From: Agrocybe praecox
Taxonomy: Eukaryota; Basidiomycota; Agaricomycetes; Agaricales; Agrocybaceae
Direction: 5' to 3'
DNA length: 64,000 bases
Assembly (NCBI GenBank): GCA_964017145.1
Contig: OZ024840.1
Location: forward strand, 372,001-436,000
Shown here: positions 1 through 64,000 of the stretch, piece after piece
How positions within the stretch are numbered: the stretch's first letter is position 1
How the letters are laid out: each line of letters opens with the position of its first letter
Made by a program: the position numbers and the translations under genes
Notes under the pieces: model-generated
Told to the model about the DNA's origin: nothing
The model's input: only the letters and a program-made list of their open reading frames with translations
The model's database searches: none

Positions 1-161
1 CCATATCGATGTTTCATTATACAGCATCCACATCGCATTATACCACATAGATCTCGTATTATACCACATCTATGTTGGATTATACCACATATAATGTCGG
101 GTTGCGCAACATACCTCGGCTATGATGCCGGGCATGCCGACAACGAATGATTACCACTTTG
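1..161. repeat. Left arm of a foldback element, with minisatellite end
   Basis: Positions 1-105 hold degenerate copies of a unit of about 21 bp built around TTATACCACAT. Positions 105-161 continue with a unique stretch containing AACATACCTCGGCTAT and ending ACCACTTTG. The reverse complement of 3822-4110 repeats the same order: TTATACCACAT units, then AACATACCTCGGCTAT, a GCCG-rich stretch and CCACTTTGATC. The two are therefore arms of one inverted repeat. The arm is cut at 161 by the element that starts at 162. It runs off the left edge of the window, so its true end is unknown. Confidence 0.75.
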
Positions 162-485
162 TAGACTCGCGACCAGTGCGTTACGGTGGTGATTACGCAA
201 GCTTGGTCATTTGTCATGATTTAGAGTTTTCCTAAGCTCCGACAGCCATCAAACGGAACTCAATCGGACTACGAAAGGGGGCATCACCACCTAACGACTG
301 GGAGTTACGGGGACGATTTAGAGGAAGGCCCCCTGCGTGACAGGGACTTAGCGAAATTTCGCGTTTTTTGACGCGAACACATTTCGTCTCGCTCACTTGG
401 CGCCTGCCTCTCATCAAACTAACACGGAATCATGTTCTAAATAATTATATTGATGTCTAAATGTAAATGTAGTATATAAAATACA

Positions 486-1116
486 TTATTTAGGTGGTAT
501 ATCATCCGGTGTACTGTACTGTTGGGATAGGGAAGGCTGATGAGGTGTCAAAGGGTTTGTGCTTCTGGAAGGTGTTGACTGATAAGAATAGGAATGCATG
601 GGTGCGTGTTTCTGGGGTGGTTTGGCTTGCATAGGCCTGATGTCTAGGCGCTTCATCATTTCTAATAGCTCATCCCCATATTTTCCGAACCATGGCCAAT
701 CTTCTCCTGTCACCTTCTCCAACTCGTTCAAGCTTTCGATCTGCCCCACGGATGCCAATGTTTCAACGGTCTCGTCCTTCAGGATAACGGAGGGGTCAAA
801 CAATGAATTTTCGAAGTCGCGTTTCCAGGCTTCCCTACGCCATTCTTGTAAGGCGGTCTTCACATCGACATTTAGTGTGCCTGTTTTGACTGCACCCTTT
901 CTAGCGGTGACGACAGGGCGAGATGGTCTCGTTTGGTTCAGGAGGATGGGCTCGCAGATGTCGCAGCAAGGAGCGGTTGGTTCTGACATATAGGTAAGCA
1001 TGCTAACTTCACTGCTGGATACGTTGGAAACTCACTAGGAGGTTTATTACCATAGATCTCTGCTAAAACCTCTCGTCGGCACATTCCTGTTTGAGCTAAA
1101 GTGTAAAGCCCTTCAT
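486..1116 (-). pseudogene. C-terminal fragment of a RecQ-type DNA helicase
   Basis: Two minus-strand exons can be joined. The upstream one (about 1116-1036) encodes a stretch around CRREVLAEIYGNKPP. A GTGAGT donor follows, then an acceptor before 982, and the terminal exon 982-486 opens with PTAPCCDIC. The CRR...L...NKPP...CCDxC arrangement is the zinc-binding region after the helicase core in basidiomycete RecQ-family proteins. It is followed by a charged helical stretch and a Pro/Ser/Gln-rich tail ending in TAA. The whole ATPase core is missing: upstream sequence reads as antisense of the next fragment. The piece lies wholly inside element E1 and is best seen as captured DNA. A degenerate resident helicase gene is the alternative. 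Confidence 0.6.
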
Positions 1117-1122
1117 CTGGAG

Positions 1123-1944
1123 ATGCCGAATCCAGAGGTACGCGATGGTTCCGAGCATGGTTTTCGTCGGATTTGCCATGATGAGCACCCCGCTGCACAC
1201 CATGTCGTAGCGCGTACCCTTTTGGTGCCTTTGGGTAAGCTGTCTCATGGAAGCAACACATCATGGGAATGGCTAGCTTCGATCTCTCCTTGTGTCGACA
1301 TGCTTCGACAACTGGCAAAGAATGTCCACGGCATGTTGGGCGCAGATCAAGGGAGTCGACACGCACCACCACAGCTATCAAAAGATATCGAAAGTCTAAT
1401 GGATTCGTTAGGCGAGCATAAAGTATACGAGATTCAGAAAGGACATACATTGGATGATGATGATCCTCCTGTAAAAGATATCATCTCGTCCGGTTTTCAC
1501 AGCCTCACAACCGGAGCAAAGAACCCCCTTCACGAGTATAACGAAGCCTTCATAAAGCTACAAAGACGACGTCAAATAACCCCTGTAAACTCAAACGAAG
1601 ATTCTATAAGTACGCAAGACATCGACCCCAACTCAGCGGAGGAAGCCAACAGACTCACAAGTGATCCAATACGTGACGGTGCCAAAACCCAGGAGTCGTT
1701 CACAGCTATGTTTCCAAGTGATGATAATCCCTTTGTTGCAGAGACGGTGGTCCAGGTTAATGGCATCGAGATGGAAGAACCGCCGACAGGTGAGCTGGAG
1801 CAGATTATTGATGATGTTGAAAAAGGGAAGGTGGATCTGATGTTCCCGGTGCTGGACGAAGAAGATGTGTCATTGGATATGGACACTGTAGCAATTGACA
1901 GCGAAAGTGACGAGGATAGTATGTACGCAAGTGACGAAGAATGA
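1123..1944 (+). pseudogene. C-terminal fragment of an unidentified basidiomycete protein, acidic tail
   Basis: A 273-codon open frame runs from ATG 1123 to TGA, and the frame is open back to 1036. The conserved-looking part includes NTSWEWLASISPCVDMLRQL, a HKVYEIQKG stretch, DDDDPPVKDIIS and NPLHEYNEAF, then QRRRQI. The tail is strongly acidic, ending SESDEDSMYASDEE. The style resembles large hypothetical basidiomycete proteins; a link to the DUF6589 group is tentative and from memory only. It looks like the end of a longer protein. It abuts the helicase fragment head to head at about 1117-1123, as expected for two independently captured pieces. The stop lies about 190 bp inside the right TIR. 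No function is proposed. Confidence 0.45.
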
Positions 1945-2144
1945 GGAAAGAGGAAACACGGCGGCGTGGGTAGACGTGGGAGCGTGCTGTAATTTACCGA
2001 ATTTTACCTAAGTTCTTTGTGACAAGGCGTGACCCTACTAAATCTCCCCGTTGCTCCCAGCCGTTACCTGGAGATGCTCGCGGCTGCTCTCGGCATAAAG
2101 CGGAGTTCGACAGGTAACGGCTGGTCACGAGCCTAACCACTTTG

Positions 2145-2318
2145 ATCTAGTTCTGTTCCTTTTTCGGCGCATCGGCAATCAATGCAAAGCTACGGCTTGT
2201 CAGTGCACACGTATCCGGCCGAGAGCGAGTCAAGGTACTTAGCGCAGTTGTATATACATGTGCGCGCTCGAGCATTACAAGCCGTGGCTCTAAATTTATA
2301 GCCGGAGCGCCGAAACAA
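2145..2318. repeat. Central core of the foldback element
   Basis: This 174-bp stretch lies between the target duplications of E1 and E2. It is itself palindromic: TTTCGGCGC near 2163 pairs with GCGCCGAAA near 2308, and TACGGCTTGT near 2191 pairs with ACAAGCCGTGG near 2268. With the outer arms it makes one long imperfect palindrome. There is no credible gene in it. Confidence 0.6.
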
Positions 2319-2829
2319 GGATCAAAGTAGACTCGCGACCAGTACGTTAGGTGGTGATTACTCATGTGTCATCCCTGATGCCTCATTGTTTGGTCTTTGT
2401 TGTGGGTTTGTTTGTGCTTCCTAACATCAAGCGGAACTCAATCGGACTGTGAAAGGAGCATCACCACCTAACGACTGGGAGCAACCGAGACGTTTTAGTA
2501 GAGGTGACTTTTTGTGACGCCAAATTAGAAAAAAAACGCGTTTTTTGCCTCGCGCGCTTTCGTCAAGTGGCCACAACTTGGCCACAACACTTCAGAAGGC
2601 TTGGAAAATTTGTTATATTGGTAGTGTATGCTAATGTAAATACATATCCAATAGATATATATGTTTGGAAACAATTTTGAAAGAGGAAAAACCAGATCTC
2701 ACTTTTTTCTTCACCTAAGTCTGCATTGCGCTTCACTTATGTCCCTGGGCCGTGAAAACACAACACCTGTCAAACATCTGTAAGCAAAGATATGCTATCT
2801 CATCCAATAAAGCTACAGCACCTACTTGT

Positions 2830-3261
2830 TCAAGTGATTCTTTGAGAAGAAAATCTCAACAAGAGGATGCCAATCGATAGCAGAGGTCGGATTTGCTGTT
2901 TCCATTGGCGCGGTTTTTGGAATGTGGGCGGGAATAAGGAGAGCATAGCAAAGTTGAGGTTTTGTCCCGGTGCAGCTGCTCCATCCACGGTAACAGTGAA
3001 CGAGTTGTTGAGAGCTGTGGTACCAGATCTAGGGGTGAGTGTAACAGTGATTTGCTTCCAGCTTATCTGACTGCCAGAAATTTGAGCTGTAGTTGATGCG
3101 AAGACTTGTCCAGAGGATGACTGAAGTCCTACAACGACGTTAGCACTGAAGCTCGAGCTGGTAGGGAACCTATAGTAGAAAGACGCAGCGTAGGTGGATC
3201 CCGCTGTCCCTTTAATGGCTTGTAGGTTGACAGATACAGACATAGTTGGTGTGAGGTACAC
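2830..3261 (-). pseudogene. Fragment of a GH51 alpha-L-arabinofuranosidase, frameshifted
   Basis: The reading frame matches the N-terminal beta-sandwich (CBM4_9-like) part of fungal GH51 alpha-L-arabinofuranosidases. Recognisable elements are ASFYYRFPTSSSF, VVGLQSSSGQV, SWKQITVTL, NSFTVTVDGAAAPGQ and FAMLSLFPPTF. Just after PPTF the frame shifts and the expected catalytic-domain entry is lost, ending in a short unrelated tail. The signal peptide and the whole catalytic barrel are absent, so no active enzyme can be made. It lies entirely within element E2 and is most simply a captured fragment of a plant-cell-wall-degrading enzyme gene. Confidence 0.7.
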
Positions 3262-3275
3262 CTCAGCAATATCTC

Positions 3276-3693
3276 TTGAAAACGTCGCAACTTGGAAGAA
3301 ACCAGTTTCTGAGCAGGGTGCCCTCCCCTCTCAATTTCTCACCACCCACTCAGGTTGCACTGCCAAACGAGCAATTGCTGATGCCCTCCATCTCGGATCC
3401 TACCCTTCAACCTATTTTGAATCTATATACTAAAGCAGGATGTTTAGTTTATGCTGAAAAAGAATTCGTGAGCCTTCGGAAATTCGACGTATACTCATCG
3501 GACTTGCCTCCGCTGGAGAAACCGACATGGAACAGGGTCTTGCACTACCATCTCCGAGGATGTTTCACTCGCTATGAGTCGAATTATTGGGGAGGATGCA
3601 GAAGACGGAGATGTAGAGTCTTCTGTTTACTCAGAAGAAGAAGAAGACGTGAGAAACGAGATATATAGCGAGGACTCAGACGCGACGTTGTAG
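3276..3693 (+). pseudogene. Unassigned coding relic with acidic end inside E2
   Basis: A 130-codon frame from 3276 includes GCLVYAEKEFVSLRKFDVYS and PPLEKPTWNRVL, which read like real protein. An overlapping frame from ATG 3574 to TAG 3693 encodes an acidic tail (GDVESSVYSEEEEDV). Switching between these two frames would need an intron or a frameshift that I could not fix. As in E1, an acidic C-terminus ends shortly before the right terminal repeat. The family is not recognised and expression is doubtful. Confidence 0.2.
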
Positions 3694-3821
3694 CAATTCA
3701 ACGGATTTTTTACAAGTTGGCCCGTGACAAGTGTGACTGTGCTAAAGTGGTTCCGTTCGTCCCAGCCGTTTCTTCGAAACTCTTTCGGGGTTTTAAAAAG
3801 AAACGGCTGGTCACGAGCCTA

Positions 3822-4110
3822 GGATCAAAGTGGCAATGAGAGTGCATCGGCACATCCGGCAGTATAGCCGAGGTATGTTTTACGACCTGATATTCGATGT
3901 GGTATAATCCGACATCTATGCGGTATAATCCAGCACCTCTTTGGTATAATTGCACATTCTTTTGTGAATTCCGACATCTATATGGTATAATCGGACATTT
4001 ATATGGTATAATCCGATGTCTATGTGGTATAATCAACTTCTTATATTGTATAATCCCACATGTGTGTCGTATAACCACCCTATATGTTGTATGAATAGAC
4101 TTGTATGTTG
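3822..4110. repeat. Right arm of the foldback element, with about 21-bp minisatellite
   Basis: After the E2 target duplication comes the inverted counterpart of the left arm (ATAGCCGAGGTATGTT at about 3871), then from about 3898 to 4110 some ten degenerate units of the form GGTATAATCCGACATCTAT. Unit length is close to 21 bp and homogeneity falls rightwards. The repeats match the left-arm minisatellite in inverted orientation. Confidence 0.75.
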
Positions 4111-5017
4111 TATAACTCAAGGCAAGACTCGTAACATCACTCTGTATATACAAAATGGGTACATTATATATTATTTTCCAGGTAGTATGTATGTATATAC
4201 GAAATTTAATTTTTCGGCGGATGGGCAACCATATTCAGTCTCTACATTTCTCTCTCTACTTCGATTGCTTCGAATTGGATTCCATTCTACCCTACATAAA
4301 TTAAACTACATAAAGTTTGGAACCTAGAGACGTAAGGGGACGTCATTTCTGATCTAGAAAAGAACAAGAATATTTGAATTCAAAAATGAAGGTCTGGTTC
4401 GGTGAATAAATAATTTTACGAGTGAGAAAATCAAGAAAGTATACATGGTGAGGCCGACAAAAATCGCTGAAATTCAAATATACCGTGGGAAAATGAATAT
4501 TCGGCTTTGATTGAGTGCATGAATGGCGGGTTGGATGTAACAACGAGGTAATTGCGGTCCTAAGCCATGATATGGCGCAAGAAAATGTCCAACTTTGAGA
4601 AAATGTTGAAGTCCATCTCTTCACTTCGGACTTTGCCGGATGCTTTGTGATCCATTGATGCGCGACCATACGTCTTAACAGCTCCGTCTTTTGATAACGG
4701 CGACTTATAATTCACCGTTTCCTTTACACCTCTATGTCACCTAAAGTACTGGATTTCCGCATGATAAGAGAGTGGTATTTAGCCACAGCTGGATACCGGC
4801 TATCTGACCGTGGTAATAATCAACGATAACTTATGGCAGCCAACAAGTTATCGGCGTCGGGGATACCGGCTACGGCCATCTTCATGCTCCAAATCAATTT
4901 CGAAGACTTTATACAATATACATGCACTGCTTGCTATCCACGCATGTCCTATTGTAACTTGCACCACCTCTCATATCCCACATCCAAAGATCTCTCTTCG
5001 CCACTCCATCATTCGAA
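4111..5017. other. Non-coding stretch with a hairpin
   Basis: No convincing gene is visible; short frames here lack codon structure or splice partners. A perfect 9-bp inverted repeat (CGATAACTT/AAGTTATCG, arms at 4824-4832 and 4845-4853) lies between two copies of GGATACCGGCTA at about 4790 and 4862. Confidence 0.5.
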
Positions 5018-6260
5018 TTAGTTGATGTTCCAAACGACAGGGAAGATCTCCGGCTCAGAAAGAGGTGCCAGTTGCTTGAAGGTTTCGTCCGTCATAGTGA
5101 TGTTCTGGGAGAATGCACCGGTTTCGTATACCTCAGTGAAAGTCGCCTCGATGTTTTTTCCATTGTCTACGTAGATTTTAAAAGAGAGATAAGAATAAAC
5201 CAAATTGTCTTTACTGCGTGAAAAATATGAAAGGAAGTGAACGTACAAGCGATAGCAACTTTGTGGCAGCACGTTCCCTCGGGAAACATACCACGTGGAA
5301 GTGCTACTGCCTTCGGAGTGAGTGGGCAGATGCGGCCACAGGAGGTTTGGCCCTGGGGATCCCAGTGCTTTCCTACATGTAGATGAATAGTCGTGGTTAA
5401 TAATGGCTGCACCTTTGTATCACGAGAGAATCGCACGAACCCCAGCCGGTGCCGTTTGCATTCACAGCAGAGATGGCTGCGATGCTTGAGACCAAGGCGA
5501 CGACAAATTTGGCGGAGAACATTGTACTAGTAGTAAGTATGTTTAAAAGTTAAGAAAACTGCTTCTGTATGAATGTCGAGAGTAGCTTTTTGCTGATTTC
5601 TCTCCCCCAAGTTTCCTTCCTTTATATATGATCCAAGAGCCTTGTTGGATCAGTATGGTAGTCTCCACTTCATGTTCTAGATAGACACATTCGCGTCTGC
5701 CAAGGTTGCGTTGTAGCTAGCTAATGAGTGGATACCGCGAGTATCGCACGCGTGTGTGGATGAATATGGGTATTATTAGATATGTACTCCTTTAGCTGAA
5801 ATGCTCATCGGAGGTACCTGTTTGGAATACTATGCGCGGGGGCATGAGACACACGTCGCTCTTCAAACTTGCTTGAAAATATCTGTGGCGACAGTTTCAG
5901 AAAGAACCACTTGCTCATGGAAATTTAGGGTACATGTTTGGGTATTTAGATTCGAACTATGGTCGCCTCATCGGAAACTACTTCCTATCAAGACCCTCTG
6001 GCGTGCAGGATGACTCGTAACCATAAGAAATTGATATACTGTATGGGCCAGGCGTCTAATATGTCGGGGTACATTTAAGTACCCGAACACCATGCCCATG
6101 TTGATCGCTGTTTCTCTGACGCTTTGGTGATCTTCCGAGTTCCGGCGCCAACGAAGATTGTCATCCCACCTCGGTGGCAATAGCGCAAGTCTTTGTAGTG
6201 TTCGAGTCGGACGGAGTGAACAACTTAGGCGGCGTATCCTGCGACGTCGGATTTCGATAC
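5000..6260. repeat. Segmental duplication copy 1 (partner 8700-10020)
   Basis: The DPBB gene at 5018-5522 and about 700 bp upstream of it are repeated at 8841-10020 in the same order and orientation. Anchors include CCTTTATATATGAT, GGTCTCCACTT-like text followed by ATGTTCTAGA, GAGTATCGCA...ATGGGTATTA and, further out, CATGTTGATCGCT and ACCTCGGTGGCA. Divergence is substantial, with many substitutions and small indels, so the duplication is not recent. Confidence 0.75.
5018..5522 (-). CDS. Small secreted RlpA-like double-psi beta-barrel protein (copy B)
   Basis: Three exons read from the minus strand: 5522-5441, 5372-5247 and 5166-5018, with GT-AG introns of about 70-80 nt. Residues 1-22 form a signal peptide (MFSAKFVVALVSSIAAISAVNA). 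The mature part is about 95 residues: KHWDPQGQTSCGRIC, CCHKVAIAYNGKNIEATF and a C-terminal MTDETFKQLAPLSE...PVVWNIN. The pattern of a Cys-preceded strand, NGK, a variable loop, a helix ending QLAPLS and a final PVxWNx strand matches fungal RlpA-like DPBB proteins, which are small secreted cell-wall-associated proteins. The catalytic Asp usual in expansin-like members is replaced here, so a binding role is more likely than lysis. The exon structure is shared with the copies at 8841 and 32926. Confidence 0.75.
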
Positions 6261-8840
6261 ATTTCTTTGAGTAGGTCCCACTCACACCATGTCCTGTGAC
6301 GTGCTGCAACTTCAGTGGCGGCCCAGCTAGCGGCATTCCGTGCCGAAGTTCGGCTGGGCATACGCGTCACATCAAATTACGTGGGTGATTGTTGGTTTTC
6401 GAAAATACATCTTGCTTACATCCCACTCTGGCTGCGTCTTCGTTCGCATCCTCGGCATGATTGCTACGGTATAAATGACTCTTGTGGTGCTGCAACTTCC
6501 TACATTGGATTTGCATGCTGGACCTCCGTGGAGAACTCTTGCCCAACCGTAATCGCTCTGATTTTCCACGAAAAGCGAACCGACTCAATAGATACTTCCC
6601 TATACGCAACCGACCACTTGACCATCACAAATGCTGACAACGATGCATCATCGGATAAGCTCCGCTTTTGTTTTTCTTTCTCTCCCTGCAATCAATTACT
6701 TAATGCTTTGTGTCCCTCCTCTTCTCGTTTCCCATTGTCCTTATTCTCTCCACTTGGGCTTTTCTCTCGCCTCGTTCTCCCTCTTCCGTTCCCCCTTTTT
6801 TCCTTTTCTTCTTCTTCTTTCTTACTGCTTCCGGCCTCTTTTTTTCTCTCCCACTCTGCTCTTGCTCTTCTCGTCGATCAAACCTCATGCATCATTCTTC
6901 TCTCTGCTTGTCCTTCCTCGTCTCCAATATTCCCCCTTCTGTTCGTTCGTTCCTCTCTGCTCTTATCTCCTGTTTTCTCTTGCTCCCCCTCCTCCTAATC
7001 CACCCTTTCCTCCCTATTCGTTCTTTTCTCCACCCCACCCCTCTCATCTCTTCTCCGCTCTCCTCCCCTTCCCTCCCTCTTTCCTCTGCTCTTTCCTCGC
7101 CTCTCCTGCGTCCTCTCCTGCGTTCCCCTCTCTCCTCATATGTTCATTTACATGTTCTTATCTCCCCTACGCTCCTTTTTGCTTGCTAATGTCTCCGCTC
7201 GTTCAATTTGTTTTTCCCATCCTCCCCTCTCTTTACAGTGCGTGTCTCATGATGCACGATCGTGGATCGGCGTTAATGTTAAAGATTAAAAACACAACGA
7301 TGAACGGATTGATCGAGCTCCAATGAAAGAACGTATCGAATGAACTAGTAGTAGTAATAGTATCACATATTGTATCGGTATTTTTTCAAATCTGCTCATT
7401 CGTTCGTTGTTTCTGCCGTTCATCTCGTGATATATCCGTTCATCTTTATGGCTTGTTCATTCAAATCGTATGTTTACTAAAATATCTACTACCCACGATT
7501 TTCAGTCGTCAAGTCGTCGTTCGTAATCTGGCTAGAGTCTCATGTAACCACTTTTAATTCTGTACTAGACCATTAACTTAAATCTGATTAGGTGTTTTTG
7601 TCAACATGTGCTTTCGACGCAGGTTATTAGTGCTATCTGTATGTGGACCTCTGTGTCTGTGTTCGATCGCCTCGATTAAACGTGATCTATCAGAAACCAC
7701 ATTTGAGCCGATAAGGGATGCTTGAAATTTTAAGTATATATCTATGTATATGCGGCGTTCTTCAGGCTGTATAGTGACGTATAGCGTCTCCTGTAATCCT
7801 ACGGGCAGACAGATGAGTGCTGTTAGTGATGGCCATGGCGATGGTGCCGTTGATACTTCGCTGTTCGTCTGATCTCTCTTCCCCGAGTCTCTTCAAGGGT
7901 CCGTGTGGCGGTGTAATTTAGCCTGGTCAGGCGGCCGGTCAGGCCTCCAGGTTCGATCAGATAAAACTCCCATCCATTGACCGCTACTTGCCCCTTTCGA
8001 GGCTGACCGACGCGTATCCGAGCCCAGCTACCCCAGTCCGAACCATACTTGACTACTCCATCGGCCCACTATACACTACCCGCGTCCACCTGCCATGCTT
8101 TAGCTCGAGTCTCTGGTTCCCCTCTTATCCTCACTCTCATCTTTCTCCTTTCGCCTTCTCGACATGATGTCACGCCCATCATCACAAATAATAGCAAAGG
8201 AAGAAATCGAAAATGATGAAGAATCATAACATGCGCATGCCCCGATGAAGCACACTGCACACATGCTCTATGTAAATACATTTTCGATGAAGTAACAACA
8301 TACGATATAGCACCATATCCAACTACCTCGAGAGAAATGAATTGATCCACGGTGGGAATGCTAAAGTAGTGGTATGTGGTTTGTGTGGGTTATCATTCTA
8401 ACACGTTGGTCGATGAGATGTCAGTATGTATATGAGAAGAAAAAGAGAAACTCGTTCAGCTTCATGTACGATGCAAATTGGATGAGATTATTGTTGAAAA
8501 GAAGCAAGTGTGCTGGCAATCGGTGTGGAGTCAGATAATCGAAGATAAGATAAGATGATCAGGGGTGTCGGGCGCGGGCCGCCGCATGTTCGACCTGTGG
8601 TCAGCACTGCGATCGCGATGAGTTGTAACATGATTGAAATTGTCAGTCATCCCTCGTGTATTGTTCTCTCTGATAGTTCCAAACTTTAAATGAGAAAATA
8701 ATGCTCCAAATTGAATTCGAAGGCTTCATACAATATACATTTCACAAATGTCCTATCGTAATTTGTACCGCTATCCTATATCCAATCCACGTTCCACTTT
8801 ACTACTACAGCCCTGTCATCTATGTGAACAATGACAACGA
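5523..8840. other. Long intergenic stretch with a pyrimidine-rich tract
   Basis: From 5523 to about 6260 this is the upstream part of the segmental duplication. From about 6630 to 7230 the plus strand is extremely C/T-rich, producing long but low-complexity open frames (Ser/Leu/Pro/Phe) that I do not accept as genes. Text at about 7915-8050 resembles 14220-14360, indicating an old dispersed repeat. No gene is supported. Confidence 0.5.
6630..7230. repeat. Pyrimidine-rich tract
   Basis: About 600 bp are dominated by C and T on the plus strand, with runs such as TCTCCTCCCCTTCCCTCCCT. Similar but less extreme tracts occur at 13480-14100 and 25140-25850. The latter two share CACCCTCTCTGCGGCAC and GATGAACGTCTC, which suggests copies of one diverged repeat family. 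Confidence 0.5.
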
Positions 8841-10020
8841 TTAGTTGAGGTTCCAGACGACAGGGAAGATCTCGAGCTCAGAAAGAGGCGCAAGGTCACC
8901 GAAAGTAGCGTCGGTCATAGTGATGTTCTGCGAATGTGCGCCCCGAAGATACAAGTGGGTGAACGTGGAGTCAACGTTGTGTCCATTGACTGATTAAAAT
9001 GTCAGTAAATACATCCTTTTTGAGTGGAAACCTTGAGTAGACAAAACATACAGCTAAGACGAACGGTGTGGCAGCACTGCTCTGCTGGGTTAGGGAATTG
9101 GTCAGAGGGCAATGCGACTGCCCTCGTCGTAGCTGGGCAGTTTCCGCACGGAACTTGACCCTTGGGGTCCCAGTGCTTTCCTACACGGACAAAAAATACA
9201 CCTGTTAGAAAGACACGAGTCAAGAATTATGCGAGAAGAGCACGAACCCCAACCGGTGCCATTTGCGTTCACAACAGTGAGAGCTGCGATGCTCGAAACT
9301 AGGGCAAGTGCGAATTTGGTAGAGAACATTGTTGTGTTTGGACGTTAAGTAAATTTGGTTGTGTAGTACTCTGGAGTAGCTGTTTGCTGGTCTCTATCCT
9401 TCGAATTATCACCCTTTATATATGATTCAAGCTCCTTGTTAGATCAATATGGCGGTCTCCACTTTATGTTCTAGACACTCATAACTGTGTATGCCAAGGC
9501 TATGTGGTAGACTTGATACTTACCCAATAAATCGATACCGTGAGTATCGCATGCGTACATGGATTAATATGGGTATTAATGAGTGTGTACATACCTGGCC
9601 AAATTGTTTACCCGAGGAGCCCCTTTGGAATGTGCATAAAATGGGGAACAGCCTCTAAGCTTGCTCAATATGTATATACACCATCAGCTACAGCCAGCCT
9701 GCATTACCTACACCATGTCATGGCCATCTGAGACGGTCTTAAGTAAGGAAGGCCGAGCGAATTAAAGGAATAACTAGCACTTTAATATCACGCCGCATCA
9801 GAACCGGCGTCTAAATTGTCAGGGTATGTCTAAGTGCCCGATTACAGCCATGTTGATCGCTTCTCCTCGGGGTCTTTAACGACCTGTCCGCGCCGGCACC
9901 AGCGAATGTAATTATAATTATACTTATACGACCAGTCATTAAGCAACCTCGGTGGCAGTAGAGGGCTTCTCTGAAGCCTTTCAGCTCGGACAGTGTATAC
10001 AAATAAACTTCTACCCCGAC
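8700..10020. repeat. Segmental duplication copy 2 (partner 5000-6260)
   Basis: Carries the copy A gene and its upstream DNA in the same order as the 5000-6260 segment. Shared blocks include AATTCGAAGGCTTCATACAATATACAT-like text (about 8715 against 4900), the promoter region, the GAGTATCGCATGCG block (about 9540) and ATGTTGATCGCT (about 9850). Confidence 0.75.
8841..9329 (-). CDS. Small secreted RlpA-like double-psi beta-barrel protein (copy A)
   Basis: Exons are 9329-9248, 9180-9052 and 8989-8841. The product is about 119 residues. A signal peptide (MFSTKFALALVSSIAALTVVNA) precedes KHWDPKGQVPCGNCPATTRA, a paired-cysteine segment CCHTVRLSFNGHNVDSTF and the C-terminus MTDATFGDLAPLSELEIF followed by PVVWNLN. 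Intron phases and positions are the same as in the 5018 and 32926 genes, so they are paralogues. The family call (RlpA-like DPBB, secreted) rests on the C-terminal LAPLS...PVVWN pattern and overall size. TATA-like text (TTTATATATGATT) stands about 80 bp upstream of the start and is conserved in copy B, a plausible core promoter. The next gene leftwards is over 2 kb away. Confidence 0.75.
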
Positions 10021-10789
10021 GGAATGAAAATTTATGTTGGTCATTCTGCCCGCATGAAGCGAGCTTTTTACCCTCCCCTGATCTTTGAAGCCTAGTTAAA
10101 TAATACGGATTTATCATGCGAAGTCTGACAAAACAAGGTGCAAGACGCTGGGACTGCTAATATAAAGTATAAATTAATCTTAATCTGGTATCAATTGGTG
10201 ATACAGGTGCTCACATCCAACATTCAATTGCCCTATATAAGATATGTTTGAAACAAATATGTAATAGAGGAATGTCATGAAGAGGATGATCGGCTCTCGG
10301 GCCCCAGAAATGATGTATGGATATTTTTGGCTCGCCCCACCCTCCATGGTAAACTTTCTTTGAGGAGATAACTGCTCAAGCGACCATTCTACAAATTAGA
10401 CCTGCGGCACCTATACCATAATTGCAGTAATTAGTAGTGAAAAATAGATTCAGATAGCCAGACATGACCGAAGGTTCGAAGCCGCAGGTCGCGGTGCGGA
10501 CTAATTGGTGCCATAAACTTGTCACGTGAAGCTATGTACGTTAATTATCACGTTTTCATGTTTGTTTCAAGTTGGTTCAAGTGCGGCATCCTTCGGCAGT
10601 AGGCACGCTTGTGTATGCAACTTTTTGCTGGCCCCCTTTGATATGCTTGTCGCTCGACCTTCCTTATGACACGGTTGTCTGCTTTCCCTTTCAGTTCGCT
10701 CTGCTAGATGTGATTCAAAAGATTTGTTCATTATTTAGCGTACAATTCAATACGAGGCCTTACGGACAGCCTATTCGCAATATATCGAC
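9330..10789. other. Intergenic, no gene seen
   Basis: The first 700 bp belong to the duplicated segment upstream of copy A. Beyond about 10020 I see only short frames without splice partners or family resemblance. Confidence 0.5.
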
Positions 10790-12092
10790 CTAGTGGTGCT
10801 CCGTACTAGTTCTTTTAACGAGTACAGGACAAATAACTATGGATTTTTTAAGATTCATTTATCGATGAAAGGGTTAAAAGGTCAAAGAACGCACCTCCAG
10901 TGGGCAAGCTATGGTGTTTCTTATGGGAATTGAGTACGGACAAGAATCCATTGATGAACCCGTCGTGGGCGGTGATTGAAATGACTAAGTTATTGTGATT
11001 ATTCTGATACATCAAACAAAGGAAAAGGAAAAGATCAAGTATGACTCACACGAAGCGTCATCGTCTTCTGAGAATATCTTGTGGATCACCTTCCATGCAC
11101 GTTGTACAACATGCTCGTGCTCCTCGCGGTGCTCATGGTGGCAAAGCTCGTCGTGCTCCGTGAACCCATGATCAAAGGTGAAATGAGGAAAAAGGTCTTT
11201 GATATGGGACCTAGAGCGGCGCTTATCACATGTATTCACGTTGTACTGCTCTCGGCAGTTCTGTTAGTTGGACAAGACGAACGAACGTTCAGCGATCCAA
11301 ACGTGACCCAATTCACACAGCACAGAATCAGACTCATCAGAACGTACCTCCACTATGACGGCCGGGTGCGTGCGCTCGTGCTCATTGTACACACCTTTCA
11401 GTATGATTGAACAGGTGTGCATAGCACGCGATAGAGGACTGGTGTAGCATTTGTAAGGAGCAGGCAGCCCTTCCGCGGCCTCTATTTTCCAAGCGTGATG
11501 AAGCTTCTTGGCCCGTTGGATACCCATCTCGGTGAATTCGGCGTCGGCTGTGGTATTCAAATTTGGATGCTGGGGATATAGATGATAAAAAAGCTGGGTT
11601 TTAACGTACGTCCCCAGGTAATGTCGTCGTCTCCGTGTCGCTTTGACCAGTATCTGAATATAGGAGTGAATTGCATCGCGTTAGTCATATGTGCCCCACA
11701 ACCGATTAAAGTCACGGTCATATGTACGATTCCCAATGATGATGATGGTTGTGTTTTCCAAGATTGTCTAGCCTGATGCAAGAATTGGATTAAATTAACG
11801 TGTATGTATGAAATGATAATAAGTCATATCGGCTACGCACGATACCCATGTCCATGCCTTAAAAGCAGGAAAAAATTGTAGGTGACAGTGGATGGATCTT
11901 CGTCGTTCAAATCCCTCAAGCGATCGAAGAACTTTTCCCAGTCCGAGGATTTCGGTCCAAAGTGGGGTAAGATCTATTAAATCAAGGAAAAATATTGATC
12001 CAGTATTTCCTTTGTGCATAGACGGGTCGAGCACTCACGGCTTCCGAGTCTGGAACTCACTGGATAGTGGTGTGTAGAGTAATATGGGACAT
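10790..12092 (-). CDS. Histidine-phosphatase (phosphoglycerate-mutase-like) protein
   Basis: A split minus-strand gene of the histidine phosphatase superfamily, which uses a phospho-histidine intermediate in an RHG motif. Readable exons in order give SSDWEKFFDRLRDLNDEDPS with TVTYNFFLLLRHGHG (catalytic RHG, about 11850-11970), YWSKRHGDDDITWG (about 11620-11660), AEFTEMGIQRAKKLHHAWK with YTSPLSRAMHTCSIIL (about 11345-11545), NVNTCDKRRSRSHIKDLFPH and a helix to FSEDDDAS (about 11052-11250), SITAHDGFINGFLSV (the second catalytic His, about 10910-10990) and a last exon ending VLVKRTSTEHH, stop at 10790. The exon after RHGHG and the 5' start are not settled; ATG 12092 is a guess. Substrate cannot be inferred. 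Confidence 0.7.
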
Positions 12093-12837
12093 TTACCAAG
12101 AAAATCAAATCTGAAGTGTGTGGTGGTTTGCTTATTCGCAAGTAGTAGTTTCCTGTTGCGATCCACCACTCTGTTGGACTCTTATAGGAGAACGCGACGA
12201 GTATTCCACGTCACAGGAACTCTTCTGAGCTTCTCTGTGAAAGCGTACGTTCCAAGCTAGTAATTATTACATGGCACACTATGTCTTCCAATCTTGGTGA
12301 CAGATATAGAAGTAGGGTATGCATTCACGGCGTCTTATAGATTGTGAGAGTGTATTATGGAACCTATTACATAGATATATTTATATGTATAGACGCATGG
12401 GTTTTCAGGACGAAGGATAGAATTTCGTCCCCTGGAATCTATTTCCGACTCGATGTCACCGAGTTGGATATAAACGTGATACGATATATGTTGAACGATG
12501 TCATATGTTCTTCCGGTAAGCATCAGGAATCCGCAGCTCCGTATCTCATGCCACGTCGATGCCGGTTTTAAATCAATCACACCCAAGCGCCTATCCTTGG
12601 GCGTCCTAATACTGCATTTATTTTGGTCGCTTATCAGGGACCTTATGACCTGAAACAATATTAGCGTCATTGACCAGTATCAACTTTCCATGATCAGATC
12701 TGATTCTTCTGATGAATTATGCGAGGCTTTAGTAACCCCAATCTTGACAAGCTGAAGCCTTGACATGAGCGGCTTCTCACTCCTCTCTTTAGATTATCTG
12801 GATAATATTATGATACAGCCTGAGACGACCGAGAGGA
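12093..12837. other. Intergenic, no gene seen
   Basis: AT-rich text with only short frames; probably the upstream region of the phosphatase gene. No feature is supported. Confidence 0.4.
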
Positions 12838-12912
12838 TATCACCCTCAGAAAGAGAGTTGCGCAAGGTCATGGTGGGGAGGGTCGGTCATAGCGATATTT
12901 CCAGTCACTTCA
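12838..12912 (-). pseudogene. Relic of a DPBB gene 3' exon
   Basis: The plus-strand text CTCAGAAAGAGAGTTGCGCA at about 12844, followed by AGGTCATGGTGG and GTCGGTCATAGCGATAT, closely matches the last exon of copy A (8879-8935: CTCAGAAAGAGGCGCAAGGT ... GTCGGTCATAGTGATGT). The frame is broken and neither the other exons nor the stop region are found nearby. It is therefore a decayed fragment of the DPBB family, the second trace of local duplication besides 5018 and 8841. Confidence 0.6.
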
Positions 12913-14900
12913 ACGGCCGTTGAATGAATGATTCCAAGTCCAAATAGCGTGTCCCCATGGCTCGTCCACGTCTACTGTGCGGGTATCTCAACCAAAAAAA
13001 TATGGTTCCTGCTATATTTATATAAGGTACAAGCACGATTTGGCATTCTAAAAGACTCGCAGTATATAGTATGTGAGTATTGGATCCCATAATCCATTCC
13101 TAAATCCAGATGGCATACACATGTAACAAGATTTCCTTTTATCTCGATGCCTGATATCAATTAATGAAATTCAAGCGCTTATAGTTGAGCGCCTGGAGAT
13201 CATATCTATTTTCGGGTGTTTATTACGGACCCCGTGACTAGAACAAGATATCATTGAACGATGTCAATCAATCATTATGAGCCTCAAAGCGTGGTTCTTA
13301 TATTCCATGACCTACACCCCTATCCAGGCCGTCGATGAATGACCATGGCTAATGGCTACATATGGCTGAATGAAGAAAAAGTGAGGCTGCGTTGCGTGCC
13401 GATCGATACTCGGCAGGGTACGTAAGAAACTCGTCACGTCACGTCACATGTGTGGTTCTGAAACAGAAAAGACAATCCGACTTTCGTACTCCTTCCACCC
13501 CTCCCCGTCACGTCCTCCCGAGTACCTCCATGACGCGTCCCCGATGTTTGTTCCACCCTCTCTGCGGCACGTCGTCTTTCCTTCTTCGTGATTTTTTTAA
13601 CCTTGGATTACACGTAATACGCTGTCATTCATCTGGGGTACTTACCACGATCGTCGCCTCGTCAAGCTCTTTAGCTTCGGGTTTGGACTTGACGTCACCC
13701 TCTAGACTAAATCGCTTACATCTAGTGTTGTTCGAACTTCGCTCTACCCCATTGAATGAACATATCGGACCGGTCCCCTCCACCGACACCATTCCCCCGT
13801 TGGATATTGGTGTCGGCGTTTAGTTTTCGATCCCCTCATTCACCACCGATAAAGATGAACGTCTCCAATCGAACCATTCGTCCTGCCTACTCTTCTGGCG
13901 GTTTGTCCTCCTTGGTCCAAAAAATCCGAAATCTCTGCACCGCTTCGATGAGTGCCTCTCTTTCTGCTTTCCCTTTGGCGTCGGCTTTGCTTTCGAATGT
14001 TCCGCTGTTGTCATTTTCTGCGTGCACATGCGTATACATGGCACCCCAATCTCCCTCCTCCACTCCTTTTAATACCTCCATCCTGCGCAGCCTCATACAT
14101 CATAGACATAAAATTTGATACTTCGAGCGGGAGGATCGTGCACGGATAGAGGGTCCCTCTGTATGTATGTATAATGTCCGTATATGCGATACTGATATTC
14201 ATAACTTGATGTGGCAGTGCAACCTGGCCTGTTCCGGTCCGGACTCCGATTAGATTAGATCATGTACGATTTGTGATAGCGCGACGCGCGTCCATAATCA
14301 TCCTTTGACCGCTACCGCCATCGTGCGAGGCTGCTCGACGCGCTTCCGAGCCCTACTACGCCATATACAAAGCTTTTTTCCCAAAAAAAAAAAGTAATTG
14401 TCAACTCTCTATACGGTCGCCTAATTGGATGTACATTCAATTTTCCAATTCTAGTCAAATGAGGCACTAAAAATCAGTCAGCATTCAGCAGTGAGAAACG
14501 GCTAACAATCAAAACTAATCATGCGAAGCTGTGGAAGGCTCGGAACTCATGATCATGTCGACCCCAGATTAATTTTGCTACGATGCCCAGACAGCATATT
14601 CTCCGACCATGGGCTTGAGAAGAACACGATCATGATCATCACACTTGGGCTTCGGAAGAGTAATCACCCTATACCAAACCTTCGGCTCAGGGTTGACGTC
14701 TAGAGCGAGGATGCGACAAGCCTGAGGATTCTTTGGTGGAGATGTATGGTGTGAGTGTATGTGTCTGTAAAACTGCAATCCTGTTAACCTATGTCCAATC
14801 GGCAGAGCTCCACTTTTATCCACCACATGTGACATACCAGATTATCTAGTGACTAGTCCCACAAAGATTCATGGTGGATTTGTTACTATATTGATGTACG
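12913..14900. other. Non-coding, pyrimidine-rich repeat-like DNA
   Basis: From about 13480 to 14100 the plus strand is C/T-rich and shares short blocks with 25140-25850. Positions 14220-14360 resemble 7915-8050. An A-run with a T-run lies at about 14374-14394. Open frames here are low-complexity or unsupported. Confidence 0.45.
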
Positions 14901-15803
14901 TCCCAGTCCAACTCCAGTTCTTTGAACTACATGATGTATACTTGCTTATAGTCGAAGGAAACAAATTTACGAATCCGGCTGGGTAGTGTAAGTATGGTAG
15001 CGAGACGCAAAGAGCCGAGCAGAAGAGCGTTGCGTGCGAAATGAGGTTGATATAAATCGCTTCTGGGAAGAAAGGGTTTGGGATCTAAGTTTAATAATTC
15101 TGCGATTGTTTAATCTCTAAGTATGCTCACGCGAATGCTTCCATTACATACATCAAAATTACGCCACTAACCTCCCTATAATCTCGGCAGCCACCACTTC
15201 GCAGGGGAAACAGGCACCCTAATCCGCACGTAGCCTAAATTTGTCATGATTGCAGGAACATATAGGTGATCATCGTTCATCGATCATTAGTCTATAAGAA
15301 GAACCACTACTAAATGTAATTTGGAAAAAAAAACAAACTAATATCGATCAATATAGTGGATAGTTTGCAACACAGACCACTCACTCACGGGACATACTAG
15401 GTACATAGCAGCGGAATGAAATCAAAACCAGATTATGAGCCACTTGACGAGCTGCCGAGACAGTGTTTTCTATCTGGTGGTTCTAACTAATTTAGCTTGT
15501 GGGGGGATGAATCGATCGAGCCTTAATCATGCTTCCAACTGGATATAGTCCTCTCGCTTCGAGAAATCTCTGGATTGAGGGAGCAAAAGGAACGTCTTCT
15601 GACGAGTGCCAACACATATTCTTCTACGCCACTAAGACCTCGATTCATTGGCCGAGTATCTGGTAAAGATATCGGTATCTGATACAACCCTGCCTCGTGT
15701 GTCTCGTGTATAAAAGCACAGTACTAAAATCATCAACAATCAGCGAAATCCCAAACAACTACTTCACTATCCATCTAGCAGCTTTCACTTCATTTTCATC
15801 ATC

Positions 15804-16489
15804 ATGAACGTTCGACCTGGTCTTTACTTCATCCAGCACGTCCTCAACCAGGACGAGAATCTTGTTTCCTTTGCTTCCTCCACTCGCTTACCCGAATCGC
15901 CCATCTTTGGAAGTGTTGGGCTCTCCCCTGAATTGATCCAGCAGGTAATCCACACATGCATCTCCTCATAGTACATGCATACGCGCTCCCCGCTAATCTT
16001 CCTATGTTTACCCAGTGGGAAGTCATGCCAGTCGAAGGCAAAGAGAATATGTACACCATCAGCGCTCCACGCATTCCGGGTGCGCAACACGTCGGATTCT
16101 CAGTCAGGCATGTCGATGATGGCGCCCCTGTCTTTCTCTCCCCCGAGCCCAAGCCGCTGATGATCCAATTCGTGGAAAGCGAAAGTCACGGTCCTGGACA
16201 GGCTTACAGGTAGGTCTATCGTAAATAAATCTAACCTGTAATCTTTACTTATTCCCTTCGTGTTGCATTCTAGTGTCATGTTCCCGGTCCAAAGCGTCGG
16301 CGCGTCATTCTACATGGATCAGAGGCCTACGAGGGAGCTCAATCCCCCGGTAAGTAGTTTGATTATTCCTACTTCACGCAATACCTATATTCAACAATCA
16401 CATTGAAGGTCATCCTTACTGTCATTCCGGTCATTCCGGATGCGCCCCCGACTCCTTTCTGGATCTTCAGACCAGCTCTTTTGGAGTAG
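15804..16489 (+). CDS. Mycocypin-like protease inhibitor (paralogue 1)
   Basis: Exons 15804-15944, 16016-16209, 16274-16349 and 16409-16489 (GT-AG introns of about 60-70 nt) encode 163 residues with no signal peptide. Landmarks are MNVRPGLYFIQHVL at the N-terminus, WEVMPVEGKENMYTISAP after intron 1, VGFSVRHVDDGAPVFLS, LMIQFVESES, FPVQSVGASFYMDQRP and a final PFWIFRPALLE. Length, the order PGxYxI / WxVxP..YTI / GFS..APV / IQ / PVxSVG / WIF and the lack of a signal peptide match the mycocypins (clitocypin and macrocypin). These are beta-trefoil inhibitors of cysteine proteases stored in mushroom cytoplasm against grazers. The related beta-trefoil serine-protease inhibitors (cospin type) are the alternative. 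A TATA-like TATAAAAGCA lies about 95 bp upstream. The inhibitory loop cannot be assigned by eye. Confidence 0.7.
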
Positions 16490-16632
16490 TTTCACCACAT
16501 AATGCTCTGATTACAGGACCGAGTAAAGCATCCAACGACTACATAGATAGATACCAACTGGAAATGTAAACGTAAACCCATACAAAAAATCATTGATGTG
16601 ATTCGCTACGTAGATCTTACTCTTGCACAAGT
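16490..16632. other. 3' flank and target site of the retrotransposon
   Basis: Plain 3' flank of inhibitor gene 1. It ends TCTTGCACAAGT at 16632, where the Ngaro-like element begins. The same text (TCTTGCAGAAGT, then CGATTTGGGTCGG) is continuous at 24445-24469. Confidence 0.7.
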
Positions 16633-16822
16633 TTGCGATTCTAAAATAGAATGAATGAAATGAGTGACAGTCTAGAATATAGTCTTTGCGAGAACGAATG
16701 ATGGGGCACGTGTCTTTTCCTTTCTCGTACCACCATCATCGTTCGTGGTCTTTGCTTGTCACAGTTCTCAGCGCGTCGAAGTTCTTCAAGCTTCAAGCAC
16801 ACTGCTCATTCATTAAAATTCA
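16633..16822 (+). repeat. Split direct repeat A1
   Basis: 190 bp starting TTGCGATTCTAAAATAGAAT and ending TTAAAATTCA, identical as read to A2 at 21977-22166. It should contain the element promoter, since the gag frame opens within or just after it. Confidence 0.92.
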
Positions 16823-16875
16823 ACTGGCTAAAATCTTTCTGCCTACGAGCACAAAGTGGATACTTAACGACTCCT

Positions 16876-18500
16876 ATGCCTCGCTTAACTGAAGACCCCA
16901 CGAAGGCGATTTGTCCGAACTACGAGGAAGACGAGTGGAGCCCCATAAGGCTGTCACTGATTTCGGCACATATCGGCGACATCCCTCTGACCAACGAGGG
17001 TGCTATTGATAAGTTAAAGGACGCTTGGAAGCAATCCAACGAACGTAAAATTGTGCAATGGAACGAACAAGTGCGTATCGATCAAATTGCGGAGGAGGAG
17101 GCTGCCCAGGAGGCTCGAGAGGAGGAAAGGAAAAAGCGAGAAGAGGAGGAGAAGGAGGCTGAATTAGAAAGGCGAGAGCTAGAAAAGAAGAAACCGAAGC
17201 TCAAGGCATTCGATCCTACGAAGAGGGTCGACTCATGGATTGCACCCAGACCAGCTGCGTACGCGCTGAATAGAATCCAGCAGCTCGAATACGTCGAACT
17301 CGACTATTTCACTCTTCGGGGATGTCAAGAAGCCCAGGCAGAACACGGAAAAGCCACGTTGCAAGACACCTTCACGCTCGCCAAAAATGATGACGGCGTT
17401 GTTGCTCTGCGTCCTTCCTCGTCATTGAAGGCATCCAAGAACGTTAGGATGGACCACCTGCTGGAATGGGAAGAGTTGTCCGTGGCCAAAAACTTGATGG
17501 TTCACTATATGTCAGCATCTGGGGTATGGCCACAAGAACATGTTACATCCTTGGCCGCCTTTTTTCTGCGATTGGAGAGTCACCCTATACGGTTGCGGCC
17601 CCACGGAAATCAGACAGTCTTACTTTACCAAAATAGAGTCAGGCGAGAGTGGTTTGACGCATTGAAACGGGGCGAAGGATTCAACATCCAGTTAATCAAT
17701 GATGATCTGATGGATAAGCTACATACCGAAGTTGGGGATGGTGTCCGAGAGAAATCTCTTCGCGAGGTACGCTATTTTATATTTTATGTTACACAATTTG
17801 CGTACAAATTGCTGACGAAATATCTTCCTTTTTTCTTTTCGTTTATGAACACTTTATTGCTATGCGATGCTACATTGAATTGTCATATCGTCCAATTACT
17901 ATGCTATGCTACTGCTATGCTGCGCTATTCCACCGCTAGATGAATGAAGCCACATCTTCTTTCCAAGCTATGCTGGACCTGAGATCACCTCGCAAACGAT
18001 CGCGAAATTTCTCAAGGAATTTTGAGGGAGCATCAAGATCTCCGTCCCCATCTTACGGGCAAAGTTCAAGGAAGAGAGCTAGGTCACGATCACCTGCCAG
18101 ATTCCAGTCAAAGCAAAACCGCAAGAATCGTGATCCCCGTCGAGCTAATCAACTCAAGTCCCAATTTCAATCTGGGGATAGAGACAGTGACGAAGCGGGT
18201 TTTACCCAGGGTGCAGACTTACGAGCGACGTCAAGAGTCTGTGCCGTATGCCTTGGACGTCACGACCACGATTTCACCAAATGCAGCTCAGCGAAACTAT
18301 GGGATGGCTCGGAATCGAAAGGCAAAGCTCACAGAAACGACCATGGGAGATTGGTTGGCAAGGAGGGATCAACCCTGTGCTTCGATTGGCAATTGCCAAG
18401 AGGATGTCAAAGCTCGTCCCATCCCGAACGCCATCGATGCTCGGGTTGCGCAAAATCCGATCATGGAGCCCAGACGTGCCCTCGAGCAGAGAAGGCTTGA
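16876..18500 (+). CDS. Ngaro-like Gag protein with zinc fingers
   Basis: Two exons, 16876-17766 and 17940-18500, joined over a 173-nt intron (GTACGC donor, CCGCTAG acceptor, frame kept). An in-frame ATG at 16756 lies inside repeat A1; 16876 (MPRLTEDPTKAICPNYEEDE) is preferred because it follows the repeat. The N-terminal third contains a charged coiled coil (EEEAAQEAREEERKKREEEE), followed by a domain typical of basidiomycete YR-element Gags (YFTLRGCQEAQ, SASGVWPQEHV, RVRREWFDALKRGEGFNI). The C-terminal exon is basic and Ser/Arg-rich, then has CAVCLGRHDHDFTKC and a second Cys/His cluster (CSGCAKSDHGAQTC), likely nucleic-acid-binding knuckles. The intron could regulate the Gag product or mimic retention; transcripts are needed to decide. 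Confidence 0.75.
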
Positions 18501-20475
18501 AGGTCTTACACCATACAAGCCAGAGGTGTGGGAACATGAGCTCGTCAAGCATGGACTGGTCCGCAAGTATCCTAATCTTGCTCGAGACTTGGTTCGTGGA
18601 TTCGACGTGGGCATACCCAATATTTCCAAGACCTACATCCCACCCAATCATCCATCTCTTATTCAGCTGTCTGATATTCACGATGCCATCACACAAAAGG
18701 AGTTTGACGCACACCGTTATATTGGTCCTTTTACCCAATCTGAGCTGGAAGCCCTTATCGGACCTTTTCATTGTTCTCCTTTATCGCTGGTACCTAAACC
18801 CGGAAAGCCAGGAAAATACAGACCTGTTCACGACTTCTCAAGCCCTCATTCTTCTCTCGACACTCCTTCCATTAATTCATATATTAATATCGATAATTTC
18901 CCATGTACTTGGGGTACATTTCACGCAGTATCGCTTCTCATCTTTAGGCTACCTCCAGGATCTCGCGCATCCATCAGAGATGTCGCTGAGGCTTATCGAA
19001 CCATTCCTGTTTTACCCGAGCAATGGGCAGGGCTGGTGGTTCGACTCAAGGGTGATGACAGATTCGCAGTCAATACTAATAACAATTTCGGCCTACGATC
19101 AGCAGGAGGGGTATATGGTCTGCTTGCAGATGCAGGTGCTGATATTTTTAGAGCTAACGGTATTGGTCCTCTCTCTAAATGGGTCGATGACCATATTTTC
19201 TTTCAAATTCTTGCTATACGCCTCCATGATTATAATGAACAACGGAAATTGTGGCGAAAGGAGATACAACTTAATAGCGGGTGCATTCAAGAGGGCAGTA
19301 GAGTATGGTATCAAGGGAAAATCATGCCGGATGGCTTTTATGAGGAGTTTGACGAAGATATGGGCTACACACTGCAGGATTTTTCGACCTTGGACTCTCT
19401 GCAGAGTGTGGATGGGGAAACTTATAGCTATGGTGACGAAGAAATCAACAGATTATCTGACAGCCTGGGAATCAAATGGGAAGACAGCAAAACCACCCCC
19501 TTCAGCTTTATTGTCACTTATTTGGGTTTTGTATGGAACTTACAGACTCGTACGGTCGCTGTTCCAGATGATAAGCGAGCCAAGTATCTCGCTGCCATCG
19601 AAGCTTGGGAGTTGCAACCCACTCACACGCTTCTCGAAGTTCAAAAACTACACGGAAAGCTTTTACACACAACTCTCATCATTCCGGAAGGACGAGCGTA
19701 CCTCACAAACCTGGAGACCATGCTCAGTACCTTCCACGGTCGTCCTTTCGTTCCGCATACCCCACCCTGAAACACTGTTGGAGATCTGCAGTGGTGGAAA
19801 ACCCTCCTCCAATCCGACCCCTTATCAAGACTCATCCCAGGACCCATACCAGTTATCGATGTCAAGGCATATTCAGATGCAAGCTCAGGCTTTGGCATTG
19901 CCATCACGATTGGATCAAAATGGCGAGCATGGATCCTCACCCCAGGCTGGCAATCCGAAGGGCGGGATATCGGTTGGGCTGAAGCCATGGGATTCGAGTT
20001 CCTCGTCCACGCTCTGTGCAGGAATGCCACACCTGGCACCCATTTTAGGGTTTACGGCGACAACCAAGGAGTCGTCGAAGGATGGTGGAATGGACGCAGT
20101 CGGAACCGTCACACCAACGATGTATTCCGACGCATTCACAAATTATCAAGAAGATATGATTGCAGCATACTTACGAGATATGTACCCAGCGCCCAAAACC
20201 CATCAGATGGTCCATCGCGAGGAATTTACCCACCCATCGACCTCCTCCTTGATAACATACCCATTCCTCTCGAGGCACAACCCTACATCGTCGACTTTGA
20301 CAACCCCATCCATGGCAAGCACCGACCTGCTAGTTGCAATCTCAACAGAATACCTGAACGGTTTGAATCGGAAGAAAGGGCCCGAGAACAACATTCCTCT
20401 GCCCACCGAAACACCCAGCTGCAGCACACTCGACACACAGAGACCAATACTCTCGTTGCGCGCACCCACAACTAA
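18463..20475 (+). pseudogene. Ngaro-like reverse transcriptase-RNase H, interrupted by one TGA
   Basis: The frame is open from 18022 and overlaps gag; a plausible start is ATG 18463. The RT domain has SLVPKPGKPGKYRPVHDFSS, the catalytic Asp in RDVAEAYRTIPVLPEQWAG, GLRSAGGVYGLLADAGADIF and the VDD active site in SKWVDDHIFF, then the thumb-like PTHTLLEVQKLHGKL. The RNase H domain follows in the same frame: AYSDASSGFGIAI, WAEAMGFEFLVHAL, YGDNQGVVEGWWNGRSRN and a final SDGPSRG. The two are separated by a single in-frame TGA at 19768-19770. A C-to-T change of an Arg CGA would explain it; readthrough is possible but unproven. Apart from that stop the catalytic residues look intact. Confidence 0.8.
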
Positions 20476-21664
20476 ATCTGGAAAACAACGGGACATGGAA
20501 TTACCCCACTCTACGGTCGCACGACGTCGTCCAGCTCCTTATCCTCATAATTTACGCCCCCAAGATTCAGAGCTACGTCCACATTGCCATGCTCGTGATC
20601 GCCTGCGACTCTGGCGACCCCGCTCTTCCTTTTCAGACCCAGAGATTCCGGGTCTTAGTCAGAACGACGTTGAACGTGTTGTTTCAGTAATTTCTCATGC
20701 TTGGGAAGAGGACACACACGCTTCATATGGTGCTGGGCTACTTATTTTCCACGTTTTTTGCGATTCACGTAGTATTGCTGAAAAGGATAGGGCTCCTGCA
20801 TCCCAGGACCTTCTCTCCACCTTCGTTTCGAGCCTGGCGGCATCATATTCAGGGAAGACCATTTCAAATTATTTGTATGGTGTTCGTGCGTGGCATATCC
20901 TCCACAGGATCTCATGGATGATGAATCGGGCAGAGATGGAAACCTTGCTCCGAGCAGCAGACAAGCTTTCCCCGCCCTCGTCAAAGCGTAAGAAAAGGTG
21001 CCCTTATACGGTTGATTTTATGGTGGCACTACTACAGCACCTCGATCTCACAATTCCCTTAGACGCAGCGGTATTTGCCTGCTTAACCACTTGCTTCTAT
21101 GCATCTGCTCGTGTTGGGGAATTTACAGTATCGAAACTAGATGGCTTCAATGCTTCCCATCACGTCACACGCAACAACTTATCCCATGACCAAGATAGAA
21201 ACGGTCTTCGAGTTACGGTGCTCCATCTCCCACGATCCAAAACCACGCTAGAGGGGGAGGATGTATTTTGGGCAAAGCAAAAGGGCCCCACCGACCCTGA
21301 CGAGGCTCTTGAAAACCATCTCCGAGTTAATGAGCCCCCTGCCAATGGCCACCTTTTCGCTTACCGTAAGAGCACTGGTGGTCATCAGCCTCTTACCAAG
21401 AGGAAATTCATCGAACGGTTAGCGAAAGCAGCGCGCGCAGCAAAACTGGATCCCTTACAAGGCCATGGTATACGAATTGGCTCTGTCCTCGAATACTTGC
21501 TACGCGGCATGCCTTTCGATGTCATGAAGACAAAAGGAAGATGGGCAAGCGACGCGTTTTTGGCATACTTAAGAAAGCATGCTCTCATACTCGCCCCGTA
21601 CATTCAGGATGACACATCCTTTTATGACAAATTCATCCGCTACACTATGCCACCTGTGCGATAA
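20476..21664 (+). CDS. Ngaro-like tyrosine recombinase
   Basis: Encoded in frame 2, whose open frame extends back to 18248 under the RT. The recombinase part is about 340 residues ending in PPVR and TAA/TGA-proximal text at 21664. N-terminal SAM-like helices (GKTISNYLYGVRAWHILHRI) precede the catalytic domain. All four catalytic residues can be placed: the first Arg in YASARVGEF, the His-x-x-Arg box in GHGIRIGSVLEYLL, and the Tyr in SDAFLAYLRKH. The protein would integrate a circular cDNA by site-specific recombination without target duplication. The start is unclear: it may be translated as a fusion after frameshifting from the RNase H frame or from a spliced RNA. Confidence 0.85.
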
Positions 21665-21778
21665 TTCGCGTTTTGACTAAATAATGCTGGGCTATTTAGT
21701 AAGCAACCTCAGTCGTCTTTTCCTAGTAAATGGGTACCGAGACTCACTCGCCGCGTCATTAGACTCCTTGATATGGGT

Positions 21779-21976
21779 GTCGCTTTTCGTCTCTTGGACC
21801 TTTCACAAAGAATTCTTAGGGGTGGCCGGAGAGCACTTCGTGCTTTCGCCCACTCGCTCGCTTTGCCTTTACATGCATCACTATATTTTATATTACATCT
21901 AAAATAATCTTCAGCTCGCCGCCTGAGTACAGCGGCCATTCATGTTTCATGCAAACGAAGAAGTGAATCTCAAAGA
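21779..21976 (+). repeat. Split direct repeat B1
   Basis: 198 bp beginning GTCGCTTTTCGTCTCTTGGA and ending GAATCTCAAAGA, identical as read to B2 at 22321-22518. It directly abuts A2; this B1-A2 junction mirrors the ends of the element joined in a circle. Confidence 0.92.
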
Positions 21977-22166
21977 TTGCGATTCTAAAATAGAATGAAT
22001 GAAATGAGTGACAGTCTAGAATATAGTCTTTGCGAGAACGAATGATGGGGCACGTGTCTTTTCCTTTCTCGTACCACCATCATCGTTCGTGGTCTTTGCT
22101 TGTCACAGTTCTCAGCGCGTCGAAGTTCTTCAAGCTTCAAGCACACTGCTCATTCATTAAAATTCA
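21977..22166 (+). repeat. Split direct repeat A2
   Basis: 190 bp identical to A1. It is followed by a 154-bp spacer (22167-22320) that starts and ends with CCCACCCACC. Confidence 0.92.
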
Positions 22167-22320
22167 CCCACCCACCGCTCCCTGGAAACAAATTTTGCAA
22201 ATTTACACCAACATCATGCTGCAAATTTCATTGAAGCAAAATTTCGACTGACCATCTCTGAGGTCTTTGCAAGAGGACAAGACAATATCAGCGACGGTTC
22301 AGGTGTTTTCCCACCCACCC

Positions 22321-22518
22321 GTCGCTTTTCGTCTCTTGGACCTTTCACAAAGAATTCTTAGGGGTGGCCGGAGAGCACTTCGTGCTTTCGCCCACTCGCT
22401 CGCTTTGCCTTTACATGCATCACTATATTTTATATTACATCTAAAATAATCTTCAGCTCGCCGCCTGAGTACAGCGGCCATTCATGTTTCATGCAAACGA
22501 AGAAGTGAATCTCAAAGA
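22321..22518 (+). repeat. Split direct repeat B2 (right end of the retrotransposon)
   Basis: Identical to B1. After its last base the host sequence resumes with CGATTTTGGTCGG, matching the paralogous empty site. Confidence 0.92.
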
Positions 22519-23481
22519 CGATTTTGGTCGGACTTACCCCGACTCGGCATGTGCTCGGCAGGGTGTTTTTGGCATTTGCGTTATGTGCGTGACGACTTTC
22601 GCAAACTGGATCATAATTATGTCACGCTGCTTGCATCCTACTGCCCACTTTTTGGAATGACCCAGTTTTTTGAACTACTTACCGTATACTTGCTTATAGT
22701 CGAAGGAAATAAATTTACGAATCCGTCCAGTGGGTGGTGTAAATATCGAAGCGAGAAGCCGAACAGAAGAGCGTTGCGTGCGAAATGACTCTGGGAAGAA
22801 AGGGTTTGGGGTCTAGGTTTCTCTGATTGTTTAATCTCGAAATATCCTCACGCGAATGCTTCTTAACCTCCGTAAGACCTCACTATCCCATGGAAGAGTT
22901 TGATAAGAACGTATGATCTCGGCAGCCACCACTTCGCAGCCGGGGAATAGGCACCCCAATCCACAGGAAGCTTAAGTTTCTCATGATTGCAGGAGTATAT
23001 GGGTGATCAATCGATCACCGAGCATCGATCAGTAGTCTACACTACTAACCGTATTCCTTAATTTGAAAAAGCAATATCGATAACTGCAGTGGACAGTTTT
23101 CAACGCAGACTACTCACTGGGAGGACATACTAGGTAGCAGCGGAATAAAACCAGACTACTAACCGCTTGACGAGCTGCCAAGGCACCGTTTCTCTATCAG
23201 GTGGTTGTAACTAATTTAGCTTGTGGAGGAATGAATCGATTGAGTATAAATTATGCTCTGAGCTGGATATAGTCCCTGAAATGAGGGTGCAAAAGGAACG
23301 TCTTCTGACGAGTTCCAACGCATGTTCTTCTACGCCGCTCAAGGCTCGATTCATTGGTCGAGTATCTGATATAAGCCTGTCTCGTGTATAAAAGCACAGT
23401 ACAAAAATCATCAGCAATCAGCGAAAGCCCAAATAACTACTCCACTATCCATCTAGCACTTTCCACTTCATTTTCATCATC

Positions 23482-24179
23482 ATGAGCGTTCGACCTGGGA
23501 TGTACTTCATCAAGCATGTTCTCAACAAAGACATGGATCTCTTCTCCCTTGCTTCCTCCCGTCGCGAAACTGGATCGCCCATCTTTGGAAGCGTTGAACA
23601 GTCCCCTGAGTTTATTCAGCAGGTAATTCACACACGTATCTCCAGGTCTTACATACATACGCGCTCGCCACTAATTTTTAAATACCTACCCAGTGGGAAG
23701 TCATACCAGTCAATGAGGAAGAGAATCTGTACGTCATTAGGGCCCCACCACTTTCGGGTGTGCAACAGGTGGGATTCTCAGTCAAGCATGTCGAGGATGG
23801 CGCCCCTGTCTTTCTCTCCCCCGATCCCAAGCCGTTGATGATCCAATTCGTGGAAAACGAAAGTCAGGGACCTGAACGCGCTTACAAGTAAGTCTATTGT
23901 GAGCAAATATGACCTGTAATCTTTGTTTATTCCCTTCGTGTCGCATTCTAGTGTCGTGTTCCCAGTCAAAACCGTCGGCGCGTCATTCTACATGGATCAG
24001 AGGCCTACGCGGGAGGCCGAGCCCCCGGTAAGTATTTTCATCCGTTCTTACTTTGCGCATTACCTATATTCACCGATCATATTTCCTCACGTTTTAAGGT
24101 CATCCTTAAAGCCATTCCCGTCATTCTGGACCCGCCTGCGGCTCCTTTCTGGATCTTCACGCCAGCCCCCATGGATTAG
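23482..24179 (+). CDS. Mycocypin-like protease inhibitor (paralogue 2)
   Basis: Exons 23482-23622, 23694-23887, 23952-24027 and 24099-24179 give 163 residues; exon lengths (141, 194, 76, 81) equal those of paralogue 1. Sequence runs MSVRPGMYFIKHVLN, SPIFGSVEQSPEFIQQ, WEVIPVNEEENLYVIRAP, VGFSVKHVEDGAPVFLS, FPVKTVGASFYMDQRPTRE and PFWIFTPAPMD. No signal peptide, so it is probably cytosolic like known mycocypins. Differences from paralogue 1 cluster in exons 1-2 and the last exon, where the inhibitory loops of a beta-trefoil would sit; whether the target changed cannot be told. The promoter (TATAAAAGCACAGTA about 90 bp upstream) is shared with paralogue 1. It arose by the tandem duplication described for 14917-16632. 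Confidence 0.7.
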
Positions 24180-24299
24180 TTCCACTGCATAATGTTCTAA
24201 CAGGTCCGAGCAGGGCGTACAACGACTACATACATAAATACGAATTGGAAATGTAAATGTAAACCTACACAGAAAATCATTGATGTTATGCGCTTACTC

Positions 24300-24433
24300 T
24301 AGACTCGCGACTAGTAGTTCCTTAATCGGTGGTTTGTATTTCTTTGTCCTTCCGCAAACGGCTTTTGTTTGTAGTTGTTGTGGCTTTGTTATGGCGACTA
24401 CCATCAGGCGAGACACAGTTGGTCACGAGCCTA
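24300..24433. mobile_element. 134-bp MITE (E3) of the E1/E2 family
   Basis: The left end is TAGACTCGCGACTAG and the reverse complement of the right end is TAGGCTCGTGACCAA, matching the termini of E1 and E2. The flanks CGCTTACTC and CGCTTATGT share six of nine bases, an eroded target duplication. The insertion is absent from the equivalent place in duplication unit 1 (about 16610-16620), so it arrived after the tandem duplication or was lost from unit 1. Confidence 0.7.
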
Positions 24434-24540
24434 CGCTTATGTACTCTTGCAGAAGTCGATTTGGGTCGGACTTGCCGCGACTCGGCATATGCTCGGCAGG
24501 GTGTTTTCGGCGTTTGCGTTACGCGCGTGACAATGTTGTC

Positions 24541-26655
24541 CTACTTTTCGTCCTAATTTCATCCTTACATTCCTACTTCCATCCATGCCCGTGGCTATAG
24601 CCGATTGAGTAATTGGAGTATATCAGAATTTACCTTGCGATTCAGTTGTCCAAAATTGCAATATACAAGACAAGTCTTCTGAAGAATGAATGACTCGCTA
24701 CTCGTGCTCACGCCCAATTTATGGAATGGGATGTTGCTTAGGAGCGCTGCCTGGAAAACCAAATGCAACATATTGCATGAATGTATGTGAATGTATAGGC
24801 TCGAAACCAGCCGTTATAGTGGTACATAATATTTTCTCCCTCATTTTTTCCCGGTTCTTTTCCGCACCCAAGGAGACTGGTATCGAGTCTAGTGAATGTA
24901 TGTGGATGGCTGATGGATCATGGACGAACGCAAGAGCGGAAGGACAAGATTTTTTCTTTCTTTTTCGCCTCTTATGTATGTCTTACTAATATCCCTCTCT
25001 TGCGCCACCATTACCACCATTACCCATTACCCAAAACGCAGCGTACGGAATATGCCATGGCATTACATAACTTCCTCTGTGCTTATAACCCTCCCATGCG
25101 CGATGCTCGGGCATATGAGGAAGTGGACGTTTGGAGTGTATAACAGAGAGCTTCATCTCCCTCCTTTTGATTCCTTCCTCTCCTTTCTCGTCTCATCTTT
25201 CCCTCCCTCCCCTTTCTTTAGCTTATGTATCGAACCTCTGAATCACAGCCCAACAGGTCCTACACTGTCCCATACTGTTTATTCTTATCAAGGCCCCGCT
25301 TCCGGCCCTAATAGCTGCTCACTCATCCCTTTGGACGTTCTCTTCAAGTTGTTCATCTCGATCGTATCTTCTCCCCTATAATCCTTTCACCCTCTCTGCG
25401 GCACATCCTTCATTGGCCTCCCCCTCATCCATGAAACATGCGCATGAAGCTTTAAAGTATGAAGTGTCCGCGTCAATGTTTCAATTCGGAGTCAACATGG
25501 CCTCGCCAGGTCATCAATCTGCCTTTTTCTTCTCTTCGCCTTTTATCACTTCCTTTCTTCGGCTTAGATATTGACATGTACACATCGATGAACGTCTCTC
25601 GGCGGTTCCACTCCCATCGTCGACGCCGTTCGTCCCTCAATACTTGCCCGTTTGTGTTCGATTGACATACATGTGCCCTTGGACTTTCATGTTTGTCTTT
25701 CGTACAGAATCCATCCTCTTCGTGCAAACGTGGCTCCCCTTTCTCTTTTGCGTCGTCACTGTGTTGGATCTTCCGTCATCTTCTGGGTGTGTGCACCCCC
25801 TCCTCTCTCCTCTCCCCTCTCCATGCTATGCGTAATATCCCCGGGAAATAGACCAGCAAACATTCCACGTGTAATTCGCCTCCATGTTCCCTCATGAATA
25901 CAAGGGAACGTGCTTGAACTACATATGATACTAGTTAGTTATGGGCCAAGCAGAGCTGGCAAAGACGAGACTCCGTACGACGGAGTCTCAAAGATATGAG
26001 CAGAGTTTATAGTACACGAAAGTCCTTTTCAATTTGTTTTAAATCGTCCCAAGAGCGCAAGTGCAAGCAAGTTGTAGTTTTATGACCTATGTTATAACCA
26101 AAGAGTGTAAAAGGGTGATGCGCGGAGAGGCTTACTCATCCGATCAGTTTGGGTTTGTTAAACACAATAAATTGGACTGCCCACTTGGGAAGCCGAGCAT
26201 TTGACAGATCACTTGACACTCGACTTGACAGGCTCCGCCTGAATCGGACTTGACAAGCAAATGTCCGCCGTGTTAGCTCGAGTCGAATTAAATTATTTAA
26301 GCTTTCATTGGACAACTTGCGAGATGAAATACACTCATGGGACATTGGATGGTTATCTTACTGATTTAGTTAGTTTAACTCGTACTATAGTCGATCGAAG
26401 CAGCGCAAGCTGGGCTTCTATTTCAAATAAGTTGTATTTCTGCTCGGAGCCCCAAGAATGAGGGTGAAGAATGAATGACACATCCGAGCTTCTAATCATA
26501 ATTTTGTCTGTCAGAAATTGTATTTGTTCTCAAATTTCCCCAAAAATAGTTCAATTCAAGGTGATCCTATTTATTTGTGGACCAGTAAAAGACAGCAACA
26601 ACTGTATGATGCTTCATCACAATTACCAACTTATATCCTTCATCCTCGAGTTTCA
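24541..26655. other. Intergenic, partly pyrimidine-rich
   Basis: The plus strand is C/T-rich from about 25140 to 25850 and shares blocks with 13480-14100. A perfect hairpin, GAGACTCCGT/ACGGAGTCTC with a 3-base loop, lies at 25967-25989; with no gene ending near it, a terminator role is unlikely. No gene is supported. Confidence 0.45.
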
Positions 26656-27330
26656 ATGTCACTGGCGCCTGGGTTGTACACTATCCAAAATGCTCCCGAC
26701 AGAGATGTAGATCCCTTCTTCTTTGCTTCTACCCATCGCCATGGGGGTTCTATCATCTTTACAAATGCTGAGAGATCCCCAGAGACGATCCAAGAGGTAT
26801 TTGGCCCTCCCATTCACCCTTTTAACTTTAACATGTTTATATTGTACGCTAACATTTTCTAAACGGTGGATGGTTTTTCCCGTTGCTGGAAGTGATGACC
26901 TATACACCATAGAGGCCCCAGAAGCTCCGGGTGTACCACCTCGGGGATTTTCTGTCCACGAGATTGCTTCTGGAGCCAATGTTAGGTTATCCACCTCTCC
27001 CGGGCAGTTGAGGATCCAACTCGCACAAGACGGCGCTGTAGGAGATGCGCCAGCATACAGGTCCGCTTATACCATTTCTCAACGGTGGCGGATATTACTT
27101 TCTTCTTACATTCTATTTTTAGCATTATGGTCCCGGTTGATTCTGTTGGCGCATCGTACTACATGGAACAGAGACCCACTAAGGAAGTCAATCCCCCGGT
27201 ATGATCTAACCTCTCCCTGCTAGTCGTGTTCAATCAATTTTTTCGTTTATAGGTCATACTTCTCGTCATTCACGTCAGTTCAAACGCTCGTCCCGCTCCG
27301 ACCTGGATATTCACGCCAGTCTTGGGCTAG
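26656..27330 (+). pseudogene. Mycocypin-like protease inhibitor (paralogue 3), splice site lost
   Basis: Coding blocks 26656-26796, 26867-27060, 27123-27198 and 27253-27330 would give 162 residues with the paralogue exon lengths (141, 194, 76, 78): MSLAPGLYTIQNAP, WMVFPVAGSDDLYTIEAP, RGFSVHEIASGANV, LRIQLAQDG, VPVDSVGASYYMEQRP and TWIFTPVLG. However, intron 1 ends CTAAACGG before TGG instead of CCCAG, so the AG acceptor is missing, and intron 2 has a weak GTCCGC donor. Reading through intron 1 meets TAA. The coding text is otherwise intact, so the gene is either newly dead or uses an unusual splice. The N-terminus PGLYTI is the closest of the four to the classic family signature. Confidence 0.65.
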
Positions 27331-28183
27331 TAGTGTGAGTTTAGTAATCAGGAAGTGGTCTAATATACTTTAATGTCTTAAATGATTATGACATCAATCT
27401 TGGAATATACTATAGAAAATGAAACAAAATAGGCGATCCCAATCTATCAGGCTGATCTTATCAATGAGTGCGTCGTGTTTTGTTGAAGATTATGGTCACA
27501 CATTTCAGCCTTACTGAGATGTCATGTCGCATCGTATCGTACGGTATGCATTTACGAGTCTTATAATGCGGGATCAGACCCATTCACTGTGACTGATCAC
27601 TCTTGCAGGTTCAAACTATAGAGTAAGACTTAGGTTACCGCTTACGTGACATTCATCAGTATTCAATTTCTAAGATCACCGAACCACAAATACGTGATTG
27701 ATCTCGTGCAAATAGACCTCTCCTCTAACCGCGTTGTGTGTACTGTTTGACTTCGACCCTTGCTAAACAGTTGACGAATATGCTTTATGATCTAGGCATA
27801 CGTACAACAATATCCGTCCTCTCATTCAGTCTTTACGCCGATCAGAGATAAAAATACTCTCCCACGTACGGGTATATATGGAGACGGTCATAGCACATGA
27901 CGAATGAGAACTATTGTTGTGGGTTCTAGCCAAGAATTTATCTCGGAAAATATCACCTCTGAATCCCTGTCAGTGACACGATAGGAAGAACATATTTGCA
28001 GGCTTTAGATGCGACAATCTGCTGAAATTCTAGACCCATCGTGTGTGTCTAGCTGAATTTCTACATATTCTTCCGACTCTAGAAGCTGATAGGGGTCGTC
28101 GCCCCAGTCCACGTGCGCTCATCTTGAGCCTACAAGAATACATCGAGAGAGGATGATAAAGTCAATTGCACATGATAGACAAA
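27331..28183. other. Intergenic between convergent inhibitor genes
   Basis: The 850 bp hold only short frames and no recognisable repeat. They form the 3' flanks of paralogues 3 (plus strand) and 4 (minus strand). Confidence 0.45.
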
Positions 28184-28884
28184 TTAGTTATCCTTATTGA
28201 GCGGACCATCAAAAATCCAACCGGGAAGATGCTCCCCGAGCTCGAAGCTTTTAACGACGAGCTGGGATAAACAATCATTATTAGTCTATATAAATGATGC
28301 CGAAGAATGGCAAACTCACTTCTGGAATTTTACTGTCGTCGATGGTATCGAAGTCTACCGCCAGTATCGTGTTTGCCAGAGCACCTTCTCCAATAGGCTC
28401 GATGCTATAGAGAATAAGCTTAGATAAACAGCTGAACAAGGAAAAGGCAGGCGTTTTAAATTTGTGAAATGGAAAACAAACCTATAGATAGGCCTCTCCG
28501 GTATTTTAACCCGAATATGGCACACTACAGGCTGCACCTTGACTTTGATATGAACGCCAGGACAAATTTCGTCGACACCAAACGCCAGACGTTGTTCATC
28601 TTGAGATACACCCTTTATGATGATGTATCTGTCATCCGATCCGTCTTCAGTAGGCCTAACCTCCCACTAGTGTTAAAAGTTCAATGAGAATGAAGACATC
28701 CTAAGTCTATTTCAAACAGCTGAATATGTACGCTCATACGAACCTCTTGAAATGCATCAGAGTCTGCATTTGTGATGAGGGGGTGGCCAAATAGAGGGTT
28801 ATCTACGGCCATGCCAGTGGCGAATACATCGTCTGTGTCGAGGATTCCCTTACGAATGAAGTACGTTCCCGGTTTGATGGTCAT
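28184..28884 (-). CDS. Mycocypin-like protease inhibitor (paralogue 4)
   Basis: Exons on the minus strand are 28884-28744, 28666-28482, 28404-28320 and 28261-28184, giving 162 residues. Sequence: MTIKPGTYFIRKGILDTDDV, then FATGMAVDNPLFGHPLITNA, WEVRPTEDGSDDRYIIIKGV, LAFGVDEICPGVHIKV, CHIRVKIPERPIYS, IEPIGEGALANTILAVD and LPGWIFDGPLNKDN. Exon 1 has the same 141-nt length and intron phase as in the other three, and the W-x-V start of exon 2 and the final WIF are kept, but the rest has diverged strongly. The PGTYFIR start is equally characteristic of cospin-type serine-protease inhibitors, so the target class is less sure than the fold. It is inverted relative to its relatives and is probably the oldest branch of the cluster. 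Confidence 0.65.
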
Positions 28885-29170
28885 TTTATGACAGAGTGGG
28901 AAAGAAAGAAAAGGCGTCAGTGAAAGGAATATGGGATCGAACATTCACATAACACCCAACCCACCTTTTTATCTATCTAGTACCCTGTCGAAGCCGGCAA
29001 TTAAGGAAGGAAAATACCAAGACTGAGATACGTACCTAAAATCATCATATGACGTACCTGCAGAACATCTTATTTGCAACATGGCCTCTATTAACGGCAC
29101 GGCAATGTGAAGTATGAGTAAGAAGCGGCAAATAGATTAAGACTCCAGACAGAGGCAATTGCGCAATAAT

Positions 29171-29182
29171 GAAAAAAATATT
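29171..29182 (-). terminator. Pol III terminator of the tRNA-Met gene
   Basis: A run of seven A on the plus strand (T on the transcribed strand) begins a few bases beyond the tRNA 3' end, as needed for RNA polymerase III termination. Confidence 0.6.
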
Positions 29183-29185
29183 AGT

Positions 29186-29295
29186 AGCCCAACGCGAGGG
29201 TCGAACTCGCAGCCTTCAGATTCCTGATAGGAATGATTAATGGAAACCGCCTGGTCATATGAGTCTGACGCTCTATCCGATCGAGCTAGGCGGGC
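29186..29295 (-). tRNA. tRNA-Met (CAU, elongator type) with intron
   Basis: Read on the minus strand: acceptor arm starts GCCCGCC and ends GTTGGGC plus discriminator T. The D arm is GCTCGATCGGATAGAGC and the anticodon stem TCAGA/TCTGA encloses CTCATAA with anticodon CAT. The T arm is CTGCGAGTTCGACCCTCGC-like with a GTTCGA loop. An intron of about 37 nt is inserted one base after the anticodon, the canonical position. One acceptor-stem pair looks mismatched (C6-T67). Box A and box B sequences are present in the D and T arms. Confidence 0.9.
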
Positions 29296-29502
29296 CGTGA
29301 TAAGGTGGCTATGCTCGGCCTCGGCGTTCTTGATTTGTCATGTTTATTTCCATGTATTAGTACGCCGACAAGCCCGGATCCAACACGGGGACATCAATAT
29401 AATTATCCAATGGCACCGTGGAAATAGTCCTCCGCTGGCAAAAATGGAACGCTTACTTCGCGCCCACCACAACCTGCGCGTCCTGGCCGAACGTCTTCCT
29501 CG

Positions 29503-30828
29503 ATGTTCCAGCATTCCATCAATCGCTCTGGTTCTCCTCAATACAAACCACTGTCAACCGATCTTGAAGGTGCTCCCCTTTCGCTTCACCACAAGAAGAG
29601 ACGGATTTCAGCAATAGCACGGAGACTCTGGCCTTTAGGCATCCTTCTCGTGTTATATCTCCTTGGATCGTTCATTTTTCGCAAAACCAAGGATGGTTCA
29701 ATTCTCTCGGTATGGGGTCCGGAAGACCTCAACTTCGACTCTGAACGACCTGCGTATCTAGACGCTCCCCTCGAAAGTCCGGTAGTCATTCGGTTAGCTA
29801 TCATATGTCGCGTCGACGAGTTCGAAATGAGACAGACATACAGGGAGGCGATGTTGGAAGGAGTATCGAAGAAGCACGTTCATTTGACATACAAATTCTT
29901 CGTTGGAAGTCCAGTACCAGCCAATCCAGCGCTCATTGCTGCCATTGCGAAGGAGAACGAACTGCACGACGATGTCATGGTTCTGGAGAATATTAGGGAC
30001 GTTCCAGAGAGAATATCGGAGAAGAGGTTTGCTGCGCTAAAATGGGTATGGTCATGGTCCTGCCTTACGTCGTCTTTGGCTCATTATCAATTCTTGTGAA
30101 CACAGACCGCCTCGGTTCCTCATTATCAATACGATTGGTCTCTGACCATTGACTCTGATACATTCTGTCGTTTCCCTGTTCTGGCACAACGACTACGATA
30201 CATATACCCAGCTGTAAAACCTCGAGAAGAGTCAGCTATGGTGGGGAGAATGGGCGAACATCTGGTGTATTTCGAAAATACGGTATCTGACGACGAGGAA
30301 GACGACAAAGCGGAAGACCGTCTCTTCAAAGCCCGATGGTATCCTTACCCCCTTGGGATTGGATACATGTTAAGGTTCGAGTTCCCCGCCTGATTGTCTT
30401 GCTTTATCACCTTCTAAATATAATCGACTCCTTTCACTTCTGCATACAGCTCTAACCTAACGGCTACGCTGATGAGCGCAAAACCTGCCGTCCCACATCA
30501 CATTAACTATCCCTCTGACGACGTTATGATCGGTGCATGGGTCGCCGCACTTAAGGACTTTCATGACCCCTCAATCAAATATTTCACCACCCCCGAGAAT
30601 GATCCCCCCGTCCGACCAGTTTACCCCAAGCCTTACCTCCCTTACTCAGTCGAGACAACAATCATCGACGACAAAATTGGATGGCACGACTTCAAAAATC
30701 GAGGGGGATTCGAGACGACAACTCGATGGGACACGGCCTGCGTCCATAGAATGAGGGCACACCAGATGAAGGCGTTTAGGAAAATGAAGGAAGTGAAAGA
30801 CGAATGGGAAAGTCCACCGAGATATTGA
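29503..30828 (+). CDS. GT31-like galactosyltransferase family, type II membrane protein
   Basis: Exons 29503-30045, 30106-30374 and 30450-30828 encode about 396 residues. A basic cytoplasmic tail (HHKKRRISAIARRLW) precedes one membrane segment, LGILLVLYLLGSFIF at about residues 44-58, giving Golgi type II topology. The lumenal domain has LAIICRVDEFEMRQTYREAM, HLTYKFFVGSP, HDDVMVLENIRDVPERISEK, then RFAALKW, and the metal-binding DSD in WSLTIDSDTFCRFPVLAQRL. These are the conserved blocks of Galactosyl_T (family 31) transferases, which add beta-1,3-linked sugars from UDP donors. A late NYPSDDVMIGAWVAAL motif with the catalytic-region acidic pair fits too. Sugar and acceptor are unknown. Its start lies about 200 bp from the tRNA gene on the other strand. 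Confidence 0.8.
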
Positions 30829-32925
30829 TCGGTCAGACCGTTGGAGTTCAGGATTGTTATCAATATGTATCCAGAGGCGCTTCCTGGGGTGGGAGCGCCT
30901 CATTTGTAATTTACTAGTAGCCGGGTTAAGCTTATAATTGCTCATAATAATAGTATTGGTATATGTATTGCATCGCTCGAGGGAGTGCTGACTGATTGGA
31001 TCTTATACTTTGCCCTTGAATCTGCAAGTCACCAATACCATTGAAGCCGAATATTTTTTACCCGAATTGCTCTGCCCAGTATTTGCTCCGGGCGCTCGCG
31101 ACCCTCTCGCGTTCTCCACAAGACAAGTGGTAATCTTGAACCCAAACCACGCACCCAAATCGTCGGTGCATTCCTTGGATTCTCCACATTCCGTTGCGGA
31201 TCGGAAACAACGGTACTGATCCATATAATACTTCCAAGTCTCTTTTTTTTTCCCCTTGAGGATGAAAGTTGAAATGTTGATCAGGGAAGTAACAAAGTAC
31301 GGATTTCAAGGATATCGCAATTTGGGGCGCATGACTTCCAAGAAAGTACTGTATGGCAGCGGGCGATGGAGCGGTTAATAAACTTTGTCAACGTTTACTA
31401 TCAACTTTGAGAGAGAAATTGACATCGGACTAAAAGCATAGGGTTGCAAGTATAAGGGTCGTTTTTATTTAGTAATGCACCCGTTACGGGTCGTCCCTTG
31501 TTGAGAAAATAGATATCGTTGCAGTATGAAGATTGAGGCCTAAGGCCTAGAGAGGCCCGAACGTTGATGACATTCACGTTCCGTTACCGAAGAAATACGC
31601 AGAAGGGTAACTTGAATTCACTTGAACAGACAGTGCCGGACAACAGAAAATTAACCACTGTCCATCGGGACTGTCTGCATGTAATCAGTTTTCCTTGCTG
31701 CGTAAGTTTTGAGTACGGCGCGTGGTCCAACATCTAACCAGAGAAGGTCTGAGAGGAAATGCGTCAAGCGTGGACAGAGATTCGGCAGAGTTTCTAGACT
31801 GGCGTTACGGAGGGAATAAAAAGCCGAAAAAGCCATCATGAAAGGATTAGATCCAGTCGCATTCTCAACCATATCTATTTGACTTGATTGCCTAAATATT
31901 CATTAATGGGTCCGTCATTCAGACCTTTTAAAAAGTACGTTTCGCCTAGTGTGCTGATTTCCTAAGTAAGAGAAAAAATAAATTCTCGAAATGAACTGTA
32001 CTCACTGTAATCCGATTTACAAAAAGACAGGTTAGGGCTGAAATACCTGTCCAATTACTACCAGAAGGTCTGGTGTGGGCGCGTTCATGAACGTGTCGAG
32101 CAAAGAAATGATGTTGTTTACGCACAAGTCCTGAAGATCTAACTCCCAAGAACTGACGACTGAGGGGGTATGATCATTGTCCAGTTTTGTCAACAACTGG
32201 TGAATGAAGGGTTTAACAGGATCTCAGAGTCTCAAACCGCTGGAAAAATCGTGGACCGATGATGGAGGGAAGGAAGCAGGGATTGTTAAGTAATCGCATT
32301 AGTCAGCTAGAAAATTCAAGTAAATGATGCGGCAAATGCCTAGTCGGAATTCGAAATTATAATTTGACTCGCTGAAGGCGATTTCGATTCTTGTAAGTAA
32401 CTTGGAACAACAACCCTTCTGAATCGCAAATTATCGCATTGAAAAACATATTCAAAACGGCTCGGTAGTAATTACTATGGTAGGGGTATATGTAATCCTC
32501 CTGGCTGGTAAACTATCGGTTACTATCCTCAGTATGACCTTCCGTGGCGTTCGCTTTCTATGTCTTACGCGCCGATGGAGTGCGTCTATTCCGCAAAATT
32601 TGGTGGTAACTTGTAAGCCCAAATGTCTTCCTCTGTTCTCTTCAGCCGCGATGCCGTCTTGGCAAGAGTATGGGTAGCTTCAAATGCGGTATTGCGCCCC
32701 GGGGTACCCCACAATTAACACGTAAATCATGAATCCCTGACGACGTTACAGGAAGATTATACACATAGTACGTTATTCGACGCGGCCCGAACCTCGTTCA
32801 CTATTTCTAAGATTTTAGGAGATATTTTACTAAAGTTATATAAGCGACCGAATACTCGAAATTCTTTTTCAACATCGAAACGTAGAAGACAGACAGAAAC
32901 AGCCCTAACTCTCAATATCTCAACC
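30829..32925. other. Intergenic, no gene seen
   Basis: About 2.1 kb with only short frames on both strands. None has splice partners, a signal peptide or family resemblance. The last 150 bp are the likely promoter of the DPBB gene at 32926 (CTAAAGTTATATAAGCGACC about 90 bp upstream). Confidence 0.4.
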
Positions 32926-33429
32926 ATGTTTTCTTCCAAATCACTCCTCACACTCCTAGCGAGCTCCGTCGCCTTCTCATCTGTGAATGCATTCACTGGT
33001 TATGGTGAGAAACAACTCACTTCTTTGATCATCACGACAGCCCGACGCCGCATATCTCACGCTCGTCTTCTACAGGAAAGCACTGGAACTTCGATGAAGT
33101 CACCAACTGCGGCATCTTTTGCAACCTAGTCAGCAACGTCAGAGTGGCTTTGCCCGCAGACCTCGTCGGGCAAAACCCCGTCGACAAGTGTTGCCACCCC
33201 GTTCATATTAGCTGTACGTTATATCTCATTATTTCAGAGTCCCTCTAAATCATTAATTTCATCTCGACTATACCCTCGACAGACAATGGTGTGAACATAG
33301 ACGCCACCTTCACCGATATCTACACGAAAGGCGCTCATTCTCAGAATATAACCTTGACCGACGAGGCTTTCCAGCTTCTGGCGCCGCTCAGCGAGAAGCA
33401 ATTGTTCCCCGTTGTTTGGAACTTCTGAT
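32926..33429 (+). CDS. Small secreted RlpA-like double-psi beta-barrel protein (copy C)
   Basis: Exons 32926-33004, 33076-33213 and 33283-33429; splice phases are the same as in the two genes at 5018 and 8841. A signal peptide (MFSSKSLLTLLASSVAFSSVNA) precedes FTGYGKHWNFDEVTNCGIFC, VRVALPADL, KCCHPVHISYNGVNIDATF, TKGAHSQNITLTDEAF and QLLAPLSEKQLF followed by PVVWNF. The GKHW start of exon 2, the CC pair, the NGxNIDATF strand and the C-terminal PVVWN are conserved in all three. Lying 24 kb from the others and not in a visible duplicated block, it is an older paralogue. Role as for the family: extracellular, cell-wall-associated, enzymatic activity doubtful. Confidence 0.75.
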
Positions 33430-33570
33430 GTGTGGGCTGAGGAGAATGAGAACAAATCCGATGTAAATATACTTTTGGGATTCGTATCACAAGTTGTTCG
33501 TCGGTAATTAAATATGGATGCGATTTCTATTTTTAAACCTTTGCTTTATTCAAGCTCTTCCAGCTGAAAA

Positions 33571-34062
33571 TCAAGTTTGGATGAGACCCGTACCCGCGTC
33601 TGCGTGGTTCTTTGAAGATGGTCTGGCAATGATTGGATGCGCATAAAATGGTAAAGAGGGCATATTTCCGTGAATGATTGCTGCCGAGGTTGATTGAGAT
33701 TGATTTGTTCCCGGTACCGCTGCCAGCGGTAGAACATTTGGACTTGATTGAATGAGATTAGGTGTTATGGGGAGTTTATCCTCGTTCACCGGGACTGCTA
33801 CGCCTATAGCCGGTGGAGCAACCGTGACAACAGCCCCTGGAGACTGTGTTAGGGCCACAGGATTCGGAGCAAGAATGCCCAATAATCCAGATAAAAGAGG
33901 TCCGACGATTGGAATTGAGGGTAAGAGAGACGTATTTTTATTGACACTGGCGCTGGCATTCTTGTTACTGGAAAGTGGTTTTCCTATCACTTCTAACTGC
34001 CGAGAAATGATCACAACGGTGGTATAAAGCAGCACAAATTTGAAGTGACCGAGATACCTCAT
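33571..34062 (-). CDS. Hypothetical secreted or membrane-anchored protein
   Basis: An unspliced 163-codon frame. Residues about 6-25 (HFKFVLLYTTVVIISRQLEV) are hydrophobic and could be a signal peptide or anchor. The remainder is rich in Pro, Ser, Asn and Val with several N-glycosylation sequons (NAS, NTS, NQS) and a hydrophobic proline-bounded stretch, IPIVGPLLSGLLGILAP. I do not recognise a family. It converges on the 3' end of the DPBB gene at 32926, with about 140 bp between. Coding status rests on the length of the frame and the plausible N-terminus only. Confidence 0.4.
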   Translation of the reverse strand: MRYLGHFKFVLLYTTVVIISRQLEVIGKPLSSNKNASASVNKNTSLLPSIPIVGPLLSGLLGILAPNPVALTQSPGAVVTVAPPAIGVAVPVNEDKLPITPNLIQSSPNVLPLAAVPGTNQSQSTSAAIIHGNMPSLPFYAHPIIARPSSKNHADAGTGLIQT

Positions 34063-34907
34063 CTTCTATACGTGCTCAAGTCAATCAAAATAGGTATACA
34101 TGAAAATTAAATAAGACACACCTTTGGTAAGTTCACACCCGTGCTGGTGATTTCAGACTTCTGTTTACCTTTGCCCTTTTATACTCGCATTGCGCACTCA
34201 ACGCGGCGCGTAAGGAGGCGCGGGGTTTCAAATATTTTGCTGACTGGCATGTAAGCACTAGAAGCGCTGTCGATCCAAGCTTCAGACTCGCAGGAAGGTT
34301 TCTACGACCATGTGTAAGAGGTCATTTATGTCATGTGCGAAGGCATTTGACTAGGAATTTGGGTACCTCTTCGACAGTTTGGTGGCGTCTGTGTCATAGT
34401 AGGGCTCCTATGTAGTGTTAAATTATGGTCGGGAAGAAGAAGGCATAATTCTACACTAATTTCACCAGTACATGACAGCAGTAAGTAGTGTACGGTACGC
34501 GGCGGGTAGTCATCGAAGTACTAAATTAGCATATTACTCGCGTCACGATTTTAGGAGACAACGTCATCCTTTTCCTCCACCAGTAAAAGGTATGTTGTTA
34601 TTTCAACTGAGGCGATAATAATAATGCAACACATTAATAAGAGTAATGGCAGAAAGTTAGCAGAAGGCAATGAATTAGCGAACAACAGATGTGCCGCAAT
34701 CTTATCTAATCTAAGAAAAGCACTGCCACAATGATATTAATATACATTATGACAAATCTTTCTGTGTGATTCCAGCTAGCCACGTGGAGGAAGGCAAATT
34801 GTACGAGTTCTCGGTAAACGACCACCCTGTGGGTTCTTTGGCAGCCTAGGGCTCAGATTTAAGACTGTTTCCTGATGTTTTCTGCGTAGAAATCTCTCTG
34901 GCCTTTA
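34063..34907. other. Intergenic between divergent genes
   Basis: No coding feature is seen. The stretch should hold the promoters of the hypothetical gene at 34062 (minus) and the transcription factor at 34908 (plus). Confidence 0.4.
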
Positions 34908-36872
34908 ATGCCTCCTTGTAAGGGCCACAAAAAGTCAAGGAAAGGATGTTTAGTGTGTAAACGCCGAAGAGTTAAAGTATGCATCGGACAATCCATCACT
35001 ATTCCGCATTCTTTCAATTCATATTTATAAAGGGATGCTAATATTATTTGTTTTTGATAGTGTGACGAGGGACATCCACACTGCGCAAATTGTAAAAGGC
35101 GGGGAACGACTGAAGAATGCATTTACCCTACCACGGATGGCTTATGCGACGACGGCGACGCTCCTTCGGTGTCAACACCAGCCCTCATAGGGGTGGTTCT
35201 TTCGCGAGCGCCTTTCGGACAATGCACCTGCGGCCATTCACACACCTATCCTACACGTTCAACTTTATCCGTTGAATTTCCGGGCGCATTGCCAGCCTGC
35301 TTTCTTCTCAATTTTCTTCCCAAAACTCGGTCGTTGGAAACGTCAAATTTTGTCCAAAAAAGTGTCATGGTAGCGAAGGATCAAGGACTCTCCTTAATCG
35401 ATCTCACCCTCCTTCATCACTTTACGATTCACACGTCGAGGAGAATGACGATATCTGGGGATTCTCATATATGGAAGGTGTGGTCTGAAACTGCACCCAA
35501 GATTGGGCAGTCGTATCCTTTTGTTATGCATGCAATTTTGGCGGCCGCAGCTGCACACATCAACAGGGCTGATACCATGCTCGTAGGACAACACCATTAC
35601 CTCGAAGCGTTAAATGGAATCAAAGACAAACTAAAAGAAGATGGAGGTCGAGGGATAACAGAAGAAAACTGCCATGCTCTATTCCTCGCTGTAAATATAT
35701 GTAACATGTACGCCCTGTCAGCGAACCGTTATCTCCTCACTACGTATCCAGCACACGACGAGGGATACCAAGAATTGGATGCGACGTGGACGTCGCTGAC
35801 GCGCAGTTTGTTCGGTATTTTGGACAGGTCATGGGCATGGGTCATAAACGGACCCATTGGTTCTATCATCCTTCCTTATCAAACATTGACGTCCCCGACT
35901 ATCCGCACACTTTCAACTCGCACTGAAGCAATGCTATCGGAGTTGCTGAAGCTGTGTGGCGATGGTTCCATTGACGGGGCTGCGGAGGAATTGAAAGACG
36001 TACAGACGGCCACGGCATACTTCGTTGCTGTATGGAACTTGCGGAAGCTATGGAGTGCCCTGGAGGCGTACGCTGCATGCGAAGAAGAGCCATCGAAGTC
36101 TTCTGAACTATCCGACTCCGCAATCATCTCCAGTTTCGACGAGGCATCAGACTCATCCAATAGCGCAACTTCAGCTTCAGCTGCAAGGGAAAGAAAACAT
36201 CACTCAGATAGAGCCCGGCGGCTCCATTCCACCATTTTCCAGTTTGTCCTGCGCACCCCCGCCAAATTTTGGGACGCTTTGGACATGAAGAGACCGAGAG
36301 CTCTGATCATATACGCGTACTTCATAGTATGCTTCGAGGCTGTAAACTTCGGTTGCGAGTCGGCTGCGCAGCCGATGTCGGATACAGAGTCTGGTCAGGA
36401 GGCTCCAGCGGCAACTTGGTGGATCCTAGGACGGGTTGAATGTGATCTGCGCTGTGTCGAAGACGAGTTACGTATTATTGGGATTTTCGAAATTTGGCGG
36501 GATTGGATCGCGGGGGCGTGGAAGATTAGAGATGGACTCAGGAAGGGCTGGTGGCTCAACGTCAACGACTTCAATGAAGAGGGTGCCGGGACTGGGGCAT
36601 TCCATGCTGGTGCCTTGGCTTCAATTGGGCACACGCGCGCAGGACATGAACTCGACTATGACGCGATGTATTCGCAGCATCATCCATCGAGGTTGAATTC
36701 CATGTCTGCGTACCCGCAACCTTTTGATCCTTTTGATTTGACGGCAAATTATCCATTGTCGAGTTTTGATGAACACTGGATCGCAAACTTGTTACCTCTA
36801 GGCCCACCATCCGTGGCGGGCTTCATCGACTTCGAGGAGAACACGGAGGAATTTCACGGACGGACATTGTAA
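34908..36872 (+). CDS. Zn(II)2Cys6 fungal transcription factor
   Basis: Two exons: a short first exon 34908-34976 (23 codons, start ATG 34908) and 35061-36872, about 626 residues in all. The intron splits the zinc cluster: exon 1 ends GCLVCKRRRVK and exon 2 starts CDEGHPHCANCKRRGTTEEC. Together they give C-x2-C-x6-C-x6-C-x2-C-x8-C, a complete binuclear zinc DNA-binding domain. The middle region (LIDLTLLHHFTIHTSRRMTI, then FVMHAILAAAAAHINR) is the fungal-specific regulatory domain found in many such factors (Fungal_trans_2 style). A Ser/Glu-rich linker lies near residues 310-345. It acts in the nucleus; target genes are unknown. The P450 gene 650 bp downstream on the opposite strand converges with it, and a regulatory link is only a guess. 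Confidence 0.85.
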
Positions 36873-37521
36873 CAGCGTCCGTCGACCTGAATTATTACGT
36901 CGTAATCGATCTCGTTCTGTCCAGCTTCGGCTTTGCGCTGGACCCTGGTTTATTAGTTCCATTTCGCCCTCCGAGTCATCGTCAAAGAGGTATTACATCC
37001 TGGACTCAACGGAGTCGACGCGTTTCGTATCACCTATGAGGTTTGCCGACAGTTGTGACCTAGCGTCAGTTCAACATATTCAGTACACAATGCACATGGA
37101 CAAAAGCCCCCCAATGACAATACACAATAACCTTATTTTGGTTCTGATTTTGCGACGTCCCCACGGGCACAAATACCCCAAAATAGGACTGATCCATGCC
37201 ATATTCACGAAGAAGTTCACATTTCTACGCAATGGTGCACGTTCGCAACTCGTACGTCGTCTTTCTCAACCATCTCTTTGTCCCCCCCCCCCTTTTTTTT
37301 TGAAAAAAAAAAAACTAGATGTTTGATGTTTCTTGATTTTTTCGGTTCTCCTTGGCTGTCGTTATCTGGTCAAAACAAGCTGATCTTTCTTTCATTTCCA
37401 GGTTTCTCCCCCTTCCTTCAAGTTTACTACTAGTTTTTTTCCCTTTCTTTTTCGTACCTTTATGCTTGCGAAAATTACGCCACCCCTAACCTCCAAACCG
37501 TGCTGCTCGATTAAGTGCTTC
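36873..37521. other. Convergent intergenic region with homopolymer runs
   Basis: At about 37280-37316 a run of C is followed by nine T, G and twelve A, a potential hairpin and a likely assembly weak spot. It lies between the 3' ends of the transcription factor and the P450. No gene is seen. Confidence 0.5.
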
Positions 37522-39591
37522 CTATCTTTTTCTGGGGATGAATCGACACCTGAATCGTGTTGGGTGACTGCGTTATGACTCAGTATAACATCCAGTGCAG
37601 GAGTGATCAAGTCAAGTCATACCTCGTAATACCCGTATCGAACTGCCCGCGAGGGATCACTACAGGCTTCCCGTCGTCTCCGATAACAGGCGAAATGGTG
37701 AACGTAGCGAGAATATGTGCCATAGCAATCCAGATGCTCGCATCTGCGAGGTGACGTCCAGGACATATGCTAAGTAACGTTAGTAACTCGTGTTCGAAAT
37801 TTATAACCCTATCCCAATATTGCGGTAGAACTTACCGGCGCCCAAATCCGAATTGGCCAACTGGACGTGGTTCTCCTCGTAGATATCGAGATGGGTCAAA
37901 TTGGTGCGGTTCTTTGTATATATCTTCATTCCACATGATGCCCCTGTATTGGTATTCAATCTTGTCAGTGATAAAACGATTACTGACTATGATAGTCCGA
38001 CATACCATGTATTTGCGAAGACTATAGACCCCTTCGGGATGAACATGCCGTTATATATGTCATCTTCTGTAGAGCAGTGGGGTACACCTGCGAGCTCAGC
38101 ATGTTAGAAACACCGATAAATGAAATCGCGCGACATCTACGAACCTGTAGGTACAGAGCTATGCCACCTATAGGTTTCGTCTATGACGTCTTCGAGGTAT
38201 GGTAAGCATCCACGGTCTGCAAACTCGGGTAGCCTGTCTTCTCCAATGATTGTCTCAATTTCTTCTTGAGCTTTGACTTGAACTTCAGGATGAAGTACCA
38301 TTGCATACATAAATACATAAAGCGTGGCCCACGTCTGTAAGGCAGATGAAATAGTTTGGCGCGTTGCCTTTCGAAATATAAAGAGTGATGGTCGTACCGT
38401 ATCTGCGCCAGCCACATAGCTGATTCCGCATACTCCTTTTATGTCCTCAGAGCTATATGAATAATTATCGCCCTCGTTCTTGAGACCTTCCAGATGTTTT
38501 TCCAGAAGTGACTCTTTTGCGGTTCCGTCTGCCTGAAAAGAGAATCTATTTACACTTCGTTTCTCTGGAACATGAATTACCTGGGCGTACCATTTGTTTC
38601 TGAACATCTTCATACGGATAGTTATACATGCGATCAATGTAAGGTCGTATTTCTCTAGCTTGAGTGGCCGCGAGCGTTCCTGGAAACCACGAAGGAAAGT
38701 GTCTTACTTTCGAACAGACCTGGATTAGTCTCTATAGAATGATATAAGATTTTTCCTCACTTACAGAATGGTATAAGATCGACAGGATTGCTTCCGGGAT
38801 TTGCGCACTGCGACATCCAGTAAGTCACGTCCGACATTATTTTGAGATATGGATCATCATTCGCTTCGACATCTCTTCCATAGACAATACGAAGGATGAT
38901 AGCAGAGGAGTATCTTGTCGACGCGTCAATATACGAGGCTGTCCATGACAGCAGGTTGTTCAAAACACGTACCTGTTCAAGTGCTCGACAAAGTCCTCTG
39001 GGGATGATTGCAGGTTTTGTACCAATCTCTCTGCCTCTAGAGTTTGCGATTCGTGGTATGAGCTACATGTATCGCGATGAAAGTAGTCGTTAAGGATCTT
39101 TCTGTGCTTGACGAAATCTTTTCCGTATTGCATCTGCACGACGTTTTTAATGAAACCCATCCTATGACATTCCAAGCTTTATCGCTAAAATTGGCAGATG
39201 TTGTTGGCATGTACGCACATTCCAAGTATAGTCGAGGGGAGACGATTGCTATAATTGAGACTGCGTTTCTCTAGGAGTTCTGTTGCCGCTTCAACGCTAT
39301 TAAGGATAATTATAGTCCCCCCAGGGAACTGCAAAGATGTGACCTTGCCTGTGCATCAAAAACGTTAAAGACCTCGTGCGAGGAGACAAAATGAATGCAC
39401 ATACCATATTTCTTAGACAGCTCGTGAAAAAATATGTGCGTATCAGTCAACGGAATGATGGCACTATGGCCAATTATCGGATATGAAGGAGGTCCAGGGG
39501 GCAGAGGGCATCCTTTTCTCGCCCGATAACGACTGATATTTTGCCAAAGAATTAGAGCGCCTAGAAGTATTACCAGCAGCATGAGGAACAT
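37522..39591 (-). CDS. Cytochrome P450 monooxygenase
   Basis: About 11 exons can be joined from ATG 39591 to TAG 37522, giving roughly 500 residues, the normal size. The N-terminal anchor FLMLLVILLGALILW is followed by the proline hinge PLPPGPPSYPIIGH. Later blocks are VVQMQYGKDFVKHRKILNDY (helix C region), YSSAIILRIVYGRDVE, the I-helix oxygen-binding motif YVAGADT joined to TWATLYVF, the K-helix ExxR in LEDVIDETYRW, the FDPSRYL region and the heme loop FGFGRR plus ICPGRHLAD, with the Cys ligand just after a splice junction. It is an ER-bound heme enzyme needing a P450 reductase. The substrate is unknown; it has the look of the large CYP families expanded in wood-decay and litter mushrooms. 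Two codon-splitting junctions (39.16 and 38.76 kb) are my best reading. Confidence 0.88.
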
Positions 39592-41838
39592 AGTGGGTAC
39601 CTTGACTGAGTAGCTACGTCCTGCCGATTATATATACAATTTTACAAGCGCCACTGGATCATAGAAGTATGAATTACACAGAATGAGGAGACTAACCGGG
39701 TTTGGTATAAGGAAGAATCTGCTGGCCTCCCACAGTCGCTCCTTTACGGTAGAGGACGTAACTGTTCCAACACATGTATTACAATACTTACATTCTCCAT
39801 CAAATAAAAATATCCTGCGTGCTCGCAGACTCAATTCCATGAAAATAGACCCGTCGCCGCCCCCCTTGGAGACTGGAGTATCAACCCGCCTGATTGTAAC
39901 ACTCATTCAAAAGCATCCACAAACTACAACCTTATATTGGAAAAATCGAGTATGATATGCTTTTTTTGTAACTTAATAAGAGATTTGGCATCTGTTCATT
40001 TAAGTCAGCGTGGCCCGCGTTGGGTTTGTGATAGAGGTCTCTGGACTGCAATGGTTGGTTTCGTTATGAGGACGGTTAAAGGTGTCGAGAACCCTTGGAT
40101 GATGGCAGTTATGAGGTTCGATCAAATGATATCCCCGGAGGGGAAAACCCTGACGGCTTTGGCCGGCATACCATTTCTGGGCACTCAGAAATGAATCCTC
40201 GCTCGAACATGCGCCTGGTCGAACTTCTTACACTGAATCAAGAAGAGCAGCAGCACCCCGGCGCTTAAGCTCTTATTGTAGCTTTATAGATTCTGGGTAG
40301 CATAAATAGTAAGATAAAATGCCTGCATTTCATAATTAACCACCCGGTAATATGAAATATATTGCATACAAGTTTTCCCTCAGTGGATCTACCTAAGTTC
40401 TAACTGCACTCTTTATAATTTATTACACCGGGACCCCATGAGACATCATTTACCAGACGTATGTGAAAGATGAATTTTTCAAAGTGAGCCCATGTCTCAG
40501 AATGACCACCCGAGAGCTATCAAGCGAAGATATTTTCGATATGTCGTCCCAATCACTGTTGAGAAAGACTTTTTTAAAACAAGTCATTCACTGCACTGCC
40601 TGTCTCCATCATAGAAATCTAGTGAAATTCTGCGTGCATGTTGAGACGTAACCTCGCGTAATACGCGCTAGAAATCATCAATAATGTTAACTGGACAGCT
40701 GGCTCCATCGCCTTTAAGAGTCGTGCATGCAATGAGCCGGGTAGGGCACATCGTTGCTTTATTTTTTGGTGCAAATTTCAGGGAAGCCAGCTTATAGTCT
40801 ATCTTACTCAGCCAATTTTTTGACGACTGACAGTAGTACCGTATAGATTTAGACCTCAATGCGATTTTTTGGTCGGCTCATGAGTAAGCCTTTATGCACC
40901 GAATTACTCGCCGGAGGGTGTGTCAACCACAGAAAATTATTATTACAGAGTTTCCGGTACGTAAACCATATAGATGCATACTATATACTCATCGCTGAAC
41001 CAGTCAAGGTCCTACATATGTGCCGTATTCAAATATTCATCGTTGATGCCACTGAGTCATTGACGTGAGAAAAAGATTGACGCTCCATTCCCTATCTGCA
41101 CGTGACGGACCAAGGTCGTCGCCAAGCACTGCCATACTTGATTCCTGTTTAGCAATGGTTACAGTTTTTGTAGTAGAATGAGCGTACTCATCGTGTTCTA
41201 ACATACATTTATGCCTTGAATTCGTACCATCAATTAGAAATGATTTAGACGCGTGGACTCATTTTATTGGAAAACGTTCCTAATTCAGCTAGAGAAACAA
41301 ATTGGTCTCCAACGACCATCTCACCACGTCAACCACTTCAAGAGAGTGACAAGTGAAGTAATGCAGGAAAATATCGAGCGCAAAAATCCTATACGGCTGG
41401 TTGGCAGTGATTCTCGAATCGTCCTGCAAGATTATAATAACATTTAACTAGTCGTGAGAACAGACCGCTTCTTGCATAGCCGGATACCTCAGGCAAGAGT
41501 GGCGCCCTACACGTACAAATGGGGCATAGGACATTGCCCGCAGTCCTGTTTGTTTCTCCTACTATGTCGGGCTCTAAACGGAAGCATAATTGGGTTCTGG
41601 CGTGGTATTACATAGTAGTGAGTCATTTTGCGTATATATACGACAAAGCGTACCATTTCTTAATACCATAGTATAACTGTCACCCCCCGCCCCTCTCCTT
41701 TTTCATTTCTGCTGCCCAGACCCTCTTATCGAGGTAATTTTATATTCATCCAAAATACGGTCGGTAATATGCGGGCCGTCAAATGACGAGCGCTAACTAG
41801 GTCATCCATTAGAATCGATTCTGGTCTCTGATAATCGC
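39592..41838. other. Intergenic, no gene seen
   Basis: Over 2.2 kb of AT-rich DNA. Short frames at 39.6-40.2, 40.5, 40.9 and 41.3 kb have no family resemblance, no coherent splice structure and overlap one another. Nothing can be supported. Confidence 0.4.
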
Positions 41839-42579
41839 ATGCATAATGCATCCTCGCCCACCAAAGCGGTCCGTTTCAGCTTCTCAGACCGTATAATGGA
41901 GCCAGGAGATTCAGACGATGAGGAACGAAAAGAGGCACCTCGAAGCTCGGCTTCCTATCGATCTCCGCCGCCACCTGTTCCATCGCCCACATTTTCCGGC
42001 TCGACAGAGTCAACGACAGGTCCTATAACGCCACCGAGTCCTTTTTACCTCCCTTTATCAGATTTAAAGTCCCCAGCGTCCCCTTCTACTTCATCATCGA
42101 GTCCTGCCATTCCAAAACTTAATCCTGCTCTTAGTGGATTTGCCTCACTGATGCGGTGGAATATGGACGAAGATCCGACTGAAACCATAGCTCGCTATGA
42201 GCTTGAAGGGGACATTGATGAAGCTGCCTCGTTTCCTCCTGATGTTCACTTAGACCAGATGATGATTGTACATGAGGACATTCCCGACTGGCCACTTCTC
42301 GTTGAGAAAGAGGCTGAAGCGGACACTCTATCGGTAAAGCAGGTTATGCTTGGGCTGCACCAGCATGTTCTCAAGCTAGTGAAAGAAGAGCATGTTATGC
42401 AACAGTCCCCGAGTCGGAGAGAAATAATCTATAACTCTTACCGACGTCGGCCAACAAAGTCAGTGGCCGAGGGTGTTAGAAGGATTGATTATCTTGCTAA
42501 CAGAACTTTCTTGGGTCTGAGAGCTCAAGAATATGACGATTCTGAGGGTATCTGGGTCTTTACCCCGATCATTATGTAG
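41839..42579 (+). CDS. DUF6699-domain protein (1)
   Basis: A single-exon frame of 246 codons. Residues 1-90 are Ser/Pro-rich and probably disordered (SPPPPVPSPTFSGSTES). The C-terminal 150 residues match the basidiomycete DUF6699 layout: LNPALSGFASLMRWNMDEDP (opening 'Lhp.L......l.wdl'), MMIVHEDIPDWPLLVEKE, a helix region with SVKQVMLGLHQHV, a linker and VRRIDYLANRTFLGLRAQEY ending SEGIWVFTPIIM. The function of the family is unknown; it is abundant in mushroom genomes. The start at 41839 has an in-frame second ATG at residue 20. It is probably intracellular as no signal peptide is visible. Confidence 0.7.
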   Translation: MHNASSPTKAVRFSFSDRIMEPGDSDDEERKEAPRSSASYRSPPPPVPSPTFSGSTESTTGPITPPSPFYLPLSDLKSPASPSTSSSSPAIPKLNPALSGFASLMRWNMDEDPTETIARYELEGDIDEAASFPPDVHLDQMMIVHEDIPDWPLLVEKEAEADTLSVKQVMLGLHQHVLKLVKEEHVMQQSPSRREIIYNSYRRRPTKSVAEGVRRIDYLANRTFLGLRAQEYDDSEGIWVFTPIIM

Positions 42580-44062
42580 TTATAAACTACACCTCTGGGA
42601 TACTAGAACTTGTATAAATATGACGCCTCTAAAGTAGATGACATACTAGTAATAATGTATTATAGGGCGGTGTTCTTGGACTTGAGGATTACTCGGAGTC
42701 CTGTGAACGTCAGTGTTAATTACTCATTATTCTGAAGATAGCTATACTTGGTATAACGACGATTGCAGTACATACTGCTACTTGGCCACATAAAACTAAG
42801 CCAGGATATCGCCTCACAACCCTAGACCACAGGATAACCAAGTAAGTATCACGTCGGAACACAGGTTTAGACTCTATTTATAGTACACACCCGCTTGCCG
42901 CCCACAGCCCTATGCGTGTGAAATACTTACTAATCCTGTGCCACATGTGCCTAATTCTTTCCTCTTATCAAACGTAGTCTGGTTAATGAACTTTTTGCAA
43001 GCTGGATACTTATTGGACTTGCTAAAATCATTCAAAAATACAATCTATCAAAACGGGAACTCCGATGGCCATGAACGAGTAAGTACGTCTTATAACTAAT
43101 TAAACAACAATGTATGTACTGAATATGTATTATGGATTCAAGTGTTCAAGTCTAGGAGCGTATCTGACCGGTCCACCCCGGATACCTTTCATAGCTCAAA
43201 GCGTGCAGTACGTCCTGACAGAGAATTTCGTATTCGTGGTTCTAATACTTATATCATAATGCATGAAAGGGGCACAAGTGCGATTTCTCCGAGTACGAAG
43301 CCTAGTGTGTAAGCGATTCTCCGAGGAAACTCAATTTTACGTCTAAATATCCTCATCATGATTCTTCCCGGGACAGTTGACACTGTACACAACACCGATG
43401 GAGGCCCGACACCTTTTCTAGTTTGTGATCATTCAATGGTCAGGCTATCTACTACGACTACTGCTACGTATCAAAGGGTCTGTCGATATATCTGCGTCGA
43501 GCATCAACTAGTAGGGCTAGTAGGGTGGTTCAACCCAGTTGTGCGTAATCCTCGTGTGCCCTTAGAATCGCTCCGCTACATGCCGCTGTCCCCTCCGAGA
43601 TTGCTATCACATTCAGAGCTTTCAGCGACATGGCATATCAATATGGAGCAACGTGGGCCAATGTTTTAACAAGTCCGAAAAACAACCAAAAAACCTTACG
43701 CCTTAAAGGTCTCCTGGGACCTTTGTGTGGATGCGATGGTGAATGGCTTTCTATATACGCTCAAGTGTGTATTTTTGCCTTAAACCGCCAATAGTCTTTT
43801 GATGTTGTTATTCATGCGCACTTCTTAGATTTCAACGTCAGGAACCGGTAGTCAATATTTCAATCATCGTCACTAAATTGACAGATGCGCCGAGCAGAAC
43901 TTTCAATCACGACCTAATTATAGCGCATCAAGTTGTACGGATACAGTACCTGAAGGCCTGTTAGTTGGAAATTACAGGGAGGTTGGACATATTTAAGATT
44001 CCAACCGTAGTGTGTTCAAGCCCCAGCCCCCAGAGCCCGTTTGCCCTCGACTCGAAACTAAA
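42580..44062. other. Intergenic, no gene seen
   Basis: A 103-codon frame at 43358-43669 has no family resemblance and is not accepted. No repeats stand out. Confidence 0.4.
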
Positions 44063-45892
44063 ATGGTAGCCGTGTCAAATTCTTTGCTGATCCTCGCTGC
44101 ATTTTTGGTGCGTCTCTCTGCAAAACTTTACTCTATGCTATGCTTACAACTCCGTTTACAAACCAGGCTGGGGCAGATGCTAGCCCTGTATTTGAACCTA
44201 GACAGACAAGTTCTCTCCCAACGGGATGGGTTTCTGTTGGATGTTACAGGCAAGCTTTATATCCCTTTCCTCTGGACTAATAATTGGGACTAAGCAGTTC
44301 GGATCGATTATAGTGATGTCCCTGCTACGCGGACCCTTCGTGTAGCATCGTTCACGGACGTTGACAATATGACCATTGAATCATGCCTTGCATTTTGCAC
44401 TCCAGCTGGCTACCAGTTTGCCGGTGTTGAATTTGCTAGGGTACGTGATCCAAATCATCAAACTGTCCGTTTCACCAGTACCAATCATTATCGATTATCA
44501 TTTACTAGGAATGCTGTACGGATCGCCTTCGACGTGATTGATCTGCCTTTGACCCCCTTTTACATAGATTGCGATAATGTAATCGAATCTCCGGGAGCCC
44601 CCATCGATGACAGTACATGCAATATGCCGTGTACTGGAAATTCTGCGGAGATATGTGGAGGAGCCGGAGGCATCAACATCTTTCAGAAGTGAGATGAACG
44701 AGTGTATTTCTAGGGATTGTATTTGACTCCTTTTTTATAGCACTGCAGCAACAACTACCTCACCTCCACCTCCACCACTGCCGACCTCAACGGCAACCAT
44801 TAGAAAAACTGCCGGGACCTTTCAATACAAGGGTTGTTTCGAGTACGCTCAAATTTCTATAGGTCGCCGTAAATATTCTTAGCGTCAACTTACTCATTTT
44901 TGTTTGTGATACAGCGATGGCGTAGACGGGGCTCCTCGCTCTTTGGGTACCCAGGTTTCGGTACCGGATGGTGTGACAGCAGAGAGCTGCACTGTAGCGT
45001 GCCGAGCCGCAGGATTCGTTCTGGCTGGTTTAGAATTTGGTCACGAATGTTGTGAGTACAGACACGATACTTTTCCAGACTACACTGTTGATCATAGTAC
45101 ATAAGGGTGTGATTCATACATGCCCCTAGCTATAGCTGCCCCCGACTCGGATTGTAATATGGTTTGTGATGCTGACGACAGCGAACTCTGCGGCGCGGGC
45201 AATCGTCTAGCTGTCTATCAGGACATAATCGCTACACCTCTGGACGTTAACCAATGTTTAACGAGCACCCAGCTTCATGGTACCACATTCCGATTCAATC
45301 TGCAAACCGCCCCTGCGTCTGGGTCAGGTAATTCTTTTGCAGTTGGAAACTTTGAATTAGCCGCACAAGCTGGTCAACCTACCTTCTTCCAACTTTCGGT
45401 AGGCTTCACACGTTCTCAATCGCAGCTAACATAAATATTTACTCTTCTTTTTCAAACGACCGCAGACTGCCGTGGCACGCGAAGCATTCACTTACTCCCT
45501 CTTTGTCAATAGTGATATCCTCCAACCAGATGATTTTGAAGGGGAAGGAGTCCCAGTCGCAATCGCACCCGTAGCTGGTGGTTTCCAGAGATTCGCTGCG
45601 TGGTCCACATTTACTCCATACCAGGGGTACTGTGCTAAGGTAAATTATCTGACGAACATCCTACATTATTTTGCTCACAAACCTTGAATTTTAAATGTAG
45701 CCCAACCCAATCTCCGTCTTCGGTCCATTCATCGGCCCACCAGTCCTCTCAGTCTCTGGACATGCGGACCTTTGGGCTATCTGTGGCCGTGCAGAGGTTA
45801 TTTTCTCCCCGCAGTCCAACTCGACAGGATACGATTTCTCCCAATGCCAGAGCGTCTTCCTAGAAATGACTCAGCCTATTGTGACCTTCTGA
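44063..45892 (+). CDS. Secreted protein with two WSC domains
   Basis: Ten exons (44063-44107, 44167-44249, 44314-44440, 44509-44515, 44568-44688, 44741-44842, 44915-45051, 45106-45398, 45466-45639, 45701-45892) add up to 1,281 nt, 426 residues. The signal peptide is MVAVSNSLLILAAFLAGADA. WSC domain 1 (about residues 33-115) has WVSVGCYSD, MTIESCLAFC, FAGVEFARECYCDN, STCNMPCTGNSAEICGG. WSC domain 2 (about 150-240) has KGCFDDGV, TAESCTVACRAAGFVLAGLE, HECWCDS, CNMVCDADDSELCGAGNRL. A C-terminal region of unknown type follows. WSC domains bind cell-wall polysaccharides, so an extracellular carbohydrate-binding role is likely. Exon 4 is a 7-nt microexon (GAATGCT) needed to restore the conserved ECYC motif. 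Exon 2 ends at a GC donor. Confidence 0.82.
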
Positions 45893-46682
45893 CGAAACTA
45901 ATTCTGCCATCAAAGTTTCGATCTTTCTTAATACGTATCCATCTGTTCAGTGTATGCTTTCGAGACGGAGTTTTCTGATATGAAATGTCTCATAAACTCT
46001 TTACATAACTCACAAATGTATCTTAAATGATAAGCTTATTGTTTTCGATCGAGCGCACGGGCGGCGTAAAGTCGACAACCCAAAGTTTCCTTCTTACAAC
46101 AATGGTCTTAAATTCATCCAAATTTCAGTGCCTGTTCAGGAGATCCGAACCTTCTTTTAATTAGTATCTGATACTTTCACAGTGGCTTTCATAACAATAT
46201 GCATCATGATCAACAGTCAATCGACAGCGAAAAACTGGGCGCTGCGCAATTGTAAATAAACATATCTATTGGACTACGATAGACCAAAATAGCCTTACTC
46301 TATTAGACATAGTGAACTCAAAGTGCTGGCGTTGAATATCATCGATGTACTATTCCGCGCTCTGCTTTTTGAGCCATCGTTTTTATCCTGTAATATGACA
46401 TCCTCATACAGGCGCACTGAGTATTGAGTAGGAAAGCACGGCGTGTTTCTCACATACGATATTTCAATTCTAAAAAAATCGTTTTCGAGGAATGACACAT
46501 ATGAAGTTGATGGTGGTTTCATCATGATATACACCGACGTCGATCTTAGTCAAACAAACCTAATCTTCAGCGATATCATTTACTTGGCCATACGTTATAC
46601 TCTTCGGGATAGTATAAAAGCCCAACATTTCCTTGAAGTACTGCTAAATCATTACCTGTCCCCCATAAAGCTCCTGACCAGA
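45893..46682. other. Intergenic, no gene seen
   Basis: Short frames on both strands only. The last part is the upstream region of the DUF6533 gene. Confidence 0.4.
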
Positions 46683-48397
46683 ATGGCGGACTTATCCCCT
46701 CTCTTAAACGAACTTATCGAAGGATACCGTAATGTCCAAAGCTCACGCTACGCTCATTGTAAGCTCCCTTTATGTCGACTACCCACTTCTTCGCTGACTC
46801 CACCTAGTGGCCGCCGGGTCGATTATCATCTATGACCAGTGTATGTCGCATTTCGTCTTAGAAAACTACCATTTTATTGAAAGACGACTTCAATTCAAAG
46901 TTATTACCCTTGACCAAGAAGTTTGTAATTCCGAGTGACTTCTAGCGCTCGCGGGTTAATTGATTACTCTATATTAGATAAACTTAATTTGGGTAAGATA
47001 GCACCGAACAGTGAATGGATTTGTCTTGGCCCTGACCCCCACTTGTAGCTGGAGCCATTATCGATCGGCAAGGTTCTCTTCCTCATCGTAAGACCCTTAT
47101 CACACTATAATTTTATCCGGCTGACTCACCAGGAGCAGAGTCGCTACTACGCCATTGCGGTCACGATGTATGCCAGCTTTTTACTCCATTTCACGAAGGT
47201 AGCGGCCGAAGTACAAGTCGTACTAATTACCTTCTTCCAGGTTTGATTTCTACGGTTGGCAGAGGTTCTTGTATCCCTAATGACTGTTGCTGAAATATTT
47301 TATGGTAGCCTTCTTTCCTGGGGTGATAACAGATACAGTGAGCGTTCTGTAATATGCGAGGAGCTTTTTAATCTTATCGCTAACTTTAACAGTTGTAAGC
47401 CTGTTTGAAACTAAACGCCTACGGTCTTTTTAATCAATTTTTACAGCTGTCAGTACGCGATACAGTTTGATCCTTATTTGCTAATCTTTCATACAGGCAA
47501 GCACTTCTATAGGTGGCAAGGATGGTCCAGCACAATTGTCAGTGTTCTGACAGAAAGTACGCCTACAATTCAAGCCGAAGAGCGTGAAATTCTGACTTAT
47601 CCCAATACAAGCAACTCTTCAGCTGCGTATATATGCACTTTATCCAGATAACAGGGTTGTTCTCGGGATCATGTTTATGTTCTTCCTGGCCTCTACTGGG
47701 ACCGCGACATCTATCATGATCAGGGCTGTATCCAAGCTTGAAGGCAATTAACCGATTAGTACGCATGTGAGCGCGGTGCTGACCATAAAGCCACTCTCTA
47801 GGTTTCGTTCTTCCTATTCCCTCAGCAAGTCGATTTTGCGTCCCCACAAGCATAGCGTCTTGGTACTACACCTATTTCATTCCAATTCTCGCATTCGAGT
47901 CTCTCCTATGTGCACTTGCGGTATTCAAGGCTGTACAGATGCGCGGAACCGGTCCACTCTTCGTTTTTGCCAGCGGAAGGCAGTTTATCCATATACTCTT
48001 CAGAGACTCAGTCATCTATTTCTTTGCGTAGGTGGTCTCGCGAGCGTGGTTACTGCAAGTTCATGCTACTGATTCTCTATAAATAGGATAGCAGCCACAC
48101 ATCTCACTAGCATGCTGGTCTGGCTCCTAGGTAATGTAAGTGCTATTAATAGTTAGACACCCGTCGGACAAGGAACATCATTGATCGTCATCGTAGATTG
48201 AACTCGGCGAAATACCAGTCGGATTTTCAATAGCATTTCAGATCGTAATCTCCAACCGACTAATACTCAATATACGGGGAATGAAGTACAATCTTAGCCA
48301 TGGGGAAGGTGCACAATTCAAGGATGTCAACTATCTTTCAGAGCCTGGTTCTCAAGTAATCCATGTCACGCGAACCGTCGACAATTATCTTGGATAA
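46683..48397 (+). CDS. DUF6533 multi-span membrane protein
   Basis: Ten short exons were joined by frame and motif: 46683-46758, 46808-46840, 46901-46920, 47049-47087, 47139-47198, 47265-47304, 47612-47743, 47826-48027, 48087-48135, 48197-48397, giving 283 residues. The start reads YAHLAAGSIIIYDQFITLDQ (the DUF6533 opening: helix, YD, then LDxE), then LSIGKVLFLI and SRYYAIAVTMYASFLLHF. The middle has LQLRIYALYPDNRVVLGIMF, the RxYALY landmark of the family, and the end has FRDSVIYFFA and VISNRLILNIRGMK. Six to seven membrane helices are expected, probably plasma membrane. Family function is unknown. The intron between exons 6 and 7 is unusually long (about 307 nt) and the one after exon 7 has a GC donor. 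Exon 6 may lack a short conserved piece. Confidence 0.72.
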
Positions 48398-48915
48398 ATG
48401 AGACATTTTCCTGTGTGCTCATGTTACTGAAGGGGTTTTACTATTAGTGCAATAATGTAAAGAGGATTTGTCATTCAATTAGTAGTTGCTCTGTACCAAA
48501 CCCTTCTACGCACGAAGTCGTTGTTCTGACAGCACAATGGCTGGCTATGGCATTTGTTCTGCCTAATATTTGACGGTTGACTAACGGTTATTTTGCAGGG
48601 TGTCCCCAGCACTTCCTCGACTTTTCTTAGTTTCTTATCATGATCACATCACCATGATCAAAGTCACAGGTCCGTTTCCGTATTATATATATATATATAT
48701 TCATACTCCGCTTTGATCGACACGTGTTGGAAACTGACGGAACAGTACAAGGCCTTACAAAATACAGACACGATCGTGCTTCCTTCCATCTTGATATCAC
48801 CGTCAAAACCCAACGCATAGCAACTGAAACCGTAGAGTTAAAGGGCTGACAGACTGGTGTGTGTCATAAACACTTCTAGGAACGTTTGATCTTACTCGTC
48901 AATTAAGAGTCCATT
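48398..48915. other. Intergenic with AT microsatellite
   Basis: A run of (TA)n at about 48683-48701 is the only feature. It is the likely promoter area of the DUF6699 gene at 48916. Confidence 0.5.
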
Positions 48916-49716
48916 GTGATGCCGGCATCCGGTCATGAACGAGAAGAGCACCATATCAAGACTGGATGGAGCGACAGTACGCCTGGCCTCGAGGCTTGGA
49001 TGAATGCTAAAAAATGCGACCGAGTACCCGAGGATAACTTCGACTTCAAGAACTACGGTTTTCCACAATTCATCACTGATCGGTATGGAATAAAATATCA
49101 GATCAAATGCAAATATCGGAGAGAATCCACAGGCTATGGATTAACAGGAGAGCCGCAATGGTCTGAAGGCCCTCCTCCGCTCATAGAATACCTTTCTCCT
49201 TACCATGATATCCCACTGCCTCCAACATACGATATCAATCCCGTACTTGTCCGCAGCGAAAGCGAACTGATATGGTCCATACACCAGCCTCCCAATTTAG
49301 CCAAGCCTCACCCAGATAGCACAACATTTAGTGCATATCACTGGCAATCTCGTCCAGCAACTATCCCGAGCAACGTTGGCTTCATTTTAATCCACATCAA
49401 GCCTCTCGACTGTGTGGTTGAGGTGCGGGCAAGAAGAAAGATAATAACCGTCGGAGATGTCTTATGTGCGATATATAGTGAAGCGCGGAGTATCACCTTA
49501 CAAACTTTTATAAGACGAATGGGAGGGGATCCAGATCTTATACGAGCGGTGGGACGATATCTTCCTGCTGTTACGCAACATTCTGGGGTGGAAATGGGCG
49601 ACGATGCGCTCAGCGGGAACGTCAGCGAACTCATGAATTATCATACGGACTGGTTAGGCTTATCTCCTAGCAGGACCCATTCCGACATTTGGGAGCTCCA
49701 CACCTACACCTACTGA
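48916..49716 (+). CDS. DUF6699-domain protein (2)
   Basis: A single-exon frame of 266 codons. After a polar N-terminal third the DUF6699 blocks appear: INPVLVRSESELIWSIHQPP, PATIPSNVGFILIHIKPLDC, VVEVRARRKIITVGDVLCAI (the 'tVgdVL.aI' landmark), a variable helical part, and the end DWLGLSPSRTHSDIWELHTY. No signal peptide. ATG 48916 is followed by another Met at once, so the exact start is unimportant. Function unknown. It shares only the domain with the gene at 41839; the two are not a recent duplication. Confidence 0.7.
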   Translation: MMPASGHEREEHHIKTGWSDSTPGLEAWMNAKKCDRVPEDNFDFKNYGFPQFITDRYGIKYQIKCKYRRESTGYGLTGEPQWSEGPPPLIEYLSPYHDIPLPPTYDINPVLVRSESELIWSIHQPPNLAKPHPDSTTFSAYHWQSRPATIPSNVGFILIHIKPLDCVVEVRARRKIITVGDVLCAIYSEARSITLQTFIRRMGGDPDLIRAVGRYLPAVTQHSGVEMGDDALSGNVSELMNYHTDWLGLSPSRTHSDIWELHTYTY

Positions 49717-51218
49717 GGTCAAGCTACTGGGTACACACTCTTGCGAATTTCTAGAGTGATGCGCTATCGTAAACCAAGCAGAAGAGGTATGGCTAACTCG
49801 AATATGCAACCTCCTACTTTGAATCCGCTCGTCATTCTGATTTATGCGCCATCTAACGCCAATGCAGATAACCTTTCCGAGCTCTAGGGTTAGGTTGAAC
49901 TGCGGCTGTTCCCAGGCTATTTCTTCCTCGATACTACTTCCTTGGGAAGTACCAAGGCGGAACAACCTGGACCGATGCTGAGCCATAAGTGCCGAGCATT
50001 CAAGGCAAGTCTCCCATCATCTGGCATGTCGATTAGAACGCGAAACCAGCCGCAGGTAAACGGATGTCGACACAAACAACTTCATTTATCATTAGGACGC
50101 CAAAATCCACTGTTTGTCCACTACGTATAATTCTTTACGCGGCTGGCACATAATAAGCGCTGTATCTATTTATTTTTTTAGCATAGCCATATAATATAAG
50201 ACAACGACGACGGGAACCCAACTACCCAAGGACATCACCTCTTGATTCTCGGGTGAGGCGGACAAGACAACTTTGACATAGGCTCTGCATAGAGATATAT
50301 GCAGATATCCTCAACTCGCTCACAAAATACGACTCGGCATCTCAGGAGCGCTATTCTTGTAATTTACCCTTCACTGAGTCCTCAAAATCAATTTCCGCTG
50401 CATGTAAGGGCCTCGGCGCATATTGGTTAAACTGAAAGCCACGGCGAGGAGTGGGATCTGAATTGGTACAGCGAAACTATGGGATTGAGAGTATATTTGA
50501 GAAGATTAGTCAAAATATTAGTACGGAGCTACTGTACCGTCAAGAGTGCATTCGCTCAGGACTTGTAAAGTTGTATGATTGACCTTGAGTATTCTTATCG
50601 TTCGCCATGCTGACTACGCCTCTTTACCAAGTGTTTATGTTGATGGGCTCAAGTCCCGGCACTTCGACGACAATGTCGTCGACACATATACGGCGAGAAG
50701 CTTCAAGTATTATCACTGCGAAAATTGGAGGATAGTATGAGGAAAGAGAGACGAAGGGCCACGGTTTGGCCACGGCATTCCAATTTATAGATTTATGAAA
50801 GGATGCAGGTCCCAGGCGAACACAAATAAAATTGAAATGACAAGAATTATATATTTTGTCGAAGCACAGACTCAAGGACAATAAGGATGGAAACCAAATA
50901 AGCCTACACGAAAAACTTCGTCTGTTTAGAGATAAAGTAATAATACGGTTACGATATTGTCATATACTCAAAAGAGTCAATCAGAAAATCCCGTGAATCC
51001 GACTTCCTTCGTACCACTCGCTTGACGAAGTAATGGGCGAGCTTCGGTGATCACCGATTGATGTAAATGCGTCTGTATGTTTGGGGGGTTTTTCTACTCA
51101 TTTCTACTATCACTACGTGCACTGTCCCTGCACATTGCTGAGCATTGTGTCAATATTTAAACAGAAAAGAGATGGGAGAGAAGACACTGTACGTACTTAA
51201 AGCTATTTTGCTACTATC
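49717..51218. other. Intergenic, no gene seen
   Basis: Frames of up to about 108 codons exist on both strands but lack conserved features. Nothing is supported. Confidence 0.4.
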
Positions 51219-51669
51219 TCAAGCACCGATGAGGATCGATTCGGTTCTCGGAGTGTAGCAAAAGATGTTATCAAAGTGAGTCCTACAGACGGAATCTGGT
51301 TGCAGCTTCCACCGCAGCCACGACGATTGCAGAAGGCGAGATTTCTTGCAGCGGTATATATGGTGCAGGAGCCTCCGCAGACGGTCTTAACACGTTTACG
51401 GCAGTAAACAACCCTTGTGTTCAATGCGTTGCGGCGAGAGGGAAGTCGGTGTTGCCGACGTAAGCGATCTTAGCGTCGGTGGTCTTGATCCAGTGGTCAA
51501 GCTCTTCATTGCTCACGATTCTGATGTTCCCAAGCTGTATTTACTGACGTTGAGAACGCTGTAACAACACTCGAAATAAAGCTGACAGACCTGGGAGGGC
51601 CCTGCGGCAGGAACTGCAGTCACACTGGCGACGATAACGGGGGCAAAGAAAGCAGCGTCGAAGAGCATA
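51219..51669 (-). pseudogene. Cys-rich small secreted protein gene with two frameshifts
   Basis: The minus strand starts MLFDAAFFAPVIVASVTAVP (signal peptide), then after an intron continues NIRIVSNEELDHWIKTTDAK, IAYVGNTDFPLA. The frame must shift once to read ALNTRVVYCRKRVKTVCGGS with CNRRGCGGSCNQ, and once more to read SVCRTHFDNIFCYTPRTESI, ending LIGA. Pieced together they resemble a family of small secreted basidiomycete proteins with paired CGG motifs, a GGCGGSCNQ core and a closing FCYTPxTxSI stretch. Each shift has the same sign and neither sits at a splice site. Either the gene is recently inactivated or two indel errors exist in the assembly. No function is known to me for this family. 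Confidence 0.5.
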
Positions 51670-53054
51670 GTATTTGAATCTTTCGATTGGATTGTTGTAA
51701 GCTGTTGGTGAATGTTCGCGACATTTTAGCTGACTTTTAGACATTTCTGGGCAGAGGACGATAAGAGGCCGCGTTATTTGATGTACCAGAGCAGGAAGTT
51801 CTACACTGAACGCAATTGTAGATCTATCATCCCGAGTATGATTTTGAAGGGTCACCCTCCGAATTATGATTCCGTATTCCGAGGCACTTGACAAGATAAG
51901 AAAGGTCAGTGTTAGCCTATTAAGCAATTAATCATGACTTCGAGGGTGATTCTGAAATACTTCTGAATGGAATTCTAGAACTGATCCACCACTCGAATTG
52001 TGATTCCGGACTCCAGGTCAAGTACCACCTACCTTGCGGCTCCAGTGTCAGCCAGGATTTCGGACGAACGTTACGGAAATTCCATCCAGATTGTGCCCTT
52101 CACAAGCGCCACCGACTGCCTAAGTTACACTGGTCAGTTGCCTCAATCACTCCAAAATTTTTGTAATCCTATAGCGTACCTTGACATGAATGAAATCATC
52201 GTAACTTGCACGGGAACGTCATAATCCGTATTTGAGACAAAGAACGAATACAGACAAGGCCAACCAAGCACGAAGGAGTTCAAGTGAGAATCGTGACTGA
52301 AAGCTCCCGAAAAAGACTGGAGGATGGCAATAGAATAACAAAAGCATGATAAGAGAGGACGAATCAGCAAGGAGGGTGATGAAAAGTAGGTAGCCTGAAG
52401 TAGAATCGAAACAGTAAGTTTCATATATTTCACTGAAAAACGTGGACAACGCACGGAGCTTTCCTACATGTTTTCCCTTTCTATCCGTGGTTTTGATGGC
52501 CAGAGATCCAAGGAACCACAGAACAAAAAGACCAGGCGCAACTTCAACCTGGTGTGAGGTCGGGAATATAATAGTCCATACCTTCCGAAGACCTTCTCGC
52601 ACAGAGATTTGCAGAAACCCTTGTAATGATTGAGTACCATGTCTTGTCCATACAAAGGAAACGTTGTGCATTCGTCCGAGATTAGAGTCAACGCCGGTGA
52701 ACGACCTGAACATGGTCATGCCAGCCGCCTTCTCTCCGTTCAATCTAAGGGTCAGACGAAAGAAAGAAAGAAAGAAAGAGGTAAATAACTTGAAATTTGA
52801 TATTTATTACAACTTTTCCTCTCGGAAGGGAGTGCGTATCTTTCCTTCAACAAATCAACGTCCTATAAAAGAAAATACAAAGCGGAGAGTAGTAGTAGCG
52901 TCCGCTTAAATAAATTAAAGAATCAACTTCGCCCTCGTAGCAGCCGCCATCTGTAACAAGAAGAATGAGTTAGTTGAAATTGATACTGTGTGTGATATAG
53001 CAAACGTACCAATATCTTACACGTAAAACATATCCACGACACCGGATCTCAGAA
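51670..53054. other. Intergenic with doubtful ORFs and a GAAA microsatellite
   Basis: A 174-codon minus frame (52219-52743) has hydrophobic runs but no recognisable family and probably reads through non-coding DNA. A 74-codon plus frame (52000-52224) contains FTSATDCLSYTG and two further cysteines, possibly the end of a small secreted protein, but no start or signal peptide could be attached. A (GAAA)n repeat lies at about 52755-52780. Confidence 0.35.
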
Positions 53055-55410
53055 TTAGTCCCAGCTCTTAATTTTCATCGTTCCGTGTTCCATCAAGTTG
53101 GTGTGCATCCTGAAGGCGTTCTAGAAAAAAGGGGTACATGATATCAGGTCCATAACTACGATGAAAAGAAACAATTATTTACCCTCAACATATGAGGTTC
53201 GTGGCCAGCACCGCGCTTCAAGCACTCGTGCAGAGAACGTTCATAATACTAAAAGAAAAATGAGTGATCTAAACCGTGATTCAGCTGCAGGTGCAACGTA
53301 CCTCCATGAGCATAGGCTTAAAATCGGGATGAGCGCAGTTCTGGATGATAAGAGGTGCACGCTCGCGAGGACTCAATCCACGGAGATCTGCCAGACCCTG
53401 CTCCGTAACAATGACATCGAGATCATGTTCTAAGATGGAAAAATGTTAACTTGGCGCTCGGTAAATGCGATATAGAATGCTTACCTGTCTGGTCAATATG
53501 CGAGGCGAATGGCACGATACAGCTGATACCAGTCGGGTCTGTCTTCGTGGGTCTGGCAGAAGGGGTGTGCATGATTGACAACTTCGCATTTCTCAAGAAA
53601 TCAGCAGAGCCTCCGAGACCGTTCAACATTCTTGAGCCAAGAGCGTTGGTCGAGTTGGCATGTGCGTAAATGTCGACTTCCAATGGAGTGTTCATGGCAA
53701 TGACACCAAGACGTCTGATAATTTCGGGGGAGTTGGCAACTTGCTGAGAGCGAAGGAGCAGGCGGTCCTTGTAGGTTTCCCAGTCTATAAGAAAGAGAGG
53801 TTATTAAACGAGACAACCAGATCATAAAATACAATACAACTTACTAGCGTAAAAGTGATCAAAGCCGTGGGGGCTGAATTTGATGCTTGTGGCAGTCGCA
53901 AACTTAAGCTTCCCCGAATCGAAGAAACGAATGAAAGTGTCTTGCAAAACTTCAGTCCACACTTGGACACTTTCGAAAGGTCCATCGGCCAGCCCTCCAA
54001 TGATGGAGTTGGCCACATTGCCAATACCGGACTGCAAAGGAAGGAGTGAGTGTGGAAGCCGTCCAGCCTTGACCTCGTTTGAGAGGAAGTTAATCAAGTG
54101 TCCAGCAATTGCCCTGGATTCGTCATTCTAAATCAAATCAGTAAAATTTTGACGAAGTTGCGTTGAGCAAGGTACCTCAGGCGCATTCAACCCAGTATTG
54201 TCTGGTCTATCCGATTCTACAATTGCAACGACACGATCAGGATCGATAGGGATTGCAGTGCTACCAATTCTGTCTTGTGGATGCACGATAATCTAAACAG
54301 CAATGTGAGCTGGAATAAGAAGACGAGGGCGAAGAAAAAACGAACGTAAGGTTGTCTGTGGGGTGGGACGAATGATTGGTTAATATCATGCAGACCCTCC
54401 AAGTTGGGAATGCGAGTATTGACTTCGATGATGATCTTCTCTGCGCTTTGCAGAATTTCGGGAGTCGCTCCGACGGATGCACCTATATTGCATGGGTTCT
54501 TATATTTCAGATATCAGTGCGAAGTTGGGGATCAAACTGACCAGGTACGATCCATCCGTCTTCCGTCACAGCGGTGGCCTCAACAATTGCCCAATCCAAC
54601 GGCTTTCTTGGATCTCCATGGTTTTTCTTGAGACTGTAATAGCCGTAAGTCAAGTCCTGGGGAAACACTGTACAAATGATTCAAGCAATGAAGTCTGTAT
54701 TATCATGAAACCGACGTACTAGACAGATGCTTGTCTGCAAATTCGATACGACCGGCATTAATTCCTTTGGAAATTTCTTTACCAACTTGATGGGGGTATC
54801 GACGGGCAATCCTAAAATAAGCAGGTTAAAATTAGTTACCAATGATACAAGCAACCCAGAGATCCAAATTTGCGCTCTAGATGAACTATCGACGGAAACT
54901 CACATGTCAAGGCGTGCCCATCTATCCTCGACCTCAGGACCAACACTAGCACCAACAAATAGGTTGAATTTCTTCTTGGTCACTGGGTCCGCTTGCAGGT
55001 TATTTGACTCGATGTGATCGGCAATCGCCTTTGCTAAGTGGTGAGCTCTCCAATTCGCACATTTCTGGTCAAGCAGAACGCACTGTTGGGATCGTTTTGG
55101 GGTATCCAACACCGGTGAATCCAGACCAACCGATCTATAGGTGGAAAAGCACATACATTCAACTCACGCGTCTTTTCCAGAGAACAACCTGATAACATAC
55201 ATAATCATCATTCTGAGGTTACTGTTAGCAACATTATCTCTGTATAAACGTCTCGAAAACTCTCACCTTGAAAAGCGGGGCAAGATCTTCAGCTTTTGCC
55301 AGTTTCTTCAAGAGGGCAGGTCTTCTGACACGCTCTTTGAGGGCCGCAGAGGCTTGGATGGTCGAGGACGACGCCGGGAGGGCATTTCTCAGACGGGGGG
55401 TTACACGCAT
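53055..55410 (-). CDS. ACH1: Acetyl-CoA hydrolase / acetate-succinate CoA-transferase
   Basis: A multi-exon minus-strand gene from ATG 55410 ([18 protein letters not shown], Arg/Ser-rich and suited to mitochondrial targeting) to TAA 53055, about 520 residues. In order: [111 protein letters not shown], the glycine loop [20 protein letters not shown], the acidic stretch [13 protein letters not shown] (expected catalytic Glu), [24 protein letters not shown] text, [20 protein letters not shown] and the C-terminus [14 protein letters not shown]. All match fungal Ach1, a mitochondrial class I CoA-transferase moving CoA between acetate and succinate and detoxifying acetate. Full length, no break noticed. 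The MFS carrier upstream on the same strand may be a functional neighbour. Confidence 0.93.
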
Positions 55411-56261
55411 GGTAGAAATTTGGGATGAAAGGGCAAGAGTCTGGCCACGTCGAGTTCAGGTATTTGAGGCATCGAGGAAGAGGTTTAACCCAATCGGCCC
55501 GCCGACATGGAATAATTTTACACCACTGGCATGCCCTTCGGCACATCCAGGGTCATCCGGGGTTGTTACATCAGCGATCAATGACGAGGTCGGAGTCGTG
55601 TGCCAATTTGGTGCCAATTTCTGTTGGGCGCATTTTGTAGGAATTATGGAACGGTGACGAGGAATCGTTGACTTTCTCTCAGACACATTCTGTATACGCG
55701 CTATTATCACTGAGGAAGAGCTTCAAAGGCTTCAAGTTTCCTAGTATGTCCTGTTGCACATCAAAACTTCCTTCGCTACATTGATTGGCCGGAATACCTT
55801 TATAGCGATTTCTGCAACCTACTAAAGCCATTAATCCAACATTAATCATCGATAATTATTCGCTTCTGTCGGATCTTTATCGGGCGTGTCCTGCCATCGT
55901 CGCTCGAGAGTTATTTCTGAATATCTGTGTATTTTTATGACAATTCAACAACTATGTGCCAGTGCAGAACCTCCTCTAAGGACCTGTCAGTGGCGTCTTT
56001 TCGTGCTGGCAAATTGCAAATGCAATATCGACAAGTACGCGATACCGAACCAAATAATTTCCCAAGAGCTCCCAAGCCTTCCCAAGCCTCCCTGGCTACC
56101 CCGCCTGACGTCAGTCGCATTGCGGGGTTGTGTGGAGAAAATTCACAGATAAATTGAGACGGTCTCGCTTCCATCTGATGGGGAAAATACACACCAAAAA
56201 CCTCCAAATTACAACAACGATGTAAAAATTCGTATATACAGGTCATACAATTCTCATACAC
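55411..56261. other. Intergenic between ACH1 and the MFS gene
   Basis: The presumed ACH1 promoter and the 3' flank of the MFS gene. Open frames on the plus strand at 55268-55657 are antisense to the ACH1 5' end and are not accepted. Confidence 0.5.
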
Positions 56262-58380
56262 CTACACCCTATGTGTTCCCTTCAGCTTCGCCATATAACA
56301 TCTCGAAATAAAGAAGCAAACTCCACAAGCAACCATATTAACCTTTTGTTACATGAGCATTCTGCTCGGCATAACAAGCGAGAAAATTTACTCACCGCAG
56401 CAAAAACGACTGTCCTCGTCCATAGATAATGGTTGGTCAGTAATGCCCCAGCTATTGGACTCGCTTTAATCGAACATTAATTGGTGTCGTATCTAGCGCA
56501 GAGATTCAAACGCACCAAAGAGGCCAAAGAATCCGCCCACCCCGAAAAACATTCCCATCCTTGTCCCGACTTCATTCGGATGTTTCGAGGTATTAGCTGA
56601 AGTACTGAGGTCAGATGATACATTTTTTTTAAAAAAATCATAACTCAACGTACCCAGCATGGCAGTGGTCGTCGAGACACTCGCTCCTGAGAAGATACCA
56701 AAGAATATTGAGAATAAGATCGTCCCAGTAAGATCCTTCATGAGAATCATGAAGAACACAACCACGCCTGTGCCGGTCGTGAAGAATGTCCCTAGATTGA
56801 ACACCCCAAGTCTGGGCGCTAGAGAGGTTGGTATCGTTCGCCCAAAGAAGCTTGCTGCATTAACAATGGACACCTATTTATGAGTCAACATACCAGGCCA
56901 CAGCAGTAAATAAAAAATGTGAGCTTACACTGTAAAATGCCAAATTTGGATCCACCCCATGCAGGATTGCGTCGAGCTGAAGATAAAATCCAGCGAAGAA
57001 CAACCCAGTAAAGCAAAACACTGCCCTATAAAGAAAAAATCAGGGGAATTGTAGGTAAATCAATGAAATGAAAACGTCAATACCCCAAGAGGAAGAAAAA
57101 ATAGGCCGGTTCCTTCACCCACTGTAAGATCGGGAACGAGTCCTGTCTCGGAGGGAGCCTCGGAACAATGAAGAAACAGGCTATCACCAGCAGCGTCACA
57201 TTCATGGCAGCGCTGATCCTAACCGCATTATGGAATCCAAGGTGACTGTTGATTAGTTTATTAAGCATGATGGGGTGAATGATAGCACCTGAGCTCATAT
57301 CTTCAGAAAAAAAGAATGCACATCGGTAAGTGGAGATACTCGCCTATGGCAGAGCCAGCTGCGACGATTCCAACTGCAAATGATCGTTTGAGCCTGAAAT
57401 AGTGACCAATGATCGCAAAGCCTGGATACAAAGTATCTGGTAAGCTGCGCTGTTCGGGAGAAGACTCTGACGTGCGACTCACTGAGGGTATATGTCAAGC
57501 CAGATGCGATTCCGAGCCCCACGCCGTTTGTTAGGAAAACCTGCAATGGAGGGTAAGATAGACCGTTCGATTGACTCGTAAAGCAACTGTACTTGGTAAT
57601 ACGAGTTTTGATGAGAAAGAGACAGCATAAACACTAGACATCGGAACGATGAGCAACTTGAACACGACTTTGAAGATGCCAAGAATACTTGCGTGAGATC
57701 GCGTATATAAACGTTGAAGACCACATCAGATGCCGGCTACCCCAGTTACAAACCAAAATCAGTATCATTGAATCGACTCCATTCCTAATGAAATGCACGC
57801 CACTTACATGTATCCTCTATCGACTAATCTTCCCGTAACAGCACCCAACGAGAAGTTCAAGCATATTTGGATACCTCCAATCCATCTGTTGAGAAGAAAA
57901 AAACACGCAATGATATCATAAAAGACATTATGCCAGGGTCTGAAGCCACTCACCCAATGTCGCTGGGAGTAAAATCGGACAGATAAACTCGGACATAGTA
58001 GTCTTGATATACACCATATGCGTTGATGTATCTGTTCGCCGGGATAGTAAGAATGCGACATCATCGCGGGAGGTCAGTAGCGACATACCCGAAGTTCGTG
58101 AATTGTATCATGAACCTAGTGAGCGCCCTGATCAACGAGGGTCCCAGTTCCAGCGGCAGCTACACCAAAAGGCTCACCCAGCAGCTATGACCGCCCAAGC
58201 ACGTAAACCACCATCTGGAAAGGTCATTTCAACGGGCCTCGCTTCTTCTTCTTGCTTCTCTTCTGTGACCACGACCCCATCGCGCTTCTCCTCCTCCAAG
58301 GAGTCTTTTTCAGGGGCGTTGTTGTTTAAAACGGTCTCCTTCTCCGTGGTCATTGTGTTGGTTGCTGAATTTTCGCCCAT
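56262..58380 (-). CDS. MFS monocarboxylate-transporter-like permease
   Basis: A multi-exon minus-strand gene. It starts at ATG 58380 (MGENSATNTMTTEKETVL) with an acidic cytosolic N-terminus, then the family signature FPDGGLRAWAVIAAG leading into helix 1. Other blocks are YQDYYVRVYLSDFTPSDIGW, SLGAVTGRLVDRGYM, GAIIHPIMLNKLINSHLGF, MNVTLLVIACFFIVPRLPPR, SIVNAASFFGRTIPTSLAPR, VVVFFMILMKDLTG and GTRMGMFFGVGGFFGLFG. The apparent stop at 56493 is avoided by a GTGCGT donor: two more exons encode ASPIAGALLTNHYLW and VNMVACGVCFFISRCYMAKL, ending at 56262, which completes the twelve helices. Fungal members of this family (MCT/Mch-like) move monocarboxylates or other small solutes across the plasma or vacuolar membrane; substrate unknown. 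Confidence 0.88.
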
Positions 58381-59533
58381 ATTCAATGGGGAGGGCGAAC
58401 TGTTCTGGAGCCAGTAACAGGTAATAAGAGAGTTCCGAAAAACACCTTCATCTTTTTTCAGCGCCTCGTTTTTAACAGTACCCGGGATGTAAGAAAAGAG
58501 AAACCCGGCGTTCACAGGATATGTAAGATTGCCCCGAGGCTCTGGCAACGAGCCTCCCCTTAATGGCCTTGAATCAAAATCAAGTCATGTTGTTAGGCAC
58601 CGGCTCCATGATAGAGACGTACATAGAAGAAGAATCATAATAAACGTCCACCAGTCACTAGTCAACAGTGGGAATGAACGAAGGCGATTGTCATTAGTCA
58701 GAATTCATCCTTTGTACCTGCGGAAGTTGGAAAGTGCTAGTCAAGAGGCTGCAATAAGAAGCAAGTGTTCTGTACACCTCGGTACCTGAGCCTCGACGGT
58801 TACTATTAGAGATAATCTGTCGCGTAAAAAAAAAGTTTACCCTTGGTTTACCCCCCGATTTCTGAACGTCAGAAAATCTGGTCAAAAACAAATCAGAAAA
58901 TTCAAAGAAAGCCCTTCGACAAGTCAGGTTACTTAAGTCGAGCGGCACGTGACAGTCGCGTTGATTGAAGCGCGTCTTGAACGCGTCGCATGCCATTTGA
59001 GTCTTTCAATACAAAGATTTTCTTGAGAATCGCAATAAATCATGATAGTTTTACTATGAAGAAAAGATAAAAACATAAACCTTCAATACAACATGAGTCT
59101 TTTCCCCGCCGCAACTGCTTGCATATTTCAGTGCATCATCATCTGTCTCGCGACTTGTTCGCATTTGCCTCATTGACGCATAATGCAGCGGGGGTGTGAA
59201 GAAAGCTCACCGCCTTCGATGGATAGTTCCATTGCCGACGTCACATTAGATCCCCGTGGTATTTTTTATGAGCTCATCGAGGAACTCTATTGATTGCTGT
59301 TTAGAAAGAGAGATAAAGAAAATTATGAACGGGACGTCGTCTGTGAGAAACTATGTACTGATCCCATATAGATTATATCAAAGTGGTTGGACAGGGACTT
59401 GCGCTGCGAATTATTTACGTCCAACCTCCTGGTTACAATTTCTATCGCGCTCAACTATGACGTGGAGAATCTGGTTGCGCTGCTCATTCTCGGTTCTTTT
59501 AGAAGATCCTGGTATGCATCGAATTCCCTTCCT
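58381..59533. other. Intergenic, no gene seen
   Basis: Contains the promoter of the MFS gene. Frames at 58694-58996 (minus) and 59256-59582 (plus, partly antisense to the next gene) are not supported. Confidence 0.4.
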
Positions 59534-60090
59534 TTATAGCGTCTCTGCATCGTCCAACAAAGATTTGGCGAGGCGGAAGTGACAATCATGCAACACGCTC
59601 TTCGATTGAGGACCTGTTGCTTTTGCTTGGAGTACGCGTTCGAGATCCGTGATAATGTCCTTGTGATGATCTTAAAGACAGTCAGTTGATACGCAAATTC
59701 TGAGTCGTCTAGCCTACTGAGACTGATGGAACACGCTGCTTTATTGGCCCGGATAGTCCTCGTGAAATTTGGACATTCGTCCTCCGAATCCTCGTCGATA
59801 ATTTCTGAATACGTATTAGGGGGGTTCAAGCTCCCGGAGAATGGTTGGTTTGCTTTCGATTTCAACTCATGGGCAAAGTCTTGGACGTGTCAAATTCTGG
59901 CGCTGGTAATGGGCAACCTCAAATGACGATACTTGCCTGGTGCTGGTTCTCCCTCTATGTGCTCAGTGACCAAATATGCAACAGTAGCCGACATGGTGGC
60001 AATACCATGAAAGAACATAAGTATACGAGAAGTTGTGCTTGGAGTTTTGTCATTCTTCGCAGTACAGTCCCGCACTGATGTCATCGACAC
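59534..60090 (-). CDS. Hypothetical three-exon protein
   Basis: Exons 60090-59937, 59879-59718 and 59670-59534 give 150 residues. Exon 1 encodes MSMTSVRDCTAKNDKTPSTT, then SRILMFFHGIATMSATVAYL, a possible membrane helix, and VTEHIEGEPAP. Exon 2 has DFAHELKSKANQPFSGSLNP and an acidic DEDSEDECPNFTRT. Exon 3 is helical, KDIITDLERVLQAKATGPQS, ending AKSLLDDAETL. Intron 1 has a GC donor (CAG/GCAAGT); intron 2 is 47 nt with a good branch site (CAACTGAC). The alternative unspliced frame across 59865-59455 meets no family either. I do not recognise the protein; a mainly helical protein with one possible membrane span is all that can be said. Confidence 0.5.
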
Positions 60091-60383
60091 ATAATCGAAT
60101 TCTATTGAATCCCACTGGACCGCCGGAGGTTTCCACTAGACGTCCATATGGGGCGTGATATTAATTAATGATCTCTGATTTCACACGGTGTACTATATAC
60201 CTTGCGGTACTCATGTCCCTACTCAAATAAATAAAGGTCCAAGGAGAGAGTAAAAAATACCGTTCAACCATGAAGAATAAATAATAAATAATGTATGCAT
60301 TCGTCTATAGATGCGGTCTTTGGCAACGTCGTGAAATAAATAGTCGTCGAAGTAGAAAGAACGTAGAAAAAAATGTGCAACCG

Positions 60384-61784
60384 TTAACTATCCATGGATT
60401 CATCATTATCATTTTTGTCCGCAACAATAATCCGTATCCCCGCATTTTTCAGTCGATCGTAGATTCGAGGAATGTGTGAAGGTGAGGTGTGAACAAATTC
60501 AACGGAAACGTCTTGTAACGGGAGAACGTAACGTGAGCGCGCGCGCGAAGCAACCATTTCTACTAGATGTTCGGCGTCTATATCTTGGCAGAACAATTGG
60601 CTGAGGGCGGGGAAAGCGATATTAGCACCATTCATCGAGACTGAATTTTCCAGTGGTGGCATCAAGGCGCTGAGCATGCTATTTTCCATCTCGGATAGCG
60701 ATAAACTTGATACCGATTTGAAGTGTCGAGAGAAAGAATTCAGGAGATCTTGTGAGGCGAGAACACCATGTAACTCGAGGGATTTTATTTGCCGCAGAGG
60801 GAGGTTATCGCTCGTGGCAAACCATTCGAGAAGGTTCGTCGCATTTTGGGGATCTGAGTATGGATTAACCGCTTTTGATATATCCTCTAGTACCATACCC
60901 TCCAACTTGGGCACAACCAATAAAGACAGAAGGCGGATAGTGTAGGTGATGTCTGCGAATCCTATGGTCAATTTTTGTACCTGTGCGAGATATATCTGCT
61001 TCTTCTCCGAAAGGCCAGAATCTTCGAGTCTCGGTCCACATGCATACAACGAAAGTTCCAACAAAAACGGACACCCGGCAATCAAACTTTCAAATTGCGT
61101 CAATTTTGGCATAACATCGGCGGCCAGATATTTGAGTTCCAACCGAGATAAATTGCGCAGAGAAGAGGTTGCACCCCAATCAACATGCACACCCACAAGG
61201 CTGACATGCCTCAACTTTTCCAGTTTTTCTCCTCCAAAGAACTGGATTGGTTGGCCCAGGGATATCGGTTGGAATGTCTGGCCTGTCGCTGCAAAATATG
61301 CATTACAACGGGATAGCGAAATACGTTCCAAGATTGGAGCTGCCTCGGCTCGCTGAGTCGTATACCATAAGAACGTGAAGATCGGGGCCCATGTATCGGT
61401 TAACAACTCGATCGTCTTCCATCTCGCGATGTGAACGAGAAAAAGACGCATCAAGGGCTCCATTTCTTTCCATCCAAAGCGGTGCGTGTCCTCGTCCCAG
61501 TCCCAAGCTGGATCGCGGAGGTCGAGGGAAATGTTAATTGGGTAAGCACCAGACCGTTTCAGCATCGTTGACGCGTATGAGAAGTGTCCAGGAGTGATTG
61601 GGTATGTTAACGCAATGCGCGACCAGATATTCCCTGAAGCGAAAGCAATTTCTCGCCATCTGACGCATACGTGGGTGATATTTATGAGATGTACCGGGTC
61701 AAAGCTAGGATCGGAGGAGACAAAAGTGAATATCTTGGATATGAGCTCGTGAGGAATCCTGTGTACCGGAGTGGTTGGTGACAT
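60384..61784 (-). CDS. F-box protein
   Basis: An unspliced minus-strand frame; the open frame extends to ATG 61886, but ATG 61784 (MSPTTPVHRIPHELISKIFT) is preferred because it places the F-box at the N-terminus as usual. F-box: IPHELISKIFTFVSSDPSF, ITHVCVRWREIAFASGNIW followed by SRIALTYP. The remaining 400 residues are Leu-rich with irregular repeats (LRHVSLVGVHVDWG, LSRLELKYLAADVMPKL, LLELSLYACGPRLEDSG, IKSLELHGVLASQDLLN). F-box proteins join Skp1-Cul1 ubiquitin ligases and choose substrates; this type is greatly expanded in mushrooms and the target is unknown. The 34-residue upstream extension is very hydrophobic (LLLFFRTFVLLNVLRLLILF) and, if translated, would add a membrane anchor. Confidence 0.82.
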   Translation of the reverse strand: MSPTTPVHRIPHELISKIFTFVSSDPSFDPVHLINITHVCVRWREIAFASGNIWSRIALTYPITPGHFSYASTMLKRSGAYPINISLDLRDPAWDWDEDTHRFGWKEMEPLMRLFLVHIARWKTIELLTDTWAPIFTFLWYTTQRAEAAPILERISLSRCNAYFAATGQTFQPISLGQPIQFFGGEKLEKLRHVSLVGVHVDWGATSSLRNLSRLELKYLAADVMPKLTQFESLIAGCPFLLELSLYACGPRLEDSGLSEKKQIYLAQVQKLTIGFADITYTIRLLSLLVVPKLEGMVLEDISKAVNPYSDPQNATNLLEWFATSDNLPLRQIKSLELHGVLASQDLLNSFSRHFKSVSSLSLSEMENSMLSALMPPLENSVSMNGANIAFPALSQLFCQDIDAEHLVEMVASRARSRYVLPLQDVSVEFVHTSPSHIPRIYDRLKNAGIRIIVADKNDNDESMDS

Positions 61785-61886
61785 TTTGGCTTGTGGGAGA
61801 GGAGGTCGAAAGAGTATCAAGAGGCGTAAAACATTCAAAAGAACGAAGGTTCGAAAAAAGAGTAGAAGTTTGGTGATGACAAACAT

Positions 61887-63552
61887 TCTTCGAAGCTCGA
61901 TGACTTTTTCCCTATTTATGAGAAGAAGTGAGTTTAATTTATTACTCTGACCGTATTACTTACGAGGAATTATGATGGGGCAGAAATTCCTACTCCTGCC
62001 CACAATCAAGTTTGTTGCTTGGAAGTATCATAGAAGAACTTCCTAGAGGACAGGGAAGTCCGATTTTTACTCATCGGGACGGCGTTATATATGTCGACTG
62101 CCGCATGCATGGAGAAGCGTGGAAATGATGACATACGAGAATAATCCACGATATGCCGCATCGGACCAGATCCCAGGAGAATTTTACCGTGGCTAATTTG
62201 CCCATTGTTAACCTTAGGGGGGAAATATAACTAAAAAAGGTTCCTGGTTCTTGTTCCATGAAACTGAGGTATTCCAACGTAAGTGAATTACCCCGCAGTA
62301 GTTTCCCTTGCCGAACACCCCGATAGCAATTAGATCCACTGGCTCAACTTGGCTGAGCCAACGGATGACACTGAGAAGATGTCGATGGTCTTGTTCTCAA
62401 AATGGAAATGTGTGTGTGTGTGTGTGTGGGCGTGTGAGCTACCTCAAGGCTTTGCTTATCACTGATATTATATAGATAAATCCTAATGGTACAAAGCCAA
62501 ATACGAGGGTCAAGCCGTATCATTTATGTGTGAGCATTGATTTACATACCTTGATTAATGGCCACTTCTCGGGTGTATTTTTATACTTCGCGTAGGTATA
62601 GTATGTCGAGCATATGTAGGTAAGCTGATCGTACCGCCGGTTAAGTACAGAGAAATTTACTAGGCAATGATTGAATATCATTGAATAGCATATATCAAGT
62701 TCAAGTCCGACTATTTCCTCGACGAAGCAGCGACAAAATGCTACTAATCAGACAAGCACACAAAAATATAAAGAAGCCTTTATCTTTAGCATACAGCAGC
62801 CAACATGTTCGCTAGAGTACACGTTGGCGAATTTATACACTGACATTCCTTCTTTTGAAAGAAATATCTCACGGTAGTCAAAGTGACCCACTCCATATTT
62901 ATAGTTGGTAACTTTGGCCCAGTGACCAGTCAACTTAGCGCCAGGCTTCCTACATAGGGCGTTACCCCCATGTCTCATCCCTCCGTTAAACTAGCTGGAC
63001 CGTTTCAGGCGCTGATAGCCGAAATCCGTCAAATTTTTTGACATGAACGTGATGAATTACCGAAGCCCGTGACGAACCTTGGAGTCTGTACATCATGGAA
63101 TGATCTTTTCTCTTGCAAGTTGCAACGGGATCATCTGTGTAGAATCATTACCAGGAAATTATTTTGGTGTCCAGAGTAAAAGGATTTGCAAAGAAGATGA
63201 TTGACACAATCAGATCACGGACTCCGGAGCCTACTGTTACTATGTGCTCTCGGCATCTCGGCGAGCGATCGTTAAGCGCCGAAACCCCGGGTACAACGGC
63301 CTTGGCGATGCATTACAATCCATTAAAAGGTCATGATTTTTGATGAGTTTACCACTGGCGAACTGATTGAGTAGGCCGCCCGCCCAATTTCCCGCTGAAT
63401 GCGGATTACCGGGCTATACTACACGATAGAGTATTTTTATTATATACAGATATCCTAGGGGCAGTGTCAGGCACCAATGGCCCGAATTCAGGGCTTCAAC
63501 CACTTGACGAAAGACTGCTCTTCCTTTCGTACTTTCACCTAGCTTCCCATCC
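61887..63552. other. Intergenic with TG microsatellite
   Basis: A (TG)n run lies at about 62410-62428. A pair GGCTCAACTTGGCTGAGCC-like inverted repeat stands at about 62341-62360. No gene is supported. Confidence 0.45.
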
Positions 63553-63968
63553 ATGGTCCAACTCGAGTGCGATATCGCAGCGCAAAACTGCGCTTCGTTG
63601 TTCTCGCGAACGACTAGTCTCATCAAGTTACCGTATGGAGCAGGAAGCTGCGCTAGGGATGCGAGGTTGCCTGGAAATGTAGGGCGTTGTGGTTTTCCAG
63701 GTGCTGCCTGCGTCACTGACGCACAGGGAAACGACAACTGTGCCTATGGAGGTGATAGCACAAGTACGTCGCTACGTTTATGATAAATGGCTGGTACATC
63801 CGCTGACGAAGGTCTTCAGAACCAAACTACAAACCTTTGTGCCAGAAAGGTATATGTGGAGGGTAAGCTTTTTCTTATGGAGTATGAGAAATAATAAGGC
63901 TAATGTACAACACTACTTCTATAGAGGAATTGGTGCAGTCTGCACCAATGGTGATTTCGACTGCAACT
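63553..63968 (+). CDS. Cys-rich protein, partial at window edge
   Basis: Exon text from 63553 to 63763 encodes VQLECDIAAQNCASLF, AGSCARDARLPGNVGRCGFP and GAACVTDAQGNDNCAYGGDS. A GTACGT donor follows, and an acceptor before 63927 (TATAGAG) restores the frame to read IGAVCTNGDFDCN, with another donor at 63969. Nine or more cysteines in about 85 residues with paired spacing suggest a secreted disulfide-rich protein. A signal peptide is not visible, so the true start lies further upstream, and the 3' end is outside the window. No family is recognised with confidence. Confidence 0.4.
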
Positions 63969-64000
63969 GTATGTTTTTTCCAACCCATGAAGCGTAGAAG

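What the first reader, a model, noticed from the sequence alone, without database searches (positions are those of the whole stretch)
162..3821. Two sister transposons carrying different host gene fragments (Pack-MULE-like) in a mushroom genome
E1 (162-2135) and E2 (2328-3821) have the same termini (TAGACTCGCGACCAG / TAGGCTCGTGACCAG reversed), each a perfect 9-bp target duplication (ACCACTTTG; GGATCAAAG) and similar subterminal sequences, but unrelated interiors. E1 holds a RecQ helicase tail and a second coding fragment head to head; E2 holds part of a GH51 arabinofuranosidase. Same ends with different captured genes is the hallmark of Pack-MULEs, which are described mainly in plants. The superfamily is inferred from the 9-bp duplication only.
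Basis: partly seen in the sequence, partly recalled or inferred. Interest (0 to 1): 0.85.

Follow-up and report, generated by a model that had tools for sequence, protein, structure and literature searches.

The report
Mushroom transposons, one carrying gene fragment
Two neighbouring jumping-DNA pieces in a mushroom genome are shortened relatives of larger mobile elements that encode their own helicase and probable transposase; only one of the two has swallowed a piece of a host gene, so the 'captured genes' idea is half right.

Summary
Structure confirmed: E1 (162-2135) and E2 (2328-3821) have the stated 15-bp ends and perfect 9-bp duplications. Of 43 elements examined with these ends in the same 59-Mb genome, 31 have a perfect and 3 a one-mismatch 9-bp duplication.

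Interpretation half right. E1 holds no captured genes: two full-length copies with the same ends (6391 and 6491 bp) carry a RecQ-family helicase and a DUF6589 protein, and E1's two fragments are the 3' ends of these genes in the same order and orientation. E1 is an internally deleted copy. E2 derives from a second lineage and does carry 373 bp of a GH51 arabinofuranosidase gene, 92% identical to an intron-bearing gene on another contig. The piece includes 53 bp of intron, so capture was at DNA level; two sister copies keep transposon sequence there.

By sequence the family is not Mutator. DUF6589 models as a DDE-type transposase resembling Hermes and P element. The 9-bp duplication plus helicase fits AcademH as cited in print; kinship to Academ transposases could not be tested. 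A second copy (L075) carries about 1.5 kb matching two other places on its own contig.

The parts
162..2135 (+). E1: internally deleted, non-autonomous copy of the RecQ/DUF6589 transposon (L072-type ends)
   Evidence: exact 15-bp ends and 9-bp duplication; remnants of both element genes in the order of L072
153..161 (.). target site duplication of E1, left (ACCACTTTG)
2136..2144 (.). target site duplication of E1, right
162..367 (+). E1 left terminal/subterminal region with inverted repeat
   Evidence: 90% to L072 over 206 bp; hairpin z -2.05
603..1249 (-). remnant of the element's own RecQ helicase gene (3' part)
   Evidence: 61% over 74 aa and 69% over 127 aa to L072 helicase pieces; BLASTP E 8e-66
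1243..1941 (+). remnant of the element's own DUF6589 (putative transposase) gene (3' part)
   Evidence: 49-50% aa to L072; Pfam DUF6589 3.7e-08
2008..2135 (-). E1 right terminal region with hairpin
   Evidence: 88% to L072; hairpin z -3.5
2328..3821 (+). E2: internally deleted, non-autonomous copy (L101-type lineage) carrying a captured GH51 gene fragment
   Evidence: exact ends and 9-bp duplication; left end 95% over 250 bp and right part 80% over 394 columns to L101
2319..2327 (.). target site duplication of E2, left (GGATCAAAG)
3822..3830 (.). target site duplication of E2, right
2900..3272 (-). captured piece of a GH51 alpha-L-arabinofuranosidase gene (part of an exon plus 53 bp of the preceding intron)
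   Evidence: 344 of 373 columns identical to C12:1504605-1504975; parent verified as GH51 by solved structure 6zps, E 1.9e-102
3220..3272 (-). intron part within the captured piece
   Evidence: 8 differences in 53 positions to the parent intron; the parent splice joint aligns without gap to 6zps
3553..3687 (+). remnant of the DUF6589 gene's acidic C-terminal tail
   Evidence: 55% over 49 columns to L101
3705..3821 (-). E2 right terminal region with hairpin
   Evidence: 92-94% to L091 and L097 over 117 bp; hairpin z -4.8
24796..24891 (+). 96-bp miniature copy of the same family, perfect duplication GTGAATGTA
24300..24433 (+). 134-bp miniature copy, decayed duplication (3 mismatches in 9)

Best explanation
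The locus holds two non-autonomous members of one cut-and-paste DNA transposon family. Its full-length members (6.4-6.5 kb) encode a RecQ-family helicase and a DUF6589 protein, read outwards from a shared centre, between 15-bp inverted ends with subterminal inverted repeats. DUF6589 is most likely the DDE-type transposase, and insertion makes a 9-bp duplication. Shown by comparison: E1 is an internally deleted form that keeps the 3' ends of both genes; E2 is a deletion derivative of a second lineage in which about 370 bp, of which 228 bp is DUF6589 remnant in a sister copy, was replaced by 373 bp of a GH51 gene, intron sequence included. Inferred: the replacement happened during interrupted gap repair after excision, when the repairing strand switched template to the GH51 locus, with the element's helicase possibly affecting this repair.
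Against: No transposition was observed. No full-length copy of E1's own sub-lineage was read: E1's remnants are only 49-69% identical in protein to L072, and a candidate near C12:691804 could not be fetched. The GH51 fragment occurs in one element only, so movement after capture is not shown. I see no clear microhomology at the E2 junctions. In sister L073 the first 149 bp of the replaced stretch match neither full-length copy. The multi-copy interiors tested gave no host parent, so capture is not the rule. Foldseek alone supports the DDE fold weakly (best E 0.008, none at 0.001), and the third catalytic residue was not located by superposition.
Confidence: 0.87

Rival explanations
1. One reading: both elements are Pack-MULEs that captured host genes (RecQ and a second gene in E1, GH51 in E2).
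For: 9-bp duplication, shared ends with different interiors, and a GH51 parent in the genome.
Against: E1's fragments are collinear with the genes of full-length copies having the same ends. No Mutator-transposase domain in the tested L072 and L101 ORFs or in 38 DUF6589 homologues.
Confidence: 0.03
2. The GH51 piece entered E2 by ordinary double-strand-break repair inside the inserted element, with transposition playing no part.
For: Only one element carries the piece; the replaced and replacing stretches are of similar length; no second copy shows movement after capture.
Against: A second family member (L075) also carries non-family DNA from two places inside one 9-bp duplication with one mismatch, which favours a process tied to the element.
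Confidence: 0.25
3. The family belongs to KolobokH, a fungal lineage whose members carry RecQ.
For: [quoted passage not shown]
Against: Kolobok makes 4-bp TTAA duplications (recalled, not from a call); the 34 accepted duplications here are 9 bp. The helicase is a separate gene on the other strand.
Confidence: 0.05

Closest known systems
AcademH (Academ superfamily DNA transposons encoding a helicase; Kojima 2020, known to me here only from citations; the paper is not held)
   Same: 9 or 10 bp duplications and a helicase in the element (passage of PMC10045372); reported in Basidiomycota and other fungi (passage of PMC10799480)
   Different: Kinship of DUF6589 to the Academ transposase is untested; capture of host gene fragments by AcademH was not seen in the passages and listings I looked at
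Pack-MULE / Pack-TYPE elements of plants
   Same: E2: non-autonomous element with intact ends and duplication that carries a host gene fragment, intron sequence included
   Different: Different transposase family by sequence; one identified gene fragment among the tested interiors; E1 carries none
Transduplication of histone H3 by hAT elements in Dothideomycete fungi (PMC3538342, PMC6710886; passages)
   Same: A fungal DNA transposon carrying host-derived sequence between its ends
   Different: Ascomycetes, hAT transposase, H3 copies at high number, described as a captured transcript in PMC6710886; here a basidiomycete, a DNA-level capture, a single copy
Helitrons of Pleurotus ostreatus (PMC4289320; abstract and passages)
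   Same: Mushroom transposons with a helicase, gene capture discussed; the authors saw no P. ostreatus gene fragments in intact elements
   Different: Rolling-circle, no target duplication, RepHel/PIF1-like helicase
Hermes (hAT), P element, Transib/RAG1 transposases
   Different: No sequence match to solved structures; 9-bp rather than 8-bp duplications (8 bp usual for hAT, passage; for P recalled)

Membership tests
MULE / Pack-MULE | 8-11 bp target duplication (PMC6446971 passage) | tested here: met
   31 of 43 perfect 9-bp, 3 more with one mismatch
MULE / Pack-MULE | MULE-type transposase in the full-length partner | tested here: not met
MULE / Pack-MULE | host gene fragments between the ends | tested here: inconclusive
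   E2 met; E1 not met
Pack-TYPE element (functional class), E2 only | element ends and duplication, no intact transposase gene, host gene fragment with a parent in the genome | tested here: met
AcademH | 9 or 10 bp target duplication | tested here: met
AcademH | encodes a helicase | tested here: met
   RecQ family in L072 and L101
AcademH | Academ-type DDE transposase | not testable with these tools
   No Academ transposase sequence at hand; the paper is not held. DUF6589 has a DDE-like modelled fold
KolobokH | TTAA duplication (recalled) | tested here: not met
   34 accepted duplications, all 9 bp
hAT / P element | 8-bp duplication (hAT: passage; P: recalled) | tested here: not met
   9 bp in 34 of 43
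hAT / P element | RNase H-like transposase core with helical insertion | tested here: inconclusive
Helitron | no target duplication (PMC4289320 passage) | tested here: not met
   9-bp duplications

The most novel reading that the evidence does not exclude
DUF6589, a Pfam family of unknown function in mushroom-forming fungi, is the DDE transposase of a transposon lineage that travels with a RecQ helicase. This lineage repeatedly swallows host DNA (a GH51 exon/intron in E2, about 1.5 kb from two other places on the same contig in L075) because RecQ-assisted gap repair switches templates: a Pack-type system in basidiomycetes unrelated by sequence to Mutator.
Probability: 0.3. Interest if true: 0.72.

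Novelty: new variant of a known kind. Interest (0 to 1): 0.56.

Why it matters
It gives DUF6589 a likely role (transposase). The family was found in 549 proteins in one capped search (best 120 listed; the named ones are mushroom-forming fungi as far as I know the names), and the term is in none of the held papers. It gives an intron-marked case of gene-fragment capture by a helicase-bearing DNA transposon in a mushroom, with parent gene, sister copies without the capture, and full-length partners in one genome. That makes the question whether the element's helicase influences capture directly testable. It also warns that two coding fragments between shared ends need not be captured host genes.

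Tried and rejected
Captured RecQ in E1: rejected. Frameshift in the GH51 parent: the apparent break is an intron. C13:2451811 as host parent of the L091/L097 interiors: rejected, it is a fragment between two other dispersed repeats. Extra 660 bp in L064: another dispersed repeat. Multi-copy interiors L077, L083, L068: by comparing coordinates I place all listed matches in copies of the family (at listed ends, or near-full-length copies that include subterminal sequence); no host parent found, but only best candidates are scored. Pfam on non-autonomous copies: 9 ORFs, one weak match below its cut-off (0.015), otherwise none; 44 further ORFs from 10 copies, 0 matches at E 0.01; one ORF of L087, one repeated and one of the C13 mosaic, none. 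Target-site motif in 34 empty sites: no strong preference, information at most 0.28 bit per position. L113 has exact ends but no duplication. Solved-structure sequence search with DUF6589: best E 0.072, unrelated. Hairpins at the left ends and in the 134-bp miniature copy stand out little or not at all from shuffles (z -2.05, -1.41, +0.84). Rfam on the window: none. Not tested against the genome: interiors of L089/L092/L096/L098, L093, L099, L086, L065, L070 and L088, and 14 of the 17 loci, which I did not get to see.

Literature: DUF6589, 0 papers; RecQ helicase, transposon, basidiomycete and terminal inverted repeats, 1 (passages); AcademH, 7 listed (passages of four); Pack-MULE with fungi, 51 papers, 20 listed (passages of four); Pack-TYPE with transposons and fungal, 2, one looked at by passages, a reference-list hit only; Pack-MULE with mushroom, 1, listing only; transduplication with basidiomycete and DNA transposon, 4, listing only; Academ with transposon and gene capture, 108, ten listed, uninformative because the term also matches 'academic'. 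Subscription papers are mostly not held.
Full report
OBSERVATION. Both left ends are exact copies of TAGACTCGCGACCAG and both right ends exact copies of TAGGCTCGTGACCAG. E1 is flanked by ACCACTTTG and E2 by GGATCAAAG, each perfect and 9 bp. The window is C1:372001-436000 of a 59.17-Mb assembly in 347 contigs. No species name is given; the best named homologues are from Agrocybe pediades (59% for the transposase candidate; 44% for a window gene), so an agaric is inferred.

THE FAMILY. In the whole genome the left 15-mer has 71 exact places (counted); with up to 2 mismatches 284 against 79 for the reversed control. The right 15-mer with up to one mismatch has 133 places against 4. I combined 191 listed ends (of the 133 right-end places 100 were listed); 64 nearest inverted pairs lie within 12 kb, some of them nested or false. 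I examined 43 elements: 40 loci, plus L101, L113 and one copy read from L105. Of these, 31 have a perfect 9-bp duplication, 3 have one mismatch, and 9 have none worth the name; no 10-mer is perfect. Re-pairing flanks between elements gives 0 perfect and 0.024 near-perfect on average. Elements with a duplication range from 112 to 6491 bp. Both ends carry subterminal inverted repeats; as hairpins the right-end ones stand out from shuffles (z -3.5 and -4.8), the left-end ones much less (z -2.05 and -1.41). Two end lineages can be told apart in the ten copies aligned: at the right end E2, L101 and L073 share one type, E1, L072 and the others a second (left ends).

FULL-LENGTH COPIES. L072 (C2:3510429-3516819, 6391 bp) and L101 (C9:444910-451400, 6491 bp) have the same ends and perfect duplications. 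Read from left end to right end, a helicase gene runs leftwards from the middle and a DUF6589 gene runs rightwards, so both 3' ends lie near the element ends. The helicase is RecQ-family (recQ_fam 1.3e-25 in L072 and 6e-25 in L101, below the family's cut-off, as single ORF pieces were scored; best solved match WRN, 3.7e-16). The other protein is DUF6589, PF20231, function unknown. The reading frames are interrupted by apparent introns; I did not prove that the genes are intact. L087 is a 4514-bp rearranged copy, 99.5% identical to L072 over 1826 bp. The genome has 28 listed DUF6589 matches (a lower bound), which I group into 13 places, E1 among them; the 14 control genomes have none.

E1. E1 442-1088 encodes, on the minus strand, the helicase C-terminal part (61% over 74 and 69% over 127 residues of the two L072 pieces). 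E1 1082-1780 encodes, on the plus strand, the DUF6589 C-terminal part (49%) (BLASTP 8e-66 and 3e-63). Shuffled E1 gave 0 of 20 matches. Order, strand and distance to the ends are those of L072, with the middle missing. E1 is therefore a deletion derivative. L088 (1307 bp) is 98% identical to E1 outside a different internal gap, and its gap is filled by sequence that matches L099 over 79 bp and reads in one frame like the tyrosine- and proline-rich helicase tail (my reading). Independent deletions thus occurred in this lineage.

E2. The left 250 bp (95%) and the right 380 bp (80% over 394 columns) match L101. The right part includes the acidic DUF6589 tail (55% over 49 columns). E2 573-945 is 92% identical to C12:1504605-1504975; a paralogue at C12:1517323 is 68% identical. 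Spliced by eye, the C12 gene aligns without gaps over 244 residues to MgGH51 (6zps, E 1.9e-102), which fixes the introns in that part. The captured piece begins inside one intron (53 bp) and ends inside the next exon; differences are 8 of 53 in the intron and 4, 6 and 10 of 106 at the three codon positions, besides two single-base insertions in E2. The source was therefore DNA, not a spliced transcript. In the sisters L073 and C12:2605335, both with perfect duplications, DUF6589 remnant begins at element position 732 and 758 (48% over 229 and 43% over 171 columns to L101). The stretch that E2 lacks is about L073 583-959, so 228 of its 377 bp is DUF6589 remnant and the first 149 bp match neither full-length copy. 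E2 is thus the derived state. The replaced and replacing stretches are about equally long. No family end (up to 3 mismatches) lies within the 3.8 kb read around the parent gene.

HOW OFTEN. I ran seven interior stretches against the genome. E2 found its GH51 parent. L077, L083 and L068 found only what I place, by coordinates, in family copies. L091 led to a repeat mosaic. The L064 insert is another repeat. L075 (1809 bp, duplication with one mismatch) contains 493 bp matching C3:1697144-1697648 at 94% and about 1 kb matching C3:1705034-1706011 at 91-98%, about 23 and 30 kb beyond its end on the same contig, with no family end of up to one mismatch listed there (5, 9). I could not read those places, so whether they are genes, and which copy is the source, is unknown. 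Pfam on 54 ORFs of non-autonomous copies found nothing above a cut-off. Capture is therefore real in E2 but, on this evidence, uncommon.

PLACE AMONG KNOWN SYSTEMS. A passage in PMC10045372 states that AcademH makes 9 or 10 bp duplications and ties this to its helicase; the AcademH paper itself is not held and I saw only its title in reference lists. The two testable features fit; the transposase kinship is untested, so I call it AcademH-like. KolobokH also has RecQ (passage), but its 4-bp duplication (recalled) does not fit. Gene capture by fungal DNA transposons is in print for hAT elements in Dothideomycetes (passages), and P. ostreatus Helitrons were found without host fragments. I found no report of capture by an AcademH-like element in the searches listed under Tried and rejected.

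MECHANISM. Shown: shared ends, 9-bp duplications, internal deletions, replacement of a stretch by unspliced host DNA. Inferred: deletions and the capture come from interrupted gap repair after excision with a template switch. Direct break repair without transposition is the main rival (0.25). A role for RecQ is speculation.

Noticed in passing
window 37-3950: Without E1 and E2 the flanks form one imperfect palindrome of about 430 bp (65% over 452 columns) with 21-bp repeats beside and in its arms. By my arithmetic the two elements inserted at mirror-equivalent positions, offset by about 4 bp.
   Followed up: partly
window 24796-24891 and 24300-24433: Two miniature copies of the same family; the first has a perfect 9-bp duplication GTGAATGTA, the second a decayed one.
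   Followed up: yes
L075 201-2009 (C3:1672751-1674559): Element made mostly of DNA matching two places about 23 and 30 kb away on the same contig, with a second right end inside; a second host-DNA capture candidate.
   Followed up: partly
L064 (C1:882479-884513): Right end split by 660 bp of another dispersed repeat.
   Followed up: no
C10:3519189-3528139: An L068-type copy split by a large insertion of about 7.4 kb.
   Followed up: no
L113 (C10:1325668-1328653): Exact left and right ends but no duplication, with internal inverted copies of end sequence: possibly a chimera of two insertions.
   Followed up: no
window 18248-21664: A 1138-codon ORF without a Pfam match at E 0.001.
   Followed up: no
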